Assembly: GCA_023249475.1 (NCBI GenBank)
Contig: JAHFCO010000020.1
Span: 1 to 40,643, forward strand
Length of the DNA: 40,643 bases
Source of the DNA: Bacillota bacterium
GTDB lineage: Bacteria; Bacillota_I; Bacilli_A; Erysipelotrichales; Erysipelotrichaceae
Direction of reading: 5' to 3'
Each line of letters starts with the position of its first letter. Positions within the stretch are counted from its first letter, which is position 1. The notes under the pieces were generated by a model. That model was given only the letters and a program-made list of their open reading frames with translations. It was not told where the DNA came from and did not search any database. Positions 1 through 40,643 of the stretch are shown here, in pieces. The position numbers and the translations under genes are program-made.

Positions 1-2
1 AT

Positions 3-62
3 TTTAAGAACGAATATTTCAAAAAACACAAACTCAACAGCATCGATTCGAGAGGTTTCTAA
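3..62 (+). CDS. C-terminal end of an unidentified upstream gene (partial)
   Basis: An open frame enters the window and ends at TAA 60-62, which shares its last A with the queA start codon (TAATG). It gives a 19-residue tail ending in NSIDSRGF. This is too short to name. In many Firmicutes ruvB precedes queA, but the tail does not resemble the usual RuvB end, so I make no assignment. The overlap with queA and the lack of a promoter suggest that queA is co-transcribed with this gene. Confidence 0.4.
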
Positions 63-1084
63 TGCGAACACAAGACTTCGATTTCCATCTTCCACCCCGA
101 TTGATCGCCCAAACCCCCTTAAGCGACCGGAGCGCCTCAAGGCTTTTAGTCGTGGACAGAGCCACCCAAAACATCACCCACCGTCACTTCTTCGACCTGC
201 CCGATTATCTCCATGCCGGGGATGTCTTGGTCCTCAATGAAACCAAGGTGCTGCCGGCCCGTTTGTTCGGGGTGAAGGAAGAAACCGGCGCGCATGTCGA
301 ATTGTTGATCCTGAAGCATGAGAACGACGAGGCGGAATGCCTGGTCGGCAACGCGAAGGTCGTCAAGGTCGGGACGATCGTCTCGTTCGGTGACGGCGAA
401 CTCAAAGCGCAATGCCTGCAGGTATTACCGGAGGGTTTGCGCATTTTCAAATTCATCTATACCGGGATTTTCTATGAGATCCTGGATCGTCTTGGCATCA
501 TGCCGCTTCCCCCCTACATCAAAGAAAAACTGCAGGATCCCGACCGATATCAGACCGTGTATGCGAAAGAAAAGGGCAGCGCCGCCGCCCCGACCGCCGG
601 ATTGCACTTTACCCCCGACCTCCTTCGAAAACTCGAGAAAAAAGGGATCGAGATCGTAAAAATCACATTGCACGTCGGACTGGGGACCTTCCGTCCCGTC
701 GAAGTGGAAGACGTGGCGACCCACAAAATGCATGAAGAGATGTATACTGTCTCTGAAGACGCGGCGAACCGTCTGAACCGGGCGAAAAAAGAAGGACGGA
801 GGATCGTTTCCGTCGGAACCACGTCGACCAGGACTTTGGAAACCCAACTGAAGAAGTTCGATGAGTTCAAAGCCGAACGTTCATCCACCGACATCTTCAT
901 CTACCCCGGTTTCACGTTCAAAGCGGTCGATGCGCAGATCACCAATTTCCATCTCCCTAAATCGACGCTGATGATGTTGGTGAGCGCCTTCGCCACCAAA
1001 GACCTGATCTTCAGAGCCTATCACGAAGCCATCAAAGAGGAGTACCGATTCTTCTCTTTCGGAGACAGCATGCTGATCCTATGA
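62..1084 (+). CDS. queA: S-adenosylmethionine:tRNA ribosyltransferase-isomerase QueA
   Basis: QueA transfers and isomerises the ribosyl part of SAM onto preQ1 in the wobble position of GUN-anticodon tRNAs, giving epoxyqueuosine. The 340-residue length is normal for the family. Recognisable motifs in order are [16 protein letters not shown] at the N-terminus, [11 protein letters not shown] near residue 60, [11 protein letters not shown] near 180, [10 protein letters not shown] near 205, GTTSTRTLE near 255, and [17 protein letters not shown] followed by [11 protein letters not shown] at the C-terminus. The start overlaps the previous stop (TAATG) and has an AGAGG ribosome site at 51-55. The stop overlaps the queH start by 4 bp (ATGA), which implies translational coupling. 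The enzyme is cytosolic. The partner tRNA-guanine transglycosylase gene is not in the window. Confidence 0.97.
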
Positions 1085-1758
1085 AGAAATTCGATGCGTA
1101 TGCATGGGAAATTGAAGAACTCGAAAAAATCAAAGCTTTGCCGAACAAGCCGAGTCTTTTGCTGCACTCGTGTTGCGCCGTATGCAATTCCTATCCCCTT
1201 GAATACCTGAGCGAATTCTTCGACATCACCCTGCTCTACAACAACCATAACCTGTATCCAATGATCGAGTACGACATCCGCCTGCATGAATTGAGCGCCT
1301 ATGTCGACCGGTTCAACCAACGAAATAACCAAACCGTGAAAATCGTCCCGTACGACATCAAACGGGAGGAGTACCATGAGACCTATTTGGCGAAGCGCGC
1401 CGAAGATAAAGAAGGTTACGGACGCTGCCGCATGTGCTATGCCTTGCGTATGAACGAGGCGATGCGCTATGCATCCGAACATCGTTTCGATTATGTAAGC
1501 ACGGTCATGACGATCTCCAGGCAAAAGAACAGCGCCTTCATCAACGACATCGCGCGACGTTTGATGCCCGCGTATCCCGACCTGAAGTACTTCTATTCCA
1601 ACTTCAAGAAGAACAAAGGGATCGACCGGAGCATCCAGATCGCCAAGGAAGAGAAAATGTACCAGCAGCAATACTGCGGATGCCTCTACTCCTATCTCGA
1701 TGCGAAACAAAAGGGGAAAGACGTCGATCATCGCACATACCCCTTTGACAAAGAGTGA
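1081..1758 (+). CDS. queH: Epoxyqueuosine reductase QueH (DUF208 family)
   Basis: QueH performs the last step of queuosine synthesis, reducing epoxyqueuosine to queuosine in tRNA; it is an iron-sulfur enzyme unrelated to the cobalamin-dependent QueG. The family's cysteines are all visible: C31-C32 and C35 in [15 protein letters not shown]116 and C119 in [11 protein letters not shown], and C199/C201 in YCGCLYS. By family knowledge the first CC and the CxxC bind the 4Fe-4S cluster and the distal CxC is redox active. The 225-residue length fits. The gene overlaps queA by 4 bp. Its last codons lie inside the promoter of the next unit (1745-1773). The queA-queH pairing supports both assignments. 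Confidence 0.95.
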
Positions 1759-1773
1759 ACCGGTCGCTATAAT
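1745..1773 (+). promoter_or_regulatory. Consensus sigma-A promoter of the Val T-box unit
   Basis: TTGACA (1745-1750), a 17-bp spacer and TATAAT (1768-1773) match the housekeeping consensus perfectly. The -35 box overlaps the last codons of queH. The expected transcript start is about 1780, at the head of the T-box leader. Confidence 0.85.
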
Positions 1774-1779
1774 TACTCC

Positions 1780-1990
1780 AATGGCAGAGAACGGAAGAAG
1801 TAGCCTTGTCGGGGAAGATAGAAAGTATCGGGGTGATGGAACGATACCAAAGACAAAGCGAACAGTCGTCCGGGAGCCGGTTTTTCGAACAGTGTAGAAA
1901 AACACGTACACCGACGTTACCGGGTTGAGCACAGCAATGTGAAATTTAGGTGGTACCACGCAGAAGCGTCCTTGTCAGGGCGCTTTTTTT
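1780..1990 (+). promoter_or_regulatory. T-box riboswitch leader, tRNA-Val specific (specifier GTT)
   Basis: The leader carries the T-box motif AGGTGGTACCACG at 1948-1960, followed by a terminator stem AGCGTCC/GGGCGCT and a T-run ending near 1990. The base after TGG in the T-box is T, which would pair with discriminator A, as expected for tRNA-Val. Aligning it with the Ile and Phe leaders in this window, where the specifier is followed by AC, places the specifier codon at 1916-1918 (CGAC-GTT-ACC), a valine codon. Stem I is long, with AGAAGTAG near 1796-1803 on its 5' side. Uncharged tRNA-Val should favour the antiterminator and allow transcription of the GNAT gene and valS. The exact Stem I pairing has not been folded. 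Confidence 0.92.
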
Positions 1991-2007
1991 GCGAAGGAGG
2001 GAAAGAA

Positions 2008-2565
2008 ATGCTGGAATTGTATGTACCGACGATCGAAACCGATCGTTTGATCCTCAGACCGATCCGCATCGAAGACGCGCAGGATCTCTTTGACTATGCC
2101 TCGGACGAGGAAGTCGTGAAAATGTTGAGCTGGCCGCGGCATGAAACGCTGGAGCGAAGCGTGAAATCGATCAATGAACACTTTCTGACACGTCCGCAGC
2201 GGGGCATCCCCGAAGCCTTCGCGATCGTGCTGAAGGAAAATGGAAAGATGATCGGAACGGTCGACGTGCACACCGTCCGCTTCGAGGATGTGGGGGAGAT
2301 CGGTTATGTGCTGAACCGCACCTACCATAACCACGGATACATGAGCGAAGCGCTCAAGGCGGCCATCCCGGTCTGGTTCGCCATGACGGGGTTCCGTAGG
2401 TTGGAGATCATGCACAACATCACCAACATCGCCAGCCGAAAAGTCATCGAAAAAGCCGGATTCATCAAAGAAGGGGTCTATCGTCAGTTAAGAAGCGAAA
2501 AAGACGGGCAATACTATGATTTTCCGTTCTATGCCCTACTCAAACAAGACATCGAAAGCGAGTGA
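2008..2565 (+). CDS. GNAT-family N-acetyltransferase (RimJ/RimL-like)
   Basis: A 185-residue protein of the Acetyltransf_3/RimJ-RimL type. It opens with ETDRLILRPIRIEDAQDLF, contains a beta4-like stretch KMIGTVDVH, an acetyl-CoA-binding-like region GYVLNRTYHNHGYMSEAL and ends with NIASRKVIEKAGFIKEG, all typical of the fold. The family acetylates protein N-termini, small amines or occasionally aminoacyl-tRNA; the substrate here cannot be read from the sequence. I chose ATG 2008 because GAAGGAGG lies 7 bp upstream; an in-frame ATG at 1939 falls inside the T-box hairpin. The gene stands between the Val T-box terminator and valS, 4 bp before valS, so both should respond to valine starvation. Confidence 0.88.
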   Translation: MLELYVPTIETDRLILRPIRIEDAQDLFDYASDEEVVKMLSWPRHETLERSVKSINEHFLTRPQRGIPEAFAIVLKENGKMIGTVDVHTVRFEDVGEIGYVLNRTYHNHGYMSEALKAAIPVWFAMTGFRRLEIMHNITNIASRKVIEKAGFIKEGVYRQLRSEKDGQYYDFPFYALLKQDIESE

Positions 2566-2569
2566 AACC

Positions 2570-5164
2570 ATGAAAAAGACACTGGATACCAAATACAACC
2601 ATCACGACGTTGAAAGCGGCGTCTACGACCGCTGGGTCGAAGCCGGATATTTCACCGCCGGGGACAAAAGCAAGCCGCCGTTCACCATCGTGATCCCGCC
2701 ACCCAACGTCACCGGCAAACTCCACCTCGGGCATGCCTGGGACACCACCCTGCAGGATATCATCTCGCGGTTCAAACGGCTTCAAGGCTACGATATGCTT
2801 TGGTTGTCGGGTATGGACCATGCGGGGATCGCGACCCAGGCCAAAGTCGACGCGCGTCTGCGTGAACAAGGCATCTCGCGCTATGACCTCGGCCGTGAGA
2901 AGTTCCTCGAGAAAGCCTGGGAGTGGAAAGAAGAATACGCCGGTTTCATCCGCCAGCAATGGGCGAAGCTCGGCTTATCGCTGGATTATTCCCGCGAACG
3001 CTTCACCTTGGACGACGGACTTAGCGAAGCGGTCAAGAAAGTCTTCGTCCAACTCTATAACGAAGGATTGATCTATCAAGGGAAACGGATCATCAACTGG
3101 GATCCGCTGGCCCAAACCGCCCTCTCCAACATCGAGGTCATCCACAAGGAAGTCGAAGGCAGTTTCTATACCTTCCGTTATAAAGTCGTCGAGACCGGCG
3201 AATTCATCAGCGTGTCGACCACGCGTCCCGAAACGATGTTCGGGGACGTTTGCGTCGTCGTCCATCCGGAAGACGAGAAATACAAACACATCCACGGCAT
3301 GCATGTGGAGAACCCGGCCAACCATGAAATCCTGCCGATCCTGGTCGACGACTACATCGACATCGAATTCGGTACGGGCGCCATGAAATGTACGCCGGCC
3401 CACGACCCCAACGACTACGCGCTGGCGATCAAGCACCAGCTGGAAATGATCGTCTGCATGAACCCCGACGGGACGATGAACGAACGGGCAGGGGAATTCG
3501 AAGGCATGGACCGCTTCGATTGCCGCAAAGCCCTGACGAAACGGATCAGCGAAGAAGGCAACACCGTCAAGATCGAAACCCACATCCACCAGGTCGGACA
3601 CAGCGAACGGACCGACGTCATCGTCGAACCCTACCTTTCGAAACAATGGTTCGTCAAGATGAAACCCTTGGCGCAGGACGTCCTGGATGCACAGCGCGGG
3701 GAAGACCCCATCCGTTTCATCCCGCCACGCTTCGAGAACGTCTTTGAACGCTGGATGGAAAACATCGAAGACTGGTGCATCTCCCGTCAGTTATGGTGGG
3801 GGCACCGCATCCCGGTCTGGTATCACAACACGGAAGACAAGATCCACTGCGACATGAACCCGCCCCAAGACATCGAGAACTGGCATCAGGACGAGGATGT
3901 CCTGGACACCTGGTTCTCCAGCGCCCTGTGGCCGTTTAGCACCTTGGGATGGCCGCAGGAAACCGAAGACTTCCAACGCTATTACCCGACCTCCGTCTTG
4001 GTCACCGGCTACGACATCATCTTCTTCTGGGCGGCGCGCATGGCTTTCCAAGCCCGTCACTTCACCAAGAGCGTTCCCTTCAACGATTTGGTCATCCATG
4101 GCCTGATCCGCGATAGCGAAGGACGCAAGATGAGCAAATCCTTGGGCAACGGCGTCGACCCGATGGATGTGATCGACCAATACGGGGCCGATGCCCTGCG
4201 TTTCTTCCTTTGCACCAACTCCGCCCCGGGACAGGACCTGCGCTACTCCCAGGAAAAAGTCGAGGCTTCCTGGAACTTCATCAACAAGATTTGGAACGCT
4301 TCCCGCTTCGTCCTGATGAACCTGCCCGAAGACTTCCAGAGTGAAGACCTAGGTGCTTGCGACCTATCGCCGATCGACCTGTGGATCCTTCAACGCTTCA
4401 ACGCGACCTTGGGCGACGTCAGTGCGGCGATGGAGAAATACGACTTCGCGCTGGCCGGCAACCATCTCTACGCCTTCGTCTGGGACGACTTCTGTTCCTG
4501 GTACATCGAATTGGCCAAGTCCGGGCTCAACAGCAGCGACCCCGGAATCGTCCAGGCGACCCGCACGACCCTCAAGACCGTTCTGATCGGAATCTTGAAG
4601 ATGTTGCACCCGTTCATGCCTTTCGTCAGCGAAGCGATCTACGAGGCGCTGGAAGAGGGGGCGCTTTGCGTCGCTTCATGGCCGGTCGCGATCGAAAGAC
4701 AAGACGCGACGGCCTTGGAACAGGTCGAACTGTTGATTTCGCTGATCGGCGAAATCCGCACCTTGCGGACGGAATACAACCTCAAACCGGCATCCCCCCT
4801 CAACATCGTACTCAATCTCGAGGATGGGAAGACGGTCGACCTCTTCCAGCAACTCATCCTGGAGAAGATGGTCAAAACAACGTTGATCCAAGAAATCGAA
4901 GGGGAAACCCTGCTTCGTCCGATCCGCGGCGGTAGCTTCAGCGTCAAGATGAGCGAGTTGGTCGACCTCGACGTCGAGATCAAACGCCTTGAAAGCGAAC
5001 TTGCGAAACTGGACAACGAGATCCTGCGTTGCGAAGGCATGTTGGCCAACGAACGCTTCGTTTTGAAAGCCCCGGCGCAAAAAATCGAAGAAGAGCGCCA
5101 AAAACTCGCCGAGTACCGTCGTCAACACGAAATGACGGCGCAAAAACTACAAACATTGCGCTAA
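2570..5164 (+). CDS. valS: Valyl-tRNA synthetase
   Basis: A class Ia synthetase that charges tRNA-Val, 864 residues. The HIGH signature is HLGH at residues 52-55 (TGKLHLGHAWDTT) and KMSKS is at 520-524 (GRKMSKSLGNGVDP). The CP1 editing domain carries VSTTRPETMFGDV. WWGHRIPVW and the CxRQLWWG region are present. The C-terminal 60 residues form the ValRS coiled-coil arm (DVEIKRLESELAKLDNEI). ATG 2570 is preferred because the protein then begins MKKTLDTKYNHHDVE, like other ValRS; the ribosome site is weak and translation may be coupled to the GNAT gene ending 4 bp upstream. The gene is controlled by the Val T-box and followed by a strong terminator. Confidence 0.98.
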   Translation: MKKTLDTKYNHHDVESGVYDRWVEAGYFTAGDKSKPPFTIVIPPPNVTGKLHLGHAWDTTLQDIISRFKRLQGYDMLWLSGMDHAGIATQAKVDARLREQGISRYDLGREKFLEKAWEWKEEYAGFIRQQWAKLGLSLDYSRERFTLDDGLSEAVKKVFVQLYNEGLIYQGKRIINWDPLAQTALSNIEVIHKEVEGSFYTFRYKVVETGEFISVSTTRPETMFGDVCVVVHPEDEKYKHIHGMHVENPANHEILPILVDDYIDIEFGTGAMKCTPAHDPNDYALAIKHQLEMIVCMNPDGTMNERAGEFEGMDRFDCRKALTKRISEEGNTVKIETHIHQVGHSERTDVIVEPYLSKQWFVKMKPLAQDVLDAQRGEDPIRFIPPRFENVFERWMENIEDWCISRQLWWGHRIPVWYHNTEDKIHCDMNPPQDIENWHQDEDVLDTWFSSALWPFSTLGWPQETEDFQRYYPTSVLVTGYDIIFFWAARMAFQARHFTKSVPFNDLVIHGLIRDSEGRKMSKSLGNGVDPMDVIDQYGADALRFFLCTNSAPGQDLRYSQEKVEASWNFINKIWNASRFVLMNLPEDFQSEDLGACDLSPIDLWILQRFNATLGDVSAAMEKYDFALAGNHLYAFVWDDFCSWYIELAKSGLNSSDPGIVQATRTTLKTVLIGILKMLHPFMPFVSEAIYEALEEGALCVASWPVAIERQDATALEQVELLISLIGEIRTLRTEYNLKPASPLNIVLNLEDGKTVDLFQQLILEKMVKTTLIQEIEGETLLRPIRGGSFSVKMSELVDLDVEIKRLESELAKLDNEILRCEGMLANERFVLKAPAQKIEEERQKLAEYRRQHEMTAQKLQTLR

Positions 5165-5178
5165 AGCGTGAAAATAGA

Positions 5179-5210
5179 GAGCCGCAGGAACGTGTTTCCT
5201 GTGGCTTTTT
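5179..5210 (+). terminator. Intrinsic terminator of valS
   Basis: GCCGCAGGAA pairs with TTCCTGTGGC (one G-U) around a short loop, followed by TTTTT. It lies 15 bp past the valS stop. Confidence 0.88.
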
Positions 5211-5230
5211 AGCACTTTTTTCGCTATAAT
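5202..5230 (+). promoter_or_regulatory. Promoter of ppdK
   Basis: A perfect -10 TATAAT is at 5225-5230. At the right distance (17 bp) the -35 region reads TGGCTT, a poor match that overlaps the valS terminator. The -10 is convincing; the -35 is not. Confidence 0.6.
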
Positions 5231-5265
5231 GTAAGCGTTATATGGCATAAGCCGAAGGAGGAAAA

Positions 5266-7890
5266 ATGAGCACGAAATACGTATACACATTCTCCGAAGG
5301 TAATGGAAGCATGCGTAATCTTTTGGGAGGCAAAGGTGCCAACCTGGCCGAGATGACCAATCTCGGAATGCCCGTCCCGCAAGGTTTCGTCGTCACGACG
5401 GAAGCATGTTCCCGTTACTATGAGGACAAAGAAACGATCGCCGACGATATCAAGGCTGAAATCTTCAGTTACTTGGCGAAATTGGAAGAATTGACCGGCA
5501 AACAGTTCGGGAACCCCGACAATCCCTTGTTGGTTTCCGTCCGTTCCGGCTCCCGCGCATCCATGCCGGGGATGATGGACACCATCCTGAACCTCGGTTT
5601 GAACGACGTGGTCGTCGAAGGCTTCGCGAAACTCGCGAACAACCCGCGTTTCGCCTATGATTCATACCGCCGTTTCATCCAGATGTTCTCCGATGTCGTC
5701 ATGGAACTGCCCAAGCACAACTTCGAAGTCATCATCGATGAAATGAAGGAAGAAAAAGGCATCAAGCAGGATACCGACTTCACCGCCGACGATCTGAAGG
5801 AAATGGTCCGCCGTTTCAAAGCCTATTATCGCGAACACAAGAACAGCGAATTCCCCTCGGATCCGAAGGACCAACTCATCGAAGCGGTCAAAGCGGTCTT
5901 CCGTTCCTGGAACAACGCACGTGCGATCTACTATCGCCGCATGAACGACATCCCCTCGGATTGGGGCACCGCCGTCAACATCCAATCGATGGTCTTCGGG
6001 AACACCGGCGACGATTCGGGGACCGGCGTCGCGTTCACCCGCAACCCGGCCACCGGCGAAAAGAAACTCTACGGCGAATTCCTGATGAACGCACAAGGGG
6101 AAGACGTCGTCGCGGGGATCCGTACGCCCAAGACGATCGACCAGCTGAAAGAAGTCATGCCGCACGCCTACGACCAATTCGTCGAAATCTGCGACAAGCT
6201 TGAAACCCACTATAAAGACATGCAGGACATGGAATTCACGATCGAACACGGGAATCTATACATGTTGCAGACGCGTAACGGGAAACGTACCGCGGCCGCC
6301 GCGTTGAAGATCGCCGTCGACTTGGTCGAAGAAGGCATGATCACCAAGGAAAAAGCGGTCTTGCAGGTTGATCCGAAACAATTGGACGCCCTGTTGCACC
6401 CGCAATTCGACGCCGTCAAACTCAAAGAAGCCAAACCGATCGGACGTGCGCTACCGGCATCCCCGGGTGCCGCTTCCGGACGCATCGTCTTCACCGCAGC
6501 CACCGCCGTCGAATGGAAGAACCGCGGAGAGAAAGTCATTCTCGTCCGTTTGGAAACTTCGCCTGAAGACATCGAAGGCATGCACGTATCGCAAGGGATC
6601 TTGACCGCACGCGGCGGGATGACCTCCCATGCGGCCGTCGTCGCCCGCGGCATGGGCACATGCTGCGTCTCCGGATGCGGCGAACTCAAGTTCGGAAACA
6701 AATCCTTCGAACTTGGCGGAAAAGTCTACAACGAAGGCGATTGGCTCTCCTTGGATGGCACCTCCGGGAACATCTACGGCGAAAAGATCCCGACCGTCCC
6801 CGCGGCGATCACCGGCGATTTCAGAAAACTCATGGGATGGGCCGATGAAATCCGCACCTTGAAAGTACGCACCAACGCCGACACCCCCAAAGACGCCCGT
6901 CAAGCCTTTGAATTCGGCGCTGAAGGGATCGGACTTGTCCGTACCGAACATATGTTCTTCGAAGCCGACCGCATCAAGGCGATGCGCGAAATGATCGTCT
7001 CCAAGTCGGAAGACCAACGCCGCAAAGCGTTGCTGAAACTATTGCCGATGCAACGGAGCGATTTCGAAGGCATCTATGAAGCCATGGAAGGGTTCCCTGT
7101 CACCATCCGTTACTTGGATCCCCCTCTGCACGAATTCCTCCCTACGGACGAAGAAGACATCGTCGCGTTGGCCAAGGAAATGAACCTGCCGGTCGAAGAA
7201 TTGAAGAACGTCGTCGTCAGTCTGCATGAATTCAACCCGATGATGGGTCATCGCGGATGCCGTTTGGCCGTCTCCTATCCGGAAATCGCCGAAATGCAGA
7301 CGCAAGCCGTCATCGAAGCCGCGATCAACGTGGCGAAACGCCATCCGGAATGGAATCTGGTTCCTGAAATCATGATCCCGCTGGTCGGCGAAGTCAAAGA
7401 ATTGAAATATGTCAAAGACATCGTCGTCCGCGTCGCGGACAAACTCATCGCCGAAAGCGGAGTCAATCTGAAGTACATGGTCGGAACGATGATCGAAATC
7501 CCGCGCGCTGCCTTGTTGGCGGATGAAATCGCGAAAGAAGCCGAATTCTTCTCCTTCGGGACCAACGACTTGACGCAGATGACCTTCGGGTTCAGCCGCG
7601 ACGATGCCGGGGCGTTCTTGAATTCCTACTATGACAAGAAGATCTATGAACAGGATCCCTTCGCCCGCCTTGACCAACACGGCGTCGGCAAACTGGTGAC
7701 TTTGTCCTGCAAACTCGGGAAAGAAGTCCGTCCGGACATCAAACTCGGGATCTGCGGCGAACACGGAGGCGATCCGAGTTCGATCGAATTCTGCCACAAC
7801 GCGGGCTTGACCTACGTGTCTTGTTCGCCGTTCAGAGTACCGATCGCACGTTTGGCGGCGGCCCATGCCGCGCTGAAGGCGAAAAAGTAA
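5266..7890 (+). CDS. ppdK: Pyruvate, phosphate dikinase
   Basis: PPDK interconverts pyruvate + ATP + Pi and phosphoenolpyruvate + AMP + PPi, supporting gluconeogenesis or PPi-dependent glycolysis. At 874 residues it is full length. The nucleotide-binding domain opens with GGKGANLAEMTNLGMPVP and carries SRASMPGMMDTILNLGLND and GVAFTRNPATGE. The swivelling phosphohistidine domain has GGMTSHAAVVARGMG with the catalytic His at residue 455, the number known from the Clostridium symbiosum enzyme. The TIM-barrel domain has GLVRTEHMFF, GHRGCRL, FFSFGTNDLTQM and GICGEHGGDP with the catalytic Cys at 830. An AGGAGG site precedes the ATG. It is a single-gene unit with its own promoter and terminator; no PPDK regulatory kinase (DUF299) gene is adjacent. 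Confidence 0.98.
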   Translation: MSTKYVYTFSEGNGSMRNLLGGKGANLAEMTNLGMPVPQGFVVTTEACSRYYEDKETIADDIKAEIFSYLAKLEELTGKQFGNPDNPLLVSVRSGSRASMPGMMDTILNLGLNDVVVEGFAKLANNPRFAYDSYRRFIQMFSDVVMELPKHNFEVIIDEMKEEKGIKQDTDFTADDLKEMVRRFKAYYREHKNSEFPSDPKDQLIEAVKAVFRSWNNARAIYYRRMNDIPSDWGTAVNIQSMVFGNTGDDSGTGVAFTRNPATGEKKLYGEFLMNAQGEDVVAGIRTPKTIDQLKEVMPHAYDQFVEICDKLETHYKDMQDMEFTIEHGNLYMLQTRNGKRTAAAALKIAVDLVEEGMITKEKAVLQVDPKQLDALLHPQFDAVKLKEAKPIGRALPASPGAASGRIVFTAATAVEWKNRGEKVILVRLETSPEDIEGMHVSQGILTARGGMTSHAAVVARGMGTCCVSGCGELKFGNKSFELGGKVYNEGDWLSLDGTSGNIYGEKIPTVPAAITGDFRKLMGWADEIRTLKVRTNADTPKDARQAFEFGAEGIGLVRTEHMFFEADRIKAMREMIVSKSEDQRRKALLKLLPMQRSDFEGIYEAMEGFPVTIRYLDPPLHEFLPTDEEDIVALAKEMNLPVEELKNVVVSLHEFNPMMGHRGCRLAVSYPEIAEMQTQAVIEAAINVAKRHPEWNLVPEIMIPLVGEVKELKYVKDIVVRVADKLIAESGVNLKYMVGTMIEIPRAALLADEIAKEAEFFSFGTNDLTQMTFGFSRDDAGAFLNSYYDKKIYEQDPFARLDQHGVGKLVTLSCKLGKEVRPDIKLGICGEHGGDPSSIEFCHNAGLTYVSCSPFRVPIARLAAAHAALKAKK

Positions 7891-7897
7891 AACCAGG

Positions 7898-7925
7898 GAC
7901 ACTTGCTTCGGCAAGTGTCTTTTTT
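7898..7925 (+). terminator. Intrinsic terminator of ppdK
   Basis: A perfect 9-bp stem GACACTTGC/GCAAGTGTC closes a TTCG tetraloop and is followed by six T. Confidence 0.93.
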
Positions 7926-7928
7926 CGC

Positions 7929-7958
7929 TTGACATCCACCCCCAACATTCGGTACGCT
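7929..7958 (+). promoter_or_regulatory. Promoter of the ABC exporter operon
   Basis: A perfect -35 TTGACA is at 7929-7934, and a weak -10 TACGCT lies 18 bp downstream at 7953-7958. It starts 4 bp after the ppdK terminator T-run. Confidence 0.55.
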
Positions 7959-7983
7959 AAACCTAATGAAAAGGGGGATGACG

Positions 7984-8688
7984 ATGACAAACGGAGAAGG
8001 CATCGCGATTCGCGGTCTCAGTAAGAACTACGGGAAGACCATGGCGCTTGAAATGATCGATCTTACCTTGCCCAAAGGCAAGATCATCGGATTATTGGGA
8101 CCCAACGGCAGCGGGAAGACGACGTTGCTTAAAATCTTGTCCGGTTTATTGATGAACTATGACGGAAGGGTGACCATCAACGGACATTCGCCGGACCTGC
8201 ACACTAAACGCATCGTGTCGTATCTGCCGGATTCGCCTTATTTCGCGGATTGGATGAAAATCAAGGACGCGACGCGACTGTTCAAGGATATGTATCCCGA
8301 CTTTAGGACCGACGTCATGGCGGCATTGCTGAGCCGATTCGAACTCAGCCCGAAAATGCGCATCAAGACGATGTCGAAGGGGATGAAGGAGAAGTTCCAA
8401 CTGGCCTTGGTGATGAGCCGCAAGGCCGAAATCTATCTTTTGGATGAACCGATCGGCGGGGTCGACCCGGCCGCCCGCGACGTCATCCTACAGACCATCC
8501 TCGCCAACTTCAACCCGGAAAGTTTGTTGTTGATTTCCACCCACCTCATCCAAGACGTGGAAAAAATACTGGATGAAGTCATCTTCATCAAAAACGGCAG
8601 GATCGTCCTCCATGAACCGCGCAACAGCGTGATCGAACGCGAAGGCAAGTCCATCGACGACGTCTTCCGTGAGGTGTTCAAATGCTGA
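7984..8688 (+). CDS. ABC-2 type transporter, ATP-binding protein
   Basis: A 234-residue ABC ATPase. Walker A is GPNGSGKT at residues 39-46, the signature is MSKGMKEKFQLAL (a divergent form of LSGGQ), Walker B and the D-loop are YLLDEPIGGVDPAARD, and the H-loop is LLISTHLI. The GVDPAARD D-loop and MSKGMKEK signature are common in the YtrB/EcsA-like group that pairs with ABC-2 permeases. The substrate cannot be told. I start at ATG 7984, which has AAGGGGG 7-8 bp upstream; an in-frame ATG at 7966 lies before that site. The 3' end overlaps the permease start, which indicates an operon and coupling. Confidence 0.93.
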   Translation: MTNGEGIAIRGLSKNYGKTMALEMIDLTLPKGKIIGLLGPNGSGKTTLLKILSGLLMNYDGRVTINGHSPDLHTKRIVSYLPDSPYFADWMKIKDATRLFKDMYPDFRTDVMAALLSRFELSPKMRIKTMSKGMKEKFQLALVMSRKAEIYLLDEPIGGVDPAARDVILQTILANFNPESLLLISTHLIQDVEKILDEVIFIKNGRIVLHEPRNSVIEREGKSIDDVFREVFKC

Positions 8689-9425
8689 TGACCTTTCTGA
8701 AACACGAGTTCTTCTCGACCTCGCGCAAATTCGGCATCCTGTATCTCGGGATCGCCCTGTTGACGATCTCGGTGATCGTTTTCGACGACTTCGAACCGAT
8801 CGTCGCGACCTTCACCTTGGCGTTCTTCGCCTGCTTCGTCCTCTTGATCATTACGATCATCTCGACGTTTGAGAAGTCGATATTCGGTCCGCAAGCCCAA
8901 CTCGACTTCACCTTGCCGATCTCGACCCACACCTACCTCATCGCGAAAATCCTGATCAACGTTTTCTGGCTTTTCTGTTCGATCGCGGTGTTCGTCGCCT
9001 GTTTAGGTGCGATCCTTTATGCGCAAAACGGCTTCGCCATGCTCGGAGAGTTCTATCAATTCTTCGTGTTCGAAATGCAGAACGCCGGCTTCGTCCTGAG
9101 GACCGAACACTGGATTTTCTTCTATGCGAGCTGGATCTTAAGTTTCGTTCAGTTCCTGCTATTGATTTCCTTCGTATGTTCGGCTGTTCATACCCGCTAT
9201 TTCCGTAAAAACAAGAAGGTGATGGCGGTCGTCCTCTATTTCGTGGTTTCATTCATCTTCAACGCCATCATTTCGATGATCTCACCTTCCGGGGTCTTGG
9301 TCGACGGGAGTTATGTCCTACGCAACGGCGACCTCGTCATATCACTGATCATCCAACTGTGCGCCATCGCCGTCCTCTATGCGTCCACCTATTACTTCCT
9401 GAACTATGAATTGGAGATCGAATAA
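8682..9425 (+). CDS. ABC-2 type transporter, permease subunit
   Basis: A 247-residue membrane protein with about six hydrophobic segments: FGILYLGIALLTISVIVF, the stretch around ACFVLLIITIIS, AKILINVFWLFCSIAVF, the FVQFLLLISFVC region, VVLYFVVSFIFNAII and LIIQLCAIAVLYAS. No catalytic or ligand motif is visible. It overlaps the ATPase gene by 7 bp (a second ATG at 8688 would give TGATG), so the two subunits form one exporter. Such pairs act in drug or peptide export, lipid handling or stress. The function is not predictable beyond that. Confidence 0.85.
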   Translation: MLMTFLKHEFFSTSRKFGILYLGIALLTISVIVFDDFEPIVATFTLAFFACFVLLIITIISTFEKSIFGPQAQLDFTLPISTHTYLIAKILINVFWLFCSIAVFVACLGAILYAQNGFAMLGEFYQFFVFEMQNAGFVLRTEHWIFFYASWILSFVQFLLLISFVCSAVHTRYFRKNKKVMAVVLYFVVSFIFNAIISMISPSGVLVDGSYVLRNGDLVISLIIQLCAIAVLYASTYYFLNYELEIE

Positions 9426-9447
9426 TGCCGGCGACGGCATTTTCTTT
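9425..9447 (+). terminator. Possible weak terminator after the ABC operon
   Basis: ATGCCG-GCGA-CGGCAT forms a 6-bp stem with a GNRA loop, followed by an interrupted T-tract (TTTTCTTT). It could be a weak terminator. A -10-like TATACT at 9458-9463 follows without a clear -35. Confidence 0.45.
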
Positions 9448-9482
9448 GGGTTTACGATATACTTAAGAAAGAGGTACTCGAC

Positions 9483-10433
9483 ATGAACATTGTGGTATTG
9501 GATGCCTATACGCTCAATCCGGGGGATTTATCCTGGGAGGGCATCGGTAAATACGGGAATCTGGTTCTCCATGACCGGACACCCGAAGAAAAGATCGTAG
9601 AGCGGGCGAAAGACGCCCATATCCTCTTTACGAACAAAACCCCCTTGACGCGCGAAACGTTGCTTCAACTCAAGAACACGAAATACATCGGGGTGTTGGC
9701 GACCGGGTATAACGTCGTCGATGTCAAGGCGGCGAAAGAGTGCGGCATCGTCGTGACCAACGTCCCCGACTACGGCACCCAGGCGGTCGCCCAGCATGTT
9801 TTCGCACTGTTGTTGGAAATCACGTCGCATGTCGGCCATCATCACGCGGAAGTGAAGAAGGGGAGATGGTCCGCCAGCACGGATTTCTCTTTCTGGGACT
9901 TCCCCCTGATGGAACTCAACGGAAAAACCTTCGGGGTCCTGGGTTATGGACGGATCGGAAAAGCGACGGCGAAAATCGCCCAGGCTTTCGGTATGAAGGT
10001 TCTCGCTTATGATCGGGGAAGGGAAGGCAGCGACGACTACGTCGAGAAGGTGTCGTTGGATGAACTTTATCGTCGATGCGACATCCTCTCCCTCCATGTC
10101 CCCCTCAGCGACGAGACCAAAGAGATGATCAATGAGAAAAGCATTTCATCGATGAAAGACGGGGTCATTCTGATCAATACTTCACGCGGTCCGTTGATCA
10201 ACGAAAACGACTTGGCAAACGCCCTGAACGCGAAGAAAGTCGCATATGCGGGACTGGATGTGGTATCCAAGGAACCCATCCAAGCCGACCATGTTCTCCT
10301 TGGAATCGAGAACTGCATCCTCACGCCGCATATCGCCTGGGCGCCGATCGAAGCACGCCGGCGATTGATGGCGATCGTGGAAGAGAACCTGGCGGCATAC
10401 CAGGAAGGTCGTCCTAAAAACGTAGTAAACTAA
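9483..10433 (+). CDS. D-2-hydroxyacid dehydrogenase, glycerate dehydrogenase-like
   Basis: A 316-residue NAD(P)-dependent dehydrogenase of the D-isomer 2-hydroxyacid family. The nucleotide-binding fingerprint is GVLGYGRIGKATAKIAQAFG. The catalytic triad is placed as usual: Arg in LINTSRGPLI, Glu in GLDVVSKEP and His in CILTPHIAWAPIEARRRL. TPHIAWA.EARRRLM and YNVVDVKAAKECGI are typical of glycerate dehydrogenase/hydroxypyruvate reductase (HprA-like), rather than SerA, which has a C-terminal ACT domain missing here. The likely reaction is hydroxypyruvate or glyoxylate to D-glycerate or glycolate; substrate preference is inference. AGAGG at 9470-9474 precedes the ATG. It is followed by a terminator shared with the convergent opuA operon. 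Confidence 0.9.
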   Translation: MNIVVLDAYTLNPGDLSWEGIGKYGNLVLHDRTPEEKIVERAKDAHILFTNKTPLTRETLLQLKNTKYIGVLATGYNVVDVKAAKECGIVVTNVPDYGTQAVAQHVFALLLEITSHVGHHHAEVKKGRWSASTDFSFWDFPLMELNGKTFGVLGYGRIGKATAKIAQAFGMKVLAYDRGREGSDDYVEKVSLDELYRRCDILSLHVPLSDETKEMINEKSISSMKDGVILINTSRGPLINENDLANALNAKKVAYAGLDVVSKEPIQADHVLLGIENCILTPHIAWAPIEARRRLMAIVEENLAAYQEGRPKNVVN

Positions 10434-10460
10434 AACCCGGATTCGCTCCGGGTTTTTTAT
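10434..10460. terminator. Bidirectional terminator between hprA-like gene and opuA operon
   Basis: AAAACCCGG-ATTCGCT-CCGGGTTTTTT forms a short GC stem flanked by A- and T-runs, so it works in both directions. It closes the dehydrogenase gene on the plus strand and the opuA operon on the minus strand; the opuAA stop codon lies at its edge. Confidence 0.88.
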
Positions 10461-11644
10461 AACATGGTCGAGATGACCGAGGCTTTGGTGACGATACCGC
10501 GAAGTATGCCATCTTCGACGACGGCCATCGGATACGGTGCTGAGACGGCGATCGGGAGAATGTCTGCGATGATGGCGTCGATCTCCACCGTCGGGACATC
10601 CTGCAACATGAAGTCGGCGACAAGCTTCTTCGATGCGGAAGCATCCAAGGCGTCTTTCGCCGTCACGATGCCCTGAAGTTTCATCTGTTGATTCACCACA
10701 TAGGCCGAAGAAACCCCGTTGAGACGCATTTGCGTCAATGCCCGTGTGCTACCGTCGGTTAAGCGGACGACGCATGTCGGTGTCTGCATGATTTGCGAGA
10801 CGCTGACGACCTTCGTCTTATCCGCACTTTCGATAAACGTTCTCACATAATCGTCCGCCGGATTGGTGATCATGAATTGCGGTGTGGAGACTTGCACCAA
10901 ACGTCCTTCGCGCAGAATCGCGACACGATCCCCGAGTTTGAACGCTTCATCCATGTCATGGGTGATAAAGACGATGGTTTTTTTCAGTCGACGTTGGATC
11001 GTCAACAGTTCGAACTGCATTTCTTTTCGGACCAAGGGATCGAGCGCGGAAAACGGTTCGTCCATCAATAGGACCTCGCTATCGCTCGCCAACGCCCGCG
11101 CCAACCCGATCCGCTGTTTCATCCCGCCCGAGCAACTGTCGATGGTTTGTTCTTCAATGTCGCCAAGCCCCACCAAATGAAGCATTTCGCGGGCTTTCGC
11201 ATAGCGGATTTCTTTTTCGATCCCGCGTACTTCCAAACCATAGGCCACATTGTCGATCACGTTGCGATGGCTCATCAAGCCGAAGTGCTGGAAGACCATC
11301 GAGACCTTATCCCGTCGAAACGCGATCATGTCTTTCTTACTTAGCGTTAGGATGTCTTTCCCTTCATATAGGATTTTCCCGGTACTGGGTTCATGCAACT
11401 TATTGATGAAGCGGACAAGCGTGGATTTCCCGGATCCCGATAGACCGATGATGACGAACACTTCACCTTGGTTGATGCTTAGGTTGATGTCGTGCAAGGC
11501 GAGTGTCGCTCCGGTTTTTTGCTTGATTTCATCTTTCTTCAGCCCTTTATGCGCCAACTCGGCCGCTTCCTTTTTATTTCGCCCGTAAACCTTCGATATA
11601 TGCTCAAGGCGAAGGATTTCCTTCCCTACTTCGTTTTCACTCAT
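10457..11644 (-). CDS. opuAA: Glycine betaine ABC transporter, ATP-binding subunit with CBS pair
   Basis: A 395-residue ATPase of the OpuA/ProV family that powers uptake of glycine betaine or related osmoprotectants. Walker A is GLSGSGKST at residues 67-75. The signature SCSGGMKQRIGLARAL and Walker B LLMDEPFSALDPLVR match ProV/OpuAA. The last ~115 residues are a tandem CBS module (VSQIMQTPTCVVRL and LVADFMLQDVPTVEI begin the repeats); in OpuA systems this module senses ionic strength or c-di-AMP. The gene overlaps opuAB by 4 bp. Order A-B-C matches Bacillus opuA. Confidence 0.95.
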   Translation of the reverse strand: MSENEVGKEILRLEHISKVYGRNKKEAAELAHKGLKKDEIKQKTGATLALHDINLSINQGEVFVIIGLSGSGKSTLVRFINKLHEPSTGKILYEGKDILTLSKKDMIAFRRDKVSMVFQHFGLMSHRNVIDNVAYGLEVRGIEKEIRYAKAREMLHLVGLGDIEEQTIDSCSGGMKQRIGLARALASDSEVLLMDEPFSALDPLVRKEMQFELLTIQRRLKKTIVFITHDMDEAFKLGDRVAILREGRLVQVSTPQFMITNPADDYVRTFIESADKTKVVSVSQIMQTPTCVVRLTDGSTRALTQMRLNGVSSAYVVNQQMKLQGIVTAKDALDASASKKLVADFMLQDVPTVEIDAIIADILPIAVSAPYPMAVVEDGILRGIVTKASVISTML

Positions 11645-12501
11645 AGACTTTTCTCCTTCTCTTTCACGACGCTTTGCGTAAGGCGGTCAAGAATGATCGC
11701 GACGATGACGACCGCCATCCCCGAGACAAACCCACGCCCCATTTCGATCCGGTTGACACTGATCAGGACTTCCATGCCCAATCCGCTCGCTCCGATCATG
11801 GAACTTGTGACGACCATCGCCATTGCCATCATCAAGGTCTGGTTGATCCCTGTCATGATGGTCGCCTTGGCTTGGGGGATCTGGACTTTAACCATCGTCT
11901 GCATCCGCGTTGAACCAAATGCTCGCGCGGCTTCGACGACTTCTTCGTCGACTTGCCGTATTCCCAAATTGGTTAATCGAATGATCGGAACGACGGCGTA
12001 GATCGTCGTCGCCAACACGGCCGGCGCTTTTCCAAGCCCGAAGAACATGACGGCGGGGATGAGATAGACGAAGACCGGCATCGTTTGCATCGTATCCAGG
12101 ACAGGACGCAGGACCTGATTCGCACGATCGGAAAACGACATGAAGATTCCGACCGGAAAACCGATCAGCAAGGATAGAAAGACGGAAGTCAGGACGATCG
12201 AAAGGGTGATCAGCATCAAATCCCACAGTCCGAAGAAACCGACCAATGAAAGCATGCCGGAGAACAGTGCGGCCGTTCTCCAACTTCTCTTGATTAGATA
12301 ACCCAGGACGAAGACCAAAATCAGATAACCCCACCAGGGAACCCAGGAAAGGATATTGTATAGAGTCGAAATCATGCCGTTAAGCCCGGCTTTTATACCG
12401 TCGAAGAAGACTTTGTTGTTGATCGAGAATTGTTTGATCACACGGTCGATCGACTCCGGATCCCATTCGGATTTAAAAGGGAAGTTGAAGAACCAATCCA
12501 T
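11641..12501 (-). CDS. opuAB: Glycine betaine ABC transporter, permease subunit
   Basis: A 286-residue permease of the ProW/OpuAB family. A soluble N-terminal segment is followed by several membrane spans (WGYLILVFVLGYLI, LMLITLSIVLTSVFLSLLIG, VFVYLIPAVMFFGLG, LMMAMAMVVTSSMIGASGLG, GMAVVIVAIILDRL). The EAA loop that contacts the ATPase is visible as EAARAFGSTRMQTMVKVQIP. Unlike the Lactococcus protein, the substrate-binding domain is not fused; it is a separate gene 2 bp upstream. Its start is 2 bp after the opuAC stop and its end overlaps opuAA. Confidence 0.95.
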   Translation of the reverse strand: MDWFFNFPFKSEWDPESIDRVIKQFSINNKVFFDGIKAGLNGMISTLYNILSWVPWWGYLILVFVLGYLIKRSWRTAALFSGMLSLVGFFGLWDLMLITLSIVLTSVFLSLLIGFPVGIFMSFSDRANQVLRPVLDTMQTMPVFVYLIPAVMFFGLGKAPAVLATTIYAVVPIIRLTNLGIRQVDEEVVEAARAFGSTRMQTMVKVQIPQAKATIMTGINQTLMMAMAMVVTSSMIGASGLGMEVLISVNRIEMGRGFVSGMAVVIVAIILDRLTQSVVKEKEKSL

Positions 12502-12503
12502 GG

Positions 12504-13499
12504 CTATTCCTTTTCCAAAGCGGCGCTGACTTTCGCCAGTTCATCCGCTTCCAACCAGGCTTCAAGCAGCTCGGGATTCTCTTTCAGAAACCATACCGCC
12601 GTATCCAAAGCATTGTCTTTGGTTTCCTGCATATGCAGTAACATGCTCGAATTCAAGGCGCTGGATGTTCTGTACTTCGAAAGGAAAGCCGCTGCGTCTG
12701 GGTATTCGTCTTTGAATCCATTACGTCCTGCGATGGTGACTTTCACCGCCGGGAAAGCGGTCTCGCCGTTTTCAAACGTCGATGCGTCATACGGGGCGTC
12801 TTCCAAGAGTACGAAGTCGTATTTCGCCAACAACCAGGTCGGTTCCCAATAATAGCCGACGATCGCTTCGCCTTTCTCGTAGGCCGCCGTCAGAACGCTC
12901 GCCAACGCGGCGTCCGAACCCGGTCTGAAGTAGACGAAATTCTCATCCATGTTGTAGAAATTGAACTTATTGAGCAAGATCGTATCGACCGCCCATCCGG
13001 GGATACCGCCGTAAACCCGACCCATCGAAGGATTTTCATCATCCTTGAAGAGATGCGGATACTTTTTCAGATCGGCGACCGTTTTCAAGTCCGGGGCGGA
13101 CGCGGCGATCCCTCGCGAAGCATCGCCTTCGATGACGTATCGAGGAACGTAGAACCCTTGGTTGTTGTCATCATAGTTGATTCCGTATTCATCAAAGGAA
13201 CCGGATGCTTTATCGTCATAGTAAGGCGCGATATTGTCGGTCCAAACTTCCATGTAGACGTCGATTTCCCCATCGACGAGAGCTTGGTAAGTGATGGCGG
13301 TAGATCCCGTGACTTGCGACCACTCAAAGCCAAACCCTTTCTCCAAAACATACCCAGCGACCGCATTGTGGATCTGGATGCTATCCCATCCGGCGTCGGC
13401 GAAGACAACGGTCTTTGTGTTCGAACCGCTTGGTGAACATGCGGTGAGCAGTAGGGTTAGCGAAAGTGCGCAAAATAAAAACATCTTCTTTTTTCTCAT
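12504..13499 (-). CDS. opuAC: Glycine betaine-binding lipoprotein
   Basis: A 331-residue substrate-binding lipoprotein, first gene of the opuA operon. The signal peptide MRKKKMFLFCALSLTLLL ends in lipobox LTAC, with the lipid-modified Cys at residue 21. The mature part begins with the OpuAC-type core (VVFADAGWDSIQIHNAVAGY) and has the aromatic-rich ligand regions VYMEVWTDNIAPYY and GYYWEPTWLLAKYDFV. I take ATG at 13499 because GGAGGAG lies 6-7 bases upstream; the in-frame ATG 30 bases earlier would precede this site and spoil the signal peptide. The closest match is ProX/OpuAC betaine binders; choline or carnitine cannot be excluded. Confidence 0.93.
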   Translation of the reverse strand: MRKKKMFLFCALSLTLLLTACSPSGSNTKTVVFADAGWDSIQIHNAVAGYVLEKGFGFEWSQVTGSTAITYQALVDGEIDVYMEVWTDNIAPYYDDKASGSFDEYGINYDDNNQGFYVPRYVIEGDASRGIAASAPDLKTVADLKKYPHLFKDDENPSMGRVYGGIPGWAVDTILLNKFNFYNMDENFVYFRPGSDAALASVLTAAYEKGEAIVGYYWEPTWLLAKYDFVLLEDAPYDASTFENGETAFPAVKVTIAGRNGFKDEYPDAAAFLSKYRTSSALNSSMLLHMQETKDNALDTAVWFLKENPELLEAWLEADELAKVSAALEKE

Positions 13500-13521
13500 G
13501 TATTTCTCCTCCATGTCTAAT

Positions 13522-13556
13522 ACTGACATACTAAATATATCATATAAGTTGTCAGT
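13522..13556 (-). promoter_or_regulatory. opuA promoter flanked by an inverted repeat (possible operator)
   Basis: Read on the minus strand, CTGACA (plus 13550-13555) and TAGTAT (plus 13528-13533) are spaced by 16 bp, a plausible promoter 20-30 bp before the opuAC ribosome site. The same segment is bounded by a perfect 7-bp inverted repeat, ACTGACA at 13522-13528 and TGTCAGT at 13550-13556, so one arm covers the -35 and the other the start-site side of the -10. This arrangement suggests a repressor site; the regulator is unknown. Confidence 0.55.
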
Positions 13557-13789
13557 TATTGAAGAAATATTGAAAAAAAGGATGTGAATTTTGAAAATAC
13601 TGTGAAAACAGGGAATATTTTGAGTCGTATTCCGATGAAAATCGCAGTGTATTTCATGGAACTATTGATGTAAATACATGGATTTAGACATGAATCTGCA
13701 AAATCCGAGAGAAAGTCAAAAACTTCAACCCAAAACATGAAAATTCATGGAATCAATGTCAAATGCATAAAACCGAGCAAGGTTTATTG
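13557..13789. other. AT-rich divergent intergenic region with repeated CATG motifs
   Basis: The opuAC-ald interval (13500-13824) holds no credible gene and is much richer in A+T than the coding DNA around it. It contains A-tracts and five CATG words within about 95 bp (13655, 13677, 13689, 13736, 13746), two of which form the inverted repeat CATGAA-AA-TTCATG at 13736-13749. It is probably the control region of the ald operon. Confidence 0.6.
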
Positions 13790-13798
13790 TGATACAAT
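13790..13798 (+). promoter_or_regulatory. Extended -10 promoter of the ald operon
   Basis: TGA-TACAAT (13790-13798) is an extended -10 element without a recognisable -35, which would fit an activator-dependent promoter. The start of transcription would be near 13805, about 20 nt before the ald ATG. Confidence 0.65.
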
Positions 13799-13824
13799 TA
13801 ATTCAGAGAATGAGGAGAAACAAC

Positions 13825-14937
13825 ATGATTATCGGATGCGTCAAAGAAATCAAAAAACATGAATACCGCGTCGGACTTACCCCACAGCATGCTTTCAACT
13901 ACATCGAACACGGGCACACCGTCCTGATCGAGAGAAACGCAGGCGTCGGTTCAGGGTTCTCGGATGATGAATATGTCAAACTGGGTGCCGTGATGATCGA
14001 TACCGCCGAGGAAGTCTGGGCGAGAGCCGAAATGATCATCAAAGTCAAAGAACCTCTGCCGGCAGAATATCCTCTGATCCGTGAAAACCAGATTCTGTTC
14101 ACCTATCTTCATTTGGCCGCGGACAAGAAACTGACCTTGGCGATGATGGAAAGCAAGGCGATCGGAATCGCCTATGAAACGATCGTCGACCGCGCGGGAG
14201 GTTTGCCTTTACTCAAGCCGATGAGCGAAATCGCCGGCCGTTTAAGCGTCCAGGAAGGCGCGAAGTACCTTGAGAAACCCTTCGGGGGTGCCGGTGTCTT
14301 GTTGGCGGGCGTCCCGGGTGTCCGTAAAGGTCACGTCATGGTCATCGGCGGGGGAACCGTCGGGACCAATGCGGTGCAGATCGCGATCGGCATGGGTGCG
14401 GATGTCAGCGTATTCGACCGCAACATCGATCGTCTTTGCGAACTGGACCAGCTTTTCGGAAGCCGGATCCAAACCGTGTACAGCACGCCGGCCAGCGTAC
14501 GCGAATATTTGCGGAAAGCGGACGTCGTCATCGGCGCCGTCTTGATCCCGGGTGCCAGCGCACCGAAAGTCGTCACGAAGGAAATGCTTTCCTTGATGCG
14601 TAAGGGCAGCGTTTTGGTGGATGTCGCGGTCGACCAGGGCGGATGCTTCGAAACGACGCATGCGACCTACCATGACGCCCCGACCTTCGAGGTCGACGGG
14701 ATCATCCATTATTGCGTCGCCAACATGCCGGGTGCGGTACCCCGCACTTCGACCATCGCGCTGACCAACGCGACCTTGCGTTACGGATTGCTGATCGCCG
14801 ACAACGGCGTGAAGAAAGCCATCATGAAAGAACCCGGCTTGATCGCCGGCATCAATACCTGTCAGGGAAAATTGACCTATGAAGCGGTCGCGACGGCCTT
14901 GGATCTAGAATTCACCCCTTATACGGAACTTTGTTAG
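13825..14937 (+). CDS. ald: Alanine dehydrogenase
   Basis: Ald catalyses NAD-dependent oxidative deamination of L-alanine to pyruvate and ammonium, and the reverse. At 370 residues it is full length. Diagnostic stretches are [17 protein letters not shown] at the N-terminus, [11 protein letters not shown] with the catalytic Lys, [13 protein letters not shown] with the catalytic His, the NAD-binding fingerprint [34 protein letters not shown], and [19 protein letters not shown] near the end. ATG 13825 has GAGGAG 7 bp upstream. It is the first gene of a tight same-strand operon of four. Product pyruvate could feed the PPDK encoded at 5266. Confidence 0.97.
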
Positions 14938-14950
14938 TCAGGAGTACGAA

Positions 14951-16450
14951 ATGTACCATCACTCCGATTTGAAACGCTTTTTCTATTGCCCGCGTTTATT
15001 CTGGAGCTACAACCGCGAACCGAGGGAATCGTTTCGCCGTTTCGTTCGTATGGATCGTTCGATCAGCGATTGTCTGATCGAAAAACTCGGAATCACCAAT
15101 GCATTCACCGCCGTGAAGGGAATCGACGTCACGGCTGTTTTACTTGCGATGGAAACCCACGATTGGATTTTGAAAGGGCGTTTCGAAGCCGACGGCCTGC
15201 GTGTCAAGATCCCGGCCATCCGGAAGGTCGAGAACGGCTGGGACGTCTATTTCACCTACATGGGCAATCTTCCCAAGGCCGACGACGTCCGCTTCTATGC
15301 CAACCATTGCTGGGTGTTGGCACGGCAGGGCATCCAGATCAACGAGATCCGGATCGTCCATTTCGACTCGCATTACATCAAAGGGGAAACCCTCGACCTG
15401 AATGCCTGTCTGATGGTTTCCGATGTCTTCTATAAACCCAACGGGCAAGCCCATGTCAACATCACCCAAAAGGTCAAAGAGAAGATGCGCGACCTGAAAC
15501 CCGCGTTGGATGCGATGTTCGCGGTCGACGCGTGGGATGACTATCCGATCACGCTGGAAGAATGCCCGTATACGGTCCGCTGCGACCACTATGAGAAATG
15601 CTTCTATGCGGACGCCCCGATGCCCGACCATTCCGTCGTCTTCCTGACCCAGGCCGCCCGCCGGCAGGAAATGATCGAAATGGGAATCCAGCGCCTCAGC
15701 GACATCCCCCTGGACATGATCGAAGGGACGCGCATCCAGTTCGCCCAGATCATGGCCGATCGTCTTGGCGGTCTGTTCGCGGACCGCAACGCCTTGGACC
15801 ATTGGCTCAACCAAACGAAATCCGGACCGATTTCCTTCCTTGATTTCGAATGGGACACCTACGCTTTACCGCCGTATCAAGGGATGCGTCCTTTCGACGT
15901 CCTCCCGTTCCAATATTCCCTGCATGTCTTGGAAGACGGTGTCCTGCGCCATATGGAATTCCTGGGAACCCAGGATTGCCGGCTCGGATTCATCGAGAAC
16001 CTATTGAAGGAACTCCCTGAAGAGGGAACGGTCTACGCCTACAACGCGATGGGTGCCGAAGCCATCCGGCTCAAGGAATTGGCACGCCAATTCCCGCAGT
16101 ACGCGGACCGACTCGAAGCCATCATCCTGCGCATGCGCGATTTGGCGGAGCCGTTCATCGCCGGTTCGGTTTACGACCTGAAAATGCGGGGGAATTTCTC
16201 GCTCAAGAAAATCATCCAGGCGATCAACCCCGACTTATCCTATTCGCAGCTCTCCATCCAACACGGCATGGAAGCGGTCTACCAGTACCGTGAAATGGAA
16301 GACTCGGAAGATGAAGACGATGGCCAAAGCAAGAAGGAATTATTGGAATATTGTTCGATGGATACCTATGCGATGGTGGAAATCTATCGCTGGCTGATTT
16401 CGTTGGTCGGGCAAAAAGAAACGCCGATCGACGAAAACGAGATACAATAG
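14951..16450 (+). CDS. DUF2779 protein: Cas4/RecB-like Fe-S nuclease module fused to a DEDD exonuclease domain
   Basis: A 499-residue protein. The N-terminal part opens with SDLKRFFYCPRLFW, typical of Cas4/RecB-type PD-(D/E)XK nucleases, and four cysteines (C13, C205, C211, C217; the last three in CPYTVRCDHYEKC) are spaced like the 4Fe-4S staple of Cas4 and AddB. The C-terminal half is the DUF2779 domain, which looks like a DnaQ-type 3'-5' exonuclease: FLDFEWD with D298 and E300, PFQYSLHV, YAYNAMGAEAIRL and a final YCSMDTYAMVEIYRW. An acidic linker (EDSEDEDD) precedes the last motif. The cellular role is unknown; repair or nucleic-acid turnover is inference. It starts 13 bp after ald (CAGGAG site), so it belongs to the ald operon. 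Confidence 0.85.
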   Translation: MYHHSDLKRFFYCPRLFWSYNREPRESFRRFVRMDRSISDCLIEKLGITNAFTAVKGIDVTAVLLAMETHDWILKGRFEADGLRVKIPAIRKVENGWDVYFTYMGNLPKADDVRFYANHCWVLARQGIQINEIRIVHFDSHYIKGETLDLNACLMVSDVFYKPNGQAHVNITQKVKEKMRDLKPALDAMFAVDAWDDYPITLEECPYTVRCDHYEKCFYADAPMPDHSVVFLTQAARRQEMIEMGIQRLSDIPLDMIEGTRIQFAQIMADRLGGLFADRNALDHWLNQTKSGPISFLDFEWDTYALPPYQGMRPFDVLPFQYSLHVLEDGVLRHMEFLGTQDCRLGFIENLLKELPEEGTVYAYNAMGAEAIRLKELARQFPQYADRLEAIILRMRDLAEPFIAGSVYDLKMRGNFSLKKIIQAINPDLSYSQLSIQHGMEAVYQYREMEDSEDEDDGQSKKELLEYCSMDTYAMVEIYRWLISLVGQKETPIDENEIQ

Positions 16451-16475
16451 ACACAACAAGAATCGAGGTGGCACG

Positions 16476-17450
16476 ATGCCCAATATCGCAACCCACGGAT
16501 TGTTGGCGCAGGATGTGTTGGACAACGCACCGTTTACCCGCTTGGCCCAACTCATCGAACGCTATCCCAAGGCCTATTTCCTTGGGTCCAACGGACCGGA
16601 TCTCCTTTTCTATTACCATTCTTTGCCTTGGCAGTCCAAAGCCGGGGCGGATCGTTTCAACCGGATGGGAAATCTCGTCCACTCGCAGAAGATCGACGAT
16701 TTCTACCGCAAAGCGGTCGAAATCATCCAAGCGACCCCCCATGGCGAATTAAGGCAAATCATGACGGTGTATCTGGCCGGGCATCTGACCCATTGGAGTC
16801 TGGATACGGTCGCGCATCCCTATGTCTTCTATAAAACCGGCGCCATCCAAGGCGCTACGAAATACTGGCATTTCCGCCTTGAAAGCATGATCGACACCTT
16901 GATGGTCAAGCAAACCAAAGGCTACTTACTCTCGAAGTTCGACATGCCGTCGTTGGTGAAGGTCGACGAAACCACGAAAGAAGCGGTCGCGCAACTCTAT
17001 CGCCCCATCCTGTCGGATGTTTTCGGCGAAGAAGCCAGCGAAGAGGAACTGAAGGAATGCGTCACGTCGATCCATACCTTGGCGAGCTATCTTTACGACC
17101 CCTATACGATCAAATTCCCGCTTGTCCAATTCGGAGAAAGTTTGTTGGGGGTGAAATGGAAATTCTCCGGCCACATCGTCACAGGGAAGATGGATCTCAA
17201 ACGCGATGTCCTGAACCTGAACCATACGACCTGGAAGCATCCTTGCGATGCGACGAAAGAATCCGATGAATCCTTCATCGACCTCTATCAAAGCGCGATC
17301 CGACGCGCCACGGGGGTCCTGTGCGCCCTCAACGACGTCTTGTTTAAAGAGAACATCGTCGACCAGCTCATCGGTCTGCTCGATGACCGTACCTATGACA
17401 CGGGCATGAAAAACCCGCCCGAAATGCAACACTACGATCCGATCTACTAG
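16476..17450 (+). CDS. Zinc-dependent phospholipase C family protein
   Basis: A 324-residue protein with the Zn_dep_PLPC (PF00882) ligand pattern: N-terminal NIATHGLLAQDVL, FLGSNGPDLLFYYH, then AGHLTHWSLDTVAHPYV and KYWHFRLESMIDT, giving the His/Asp/Glu set that binds zinc in this family. No signal peptide is visible, so unlike Bacillus PLC it is probably cytosolic, and activity on phospholipid is uncertain. Cytosolic relatives are common in Firmicutes without known substrate. A GAGGTGG site lies 6 bp before ATG 16476. It follows the nuclease gene by 25 bp and precedes the dipeptidase by 12 bp. Confidence 0.8.
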   Translation: MPNIATHGLLAQDVLDNAPFTRLAQLIERYPKAYFLGSNGPDLLFYYHSLPWQSKAGADRFNRMGNLVHSQKIDDFYRKAVEIIQATPHGELRQIMTVYLAGHLTHWSLDTVAHPYVFYKTGAIQGATKYWHFRLESMIDTLMVKQTKGYLLSKFDMPSLVKVDETTKEAVAQLYRPILSDVFGEEASEEELKECVTSIHTLASYLYDPYTIKFPLVQFGESLLGVKWKFSGHIVTGKMDLKRDVLNLNHTTWKHPCDATKESDESFIDLYQSAIRRATGVLCALNDVLFKENIVDQLIGLLDDRTYDTGMKNPPEMQHYDPIY

Positions 17451-17462
17451 GGGAGGGAAACT

Positions 17463-18401
17463 ATGCGCATCTGCGACCTGCATGCGGACATCGGAATGGA
17501 TGTCCTAAGCAAACACCGTAAAGGTGAGAAAAACGTATTACGGAATCACCACATCGATAAATTGAAGCAAGGGGAGATCGGTTGGGTCGGGATGGCTTGT
17601 TTCTTCGAAGGCCATGAAACGATGGACGACTTCAAGGCGATGATCCAAACCTTACGCAAGGAAATCCTGGACAATCCTGAAACCCTCAGCTTGTATACCG
17701 GCGGAAATCCGCACGAAACGAAACTCAACGCCATGATCACGGTGGAAGGCATGTGCCCCGTCCAGGAACTCATCCCCTCGACCATCCGATGGATGCATCG
17801 TCAAGGCGTACGCGTCGCCTCACTCAGCTGGAACGACGAAAACACCTTGTCGACCGGTGTCAAAGGAAATCCGTCCAGAGGATTGACCCTTCAAGGGCAA
17901 CTCGCCGTCAAGACCATGAACCACGTCGGGATCATCGTCGATGTCTCCCATGCGTCCGAAAAAAGCTTCTGGGACATCTTGCGCGTCAGCCACGCCCCGG
18001 TGATCGCCACCCACAGCAACGCTCGTAAGTTAGCCAACGCTGAACGCAACCTCAGCGACCAGCAAATCAAAGCGATCGCCGCCCAAAGCGGCCTGATCGG
18101 CCTGGTGGCGGCACGCCACTTCATTTCATCGGAAGTCGACCTGCAGACGGCCGATACCTTGGCGAAACACGCCCGCCACATCGCGGACATCGCGGGGATC
18201 GACGTCCTGTCGATCGGCTTCGACTACATGGATTTCCTTGAAGGACCCTTCGGGACATCCGCCATGGCGAGCGACCTTCAAACCGCCGCCCAATCGCAAA
18301 ACCTCATCCAGGCTCTCCTCGATAACGGTTTCAGCGAAGAAGAAACCGGGAAGATCGCCTGGGGGAACGCCGCTTCGTTCTTTGAAAAAAACCTGAAATA
18401 A
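17463..18401 (+). CDS. Membrane dipeptidase-family (peptidase M19) hydrolase
   Basis: A 312-residue amidohydrolase-fold peptidase related to renal dipeptidase. Binuclear zinc ligands are placed as in M19: HxD in CDLHADIG, the bridging Glu in ITVEGMCPV, and histidines in VDVSHAS and IATHSNARK; RNLSDQQI and SIGFDYMDF follow as in the family. M19 enzymes cut dipeptides, often with a C-terminal D-residue. There is no signal peptide, so it acts on imported or internal dipeptides. The AGGGGAGGG site precedes ATG 17463. It is the last gene of the ald operon, where released alanine could be the link to Ald (inference). Confidence 0.92.
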   Translation: MRICDLHADIGMDVLSKHRKGEKNVLRNHHIDKLKQGEIGWVGMACFFEGHETMDDFKAMIQTLRKEILDNPETLSLYTGGNPHETKLNAMITVEGMCPVQELIPSTIRWMHRQGVRVASLSWNDENTLSTGVKGNPSRGLTLQGQLAVKTMNHVGIIVDVSHASEKSFWDILRVSHAPVIATHSNARKLANAERNLSDQQIKAIAAQSGLIGLVAARHFISSEVDLQTADTLAKHARHIADIAGIDVLSIGFDYMDFLEGPFGTSAMASDLQTAAQSQNLIQALLDNGFSEEETGKIAWGNAASFFEKNLK

Positions 18402-18425
18402 AAAAAGAGCGCTTTTTTCGCTCAC
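18400..18425 (+). terminator. Possible terminator of the ald operon
   Basis: GAGCG-CTTTTTT-CGCTC can form a 5-bp stem with the T-run in the loop, preceded by an A-run; an alternative A-run/T-run stem around AGCGCT is possible. It lacks a T-tract after the stem, so it is weak evidence. Confidence 0.4.
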
Positions 18426-18481
18426 AAGAAAAGTATAGCACAATTCGCATAAAATCAATAGACTCACACGGAACGTCGATA

Positions 18482-18498
18482 ACAGGTATAATACCTGT
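18482..18498 (+). promoter_or_regulatory. hpf promoter -10 box inside a perfect palindrome
   Basis: ACAGGTAT-A-ATACCTGT is a perfect 17-bp inverted repeat that contains the -10 TATAAT (18487-18492). No good -35 exists at 16-18 bp. The palindrome ends one base before the GGAGGAG ribosome site's flank, so a protein bound here would block initiation. The regulator is unknown. Confidence 0.65.
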
Positions 18499-18513
18499 AA
18501 GGAGGAGTTGTTT

Positions 18514-19053
18514 ATGAAACTCAATATTCACGGAAAGAATGTTACGATTACCGAGGCGATGGAAAACCGGACGACCAAGAAACTTTCGTTTCTGGACAAG
18601 TACTTCATGATCGATGAAGATACCGAAGCCAATGTCGCCGTCAAGGTGAATCCGACCAACCTGAAGGTGGAAGTGACGATCGTCACAAAGATCGGTCTGC
18701 TTCGCGCCGAAGTGGTTCACGAGGATTATTACGCCGCCGTGGATTTAGCCATCGATAAGCTGGAAGACCAGATCCGCCGTCAGAAAACACGGCTCTCGCG
18801 TCGCCATCGCGAGAAACTCTCGGTCAACTTCGCCGAGTCCGTCAGTGCCGAAGCTTCCAAAGTGAAGGAAGAACCGGTCCGCACGAAGACGATCGTGGCG
18901 CAGAAGATGGTCTTGGATGAAGCCATCATGCAGATGGAAATGCTGGGTCATTCGTTCTTCATCTACACCGATGAGGAAACCGATGAAATCGCCGTCGTCT
19001 ACAAGCGTCTCGCCGGCGGATATGGTTTACTGGAGACGTCGAAAGAAGCATAA
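18514..19053 (+). CDS. hpf: Long-form ribosome hibernation promoting factor
   Basis: HPF dimerises 70S ribosomes into inactive 100S particles in stationary phase or stress. The 179-residue protein has the N-terminal S30AE/RaiA domain (KLNIHGKNVTITEAMENRT to KLEDQIRRQKTRLSRRHRE), a variable linker, and the C-terminal dimerisation domain of the long form (ALMQMEMLGHSFF-like region read here as QMEMLGHSFFIYTDEETDEI, then VVYKRLAGGYGLLE). ATG 18514 lies 6 bp after GGAGGAG; a TTG two codons upstream is not favoured. It has its own palindromic promoter and terminator. Confidence 0.96.
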   Translation: MKLNIHGKNVTITEAMENRTTKKLSFLDKYFMIDEDTEANVAVKVNPTNLKVEVTIVTKIGLLRAEVVHEDYYAAVDLAIDKLEDQIRRQKTRLSRRHREKLSVNFAESVSAEASKVKEEPVRTKTIVAQKMVLDEAIMQMEMLGHSFFIYTDEETDEIAVVYKRLAGGYGLLETSKEA

Positions 19054-19062
19054 AAACAAGCC

Positions 19063-19087
19063 AAGGACGGCAAATCGCCGTCCTTTT
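19063..19087 (+). terminator. Intrinsic terminator of hpf
   Basis: AAGGACGGC pairs perfectly with GCCGTCCTT across a 5-nt loop, followed by TTTTCT. Confidence 0.9.
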
Positions 19088-19090
19088 CTA

Positions 19091-19117
19091 TTGAACGGGG
19101 GTTAAATGTGCTATAAT
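19091..19117 (+). promoter_or_regulatory. Promoter of sepF
   Basis: An extended -10 TGC-TATAAT (TATAAT at 19112-19117) is preceded by TTGAAC (19091-19096) at a short 15-bp spacing. The extended -10 probably carries the promoter. Confidence 0.7.
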
Positions 19118-19141
19118 TGATAAAAATAGCAGGAGGTATCT

Positions 19142-19543
19142 ATGTCGTTACGTAAGAAACTCAAAGATTTCATCGCACCCATCGAGGAAGATGAAGTATT
19201 GGAATTGGACGAAGAAGAATCGGCGCGCATCAGCGAGTACGAGCAACCCCAAAACAAAACCCTAAGCAAAGTCAATCTGGACACCAAGATGGTGCTGTTC
19301 GAACCGCGTTCGTTCGATGAAGCCGAAGAAGTCGCGAAACATCTGAAAGAACGTCGTGCAGCGGTCGTCAACCTGCATCGTCTGCCGCGTGATTTCGCCC
19401 AACGCACGATCGACTTCCTCACCGGCGTGGTGTTCGCGCTGGACGGTTCGATCCAGAAGATCGGACACAACGTCATCCTTTGCACGCCGAAATCGATCGG
19501 CGTCCACGGGAAGATCAGTTTGGACGGCGAAGACGAAGAATAA
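19142..19543 (+). CDS. sepF: Cell division protein SepF
   Basis: SepF anchors FtsZ to the membrane and helps form the septum. The 133-residue protein starts with a basic amphipathic helix (MSLRKKLKDFIAPI) that would bind the membrane, then an acidic linker, then the conserved SepF core (VLFEPRSFDEAEEVAKHL, VVNLHRLPRDFAQRTIDFLT, GVVFALDGSIQKIGHNVILC). AGGAGG precedes the ATG. The ylmG and ylmH genes found between sepF and divIVA in Bacillus are absent here; divIVA follows directly with its own promoter. Confidence 0.96.
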   Translation: MSLRKKLKDFIAPIEEDEVLELDEEESARISEYEQPQNKTLSKVNLDTKMVLFEPRSFDEAEEVAKHLKERRAAVVNLHRLPRDFAQRTIDFLTGVVFALDGSIQKIGHNVILCTPKSIGVHGKISLDGEDEE

Positions 19544-19550
19544 ACGCAAC

Positions 19551-19579
19551 TTGAAGTTTGCATGAGCCTATGGCATAAT
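19551..19579 (+). promoter_or_regulatory. Promoter of divIVA
   Basis: TTGAAG (19551-19556), a 17-bp spacer and CATAAT (19574-19579). A half-match to the hpf palindrome, AATACCTGT, follows at 19583-19591. Confidence 0.65.
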
Positions 19580-19607
19580 ATCAATACCTGTGAATCGGGG
19601 GTGTACC

Positions 19608-20096
19608 ATGAGTATCAATAAACCCAAGTTCCGTCTTATGAAAAACGGATATGATCGTTTTGCGGTGGATGATGCCGTGGACCGGTTGTTTTTCGAGAAT
19701 GAGACGATGCGAAAACAACTGGATTCCTACCGCAGCCAGGTCAACCATGCGGGGGAACAGCTGAGCCAAATCAAAACCCGCTATCAAGCGTTGATTTCCG
19801 AGTTGACCGTCCGCGAAAAGGCCGCGGACGACATCGCCCGGCTTGCCTTGAAAGAAGCCAACATCATCATCGACACGGCGCAGAACAACGCCGATACGAT
19901 CGTGAGGGAGGCGCTTTCCACCGCCCGTTTCCTCTTGACGGAAATCGCAAGGATCGGACAGGACGCCAAGGATGTGAAGGTCGAAATGCAGATGAAGTTG
20001 CAGGCGCTGGCCAAAGCGCTGGAGGATTTCGAGATCCCCGAGATTCCGAATCCAGATTTTTTAACCAAAGACGAAGAACAAGACAAGCCGCTTTGA
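19608..20096 (+). CDS. divIVA: DivIVA-family septum/pole protein
   Basis: DivIVA recognises curved membrane at septa and poles and recruits division or growth proteins. The 162-residue protein has the N-terminal DivIVA domain (PKFRLMKNGYDRFAVDDAVDRL, with the family GYD) followed by long coiled coil rich in E, A, K and Q (REKAADDIARLALKEANIII and onwards) and a short acidic tail. ATG 19608 is chosen because CGGGGGTG lies upstream; the in-frame GTG at 19590 belongs to the leader. The gene sits directly before the ileS T-box, as divIVA precedes ileS in Bacillus. Confidence 0.92.
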   Translation: MSINKPKFRLMKNGYDRFAVDDAVDRLFFENETMRKQLDSYRSQVNHAGEQLSQIKTRYQALISELTVREKAADDIARLALKEANIIIDTAQNNADTIVREALSTARFLLTEIARIGQDAKDVKVEMQMKLQALAKALEDFEIPEIPNPDFLTKDEEQDKPL

Positions 20097-20280
20097 GGCG
20101 TTCCAGAGACTTTCCGGCCGGTGCGAGGAAAGACACAATCAAAGGGGATATCACTTGGGAGTCGCGTTTCCGATACGTAGGGGACGCCGGTCACACCGTT
20201 ATCGTGTCGAGTGCGGTCCGTAAGGGCCGAACTAAGGTGGTACCGCGTGTTTATACGTCCTTAGCAGGACGTTTTTTTAT
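20097..20280 (+). promoter_or_regulatory. T-box riboswitch leader, tRNA-Ile specific (specifier ATC)
   Basis: The T-box AAGGTGGTACCGCG is at 20234-20247, followed by terminator stem ACGTCC-TTAGCA-GGACGT and seven T (to 20278). The specifier ATC is at 20150-20152 (GGGGAT-ATC-ACTTGGG), the same context as the TTC of the Phe leader. The T after TGG matches discriminator A of tRNA-Ile. The Stem I distal motif AGAGAC at 20105-20110 begins only 8 nt after the divIVA stop, so the 5' arm of Stem I probably extends into divIVA coding sequence. I see no promoter between divIVA and this leader, so transcription seems to come from the divIVA promoter. Confidence 0.93.
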
Positions 20281-20296
20281 GAAAAAGGAGAACAAC

Positions 20297-23011
20297 ATGG
20301 ACTACAAAGAAACGTTGTGGATGCCGGATACGGCGTTCGAGATGAGAGGGAACCTGACGAAGAAGGAACCGGAGTTCCAGAAACGGTGGGAGGCGATCAA
20401 CCTCTATGAAAAAATGCTTGAAAAACGGGACGGCGCCCCGACCTTCGTCTTGCACGACGGTCCTCCCTACGCCAACGGGAACATCCATATCGGCCATGCC
20501 TTAAACAAGATCCTGAAGGACATGGTCGTCCGCAGCCGCTATCGCATGGGCTATCAGACGCCGTTTGTCCCGGGTTGGGATACGCACGGCCTTCCCATCG
20601 AAAGCGCGATGCAGAAACTGGGCTACAACCGCAAGGAAATGAGCGTCGCCCAATTCAGGAAACTGTGCGGCGAATACGCCCAGGAACAGGTCCAGAAGCA
20701 GATGAAGGACATGAAAGCCCTGGGGACGGTCGCCGACTACGACCATCCCTACATCACCTATCAAAAGGAGTTCGAAGCCATCCAGGTCGAAATCTTCGCG
20801 AAGATGGCGTTGGACGGGATGATCTACAAAGGCTTGAAGCCGGTCTATTGGAGCCCTTCCAGCGAGAGCGCCTTGGCGGAAGCCGAAATCGAATACCACG
20901 ACAAGAAAGACCCGACGATTTTCGTCGCCTTCAGTGTCGTCGACGGGAAAGGCATCCTCTCTGAGGACGTCCGTTTCGTCATCTGGACGACGACCCCTTG
21001 GACCATCCCGGCCAACCTCGCGATCTGTTTGAATAAAGATCTCGAGTACGCCTTAATCGACAGCGAAAAAGGGAAGTTCATCTATCTGAAATCCTCGGCG
21101 CAATTACTAAGCGAGAAGTTCAAGCTCGAGAACTGGTCGATCGAGAAAACCTTCAAAGGCTATGAACTTGAAGGCATTTTGACCAAGCATCCGTTCTACG
21201 ATCGCCATTCCGTCGTCATCCTGGGCGACCATGTCGAAGAAGACGGGACCGGTTGCGTTCATACCGCCCCCGGTCATGGCGTGGACGACTTCCTGGTCGG
21301 ACAAAAATACGGCTTGGAAGCCTTCTGTCCAGTCGACGGCCACGGAAAGATGACGATCGAAGCCGGGGATTGGCTGGTCGGTCAATTCGTGGAAGACGCC
21401 AATAAAACCATCACCAAGAAACTCGACGAACTCGGCGCCCTGTTGGCGCTGGAATGGATCACGCATAGCTATCCCCACGATTGGCGGACAAAGAAACCCG
21501 TCATCTTCAGGGCGACCACCCAGTGGTTCGCCTCCATCGCCATGATCCGCAAAGAGCTGCTCGAACAGATCGATTCGGTCAAGTGGATCCCGGAATGGGG
21601 CCAAGTCCGCCTATACAACATGATCAAGGACCGCGGGGACTGGTGCATCTCCCGTCAGCGTGTCTGGGGCGTCCCAATCCCGATTTTCTATACCGAAGAC
21701 GGAAACCCCGTCATGGACAAAGGCGTGTTCGACCATGTGGCGAAACTGTTCAAGGAACACGGATCCAACGTCTGGTTCTCCTGGGATGCAAAAGAACTAC
21801 TTCCCGCAGGCTACGCCAACCCCGCATCTCCCAACGGCGTCTTCACCAAGGAAACCGACATCATGGATGTCTGGTTCGACTCCGGTTCCTCCCATACCGC
21901 CGTCATCAAAGAACGCGGAGGGGAACTCCCGGTCGACCTGTATTTGGAAGGATCCGACCAATACCGCGGCTGGTTCAACAGTTCGTTGATCGTATCCACC
22001 GCCGTCCACGGCCACGCCCCCTACAAAACCGTTCTATCCCATGGCTTCGTCCTCGACGGAAAAGGGGAGAAGATGAGTAAATCCCTCGGTAACACCGTCG
22101 AGCCCAATAAAGTCGTCCAATCCTCCGGGGCGGACATCCTGCGTCTTTGGGCGGCCTCCATCGCCTATCAATCCGACGTCCGCATCAGCGACGACCTCCT
22201 CAAGCAAGTCATGGAGAACTACCGCAAGATCCGCAATACTTTCCGTTTCATGTTGGGGAACATCAACCCCGGCGATTTCAAGGTCGAGAACCTGGTCTCC
22301 CCGGCCTCCCTCACCACGGCCGACGCCCATGTGCTCGCCCTGCTGAACGACGTCATCCGCACGACCTTGGATGATTATCTCAACTACGACTTCATGTCCG
22401 TGGTCTCGACCATCTCCAACTTCATGACCAACACGATGTCCGCCTACTACCTCGACTATACCAAGGATATCCTCTACATCGAGAAGAAGGACGGAAACCG
22501 TCGCCGTCAGGTCCAAACCGTTCTTTACCATACCGTATCGGCACTGAACCGCCTGCTGTCTCCGATCCTGGTCCATACCGCCGAGGAAGTCTCGGATCAC
22601 TTCGTCCCCGGATCGGAATCCGTCCATTTGGGTGATTTCCCTGAACCGCTCGAACTGATGGACGAAGAGAGCCTGAAAGAAGATTTCGCCAAACTCTTCG
22701 ACCTCCGGTCGGTCGTATTCAAAGCCTTGGAAGAAGCCCGCAACACGAAGATCATCGGTAAGTCCTTGGAAGCGTCCATCCATGTCCGCCTCCATCATCC
22801 GTTGGCCAGACTGGCGCAGAAGCACCTCGGCGAAGCGTTCGCCCAGTGGTGCATCGTCTCCAAGGCGACCCTTGAAAGCTCGGATGAAGAAGAAACCCGG
22901 GTCGACGTAACCGTCGCCCCCGGCGTCACCTGCCCGCGGTGCTGGAACGTCACCGAAAACGGAGCCGAAGACGGACTCTGCCCGCGTTGCCAAAGCGTAT
23001 TGCTTGGATAA
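20297..23011 (+). CDS. ileS: Isoleucyl-tRNA synthetase
   Basis: A class Ia synthetase of 904 residues. HIGH is at 64-67 (NGNIHIGHALNKILKD), KMSKS at 592-596 (GEKMSKSLGNTVEP). The CP1 editing domain has VIWTTTPWTIPANLAIC and GTGCVHTAPGHG. The C-terminus carries the zinc ribbon with cysteines 879, 882, 895 and 898 (CPRCW ... CPRC), typical of bacterial-type IleRS. ATG 20297 has AAAGGAG 6 bp upstream; an in-frame ATG at 20279 lies in the terminator T-run and would be poorly translated. It is controlled by the Ile T-box and followed by a strong terminator. Confidence 0.98.
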   Translation: MDYKETLWMPDTAFEMRGNLTKKEPEFQKRWEAINLYEKMLEKRDGAPTFVLHDGPPYANGNIHIGHALNKILKDMVVRSRYRMGYQTPFVPGWDTHGLPIESAMQKLGYNRKEMSVAQFRKLCGEYAQEQVQKQMKDMKALGTVADYDHPYITYQKEFEAIQVEIFAKMALDGMIYKGLKPVYWSPSSESALAEAEIEYHDKKDPTIFVAFSVVDGKGILSEDVRFVIWTTTPWTIPANLAICLNKDLEYALIDSEKGKFIYLKSSAQLLSEKFKLENWSIEKTFKGYELEGILTKHPFYDRHSVVILGDHVEEDGTGCVHTAPGHGVDDFLVGQKYGLEAFCPVDGHGKMTIEAGDWLVGQFVEDANKTITKKLDELGALLALEWITHSYPHDWRTKKPVIFRATTQWFASIAMIRKELLEQIDSVKWIPEWGQVRLYNMIKDRGDWCISRQRVWGVPIPIFYTEDGNPVMDKGVFDHVAKLFKEHGSNVWFSWDAKELLPAGYANPASPNGVFTKETDIMDVWFDSGSSHTAVIKERGGELPVDLYLEGSDQYRGWFNSSLIVSTAVHGHAPYKTVLSHGFVLDGKGEKMSKSLGNTVEPNKVVQSSGADILRLWAASIAYQSDVRISDDLLKQVMENYRKIRNTFRFMLGNINPGDFKVENLVSPASLTTADAHVLALLNDVIRTTLDDYLNYDFMSVVSTISNFMTNTMSAYYLDYTKDILYIEKKDGNRRRQVQTVLYHTVSALNRLLSPILVHTAEEVSDHFVPGSESVHLGDFPEPLELMDEESLKEDFAKLFDLRSVVFKALEEARNTKIIGKSLEASIHVRLHHPLARLAQKHLGEAFAQWCIVSKATLESSDEEETRVDVTVAPGVTCPRCWNVTENGAEDGLCPRCQSVLLG

Positions 23012-23016
23012 ATCAG

Positions 23017-23045
23017 GAAACACGTCGCAAGACGTGTTTCTTTTT
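23017..23045 (+). terminator. Intrinsic terminator of ileS
   Basis: A perfect 10-bp stem GAAACACGTC/GACGTGTTTC with a GCAA tetraloop, then TTTTT. Confidence 0.94.
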
Positions 23046-23071
23046 GGATTCATCCATGAATCTGATATAAT
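23044..23071 (+). promoter_or_regulatory. Promoter of the ysgA-like gene with a palindrome between -35 and -10
   Basis: An extended -10 TGA-TATAAT (TATAAT at 23066-23071) and a weak -35 TTGGAT (23044-23049) flank a perfect inverted repeat GATTCAT-CC-ATGAATC at 23047-23062. The palindrome fills the spacer, a usual place for a repressor site. The start codon follows so closely that the transcript is probably leaderless. Confidence 0.7.
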
Positions 23072-23075
23072 GACG

Positions 23076-23819
23076 ATGATGAAAACCTACGAAATCAACT
23101 CGTTGACCAACGAGAAAATCAAATCGTGGACCAAGCTCCACCAAAGCAAATACCGCCGCGAAACCGGTCTTTTCCTGGCGGAAGGCGAACATTTGATCCA
23201 GGAGGCATTGAAGGCGGGATTGGTGGAGACCTTGATCGTGCTGAAGGATTCGCCGATCGAGTTCGACGTGGATGTCCGCGTCGAAGTGACGCCCGAAGTT
23301 CTCCATAAACTCTGTCAAACCGAATCCAACAGCGAATGCATCGCGGTTTGCCGGTTGTGGGACCAACCCGCGTCCTTAGGGGACCGCGTCTTGCTTCTGG
23401 ACCAGATCCAGGATCCGGGGAACGTCGGCACGATCATCCGTACCGCCCATTCCTTCGGTTATGATTGTGTCGTTTTATCCGAAAACAGCGTCGACCTCAC
23501 CAACGAGAAGGTTCTGCGTGCCAGCCAAGGGGCCATCTTCCATCTCCCGGTCATCCAACGCGAGATGAAATCCGCCATCGAGGAATGCCGCAAGAACGGA
23601 CTGATGATCTTGGGGACGGGTTTGAAACATTCCATCCCGTTATCGGCGATCCCAGACTGCGATAACGTCGCGATCATCCTCGGTAACGAAGGGCAGGGGG
23701 TCCGACCCGAAATCCTGCACCTCTGCGACGCAATCGTCAAGATCGAAATCAACGGCTTCGAGAGTCTGAACGTCGCCGTCGCCAGTGGAATCCTCTGCTA
23801 CCGTTTCCGCAAGCCTTGA
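23076..23819 (+). CDS. ysgA: TrmH/SpoU-family RNA 2'-O-methyltransferase (YsgA/RlmP-like)
   Basis: A SPOUT methyltransferase of about 247 residues. The three SpoU motifs are present: QDPGNVGTIIRTAHSFGYD, VAIILGNEGQGVRPEIL and FESLNVAVASGILCYRF; the N-terminal 90 residues are the L30e-like RNA-binding domain (LFLAEGEHLIQEAL). The position directly before pheS-pheT matches Bacillus ysgA, whose product methylates 23S rRNA; this supports the assignment but the exact nucleotide is inference. ATG codons at 23070, 23076 and 23079 are possible. None has a ribosome site, and the -10 box ends at 23071, so initiation on a leaderless mRNA at 23076 or 23079 is likely. Confidence 0.88.
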   Translation: MMKTYEINSLTNEKIKSWTKLHQSKYRRETGLFLAEGEHLIQEALKAGLVETLIVLKDSPIEFDVDVRVEVTPEVLHKLCQTESNSECIAVCRLWDQPASLGDRVLLLDQIQDPGNVGTIIRTAHSFGYDCVVLSENSVDLTNEKVLRASQGAIFHLPVIQREMKSAIEECRKNGLMILGTGLKHSIPLSAIPDCDNVAIILGNEGQGVRPEILHLCDAIVKIEINGFESLNVAVASGILCYRFRKP

Positions 23820-23844
23820 TAATTCGGCGGATTGTGCTTATAAT
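23816..23844 (+). promoter_or_regulatory. Promoter of the Phe T-box unit
   Basis: TTGATA (23816-23821), 17 bp, TATAAT (23839-23844). The -35 overlaps the stop codon of the preceding methyltransferase gene. Confidence 0.85.
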
Positions 23845-23850
23845 AGGGAT

Positions 23851-24052
23851 ATCTCATTGAAGGGACACAGTAGCGGCATCCAGAGAGAACGGTCATCGGC
23901 TGAAAACCGTTCACGCCCCCGCGAATTTCACCCCTGAGTGGAGCCAATCCCTCCCGGCACGGACCGTTATCCGAATCAAGGTGCGCTTTCGGGCGAATCA
24001 GGATGGTACCGCGTAGTCTTACGTTCCTGTGTCAGGGACGTTTTTTATTTGA
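23851..24052 (+). promoter_or_regulatory. T-box riboswitch leader, tRNA-Phe specific (specifier TTC)
   Basis: Stem I shows ACAGTAG (5' specifier-loop side), AGAGAG at 23883-23888 (distal loop side) and the specifier TTC at 23927-23929 in GCGAAT-TTC-ACCCC. The T-box AGGATGGTACCGCG is near 24000-24013, with T after TGG to match discriminator A. The terminator stem ACGTTCCTG/CAGGGACGT ends in TTTTTT near 24047. Uncharged tRNA-Phe should switch on pheS-pheT. Confidence 0.95.
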
Positions 24053-24064
24053 AAGGAAAGAACC

Positions 24065-25099
24065 ATGATCGACGTAAACACACTCCTTATCGAAGGGAAG
24101 GCCGCGATCCAAGCGGCGAACGATCTCACGGAACTTCAATCCGTACGTAATGTCTATCTCTCCAAAAAGGGATTGATCAGCGGGTTGATGCTTGAGATGA
24201 AGAATCTAAGCAATGAAGAAAAACCGAAATTCGGCGCTTTGGTGAATCTGGCGAAGCAAGAATTGGAAGCCGCGATGGATCTGAAAACGAAAACATTGGA
24301 AGAAGAAGCCATCGCTAGACAGTTGGAATCCGGGAAGATCGACATCACCCTGAGCGCCCACGCGCCGTTGGTCGGCACCTTGCACCCCTTGACCATCGTC
24401 CAACAGGAGATCGAGGATCTCTTCATTTCCATGGGGTACACCGTCAAGGACGGGCCGGAAGTCGAGCGCGACTTCTACAATTTCGAACGCGCCAACATCC
24501 CCCAGGACCATCCTGCACGGGATATGCAGGACACCTTCTACATCGATATGGAATGGTTGCTGCGCACCCACACGACCGCCATCCAGACCCGTGCCTTGGA
24601 AGAATACGCGGGCAGAACGCCGGTCAAAGTCATTTGCCCGGGGAAAGTCTACCGCAAAGACGACGACGATGCGACGCACAGCCATCAATTCGTCCAGATC
24701 GAAGGTTTGGTCGTCGGCCACGAGATTTCGTTGGCGGACCTCAAAGGAACGCTTGAACTGTTGGCACGCCGGATGTTCGGCAACGAACGGGTCATCCGTT
24801 TCCGTCCGTCCTACTTCCAATTCACCGAACCCAGCGTCGAAGTCGACGTTTCCTGCCACATCTGCGGCGGGAAGGGATGCCCGACCTGCAAAGGGACGGG
24901 GTGGATCGAAATCCTCGGCGCCGGGATGGTCCATCCCAACGTCTTGACGATGGCGGGCTTCGATGCGTCCAAGGTCAGCGGATTCGCATTCGGCCTCGGG
25001 GTAGAGCGGGTCGCCCTTCTAAAGTACGGCATCGACGACATCCGTCATCTCTACACCAACGACATACGTTTCCTGACGGCATTCCGTCGGTTTGAATAG
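24065..25099 (+). CDS. pheS: Phenylalanyl-tRNA synthetase alpha subunit
   Basis: The 344-residue catalytic subunit of the alpha2-beta2 PheRS, a class II synthetase. An N-terminal coiled coil binds tRNA ([20 protein letters not shown]). Class II motif 1 region is [38 protein letters not shown], motif 2 with [13 protein letters not shown] and motif 3 [20 protein letters not shown] are all in place. [17 protein letters not shown] is the cysteine-containing loop often seen in PheS. The ATG follows GAAAGGAAAG and the Phe T-box terminator. It ends 9 bp before pheT. Confidence 0.98.
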
Positions 25100-25108
25100 G
25101 AGGGGACC

Positions 25109-27496
25109 ATGAAAATCAGTATGAAATGGCTGGGACGCTACGTCGATCTCAGCGACATCAACGCACAGGATCTTGCGGATAAACTAACGCTCGCTGGTCT
25201 GGAAGTCGAAGGGATCGAGTCGTTGGCCCACGGGTCCAACCTGACGATCGGTCAGGTTCTGACCTGCGTCGACCACCCGCAATCCGACCACCTGCATGTC
25301 TGCACGGTCGACCTGAAGGATGAAATCGTCCAGATCGTCTGCGGGGCGCCCAACGTCGCCAAAGACCAGAAGGTCATCGTCGCGAAGAACGGGGCGGTCC
25401 TGCCACAACTTACGATCAAAAAAGCGACGGTCCGCGGCATCGAAAGCAATGGGATGATCTGTTCGCTGAGCGAACTCGGGGTCGCGCCGAAATACCTGAG
25501 CGAAGAACAAAAAGCCGGCATCGAAGTGTTGGGCGACGACGCGGTCGTCGGCAATGATCCTTTGGCTTATCTCGGCTTGGACGACATCATCCTCGACGTG
25601 AAACAAACCCCCAACCGGAGCGATTTCAACGCGATGTGGTCCGTCGCGATGGAAGTCGGGGCGCTGCTTGACCGTGAAGTGAGACTTCCCGATGCGCGCA
25701 TCGCCGCGAACGCGGGAGACAAAACAAACCTGAAAATCGGTTCCACCACCGATGCCTGCCCGACATTCTACGGCAAGGTCGTCGGAAGCGTCACGGTCAA
25801 GGAATCGCCGCAATGGATGAAGGAAGCCTTGATGGCGGTCGGCATCAAATCCATCAACAACGTGGTGGACATTTCCAACTACGTCATGGTCGAAACCGGG
25901 CAACCGCTGCATTTCTACGATCTGGCGAAAGTCCCCCATCGAGAAATCATCGTCAAAGACCAGCTGAAGGGTGAACTGAAGACACTGGACATGGGCAGCG
26001 TGCCCTTGTTCGAGAACGATTTGGTCATCACATCCAACGACATCCCCATCGGTCTGGCCGGCATCATGGGCGGGGATGACTCCAAGATCGATGAAAACAC
26101 CCACGGCATCATCATCGAAGCCGCGCTGTTTTCACCCGTACGCATACGCAATACGTCGCGCCGCGTGAATCTGATGACGGAAGCGAGTCTGCGCTTCCAA
26201 AAAGGTTTGGAACCGCAAATGCCCGACAAGGCGATGCATCGCGCCGTCGAACTCTTGGTCGAACTCGCCGATGCGAGCGATCTTGAAGAAACGGTCGAGT
26301 ACGGCAAACCCGTCTTGAATAAGAAAGAAGTCGCCGTCACGCATCGGCAGATCGAAACCCTATTGGGGACAAACGTGGAACTCGGACAGTGCGTCGAACT
26401 TCTGCGTCGCCTCCATCTGTCGCCGGTCGTTGCGGGCGAAACCATCACCTGCACGATCCCTTCCTATCGGTTGGACTTGTCGATCGCCGAAGATTTGGTC
26501 GAAGAAGTCGGACGCATGGTCGGCTACGACGGGATCCAGGGGAAACTGCCGAAAATGGAAACGGTCAGCGGGGAACTCGACGCACGCCAGAAACAACGCC
26601 GCAAAATCCGCGCCTTATGCATCGGGTTCGGGATGAACGAAGCGATCACCTATACCTTGGTCTCCAAAGCGAAGATCGACAACGCGATCCTGCCGCTAGG
26701 CGAAGCGTATGAAATCTTGTCTCCGCTCAGCGATGAGCGCCGCTTTGTCCGCGTCGGCATCCTTCCTTCGCTACTGGAAGCCGCCGCCTACAATCTTGCC
26801 CATAAGGCAAAGGACTTCATGCTTTATGAAGTCGGCAGCGTCTATGCCAAAGGGAAACAGGAAGAACGTTTGGCCTTTGTCTTAAGCGGCAACCTCACGC
26901 AGTCGCTCTGGCAGAAACACAGCGTCGCCACCGACTTCTATACAGGGAAAGGGATCGTGGAAGCGATCGCCGCCCAACTCGGCTTCGATGCCAACCGCTT
27001 ACGCTATACGACGCCCAAAGTCGCGTTGGACAAGTTCCATCCTTACCGGAGCGCCGAGATTCATCTTGGGAAAGACCGGCTGGGCATCGTCGGGGAAATC
27101 CATCCCAAACTGGCGAAAGAACTCGGGGTCGGTGCGTTGATCCTGGCGGAAATCAATCTGGAACCCTTCCTGCAACAAAAAGCGACGAAGATCAAATACG
27201 CCCCCCTCAACAAATACCCGGTCGTACAGAGGGACATCGCCCTGGTGATCAAAACGGATGTCAGCGCCGGGTCGATCGAGTCCACGATCAGAAAAGCCGG
27301 GAAATCCATTGTGAAAGGCGTCGAATTCTTCGATGTCTATACGGGGTCCCATGTGGAAGAAGGATCCAAGTCGATCGCCCTCAGCCTCTATTACCAGGCC
27401 GACGACCATACCTTGGAAGATGCGGAAATCAGTGAAATCCATCAAAGAATCGTGAGCGCGCTCGAGGTTGAACTCCAGGCGAAGCTGCGCGCATAG
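25109..27496 (+). CDS. pheT: Phenylalanyl-tRNA synthetase beta subunit
   Basis: The 795-residue beta subunit, which edits mischarged Tyr-tRNA-Phe and binds the tRNA. Domains in order are the N-terminal MKISMKWLGRYVDLSD, an EMAP/OB tRNA-binding domain (about 40-150; LHVCTVDLKDEIVQIVCGAP), B3/B4 editing domain (about 210-390; INNVVDISNYVMVETGQPLH), B5 (about 400-475), a catalytic-like core, and a C-terminal FDX-ACB anticodon-binding domain (PLNKYPVVQRDIALVIK to the end). Full length. AGGAGGGG precedes the ATG. It is co-transcribed with pheS under the Phe T-box. No terminator is evident before yebC. Confidence 0.98.
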   Translation: MKISMKWLGRYVDLSDINAQDLADKLTLAGLEVEGIESLAHGSNLTIGQVLTCVDHPQSDHLHVCTVDLKDEIVQIVCGAPNVAKDQKVIVAKNGAVLPQLTIKKATVRGIESNGMICSLSELGVAPKYLSEEQKAGIEVLGDDAVVGNDPLAYLGLDDIILDVKQTPNRSDFNAMWSVAMEVGALLDREVRLPDARIAANAGDKTNLKIGSTTDACPTFYGKVVGSVTVKESPQWMKEALMAVGIKSINNVVDISNYVMVETGQPLHFYDLAKVPHREIIVKDQLKGELKTLDMGSVPLFENDLVITSNDIPIGLAGIMGGDDSKIDENTHGIIIEAALFSPVRIRNTSRRVNLMTEASLRFQKGLEPQMPDKAMHRAVELLVELADASDLEETVEYGKPVLNKKEVAVTHRQIETLLGTNVELGQCVELLRRLHLSPVVAGETITCTIPSYRLDLSIAEDLVEEVGRMVGYDGIQGKLPKMETVSGELDARQKQRRKIRALCIGFGMNEAITYTLVSKAKIDNAILPLGEAYEILSPLSDERRFVRVGILPSLLEAAAYNLAHKAKDFMLYEVGSVYAKGKQEERLAFVLSGNLTQSLWQKHSVATDFYTGKGIVEAIAAQLGFDANRLRYTTPKVALDKFHPYRSAEIHLGKDRLGIVGEIHPKLAKELGVGALILAEINLEPFLQQKATKIKYAPLNKYPVVQRDIALVIKTDVSAGSIESTIRKAGKSIVKGVEFFDVYTGSHVEEGSKSIALSLYYQADDHTLEDAEISEIHQRIVSALEVELQAKLRA

Positions 27497-27503
27497 AAAA
27501 ACC

Positions 27504-27532
27504 GTGAAAAAAGCGGTAGGGTTTGGTATAAT
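27504..27532 (+). promoter_or_regulatory. Promoter of yebC-tagD
   Basis: An extended -10 TGG-TATAAT (TATAAT at 27527-27532) with GTGAAA at 27504-27509, 17 bp upstream. Confidence 0.72.
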
Positions 27533-27559
27533 GTTCAAGGAAAAAAGGTGGTACATACT

Positions 27560-28276
27560 ATGGGACGCGCATTTGAAGTAAGAAAAAACGCGATGGCGAA
27601 AACCAACGCCGCGAAAACGAAAATCTATTCCCGTTTCGGCCGTGAAATCTATGTCGCGGCGAAAGCCGGCGTACCCGACATGGACATGAATGTCGGGCTT
27701 CGTCGCATCGTCGAAAAGGCCAGGGCGAACCAAGTGCCTGCGGACGTCATTAAACGGGCGATCGAAAAAGCCAAGGGTGGATCGGATGAATCCTATACAT
27801 CCGTACGTTATGAAGGCTTCGGACCGGGGAACTCCACGATCATCGTCGATTGCCTGACCGACAACATCAACCGGACGGTCAGCGAAGTACGCAACTGCTT
27901 CACGAAATCGAAGTCGAAGATGGGGGTCGCCGGAAGCGTGTCGCATCTCTTCGACAGCGTCGGACTCCTCGTGTTCGCCTTTGACGATGAAGAAAAAATG
28001 CTGGATGCGTTGATCGAAAACGATTGCGACGTCCAGGAATTGGAAGTCGAAGAAGGCACGATGAGCGTCTATGTCAATCCGGCCGACCTCTACAAAGCCA
28101 AGGCCGCGGTCGAATCGATCCTGCCCGAAGTGACCTTCGACGTGTTGGAAAGCACGATGCTTCCTCACGACTACGTCACCCTGGAAGGGGAAGACGTCGA
28201 AATGTGGACGCGTCTGAGCGGGATGTTGGATGAGATCGACGACGTCCAAAACGTCTATCACAACATCAAGGACTAG
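27560..28276 (+). CDS. YebC/PmpR-family protein (YeeN subtype)
   Basis: A 238-residue protein of the YebC/TACO1 family. It begins MGRAFEVRKNAMAKTNAAK and has YSRFGREIYVAAKAG, IKRAIEKAKGG, RYEGFGPGNSTIIVDCLTDN, GSVSHLFD and the C-terminal VYHNIKD, closest to the Bacillus YeeN subtype. The family was first called transcriptional regulators; recent work on both bacterial and mitochondrial members points to helping ribosomes through difficult (proline-rich) stretches. I start at ATG 27560, with AAGGTGG upstream; a GTG at 27548 is in frame but overlaps that site. It has its own promoter and probably shares its transcript with the next gene, 2 bp away. Confidence 0.93.
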   Translation: MGRAFEVRKNAMAKTNAAKTKIYSRFGREIYVAAKAGVPDMDMNVGLRRIVEKARANQVPADVIKRAIEKAKGGSDESYTSVRYEGFGPGNSTIIVDCLTDNINRTVSEVRNCFTKSKSKMGVAGSVSHLFDSVGLLVFAFDDEEKMLDALIENDCDVQELEVEEGTMSVYVNPADLYKAKAAVESILPEVTFDVLESTMLPHDYVTLEGEDVEMWTRLSGMLDEIDDVQNVYHNIKD

Positions 28277-28278
28277 CC

Positions 28279-28683
28279 ATGAAACGCGTCATCACGTACG
28301 GAACCTACGATCTTCTGCATTGGGGGCATATCCGTCTTTTGAAGCGCGCACGAGCGTTGGGGGACTATCTCATCGTAGCCTTGTCCACGGATGAGATCAA
28401 CGAATTCAAAGGGAAGAAAGCCTACCATAGTTATGAAGAGCGCAAATTGATGCTTGAAGCGATCCGCTATGTCGACCTGGTCATCCCCGAAAACGATTGG
28501 GAACAAAAACGCGGCGACATCGTGAAATTCGACGTGGACGTCTTTGCGATCGGCGATGACTGGGAAGGGAAGTTCGACTACCTCGAAGATCTCTGCGAAG
28601 TCGTCTATCTTCCGCGCACCGACGGGATCTCGACGACGAAAATCAAACAGGACTTAGAGAAACTCTCCGCTAAAAAGGACTGA
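28279..28683 (+). CDS. tagD: Glycerol-3-phosphate cytidylyltransferase-like protein (TagD/TarD)
   Basis: A 134-residue cytidylyltransferase. The HxGH signature is HWGH at residues 14-17 (YGTYDLLHWGHIRLLKRA) and the C-terminal RTDGISTT at 113-120 is the CTP-binding motif of TagD. The family makes CDP-glycerol from CTP and glycerol-3-phosphate for teichoic acid or other glycerol-phosphate polymers. No tag/tar polymerase or exporter gene is nearby, so the end use of CDP-glycerol is not shown; the family also includes enzymes for CDP-alcohols of other kinds. It starts 2 bp after yebC. Its TGA stop lies inside the stem of the shared terminator. Confidence 0.92.
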   Translation: MKRVITYGTYDLLHWGHIRLLKRARALGDYLIVALSTDEINEFKGKKAYHSYEERKLMLEAIRYVDLVIPENDWEQKRGDIVKFDVDVFAIGDDWEGKFDYLEDLCEVVYLPRTDGISTTKIKQDLEKLSAKKD

Positions 28684-28707
28684 TCCGACGATCAGTCCTT
28701 TGTTTTT
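28674..28707. terminator. Bidirectional terminator between tagD and tmcAL
   Basis: A perfect 12-bp stem AAAGGACTGATC/GATCAGTCCTTT with a CGAC loop. T-runs follow on both strands (GTTTTT on plus, TTTTTA on minus). The stop codon of tagD lies within it and that of tmcAL (28692) also falls in the stem. Confidence 0.94.
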
Positions 28708-29813
28708 ATCACCGGCCCGGCGATTTCTCGCGCCAGGATCGCATTACGCAATGTGCTTGGCAGCGGGGTGACATACGCCAGGGTCGCCCGATACTCCAGT
28801 TCGCGGATGTACTTGGGAATCTGGTTGAAGCGCGAGGCGACGCGCACTTCCTTTTCCTTCAGTTCCTTAAGCAGGTTTCGTCCCCGCTCGTTGAATCCAA
28901 GGACCCTTAGGGTCGTCGGGGGCTGCATCCGCTGCATCTCGCTTTTCTTGGTATGCACAAGCAGGTGCGTACAGACGCGCTGGATCCTCGCTTTGGTATA
29001 CCGCCGCGTCACACACTTCTTGATGAATGACTCCCAATCGTCGCACACCTCGGCTTGCTTGGTCAGATGGTTTTCGATCCCTTCGTCAAAGAGGAAAAGA
29101 CCCGACAAATCCTCTTTGTTTTGCGTCAAGAGTTTCCAGCGCAGAAACGGATAGTAGATCGACCAGTCGATGAACGGAAGATCCTTCATTCTATCGTACA
29201 GCGGGGTTTGGTCGGAAAAATCCTCATCGTTCTTCTTGGCGTTGCGGATCGCGCTGGCGCTGGCGAACCCTTCCCCCAACTCAAGACCGTGGTAGGCGTT
29301 GGTCCGTTGGATCGTATGCGGCGTGATGCCTTTTTCGGCCATGGCGCGGATGTAGGCGATGCCCAGGATATCGTTTGGGAAGTAGGCGCCGGCGCTTAGC
29401 CCGTATGCCTTGGGGTATCCTGCCCCCGATCTGAGGTTTTCCTTGATCGCATCCACGTTGATCGGCATCGAAGCGATCAACGTCAGTTCCTCGAGATTGT
29501 TGGTCTCGCTCCCGAACACGATGTCGCTGACCCCGGCGACGCTAAGGAGTTCGACCGAAGCCATGGCGAACTGTTTCGCGCTTTGGACGGCATAGGCGAA
29601 CGGGAGTTCGATCACCAGATCCACCCCGTTTTCCAAGGCGGCTTCGACCCGGCTCCACTTGTCGATCACCGCCGGTTCGCCCCGTTGGACGAAATGGCCC
29701 GACATGACGGCGACCAAAACGTCGCACCCCGTGATTTCCCGTGTTTTCTCGATGTGATATTTATGCCCTTTGTGAAAAGGGTTGTATTCCGTAATCATTC
29801 CTGCGATTTTCAT
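28692..29813 (-). CDS. tmcAL: tRNA(Met) cytidine acetate ligase TmcAL
   Basis: TmcAL (Bacillus YlbM) uses ATP and acetate to form N4-acetylcytidine at position 34 of elongator tRNA-Met. The 373-residue protein starts with a nucleotidyltransferase-type MKIAGMITEYNPFHKGHKYH (HxGH at 14-17), then MSGHFVQRGEPAVIDKWSR and VDLVIELPFAYAVQSAKQFA, all diagnostic. An in-frame ATG five codons upstream exists; I prefer the one at 29813 because it aligns with family starts and follows GGCGGTG. In Bacillus ylbM sits next to yceD and rpmF; here the three remain close but tmcAL is inverted and two other genes lie between. Confidence 0.95.
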   Translation of the reverse strand: MKIAGMITEYNPFHKGHKYHIEKTREITGCDVLVAVMSGHFVQRGEPAVIDKWSRVEAALENGVDLVIELPFAYAVQSAKQFAMASVELLSVAGVSDIVFGSETNNLEELTLIASMPINVDAIKENLRSGAGYPKAYGLSAGAYFPNDILGIAYIRAMAEKGITPHTIQRTNAYHGLELGEGFASASAIRNAKKNDEDFSDQTPLYDRMKDLPFIDWSIYYPFLRWKLLTQNKEDLSGLFLFDEGIENHLTKQAEVCDDWESFIKKCVTRRYTKARIQRVCTHLLVHTKKSEMQRMQPPTTLRVLGFNERGRNLLKELKEKEVRVASRFNQIPKYIRELEYRATLAYVTPLPSTLRNAILAREIAGPVIKTKD

Positions 29814-29829
29814 TGTTTTCACCGCCAAT

Positions 29830-29859
29830 ACTATAGCATACCCCCTTGCATGCTTTCAA
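29830..29859 (-). promoter_or_regulatory. Promoter of tmcAL
   Basis: On the minus strand TTGAAA (plus 29854-29859), 18 bp and the extended -10 TGC-TATAGT (TATAGT at plus 29830-29835). Confidence 0.7.
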
Positions 29860-29870
29860 AGGGAAGTTTA

Positions 29871-29879
29871 TGATATAAG
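29871..29879 (+). promoter_or_regulatory. Extended -10 promoter of the hydrolase-GGDEF operon
   Basis: TGA-TATAAG at 29871-29879, without a clear -35 at the right distance. It is divergent from, and 35 bp away from, the tmcAL -10, so the two promoters share control DNA. Confidence 0.55.
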
Positions 29880-29899
29880 TTGAAACAGGGGGGAACACT

Positions 29900-30832
29900 G
29901 TGGAAAAAACGATTACATTCACGTCCGTATCGGATGGACAAAGGTTGATCGGGACGTTGTTGGTCCCGCAGAAACCGAAAGCGTTGGTCTGCATCTTTCA
30001 TGGAATGTCGGAATATAGCGGAAGATACCGCGTTTTCGCAGATGAATTGATGGCTGAAAACCTGGCGGTCATGCTTGTCGATCATCGCGGACATGGGAAA
30101 AGCCTGTTTGACCAACACTTGAAAGGGCATTTCGCGGACAAGGATGGGTGGATCCGAAACCTGCGCGACCTGCATGATTTCATTCGACAAACCAACGACG
30201 GGCTGAATTTGCCGATTTTCATTTTCGCCCATTCGATGGGGACGCTTTTCGCACGCAGTTATCTGAAGCGGTACGAAAACAACGTGGACGGCATCTACAT
30301 GACCGGTTCGCCCGCCCTCAGCCCCAACACGGCGTCGGCGTGCATGCTGGCACGGGTGTTGGCTTTTGTTTTCGGTAAACGCACTCATAGCAAATTCCTT
30401 TTGAACATGGCTTTCTCCGGGTTCAACAAGCATGTCGACCATCCGGTGACGCCGGTCGACTGGTTAAGCTATGACACCAAGAACGTCAACGACTACATCA
30501 ACGACGAATTCTGCGGTTTTCCGTTCACGGCGCAAGGTTTCGTCGATTTGCTTGAACTCACCACCGATGCCTATAGCGCAGAAGGATGGAAAGTCCAACG
30601 TCCGAACCTCCCGATCCGTTTCGTCAGCGGGGCGGAAGACCCATGTTTCGAACCGGGCGGATTAAGCGAAGCGGTCCGCCATCTGACCGATGTCGGATAC
30701 CGATGGGTCGAGAAACGTTTGATCGAAGGGTGCCGGCACGAAATCCTCAACGAGGCGAAACGGTATGAAGTCGTCGACGATTTCATCAAATGGATCAACT
30801 ATCACCTGAAAAACCTAAGCGAAATCGGTTAA
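29900..30832 (+). CDS. Alpha/beta hydrolase, monoacylglycerol lipase-like
   Basis: A 310-residue serine hydrolase of the Hydrolase_4 (lysophospholipase/monoacylglycerol lipase) group. The oxyanion region is FHGMSEYSGRY, the DHRGHGKS loop is typical, the nucleophile elbow is AHSMGT with Ser112 (usually GHSMGG), and the Asp and His of the triad are in SGAEDPCFEP and GCRHEILNE. No signal peptide, so cytosolic; lipid ester substrate is inference. It starts with GTG 29900, the only start that fits the AGGGGGGAA ribosome site. The diguanylate cyclase gene follows by 18 bp on the same strand. Confidence 0.9.
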   Translation: MEKTITFTSVSDGQRLIGTLLVPQKPKALVCIFHGMSEYSGRYRVFADELMAENLAVMLVDHRGHGKSLFDQHLKGHFADKDGWIRNLRDLHDFIRQTNDGLNLPIFIFAHSMGTLFARSYLKRYENNVDGIYMTGSPALSPNTASACMLARVLAFVFGKRTHSKFLLNMAFSGFNKHVDHPVTPVDWLSYDTKNVNDYINDEFCGFPFTAQGFVDLLELTTDAYSAEGWKVQRPNLPIRFVSGAEDPCFEPGGLSEAVRHLTDVGYRWVEKRLIEGCRHEILNEAKRYEVVDDFIKWINYHLKNLSEIG

Positions 30833-30850
30833 CGACCGAGGGAGGCGTTC

Positions 30851-32425
30851 ATGAATCCAACGCAGACACTCGTCTACATGATCTTGATCCTTGCCCTCTT
30901 CATGGGGATTTTCAATGCGTCATACTCCGTATTCAATCCAAAAAACGGACGGAAGTTCCCGCTCTTCTTCTTGAACCTCTGTCTGTTTTTCATAGCGTCC
31001 ATGCATTTGATGGAGCTTGTTTCGACATCGCAGGAATCGCTATTGGTTTGGCATGACCTAAAACTCTTCGCCTGGTTCTTTTTCCCGGCGGTATGGCTGT
31101 TTGTCTCGTTCGACCTGACGCGTAAATTGACCAAGGGGAAAATCATCCTGCCGCTGGTCTTGGGACTGTCGTCCCTATCGCTGGTTGTCGTCCGATTCCT
31201 GGATCCGCGCTACTCTTTGTTCTATACTTCGGTCCAACGCAGTCAAGGGATGTTCTTCTGGCGCTTGGAAACGACGAAAGGACCGTTCTATACCGTGTTT
31301 CTCGCTTATCTGTTGGTTGCGCTGATCGGAGCGTCGACACTCTATCTGAGTGCGGCGGTTACCAATGGCAAGAAGCACCGTCGCCTCTTCGTCGATTCTT
31401 TCTTGGTTTCCCTGATCCCCGTCCTGTTTTTCATGGCGGAGATCTACGACCCCTTCCAAACCGGCTTGGATTTCCTTTCGACGGGGATGATGACCTCCAT
31501 CGTGCTGCTATCCTATATCATTCTACTTTCGACATGGAAAGCCGTCGCACAACGCGCGAAGGCGGATCTCTTCCAGAACGACGAGAACCCCATGATCCTG
31601 ATCGACCGTGGGTTCACCTTGCTTGACTTCAACGCGAAGGCGGAGCAGTACTTCCCGGAATTGGATGAATCCGTGTTGGGCTTGAACCTAAAATCGATCC
31701 TGGTGCGCGGGAAGATGCTTCTGGAGCACCTTGAGCATCCGATGCATCCGAACTTGGACTACCAATACGGAGAGAACCTGTACACGTTTGAAATCAAGAC
31801 GACCAACGTGACGGATGAGCGGAAAATCCAACTCGGGACCCTGATCCGACTCATCGACGTCAGCGAGAAACGTAAGGAGCGCGAATCGCTGCATCGCTTG
31901 GCGACCCGCGATTCCTTGACCGGGTTGTTGAACAGGCGACAGTTCATGTCGTTGGCGAGACTTGCGTTCGAACGCAACCGGATCGACGACAGCGGCTTGG
32001 GCGTGCTTCTCTTCAACATCGACAAGTTCAGCGAAATCAACCGGACCTTCGGAACCCATGTCGGGGACGAAGTGTTGCGCGGCGTGTCCGCCAAACTAAG
32101 CGAAGTCTTCCGGAAGTCGGATGTCGTGGGACGCATCGGCGGGGAAGAGTTCGCCGTGGTGCTGCCTTCGATCAAAGCGGAGGATGCCTTGAAACTGGCG
32201 ATGAAATGCTGTATCCTGATCCGTGAGGCGACGTTCACCTTCGACGGGAAGACCGTCCAGACCACCATCAGCGGCGGCGTTTCCGTCACCCGGTCCAAAG
32301 AAGACCCGCTGGACGAAATCCTGCGATGCGCCTATGTCGCACTGAAGGAATCCAAGGAAAAAGGGCGGAACCAGGTGAGTCTCTATGTTGACGACGCGGC
32401 GAAACCGACCGATGAAGTCAAATAA
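30851..32425 (+). CDS. Membrane diguanylate cyclase (7TM-PAS-GGDEF)
   Basis: A 524-residue signalling protein. Seven hydrophobic segments occupy about residues 5-235 (for example MILILALFMGIFNASYSVF, FLNLCLFFIASMHLMELV, LFAWFFFPAVWLFVSF, IVLLSYIILLST), resembling the HisKA_7TM input domain. A PAS-like region follows (NPMILIDRGFTLLDFNAKAE). The C-terminal GGDEF domain starts at ATRDSLTGLLNRRQF; the active site is GGEEF at 430-434 and an inhibitory I-site RKSD at 421-424 lies exactly five residues before it, so it is predicted to make c-di-GMP with product inhibition. The ATG follows GAGGGAGG. No PilZ or EAL gene is in the window. Confidence 0.93.
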   Translation: MNPTQTLVYMILILALFMGIFNASYSVFNPKNGRKFPLFFLNLCLFFIASMHLMELVSTSQESLLVWHDLKLFAWFFFPAVWLFVSFDLTRKLTKGKIILPLVLGLSSLSLVVVRFLDPRYSLFYTSVQRSQGMFFWRLETTKGPFYTVFLAYLLVALIGASTLYLSAAVTNGKKHRRLFVDSFLVSLIPVLFFMAEIYDPFQTGLDFLSTGMMTSIVLLSYIILLSTWKAVAQRAKADLFQNDENPMILIDRGFTLLDFNAKAEQYFPELDESVLGLNLKSILVRGKMLLEHLEHPMHPNLDYQYGENLYTFEIKTTNVTDERKIQLGTLIRLIDVSEKRKERESLHRLATRDSLTGLLNRRQFMSLARLAFERNRIDDSGLGVLLFNIDKFSEINRTFGTHVGDEVLRGVSAKLSEVFRKSDVVGRIGGEEFAVVLPSIKAEDALKLAMKCCILIREATFTFDGKTVQTTISGGVSVTRSKEDPLDEILRCAYVALKESKEKGRNQVSLYVDDAAKPTDEVK

Positions 32426-32445
32426 ACGCTTCGAAGAAGAATACA

Positions 32446-32474
32446 TTGACTTTATGTCGCTTTTTCCCTATAAT
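32446..32474 (+). promoter_or_regulatory. Promoter of yceD-rpmF
   Basis: TTGACT (32446-32451), 17 bp, TATAAT (32469-32474), almost perfect. Confidence 0.88.
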
Positions 32475-32502
32475 AGGTACGTTAACGGAAAAAGGTGATT
32501 CT

Positions 32503-33015
32503 GTGAAGTGGTCGAAAACCGAAATTCTACGTAGCGCCGACAAAGCGTTGGTGTTGGACGAAGAAATCGCGTTCTCACCGGCGACGTTCGACGGGAACGA
32601 CCGGCTCCGCAAGCTTGAGAAAGTCCATGTGACGGCATCGGGTTTGTGGGACGCCAACCAGAACGTGCTCCGCGTCCATTTGGATGTGAGCGGCGTGATG
32701 GTGGTTCCTTGTGCGATCACAGATGAAGACGTGCTTGTCGAGTTCAAAACGGAAGATGATCCTGTCTTCGCGTTTGGAAAAACGGACGACGAAGAAGCCA
32801 TCGAAGTCAAAGGGGATACGGTCGAATTGATGCCGGTCGTCTACCCGCTGATCATGATGGAGATTCCCTTGAAAGTCGTTAAGCCCGGTCTGAAGGATTA
32901 CCCCAAAGGGGATGGCTGGGAAGTGCTCACGGAAGAAGAGTACCTACGCGAAAAGCAATCGCAAATCGATCCCCGTTTAGCAAAACTGAGGGATTACAAA
33001 CCTAAAGACGAGTAG
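32503..33015 (+). CDS. yceD: YceD/DUF177-family protein
   Basis: A 170-residue protein of the DUF177 family (Bacillus YlbN), which is nearly always next to rpmF and is linked to 23S rRNA accumulation in bacteria and plastids. Recognisable features are the N-terminal KWSKTEILRSADKALVLDEE, the central LDVSGVMVVPCAITDEDVLVEF and the C-terminal IDPRLAKLRDYKPKDE. It starts with GTG 32503 after AAAAAGGTG; earlier in-frame codons lie within the promoter. The rpmF start follows by 13 bp with a strong ribosome site. Confidence 0.9.
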   Translation: MKWSKTEILRSADKALVLDEEIAFSPATFDGNDRLRKLEKVHVTASGLWDANQNVLRVHLDVSGVMVVPCAITDEDVLVEFKTEDDPVFAFGKTDDEEAIEVKGDTVELMPVVYPLIMMEIPLKVVKPGLKDYPKGDGWEVLTEEEYLREKQSQIDPRLAKLRDYKPKDE

Positions 33016-33028
33016 GAGGTGTTGACCC

Positions 33029-33184
33029 ATGGCAGTTCAACAAAGACGCGTATCGAAGACCCGTAAGGCGAAACGCAGAACACATTACAAATTGGCAGCC
33101 CCGACATTGGTAAAATGTCCGTCCTGCGGCGAGTACAAGCAGCCGCACCACATTTGTGAATGTGGCCATTACGAAGGTAAGTAA
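33029..33184 (+). CDS. rpmF: 50S ribosomal protein L32
   Basis: A 51-residue ribosomal protein. It begins [20 protein letters not shown], exactly the family pattern, and has a zinc ribbon CPSCG ... CECG in its C-terminal half ([18 protein letters not shown]), so it is the zinc-binding (C+) form. AGGAGG lies 8 bp before ATG 33029. It shares a transcript with yceD and ends at the base of a terminator. L32 of the C+ type is often replaced by a zinc-free copy under zinc shortage; no such copy is in the window. Confidence 0.97.
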
Positions 33185-33207
33185 AAAAAGCGTTTTTCGC
33201 TTTTTTT
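33184..33207 (+). terminator. Intrinsic terminator of yceD-rpmF
   Basis: AAAAAAAGCG-TTTT-CGCTTTTTTT folds into a stem of A-T pairs topped by GCG/CGC and ends in a T-run that stops 4 bp before the esterase ATG. Confidence 0.82.
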
Positions 33208-33211
33208 AATC

Positions 33212-33982
33212 ATGAAACCCTTCGCTTTGGAGATGTTCCGCATCCAATCCGACGTAGTGGACCGCGATTTCGAAATCACGGTCTTTTCTTCTGGAAAGGC
33301 CGATATGAATCGTCCTTTATTCATCTTCCACGACGGACAAAACCTCTTCGAGGATGCCAAGGCGACCTACGGACGCTCTTGGCGCCTTCTCGACGTGTTG
33401 ACCCAAGATGATTTCCCCGCCTGTGTCTTCGCCGGCATCACCTGTGCAGAAGGCTACACGCGTTTCGACGACTATTGCCCGTTTCCTTTCGATGCGTTCG
33501 CTCAAGCGAAAACCGGCGCGGAACGTACGGTCGGCGGGTACGGCGATCGCTATCTCCGTTTCATCTATACGGAACTCTTGCCCGTCCTCCATGCCCGCCA
33601 TCCCTCCCAAGAGCGGGTCGTGATGGGCGGATCGAGTCTGGGAGGGTACATCAGCACGGTTGCGGCACTGGACTATCCCGCACAAACCCAAGGGGTCATC
33701 GCGCTATCCAACGCGTTCTGGGTCGCGGCGGACCCGCTGGTCGACCTCATCGAAAAACAGGGCGGAAACCTTTGCGGGATGTATCTCGACATCGGCGACC
33801 ATGAAAGCGACGATCCCGAAATGAGCAAGATCGCGATGGATGCGCAGGCGCGGGTCGTCGACGCCATCACGAGGAAGAACCCCGCCCGTTTCCAATCCGA
33901 AATCATCGAAAACGGCACCCACAACGAAGCGTCCTGGGGGGATCGGATCGAAGGAATCCTCCGCTGGTTCACCAAACCTTAA
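33212..33982 (+). CDS. Putative serine esterase (esterase D-like)
   Basis: A 256-residue alpha/beta hydrolase of the PF00756 esterase family. RPLFIFHDGQNLF is the oxyanion-strand motif, the nucleophile is Ser142 in GGSSLGG, the acid is probably in LDIGDHESDD and the His in ENGTHNEASW. No signal peptide. The start is uncertain: ATG 33212 lies 4 bp after the T-run of the rpmF terminator and has no ribosome site; ATG 33233 is preceded by TTTGGAG with too short a gap. Read-through of the terminator or initiation on a very short leader are both possible. It has its own terminator. Confidence 0.87.
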   Translation: MKPFALEMFRIQSDVVDRDFEITVFSSGKADMNRPLFIFHDGQNLFEDAKATYGRSWRLLDVLTQDDFPACVFAGITCAEGYTRFDDYCPFPFDAFAQAKTGAERTVGGYGDRYLRFIYTELLPVLHARHPSQERVVMGGSSLGGYISTVAALDYPAQTQGVIALSNAFWVAADPLVDLIEKQGGNLCGMYLDIGDHESDDPEMSKIAMDAQARVVDAITRKNPARFQSEIIENGTHNEASWGDRIEGILRWFTKP

Positions 33983-33991
33983 ATTTCATCC

Positions 33992-34030
33992 AAGAGATAT
34001 TCGAAAATTGCGAATATCTCTTTTCTTTTA
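33992..34030 (+). terminator. Intrinsic terminator of the esterase gene
   Basis: A perfect 12-bp stem AAGAGATATTCG/CGAATATCTCTT around a 7-nt loop, followed by TTCTTTTAT. Confidence 0.9.
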
Positions 34031-34042
34031 TCTCGGTTGGCG

Positions 34043-34048
34043 TATAAT
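34043..34048 (+). promoter_or_regulatory. -10 box of the mraZ (dcw) promoter
   Basis: TATAAT at 34043-34048. The region 17 bp upstream (TTTTCT) is a weak -35 and overlaps the esterase terminator tail. The MraZ boxes begin two bases downstream. Confidence 0.75.
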
Positions 34049-34049
34049 G

Positions 34050-34083
34050 GTGGTAGAAAGTGGTGTTTCGTGGTAGAAAGTGG
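34050..34083 (+). promoter_or_regulatory. MraZ operator: two direct repeats upstream of mraZ
   Basis: GTGGTAGAAAGTGG occurs twice, at 34050-34063 and 34070-34083, a perfect 14-bp direct repeat with a 20-bp period. Each copy holds GTGG elements and AAAGTGG, the kind of repeat bound by MraZ in bacteria and in Mycoplasma. The copies lie between the -10 and the ribosome site, in the initially transcribed region, so MraZ would repress or modulate its own operon. Confidence 0.85.
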
Positions 34084-34095
34084 GAGGAACTCCGT

Positions 34096-34527
34096 ATGTT
34101 CATGGGTGAGTACAGACACAATCTCGATGCGAAAGGCCGGATCATCATCCCGGCTCGCTTTCGTGACGAATTGGGTCCGATCATCATCCTGACCCGGGGA
34201 CTGGACGGTTGCGTGACGGTCTACACCCAGAAGCAATGGGAAAGCGTCCTCGAACAGTTATCCAAACTCCCGTCCACCAAACGTGAAGCCCGCATGTACG
34301 TGCACTTCCTGACCGCGAAGGCGGCGGAATGCGAGATCGATGCGCAGGGCAGGGTCCTGATTCCCCTGAGTCTGGCCGAAGAAGCGAAGATCGAAAAAGA
34401 ATGCGTCGTGCTGGGTGTCAACGAACATGTCGAAATCTGGTCGAAACCGCGCTGGGACGAATACTACGCCCATGCCAGCGCTTCGATCGAGGACGTGGCC
34501 GAGTCGCTCACCGAATTCCTACGCTAA
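34096..34527 (+). CDS. mraZ: Transcriptional regulator MraZ
   Basis: MraZ is a DNA-binding protein with a double AbrB-like (SpoVT/AbrB) fold that regulates the dcw cluster. The 143-residue length is exactly that of Bacillus MraZ. It begins MFMGEYRHNLDAKGRIIIPA and contains the second repeat motif AECEIDAQGRVLIPLSLAEEA, with the paired DAKGR/DAQGR signatures. ATG 34096 follows GGGAGGAA by 6 bp. Its stop is immediately followed by the rsmH ATG with no gap. Confidence 0.97.
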   Translation: MFMGEYRHNLDAKGRIIIPARFRDELGPIIILTRGLDGCVTVYTQKQWESVLEQLSKLPSTKREARMYVHFLTAKAAECEIDAQGRVLIPLSLAEEAKIEKECVVLGVNEHVEIWSKPRWDEYYAHASASIEDVAESLTEFLR

Positions 34528-35454
34528 ATGGAACACATCTCGGTACTGTTGCAGGAATCCATCGCCGGATTGGCGATCCGTCCTGATAAAACCTACGTCG
34601 ACGCGACCTTGGGGCGCGGCGGCCATAGCCTTGAAATCGTAAAACAACTTACATCCGGCCGGTTGATTTGTTTCGACCGCGATCTCAAAGCGATCGAAGA
34701 ATCGAAACAGGTCTTATCCGACCACCTCGATAAGATCACCTTCATCCATGGCAACTTCAGCGAGATGAAAGAAAAACTATTGGCAATCGGCATCCATGGC
34801 GTCGACGGGATCATGGCCGACCTGGGGGTTTCCTCCCCGCAGTTCGACGATCCAGAGCGCGGCTTCAGCTATCGTTTCGACGCACGGCTGGATATGCGGA
34901 TGGACCAATCCCAACCGTTATCCGCATGGGAAGTCGTCAACACCTATCCGTTCAACGACTTGTTTCGGATCCTGCACCGTTATGGCGAAGAACCCTTCGC
35001 CAAGCAGATCGCCCGGAAGATCGAAGCCCGTCGTAGTGAAAAAACGATCGACACGACCTTGGAACTGGTCGATGTGATCAAATCCGCCCTGCCTGCCAAA
35101 GTTTTATCGAAGAAGGGGCATCCCGCCAAGCAGACGTTCCAGGCGATCCGCATCGAAGTCAACGGCGAACTGGACGCTTTGGAGGAAATCCTCCGGCAGG
35201 GGATCCAACTCCTCAATCCCGAAGGCCGGTTTTGCATCCTGACCTTCCATTCGCTGGAAGACAAGATCGTCAAGGAGAGGTTCGGCGAAGTCTCCACCCT
35301 CCATGTGCCGCACAAACTGCCGGTACAGAACCTTCCGTTGGCGAAATACGAATTCATCACACGCAAGGCGATCGTCGCATCCGACGATGAACTTGACCAA
35401 AACAAACGTTCGCATTCCGCGAAACTGAGAATACTACGGAAAAGAGGGGATTGA
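34528..35454 (+). CDS. rsmH: 16S rRNA (cytosine-N4)-methyltransferase RsmH
   Basis: RsmH (MraW) methylates N4 of C1402 in 16S rRNA. The 308-residue protein has HISVLLQESIAGL at the start, the SAM-binding YVDATLGRGGHS, GIMADLGVSSPQFDDPERGF, the long KTFQAIRIEVNGELDAL-like helix (here QTFQAIRIEVNGELDAL) and FHSLEDKIVKERF. It starts immediately after the mraZ stop, which implies coupling, and ends 1 bp before ftsL. Confidence 0.98.
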   Translation: MEHISVLLQESIAGLAIRPDKTYVDATLGRGGHSLEIVKQLTSGRLICFDRDLKAIEESKQVLSDHLDKITFIHGNFSEMKEKLLAIGIHGVDGIMADLGVSSPQFDDPERGFSYRFDARLDMRMDQSQPLSAWEVVNTYPFNDLFRILHRYGEEPFAKQIARKIEARRSEKTIDTTLELVDVIKSALPAKVLSKKGHPAKQTFQAIRIEVNGELDALEEILRQGIQLLNPEGRFCILTFHSLEDKIVKERFGEVSTLHVPHKLPVQNLPLAKYEFITRKAIVASDDELDQNKRSHSAKLRILRKRGD

Positions 35455-35455
35455 C

Positions 35456-35761
35456 ATGGCGAAAAAAATCAAGATCATCCGACGCAGGAAGTTCAGCGTC
35501 ACCAAAACGATACGGAACCTGTTCATTTTGTCCGCGGTCCTTTTTGTGGCCTCGGCGCTTTTCCTTCGCACGTACAACGTCAACCTCAGTGTCGCGATCC
35601 AGAAGAACCAAAAGAAAATCATCGAAGTCCAGAAGACAAACCAGACCCTGGCTTCGGACATCCAGGAACTCAGCGCCTATACCCGCGTCGCGGCGATCGC
35701 CGAACAAGACGGGTTGACGCTGATCCAAGGCAACATCGTCACGGTTGTTTCAGGTGAATAA
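35456..35761 (+). CDS. ftsL: FtsL-like cell division protein
   Basis: A 101-residue bitopic membrane protein in the FtsL position. A basic cytoplasmic tail (KKIKIIRRRKFSVTK) is followed by one membrane span (LFILSAVLFVASALFL) and a short coiled coil (AIQKNQKKIIEVQKTNQTLA) ending in RVAAIAEQDGLTLIQGNIV, the usual FtsL/DivIC end. Sequence conservation in the family is low; the assignment rests on topology, size and place between rsmH and the PBP. It abuts the PBP start (TAA then ATG). Confidence 0.88.
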   Translation: MAKKIKIIRRRKFSVTKTIRNLFILSAVLFVASALFLRTYNVNLSVAIQKNQKKIIEVQKTNQTLASDIQELSAYTRVAAIAEQDGLTLIQGNIVTVVSGE

Positions 35762-37924
35762 ATGAAAAGAAGAAGCAATCGCATGCTTCTTTTTGTCATG
35801 GTTCTGTTTATGGTGGTGTCATCCATCACGGCGGCCAACGTCTATGTCGTGGCGATCGGCGGCATCCACCTGAGAAGCAACACGGACATCATCGACTATA
35901 GCGAGAACGTGCATATCCAAAACGAAATCCTATTGGCAAGAAGAGGGGACATCCTCGACCGCAACGGGATCATCATCGCCGAGGACGTGGATGCCTACCA
36001 TGTCTATGCCGTCTTGGATGGACGCTTCGATGAAAAATACGTCACGGACATCGAAGGGACGTCCGTCGCGTTGGCGGACTATCTCAACGCCCCGGTCGAA
36101 TACATCCGCTCGCGCCTCAGCGTTTCAGGGGCGTATCAGACCTATTTCGGCATCTACGGACGCAACCTCTCCAAGAGCCAGAAAACCGAGCTGGAAGCCC
36201 TGGGATTGGACGGCATCAAATTCCAAAAGACGGTCGCGCGCAACTATCCGTTCGGGACGTTCGCATCGCATTTGGTCGGGTTCGCCCAAGCCGAGGATGA
36301 AAACGGCAACGGGAATGTCCTGATCCATGGCAAAATGGGACTGGAACTCGGACTGGAAAACCGCTTGGTCGGCGTGAACGGCAAGAAACAGTCGACGGTC
36401 GACCGCTACGGGTATGTCCTGCCGGGATCGAAAGTCGTACAGGTGGACCCGGTCGACGGGTACGATGTGACGTTGACCCTCGACAAAGGGATCCAGGAAG
36501 CCTTGGAAGCCGCGATGTTCGATACAAGGGACGCGTTTGAAACAAACAAGATCTGGGGTTCGGTCATGGAGGTCGACAGCGGGAAAATCCTCGCGTGGAG
36601 CCAGTGGCCGGGATTCGACCCCAATGTCCTGGACATCGAAGACTACATGAACATCGGCTCGCAATACGCCTATGAACCGGGGTCGACGATGAAAACCTTC
36701 GTCTATGCCTCGGCGATCGATACGGGCGTCTATAAGGGGAACACGATTTTCGACAGTTCGCCTTTCCGCATGGGGATCAAGAACGGACAGCCGGTCCGTG
36801 TCAACAAGAACCAAAACGCGATCGCCATCATCAACAACGCCAACAACAAGAACTGGGGTCTGATTTCCCTGGATTACGGCTACATCTATTCCTCCAACGT
36901 CGGCATCGCGGAACTACTGACGAAAGTCGTCGATACGGAGGTCTACCGCGATTATCTCGATGATTTCGGGTTTTTCAAGCCCGTGGATACGGATTCCATC
37001 CCCGAAGTGACCGGATCGATCAACTATCAATGGCCGGTCGAAAAACTGACCGCGGGCTATGGCCAAGGGGTTACGGTCACCATGTTGCAGATGCTTCAAG
37101 CCTATTCCGCCGTTTTCAGCGACGGGACCATGGTCAAACCCTATGTCGTCGCATCGATCAACGATCCCGAAACCAAAGAACCGGTCTATACGGCCGAAAC
37201 GACCGTCGTCGGGCATCCGATCCAGGAAGACACCGCCCGTCAGCTTCAACAATTGATGTATCAAGTCGTCTATGACCAAAAAGGCACGGGGCGATTCTAT
37301 CAGATCCCGGAAGTCAATTCCATCGCGAAGACGGGGACGGCGCAGATCGCCGTCAACGGTTCCTACGAAGCGGACTACAACCTCTTCTCGGTCGCGCTGG
37401 CGATCCCCGCGGAAAACCCGAAGATCATGATCTACTATGCGTTCGAAGCGGAATATGCACGCAACGTCCATAGCACCACGTCGCCGCTTCAACAGTTGAT
37501 GCGGAAAATCACGCTGGCGTATGGGTTCACCAAACCGACGACCGATCCGGACGACGACGACAAACCCAAGGTGTTCATGACAAGCGTCCCATTCTTGACC
37601 AACCATAGCCTCGGTTACGCCGATGCGAAATGTACGCTCGCCGCGCTGTCTTGCCTGACGATCGGCAACGGGAAAAGCGTCGTCGCCCAATACCCGCTCC
37701 CCGATACGCAAGTGCTCAGCGACCAGCGCGTCCTTTTACTGACGTCGCAAGAGAACATCCTGATGCCGGAGATGACGGGGTGGAGCCGCCGCGACGTCCT
37801 CGCGTTCTTCGCGCTGACCCATGTCCCCGTGACCATCAACGGGGAAGGCAACGTTTCATCGCAGTCGGTTGCCGCCAACACCGCGATCGATGCGTCCGTC
37901 ATGGTCGAAATCACTTTAAAATGA
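35762..37924 (+). CDS. Penicillin-binding protein 2B/SpoVD-type transpeptidase with PASTA domains
   Basis: A 720-residue class B PBP that cross-links septal peptidoglycan. An N-terminal membrane anchor (MLLFVMVLFMVVSSITAA) is followed by the dimerisation domain starting at ARRGDILDRNGIIIAED and the transpeptidase domain with SxxK = STMK (Ser308), SxN = SSN (377-379) and KTG at 523-525 (SIAKTGTAQIAV). The last ~120 residues form two PASTA repeats, as in PbpB/SpoVD. The gene directly follows ftsL and is the last gene before the mraY promoter; murE, which follows it in Bacillus, is absent. Confidence 0.95.
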   Translation: MKRRSNRMLLFVMVLFMVVSSITAANVYVVAIGGIHLRSNTDIIDYSENVHIQNEILLARRGDILDRNGIIIAEDVDAYHVYAVLDGRFDEKYVTDIEGTSVALADYLNAPVEYIRSRLSVSGAYQTYFGIYGRNLSKSQKTELEALGLDGIKFQKTVARNYPFGTFASHLVGFAQAEDENGNGNVLIHGKMGLELGLENRLVGVNGKKQSTVDRYGYVLPGSKVVQVDPVDGYDVTLTLDKGIQEALEAAMFDTRDAFETNKIWGSVMEVDSGKILAWSQWPGFDPNVLDIEDYMNIGSQYAYEPGSTMKTFVYASAIDTGVYKGNTIFDSSPFRMGIKNGQPVRVNKNQNAIAIINNANNKNWGLISLDYGYIYSSNVGIAELLTKVVDTEVYRDYLDDFGFFKPVDTDSIPEVTGSINYQWPVEKLTAGYGQGVTVTMLQMLQAYSAVFSDGTMVKPYVVASINDPETKEPVYTAETTVVGHPIQEDTARQLQQLMYQVVYDQKGTGRFYQIPEVNSIAKTGTAQIAVNGSYEADYNLFSVALAIPAENPKIMIYYAFEAEYARNVHSTTSPLQQLMRKITLAYGFTKPTTDPDDDDKPKVFMTSVPFLTNHSLGYADAKCTLAALSCLTIGNGKSVVAQYPLPDTQVLSDQRVLLLTSQENILMPEMTGWSRRDVLAFFALTHVPVTINGEGNVSSQSVAANTAIDASVMVEITLK

Positions 37925-37944
37925 CCATTCTTTGAAATGAAGCA

Positions 37945-37953
37945 TGATATAAT
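37945..37953 (+). promoter_or_regulatory. Internal extended -10 promoter for mraY-murD
   Basis: TGA-TATAAT at 37945-37953 in the 54-bp gap between pbp and mraY. There is no -35 at normal distance. It gives mraY-murD a possible start independent of MraZ control. Confidence 0.7.
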
Positions 37954-37978
37954 AATCAAGCAAAAGGGAGGATGAACC

Positions 37979-38938
37979 ATGAAACCGATCTTGGCGCTCA
38001 TCTTGGGTTTTCTGTCGGTCGTGACCGCGATGCCCTTCTTCATCGACTATCTCAACCGAAAAAACACCAGCCAGTCCGTGAGCGAATACTCACTGAAGGA
38101 ATTTAAAGAAAAGAAGAAGACTCCGACCATGGGAGGGGTTCTTTTCGTTCTTTTCCCGGTCGTCACGATGACGATCCTTTATCCCCAATCGTGGTTTGAA
38201 ATCAAAAGCGCCCTGGTCTATCTGGCGTATCTCGCCTATGGCGGGATCGGCCTGTGGGACGACCTGAAAATCGTCATCGAGAAGAAGAACGACGGAATCA
38301 GCGCACGTACGAAATTCACCGCCCAGGTGATCCTGGCGGTCGTGTTCTATCTGCTGTATCGTCAATCCGCTTCTTCAATCATCGTCGTCCCGTTCACCGG
38401 ATGGGAATGGAACCTTGGATGGCTTTATGCCGTCCTGGTCTTCTTCATGTTCGCGGGCGCCAGCAACGGCGTGAATCTGACCGACGGGATGGACGGTCTG
38501 GCCGGAGGGACGTCTTTGCTTGCGTTTATCCCTTTCGCGACCATCGCCTATCTGCGCGGCGAAGAAGTGCTTTTCGCGTTCATCCTGGCCTGCATCGGCG
38601 CGTTGATCGCCTATCTGCGATACAACTGGCATCCCGCCAAGATCTTCATGGGCGACACCGGCGCGTTGGCGTTGGGCGGCGTATTGGCGGCCCTGGCCTT
38701 CGTCATGAAACTCGAATTCGCCCTGTTGGTGATCGGCGGCGTGTTCGTCTTCGAAACGGTCTGCGTCATCCTCCAGATCGGCTCCGTCAAATTGCGGAAG
38801 AAACGGATCTTCATCTACACACCCATCCATTACGCCTTCACGATGAGCGGGTGGAAGGAAAAGAACACCGTGCTGTTCTTCTGGTTCCTCGGGGCGCTTT
38901 GCGCCTTCCTTGGCATCTTGATCGGGGTGTCCGCATGA
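37979..38938 (+). CDS. mraY: Phospho-MurNAc-pentapeptide transferase MraY (divergent)
   Basis: MraY attaches phospho-MurNAc-pentapeptide to undecaprenyl phosphate, forming lipid I. The 319-residue, roughly ten-span membrane protein shows TPTMGGVLF, the Asp pair in GLWDDLKI, NGVNLTDGMDGLAGG, HPAKIFMGDTGALALGG and FVFETVCVILQ. Two canonical features deviate: the GPxxHxxKxGTPTMGG stretch reads LKEFKEKKKTPTMGG without the His, and the active-site PxHHHFE motif reads PIHYAF (His284, Tyr285, Ala286). The rest argues for a real MraY rather than WecA/TagO. GGGAGG precedes the ATG, and the stop overlaps the murD start (ATGA). Confidence 0.9.
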   Translation: MKPILALILGFLSVVTAMPFFIDYLNRKNTSQSVSEYSLKEFKEKKKTPTMGGVLFVLFPVVTMTILYPQSWFEIKSALVYLAYLAYGGIGLWDDLKIVIEKKNDGISARTKFTAQVILAVVFYLLYRQSASSIIVVPFTGWEWNLGWLYAVLVFFMFAGASNGVNLTDGMDGLAGGTSLLAFIPFATIAYLRGEEVLFAFILACIGALIAYLRYNWHPAKIFMGDTGALALGGVLAALAFVMKLEFALLVIGGVFVFETVCVILQIGSVKLRKKRIFIYTPIHYAFTMSGWKEKNTVLFFWFLGALCAFLGILIGVSA

Positions 38939-40242
38939 GTAAGGTACTGGTCATCGGAGCAGCGCGCAGCGGCTTGGCCGCGACGCGCCTATTACTCAAG
39001 CATGGCGTGGAAGTCGTCTTGACCGATATGAAACCGATTTTGGAAAAAGAAGAGCTGATCGCCGACGGCGTGCAGGTCTTCGACAACGGCCATCCGTTGG
39101 AAATCCTTTCGCAGAAGTATCTCTACGCCGTCAAGAATCCCGGCATCCCCTATACAAACGAGTTCGTGAAAACCGTACAGCGCGAAGGGATTCAAATCAT
39201 CAACGAAATCGAACTGGCGCTGCGGTTCGCGAAAGAATACACGGTCGGGGCGATCACCGGGACCAACGGGAAGACCACCACGACCAGCCTGCTGTGGGAG
39301 ATGCTGAAACGGAAGGATGAAAAGGCGATCGCGGCCGGCAACATCGGCCTTCCGCTCTGCGAATCCCTCATCGAAGCGGGGGATGTCAAACGCGATGTCG
39401 CACTCGAAATCGCCGCCTTTCAACTTCTCGGGTGTCCGACCTTCCATCCCTTGGTCAGCGTAATCATGAATCTCACCCCCGATCATTTGGACGTCTTCGG
39501 CGCGATCGACGCCTACTATCGCGCGAAAACGCTCGTCTATCAAAACCAACGCGGGGAAGACTGGTTCCTGCGCAACATCGACGACGCCAATGTCGTCGCC
39601 TATACGCAGGACGTGAAATGCAAAGTCGTCGAGTTCTCACTGACCCAAGCGAGCGACCTGAGGATCGAAAACAAGACGGTTTTCCTGTTCGACACGCCTC
39701 TGTTTGAACTCAAGGATCTCCACATCGTCGGGAAACACAATGTTCAAAACGCGATGGTCGCGGCGGCGATGGCGTACAAGATGGGTGTCCGACCGGAGGA
39801 CATCCAACAGGCGATCCGTGAATTCAAGGGCGTCGAACACCGCATCGAATACGTACGCGAACGTGACGGCGTCCGCTTTTACAACGATTCGAAGGGGACC
39901 AACTGCGATGCGACCATCGTCGCGCTTAACGCGTTTGACCAACCTGTGATCCTGCTCGCGGGGGGCTATGATAAAAAAACCGGTTTTAAAGATATGGTCC
40001 CTTACCTGGACCATGTGAAATCGATGATCGTGTTTGGTTCGACGAAGCATCAGTTAAAAGAAATCTATCCGGAAGCGATCGTCGTGGAGAATTTGAAGGA
40101 AGCGGTGGAAGTGGCGAAAACGTTGGCGAAAGACGGGGATATCGTCCTGTTTTCACCGGCGTGCGCGAGCTACGACCAGTTTGACAACTACGAACAACGG
40201 GGTCGGTTTTTCAAAGATTTCGTCAACGGGAACGAATCGTAA
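38935..40242 (+). CDS. murD: UDP-N-acetylmuramoylalanine--D-glutamate ligase
   Basis: MurD adds D-glutamate to UDP-MurNAc-L-alanine using ATP. The 435-residue cytosolic protein has the N-terminal Rossmann domain (KVLVIGAARSGLAATRLLL), the ATP loop GTNGKT at 109-114, MNLTPDHLDVFG, FKGVEHRIEYV and FYNDSKGTNCDAT, and C-terminal LLAGGYDKK and FSPACASYDQFDNYEQRG, all diagnostic. The ATG at 38935 overlaps the mraY stop; the frame stays open far upstream inside mraY but that part is an arginine-rich shadow. The gene ends the dcw block here; ftsW, murG and ftsZ do not follow. Confidence 0.97.
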   Translation: MSKVLVIGAARSGLAATRLLLKHGVEVVLTDMKPILEKEELIADGVQVFDNGHPLEILSQKYLYAVKNPGIPYTNEFVKTVQREGIQIINEIELALRFAKEYTVGAITGTNGKTTTTSLLWEMLKRKDEKAIAAGNIGLPLCESLIEAGDVKRDVALEIAAFQLLGCPTFHPLVSVIMNLTPDHLDVFGAIDAYYRAKTLVYQNQRGEDWFLRNIDDANVVAYTQDVKCKVVEFSLTQASDLRIENKTVFLFDTPLFELKDLHIVGKHNVQNAMVAAAMAYKMGVRPEDIQQAIREFKGVEHRIEYVRERDGVRFYNDSKGTNCDATIVALNAFDQPVILLAGGYDKKTGFKDMVPYLDHVKSMIVFGSTKHQLKEIYPEAIVVENLKEAVEVAKTLAKDGDIVLFSPACASYDQFDNYEQRGRFFKDFVNGNES

Positions 40243-40249
40243 ATTGTCC

Positions 40250-40278
40250 TTTTCATAAAGGTCGATTTGCATTATAAT
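40250..40278 (+). promoter_or_regulatory. Promoter of the comN-like gene
   Basis: TATAAT at 40273-40278 with TTTTCA (40250-40255) 17 bp upstream. Confidence 0.65.
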
Positions 40279-40307
40279 AAAAAGGCAATCGAACAGGGGG
40301 CATGTCT

Positions 40308-40586
40308 ATGGAATCACTGAATAACCATCAGCAACTACGCCTGACGATCGCTTTGAAACTCGGACAGTTACAGCGCGATGGTTTGGCGCAACTGTCGTTT
40401 TCACAAGTGGAAGAAACCCTTCTGAAATGGAAGTGGAGAAAACGTCGCCCGTTGTCGCTCAGCGAAGCGGTGAACGACGTATTGTCGTTATCCGGCGAGG
40501 AAATCGTCGCGTTCCTATCGAGACAAGCGATCATCGAAGGACAAAATCAATCAATATCCGAATTCGAGGATATTATCGGAGGATGA
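40308..40586 (+). CDS. ComN-like post-transcriptional regulator (PF13797-type)
   Basis: A small 92-residue protein. The stretch VEETLLKWKWRKRRPLSLSE followed by AVNDVLSLSGEEIVAFLSRQ resembles Bacillus ComN (YrzD), a post-transcriptional regulator that works with DivIVA at poles and septa. In Bacillus comN is close to secDF; here the next gene begins like SecD, which supports the idea. I start at ATG 40308, 8 bp after CAGGGGG; ATG 40302 is too close to that site. Recognition is from pattern memory, so moderate confidence. Confidence 0.7.
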   Translation: MESLNNHQQLRLTIALKLGQLQRDGLAQLSFSQVEETLLKWKWRKRRPLSLSEAVNDVLSLSGEEIVAFLSRQAIIEGQNQSISEFEDIIGG

Positions 40587-40590
40587 GGGA

Positions 40591-40643
40591 ATGAAGAAAA
40601 ACTCACGAATCTTTGTATTCATCGACACGGTCGTCGCGCTCTT
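40591..40643 (+). CDS. Start of the next gene, possibly secDF (partial)
   Basis: ATG 40591 follows GGAGGATGAGGG and opens a frame that runs off the window (MKKNSRIFVFIDTVVAL). The basic start followed by a hydrophobic stretch fits an inner-membrane protein such as SecD/SecDF, which neighbours comN in Bacillus. Only 17 residues are visible. Confidence 0.5.
   Translation, partial: MKKNSRIFVFIDTVVAL

Follow-up and report, generated by a model that had tools for sequence, protein, structure and literature searches.

An MraY variant of the Erysipelotrichaceae with altered loops A and E and a single conserved loop-E histidine

MraY proteins carry the motif PxHHHxE in loop E, which the review PMC5039524 treats as a hallmark and which is not part of the NCBI definition of MraY; its three histidines are described as highly conserved. 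The same review assigns the sequence specific to MraY to loops I and V, and the residues shared by the whole superfamily to the other loops, and it lists D98, D99, K116, N171, D174, D231, H289 and H290 of the Bacillus subtilis enzyme as residues reported to be catalytically important. H290 corresponds to H325 of the Aquifex enzyme, a residue called invariant in PMC8954382. H325 is contacted, directly or via water, by four of five classes of nucleoside inhibitor, capuramycin being the exception (PMC6606608), and it is used as a target contact in inhibitor design (PMC6606608, PMC9495235).

The window is a stretch of 40,643 nucleotides from a member of the Erysipelotrichaceae (contig JAHFCO010000020.1). 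A division and cell wall cluster begins within its last 6.6 kb, and the contig ends at 40643. The gene order is mraZ-like, rsmH, ftsL-like, class B penicillin-binding protein with PASTA, mraY, murD and a small Post_transc_reg gene; the mraZ-like gene was named by eye, and the ftsL-like gene by its place, with no Pfam match. The start of murD overlaps the mraY stop codon as ATGA, in agreement with the coupling of the two genes claimed in a first-pass annotation made from the sequence. In the record of a congener (L061) the cluster continues with secDF-, recJ- and apt-like frames, judged on their first residues. The features of the locus are itemized in Table 1.

Table 1. Features of the mraY locus, with positions in the window
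Feature	Position	Strand	Basis
rsmH, start of the division/wall cluster shared with mraY	34528..35454	+	TIGR00006, 373.4 bits
Class B penicillin-binding protein with PASTA, directly upstream of mraY	35762..37924	+	Pfam Transpeptidase, PBP_dimer, PASTA
mraY (variant MraY), 319 aa	37979..38938	+	TIGR00445, PF00953, AlphaFold2 model, sole PF00953 in the genome
Loop A, Ser35-Lys45, SEYSLKEFKEK	38081..38113	+	PDB alignment and column comparison
Asp94-Asp95, catalytic Asp pair (Aquifex D117, D118), kept	38258..38263	+	Alignment
DGMDG; Met171 for canonical Leu/Val	38483..38497	+	17 variants vs 40 canonical
Asp226, Mg-binding Asp (Aquifex D265), kept	38654..38656	+	Alignment; Mg role from PMC6606608
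Loop E, Tyr280-Thr288, YTPIHYAFT for M(A/S)PxHHHFE	38816..38842	+	Alignment
murD	38935..40242	+	Named from sequence and place, translation; without a family scan

Loop E of the window MraY is KRIFIYTPIHYAFTMSG. The hallmark is absent and PIHYAFT stands in its place, and the degenerate HHH loop that had been noticed from the sequence is real: only the first histidine, His284, is retained, with Tyr285 and Ala286 replacing the other two and Thr288 replacing the glutamate. On alignment with the PDB 4j72 chain of Aquifex MraY (with a numbering offset of 6 worked out in this analysis) His284, Tyr285 and Ala286 fall at H324, H325 and H326, and Thr288 at the glutamate two residues on. Loop A is SEYSLKEFKEKKKTPTMGG, where Phe42 occupies the position of the histidine in SHxxK (Aquifex position 67 by our own count). 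The loss of this histidine had also been claimed. Lys45, equivalent to Aquifex K70, remains in place. The Asp pair D94 and D95, the Mg-binding D226 and the first loop-E histidine H284 are all present. The first-pass annotation described the Asp pair, MGDTG and NLTDGMDGLAGG as intact; this holds for the first two, while the third carries Met171, found in 17 of 17 variants, where Leu or Val is found in 40 of 40 canonical relatives. From the B. subtilis list of catalytic residues only H290 is replaced in the window MraY, and the altered chemistry that had been suggested is not supported. The motif residues are identical in a congener (G001), and among 84 dereplicated variants, with a mean pairwise identity of 0.48, codon 285 is TAT in 58, TAC in 25 and TTT in one, which reads as synonymous drift around a held residue. 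Given both observations, a sequencing error is an unlikely source of the motif change.

The window protein is a true MraY by family model, fold and sole occurrence, and we file it as a variant; the gene is not decayed. It scores 259.6 bits with the TIGR00445 equivalog model (cut-off 192.05), 124.7 bits with PF00953 and 23.3 bits with MraY_sig1 (PF10555, covering the TPTMGG region; cut-off 20.1), and 54.4 bits with the WecA model (cut-off 326.05). An AlphaFold2 model, from a run with 36 window and locus sequences as input, has a mean pLDDT of 90.8 and a pTM of 0.90, with pLDDT below 50 for loop-A residues 35–38. Comparison of the model by Foldseek and VIA-align ranked MraY chains first (best Z 42.1, rmsd 1.4, 300 residues, 36% identity; best structural match 6oyh_B) and DPAGT1 next (best Z 31.9, 18% identity). 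A single PF00953 match, the variant mraY, occurs in the genome (2.09 Mb, 96% complete). A second, canonical mraY was sought in it by PF00953 family search and by codon pattern; none was found, nor was any CAYCAYCAYTWYGAR run. Loop-E histidines unlike those of MraY might indicate that a transferase of the WecA or TagO kind has been recruited into the wall cluster, a suggestion also made in the first-pass annotation. This is already contradicted, and we consider it extremely improbable: the protein passes TIGR00445 and falls far below the WecA cut-off, the homologues of the family that we take to be TagO-like have H[LI]HH where it has HYAF, and the genome contains no other PF00953 protein to act as MraY. 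With no alternative enzyme found, we infer that the variant must carry out the lipid I step.

The same form of loop E is widespread in the family (f1), where the variant codon pattern occurs in 181 of 272 genomes and 28 of 59 genera, Erysipelothrix and Holdemania included, and the canonical pattern in 79 of 272 genomes and 34 of 59 genera. When 395 genomes were drawn evenly from the class, as a test of the HY/HF pattern only and not of other departures from HHH, the pattern was present in 22 of 36 family genomes and in 8 of 359 others; the nine pattern places in those eight genomes were rejected as variant genes, since none is mraY. MraY was found in 58 of 60 relatives, comprising 17 variant, one intermediate (His-Tyr-His) and 16 canonical proteins in f1, and 24 canonical proteins in f2. 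Two f1 genomes stand apart. G007, a single contig of 3.9 Mb at 99% completeness, contains rpoB, MurE and MurT and only a TagO-like homologue, with no MraY above cut-off; here a stretch may have been masked or misassembled, or the gene may truly be lacking. G017, labelled 98% complete, has no match for MraY, MurE, MurT or rpoB, and is no evidence of mraY loss.

A scan of named genomes with the variant alignment gave 80 loci, all variant or intermediate; its patterns contain the motif, so these loci are biased, and the unbiased figures are those of the 58-genome set. The loci belong to Erysipelothrix (tonsillarum, inopinata, aquatica, urinaevulpis, HDW6A and metagenome-assembled genomes), Holdemania and Lactimicrobium, together with many Solobacterium-labelled or unnamed metagenome-assembled genomes. 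All 13 genomes of genus g62 (Erysipelothrix) have the variant pattern, and two of them place mraY where the E. inopinata and HDW6A chromosomes have it. In four variant MraYs (L104, L114, L117 and L130) the loop-E motif is followed directly by a short insertion. In the loci inspected by eye murD lies 3′ of mraY for variant and canonical genes, the gene downstream of the intermediate (L254) is not murD, and no extra gene peculiar to the variant loci was seen in the neighbourhoods read. It had been asked whether many verified MraY enzymes carry the same substitution; it is indeed common to many MraYs, while we found none of these to be biochemically characterised.

The variant is also the sole copy elsewhere. 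On each of the complete chromosomes of Erysipelothrix sp. HDW6A and E. inopinata, the variant mraY is the single match to PF00953. E. rhusiopathiae is described with a complete set of murein genes and one mraY in its table (PMC9637936). Bulleidia extructa is reported to have a wall, and a TagD domain was all that could be found for its tag products (PMC12786226). Both codon patterns occur together in six f1 genomes. In four of these the coincidence is due to chance, and in two (G031, contig C100, L143; G153, contig C13, L144) there is a real piece of mraY at the site of the canonical pattern, on contigs of 3.7 and 6.1 kb. The G031 piece follows murE-like frames. Its mean identity to the canonical members of the family is 43%, while these are 56% identical to each other, and from this distance it is probably contamination.

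The variant label is defined by columns 285 and 286. Between 17 variant and 40 canonical MraYs there are 11 columns that separate the two perfectly (30, 35, 37, 38, 171, 270, 280, 281, 285, 286 and 288), located mostly in or near loops A and E, plus Met171. By contrast all 58 MraYs have the same residue at each of 37 columns, including K45, D94, D95, N166, D169, D172, D226, Q266 and H284. In a larger set of 84 variants and 40 canonical proteins (126 of 139 rows, after removal of those at least 97% alike) nine columns separate perfectly and column 270 nearly so. Because the changed columns lie mostly in and around loops A/I and E/V, where the review places MraY-specific sequence, it is the MraY-specific part that has been rewritten. 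Two further candidates were rejected. A loop-A Pro to Leu change is not a mark of the variant, as Leu is also present in 28 of 39 canonical rows, and the loss of an R35–E288 salt bridge as a pair is not supported, as the intermediate keeps the Glu with Ser at position 35.

In a tree of MraY with the motif columns masked (a careful tree of 40 rows, without the second copy in G031) the variants form one clade with support of 95/88, and the variants plus the intermediate are grouped at 98/94, the intermediate being sister to the variant clade. It has Tyr285, Met171 and the SEY loop A, and keeps His286 and Glu288; this mixture of residues suggests an order of steps. A quick rpoB tree of 40 rows (without the fragmentary G033 and without G017; six of the 24 f2 genomes were used in the trees) splits the variants into two groups that are neighbours, next to which four canonical genomes fall, and a single variant clade is not rejected (p-AU 0.196). 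The lineage-specific MraY proposed in the first-pass annotation is supported by clade-wide conservation, single origin on the MraY tree and sole copy.

These changes could reflect relaxed constraint, with the second and third histidines dispensable and having drifted away. Variant MraYs diverge somewhat more for a given rpoB divergence, with a mean ratio of 1.75 compared with 1.55 for canonical family members (calculated without G001, G014, G020 and G033), and among the 84 variants Ala, Ser and Thr all occur at position 286, while position 288 is free to vary. Drift would not be expected to hold Tyr/Phe280, Thr281, Tyr/Phe285, Met171 and Tyr/Phe37 in 84 of 84 variants as observed, and we regard this explanation as improbable.

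Our preferred reading, to which we give a probability of roughly 0.86, is that the variant is a functional and sole MraY with the usual chemistry, in which the donor-side loops A and E were rewritten once within the Erysipelotrichaceae. With Mg- and Asp-dependent chemistry of the usual kind, the enzyme would transfer phospho-MurNAc-pentapeptide onto undecaprenyl phosphate, and it would rely for this on the superfamily Asp pair, the Mg-binding Asp, the Asn/Asp core, Lys70 (Aquifex numbering) and the first loop-E histidine. In an ancestor within the family the MraY-specific cytoplasmic loops A/I and E/V and the Leu of DGLDG would have been rewritten jointly. Genus g11 would preserve an early step, in which the second histidine became Tyr, loop A changed and DGLDG became DGMDG; a later step would have removed the third histidine and the following Glu. 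The changed loops would alter the hold on the MurNAc-peptide side of the donor, or on inhibitors bound there, rather than the catalytic step. Some observations count against an ordinary MraY. The variant lacks the histidine equivalent to B. subtilis H290 (Aquifex H325), which PMC5039524 counts among the catalytically important residues; the B. subtilis K116 position is Arg in 9 of 84 variants, the window MraY not among them; and the variants are not one clade in the best rpoB tree. The canonical mraY pieces in 2 of 181 variant genomes count against a sole copy.

The stem peptide offers another possible cause of the change. B1-delta murein has L-Ala at position 3; MurT is not expected beside a bridge on the alpha-carboxyl of D-Glu, and the motif DNPR in MurE denotes diaminopimelate. 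The loops might have been rewritten for a donor stem with no diamino acid at position 3, as in B1-delta murein, with loops A and E reading the peptide, which we consider possible but doubtful. Both variant genera for which a typed wall was found, Erysipelothrix and Holdemania, are B1-delta, with E. rhusiopathiae itself so listed (PMC4062643, Table 2). For E. rhusiopathiae a genome paper (PMC9637936, section 20 and Table 5) gives Ala at position 3 and identifies MurE as an alanine ligase; citing a review, it writes D-Ala at that position yet names MurE an L-alanine ligase. In addition, the urea-dipeptide part of muraymycin and mureidomycin binds in a TM9b/loop E pocket with H325 (PMC6606608). 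Against this, between 28 variant and 23 canonical genomes (without G001 and copies of 350 bits or less) only 1 of 487 MurE columns has a JS value of at least 0.9, compared with 12 in MraY, two of which define the label, and the MurE of the Holdemania group keeps DDPR, as in the canonical genera. Uncorrected for relatedness, MurT is present in 7 of 17 variants, the window genome included, in the one intermediate, in 13 of 16 canonical f1 genomes and in none of 24 in f2. It is thus missing from 10 of 17 variants, and the three canonical f1 genomes that lack it are all at most 85% complete. As a marker of wall type MurT is suggestive and not clean. The MurE motif, DNPR in the 10 f2 copies read and DDPR-like in most f1 genomes, variant and canonical alike, gives no clean split between variant and canonical and was rejected as a marker of the position-3 residue. 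A link between variant MraY and B1-delta walls is possible, and is not established by the MurE and MurT comparisons. A rather unlikely extension is a specificity switch, in which loops A and E act as a stem reader for B1-delta stems and also lower sensitivity to nucleoside antibiotics that grip H325. As a separate observation, the MurE of genus g62 (Erysipelothrix; L332-L340) has HDNR in place of DDPR/DNPR in 9 of 10 copies, which may be linked to an unusual residue at position 3.

As four of the five nucleoside classes contact H325, an altered inhibitor response, which the first-pass annotation had raised, is plausible; tyrosine at this position is predicted to weaken the binding of nucleoside inhibitors. 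The classes that contact H325 should work less well on the variant, with capuramycin unaffected. No susceptibility data were found. Inhibitor escape might itself have driven the change, under selection by H325-contacting antibiotics of the muraymycin, mureidomycin, caprazamycin and tunicamycin classes. Those contacts (PMC6606608) are in its favour, as is position 50 (Aquifex T75, in the uridine-adjacent pocket), where 45 of 84 variants have Ile and 38 of 40 canonical rows have Thr. The window MraY keeps Thr50. Loop A, Met171 and residue 270 also take part in the change, whose fixation across many genera is more in keeping with a structural change of long standing than with repeated selection by drugs, and we find escape an unlikely cause.

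Around two-thirds of the sampled genomes of the family, Erysipelothrix included, have an MraY that lacks the ‘invariant’ H325. The variant looks like a working MraY and a natural test of what the loop-E histidines do: as in a natural experiment, the clade sets the first apart from the other two, and in it loops A and E change as a unit. No prior report of this substitution was found in a search of titles and the starts of abstracts on the MraY HHH motif and on MraY in Erysipelotrichaceae or Erysipelothrix, with most subscription journals outside it, which is weak evidence that the substitution is new to the literature.

The window protein shares with described MraYs (TIGR00445; the Aquifex, Hydrogenivirga and E. 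coli structures and the tunicamycin complex 5jnq) its family score, fold and place before murD. Like canonical MraY it has the Asp pair, the Mg-binding Asp, the N/D core, Lys70, Gln305 and the first loop-E histidine, and differs in the second and third loop-E histidines, the following Glu, the loop-A histidine and the Leu of DGLDG, all of which are replaced. With the variant MraYs of Erysipelothrix, Holdemania, Lactimicrobium and Solobacterium-labelled genomes it has loop A, Met171 and an HY[SAT]F or HFAF loop E in common, while identity outside the genus is 39–58% and about half of the variants have Ser or Thr at position 286 in place of its Ala286. The WecA/TagO-type transferases and DPAGT1 share the PF00953 superfamily core and overall fold. 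The TagO-like homologues differ in their H[LI]HH loop (ten homologues) where the window MraY has HYAF, WecA in that the window MraY reaches 54.4 of 326 bits on its model, and DPAGT1 in matching the window model with Z of 32 as against 42 for MraY.
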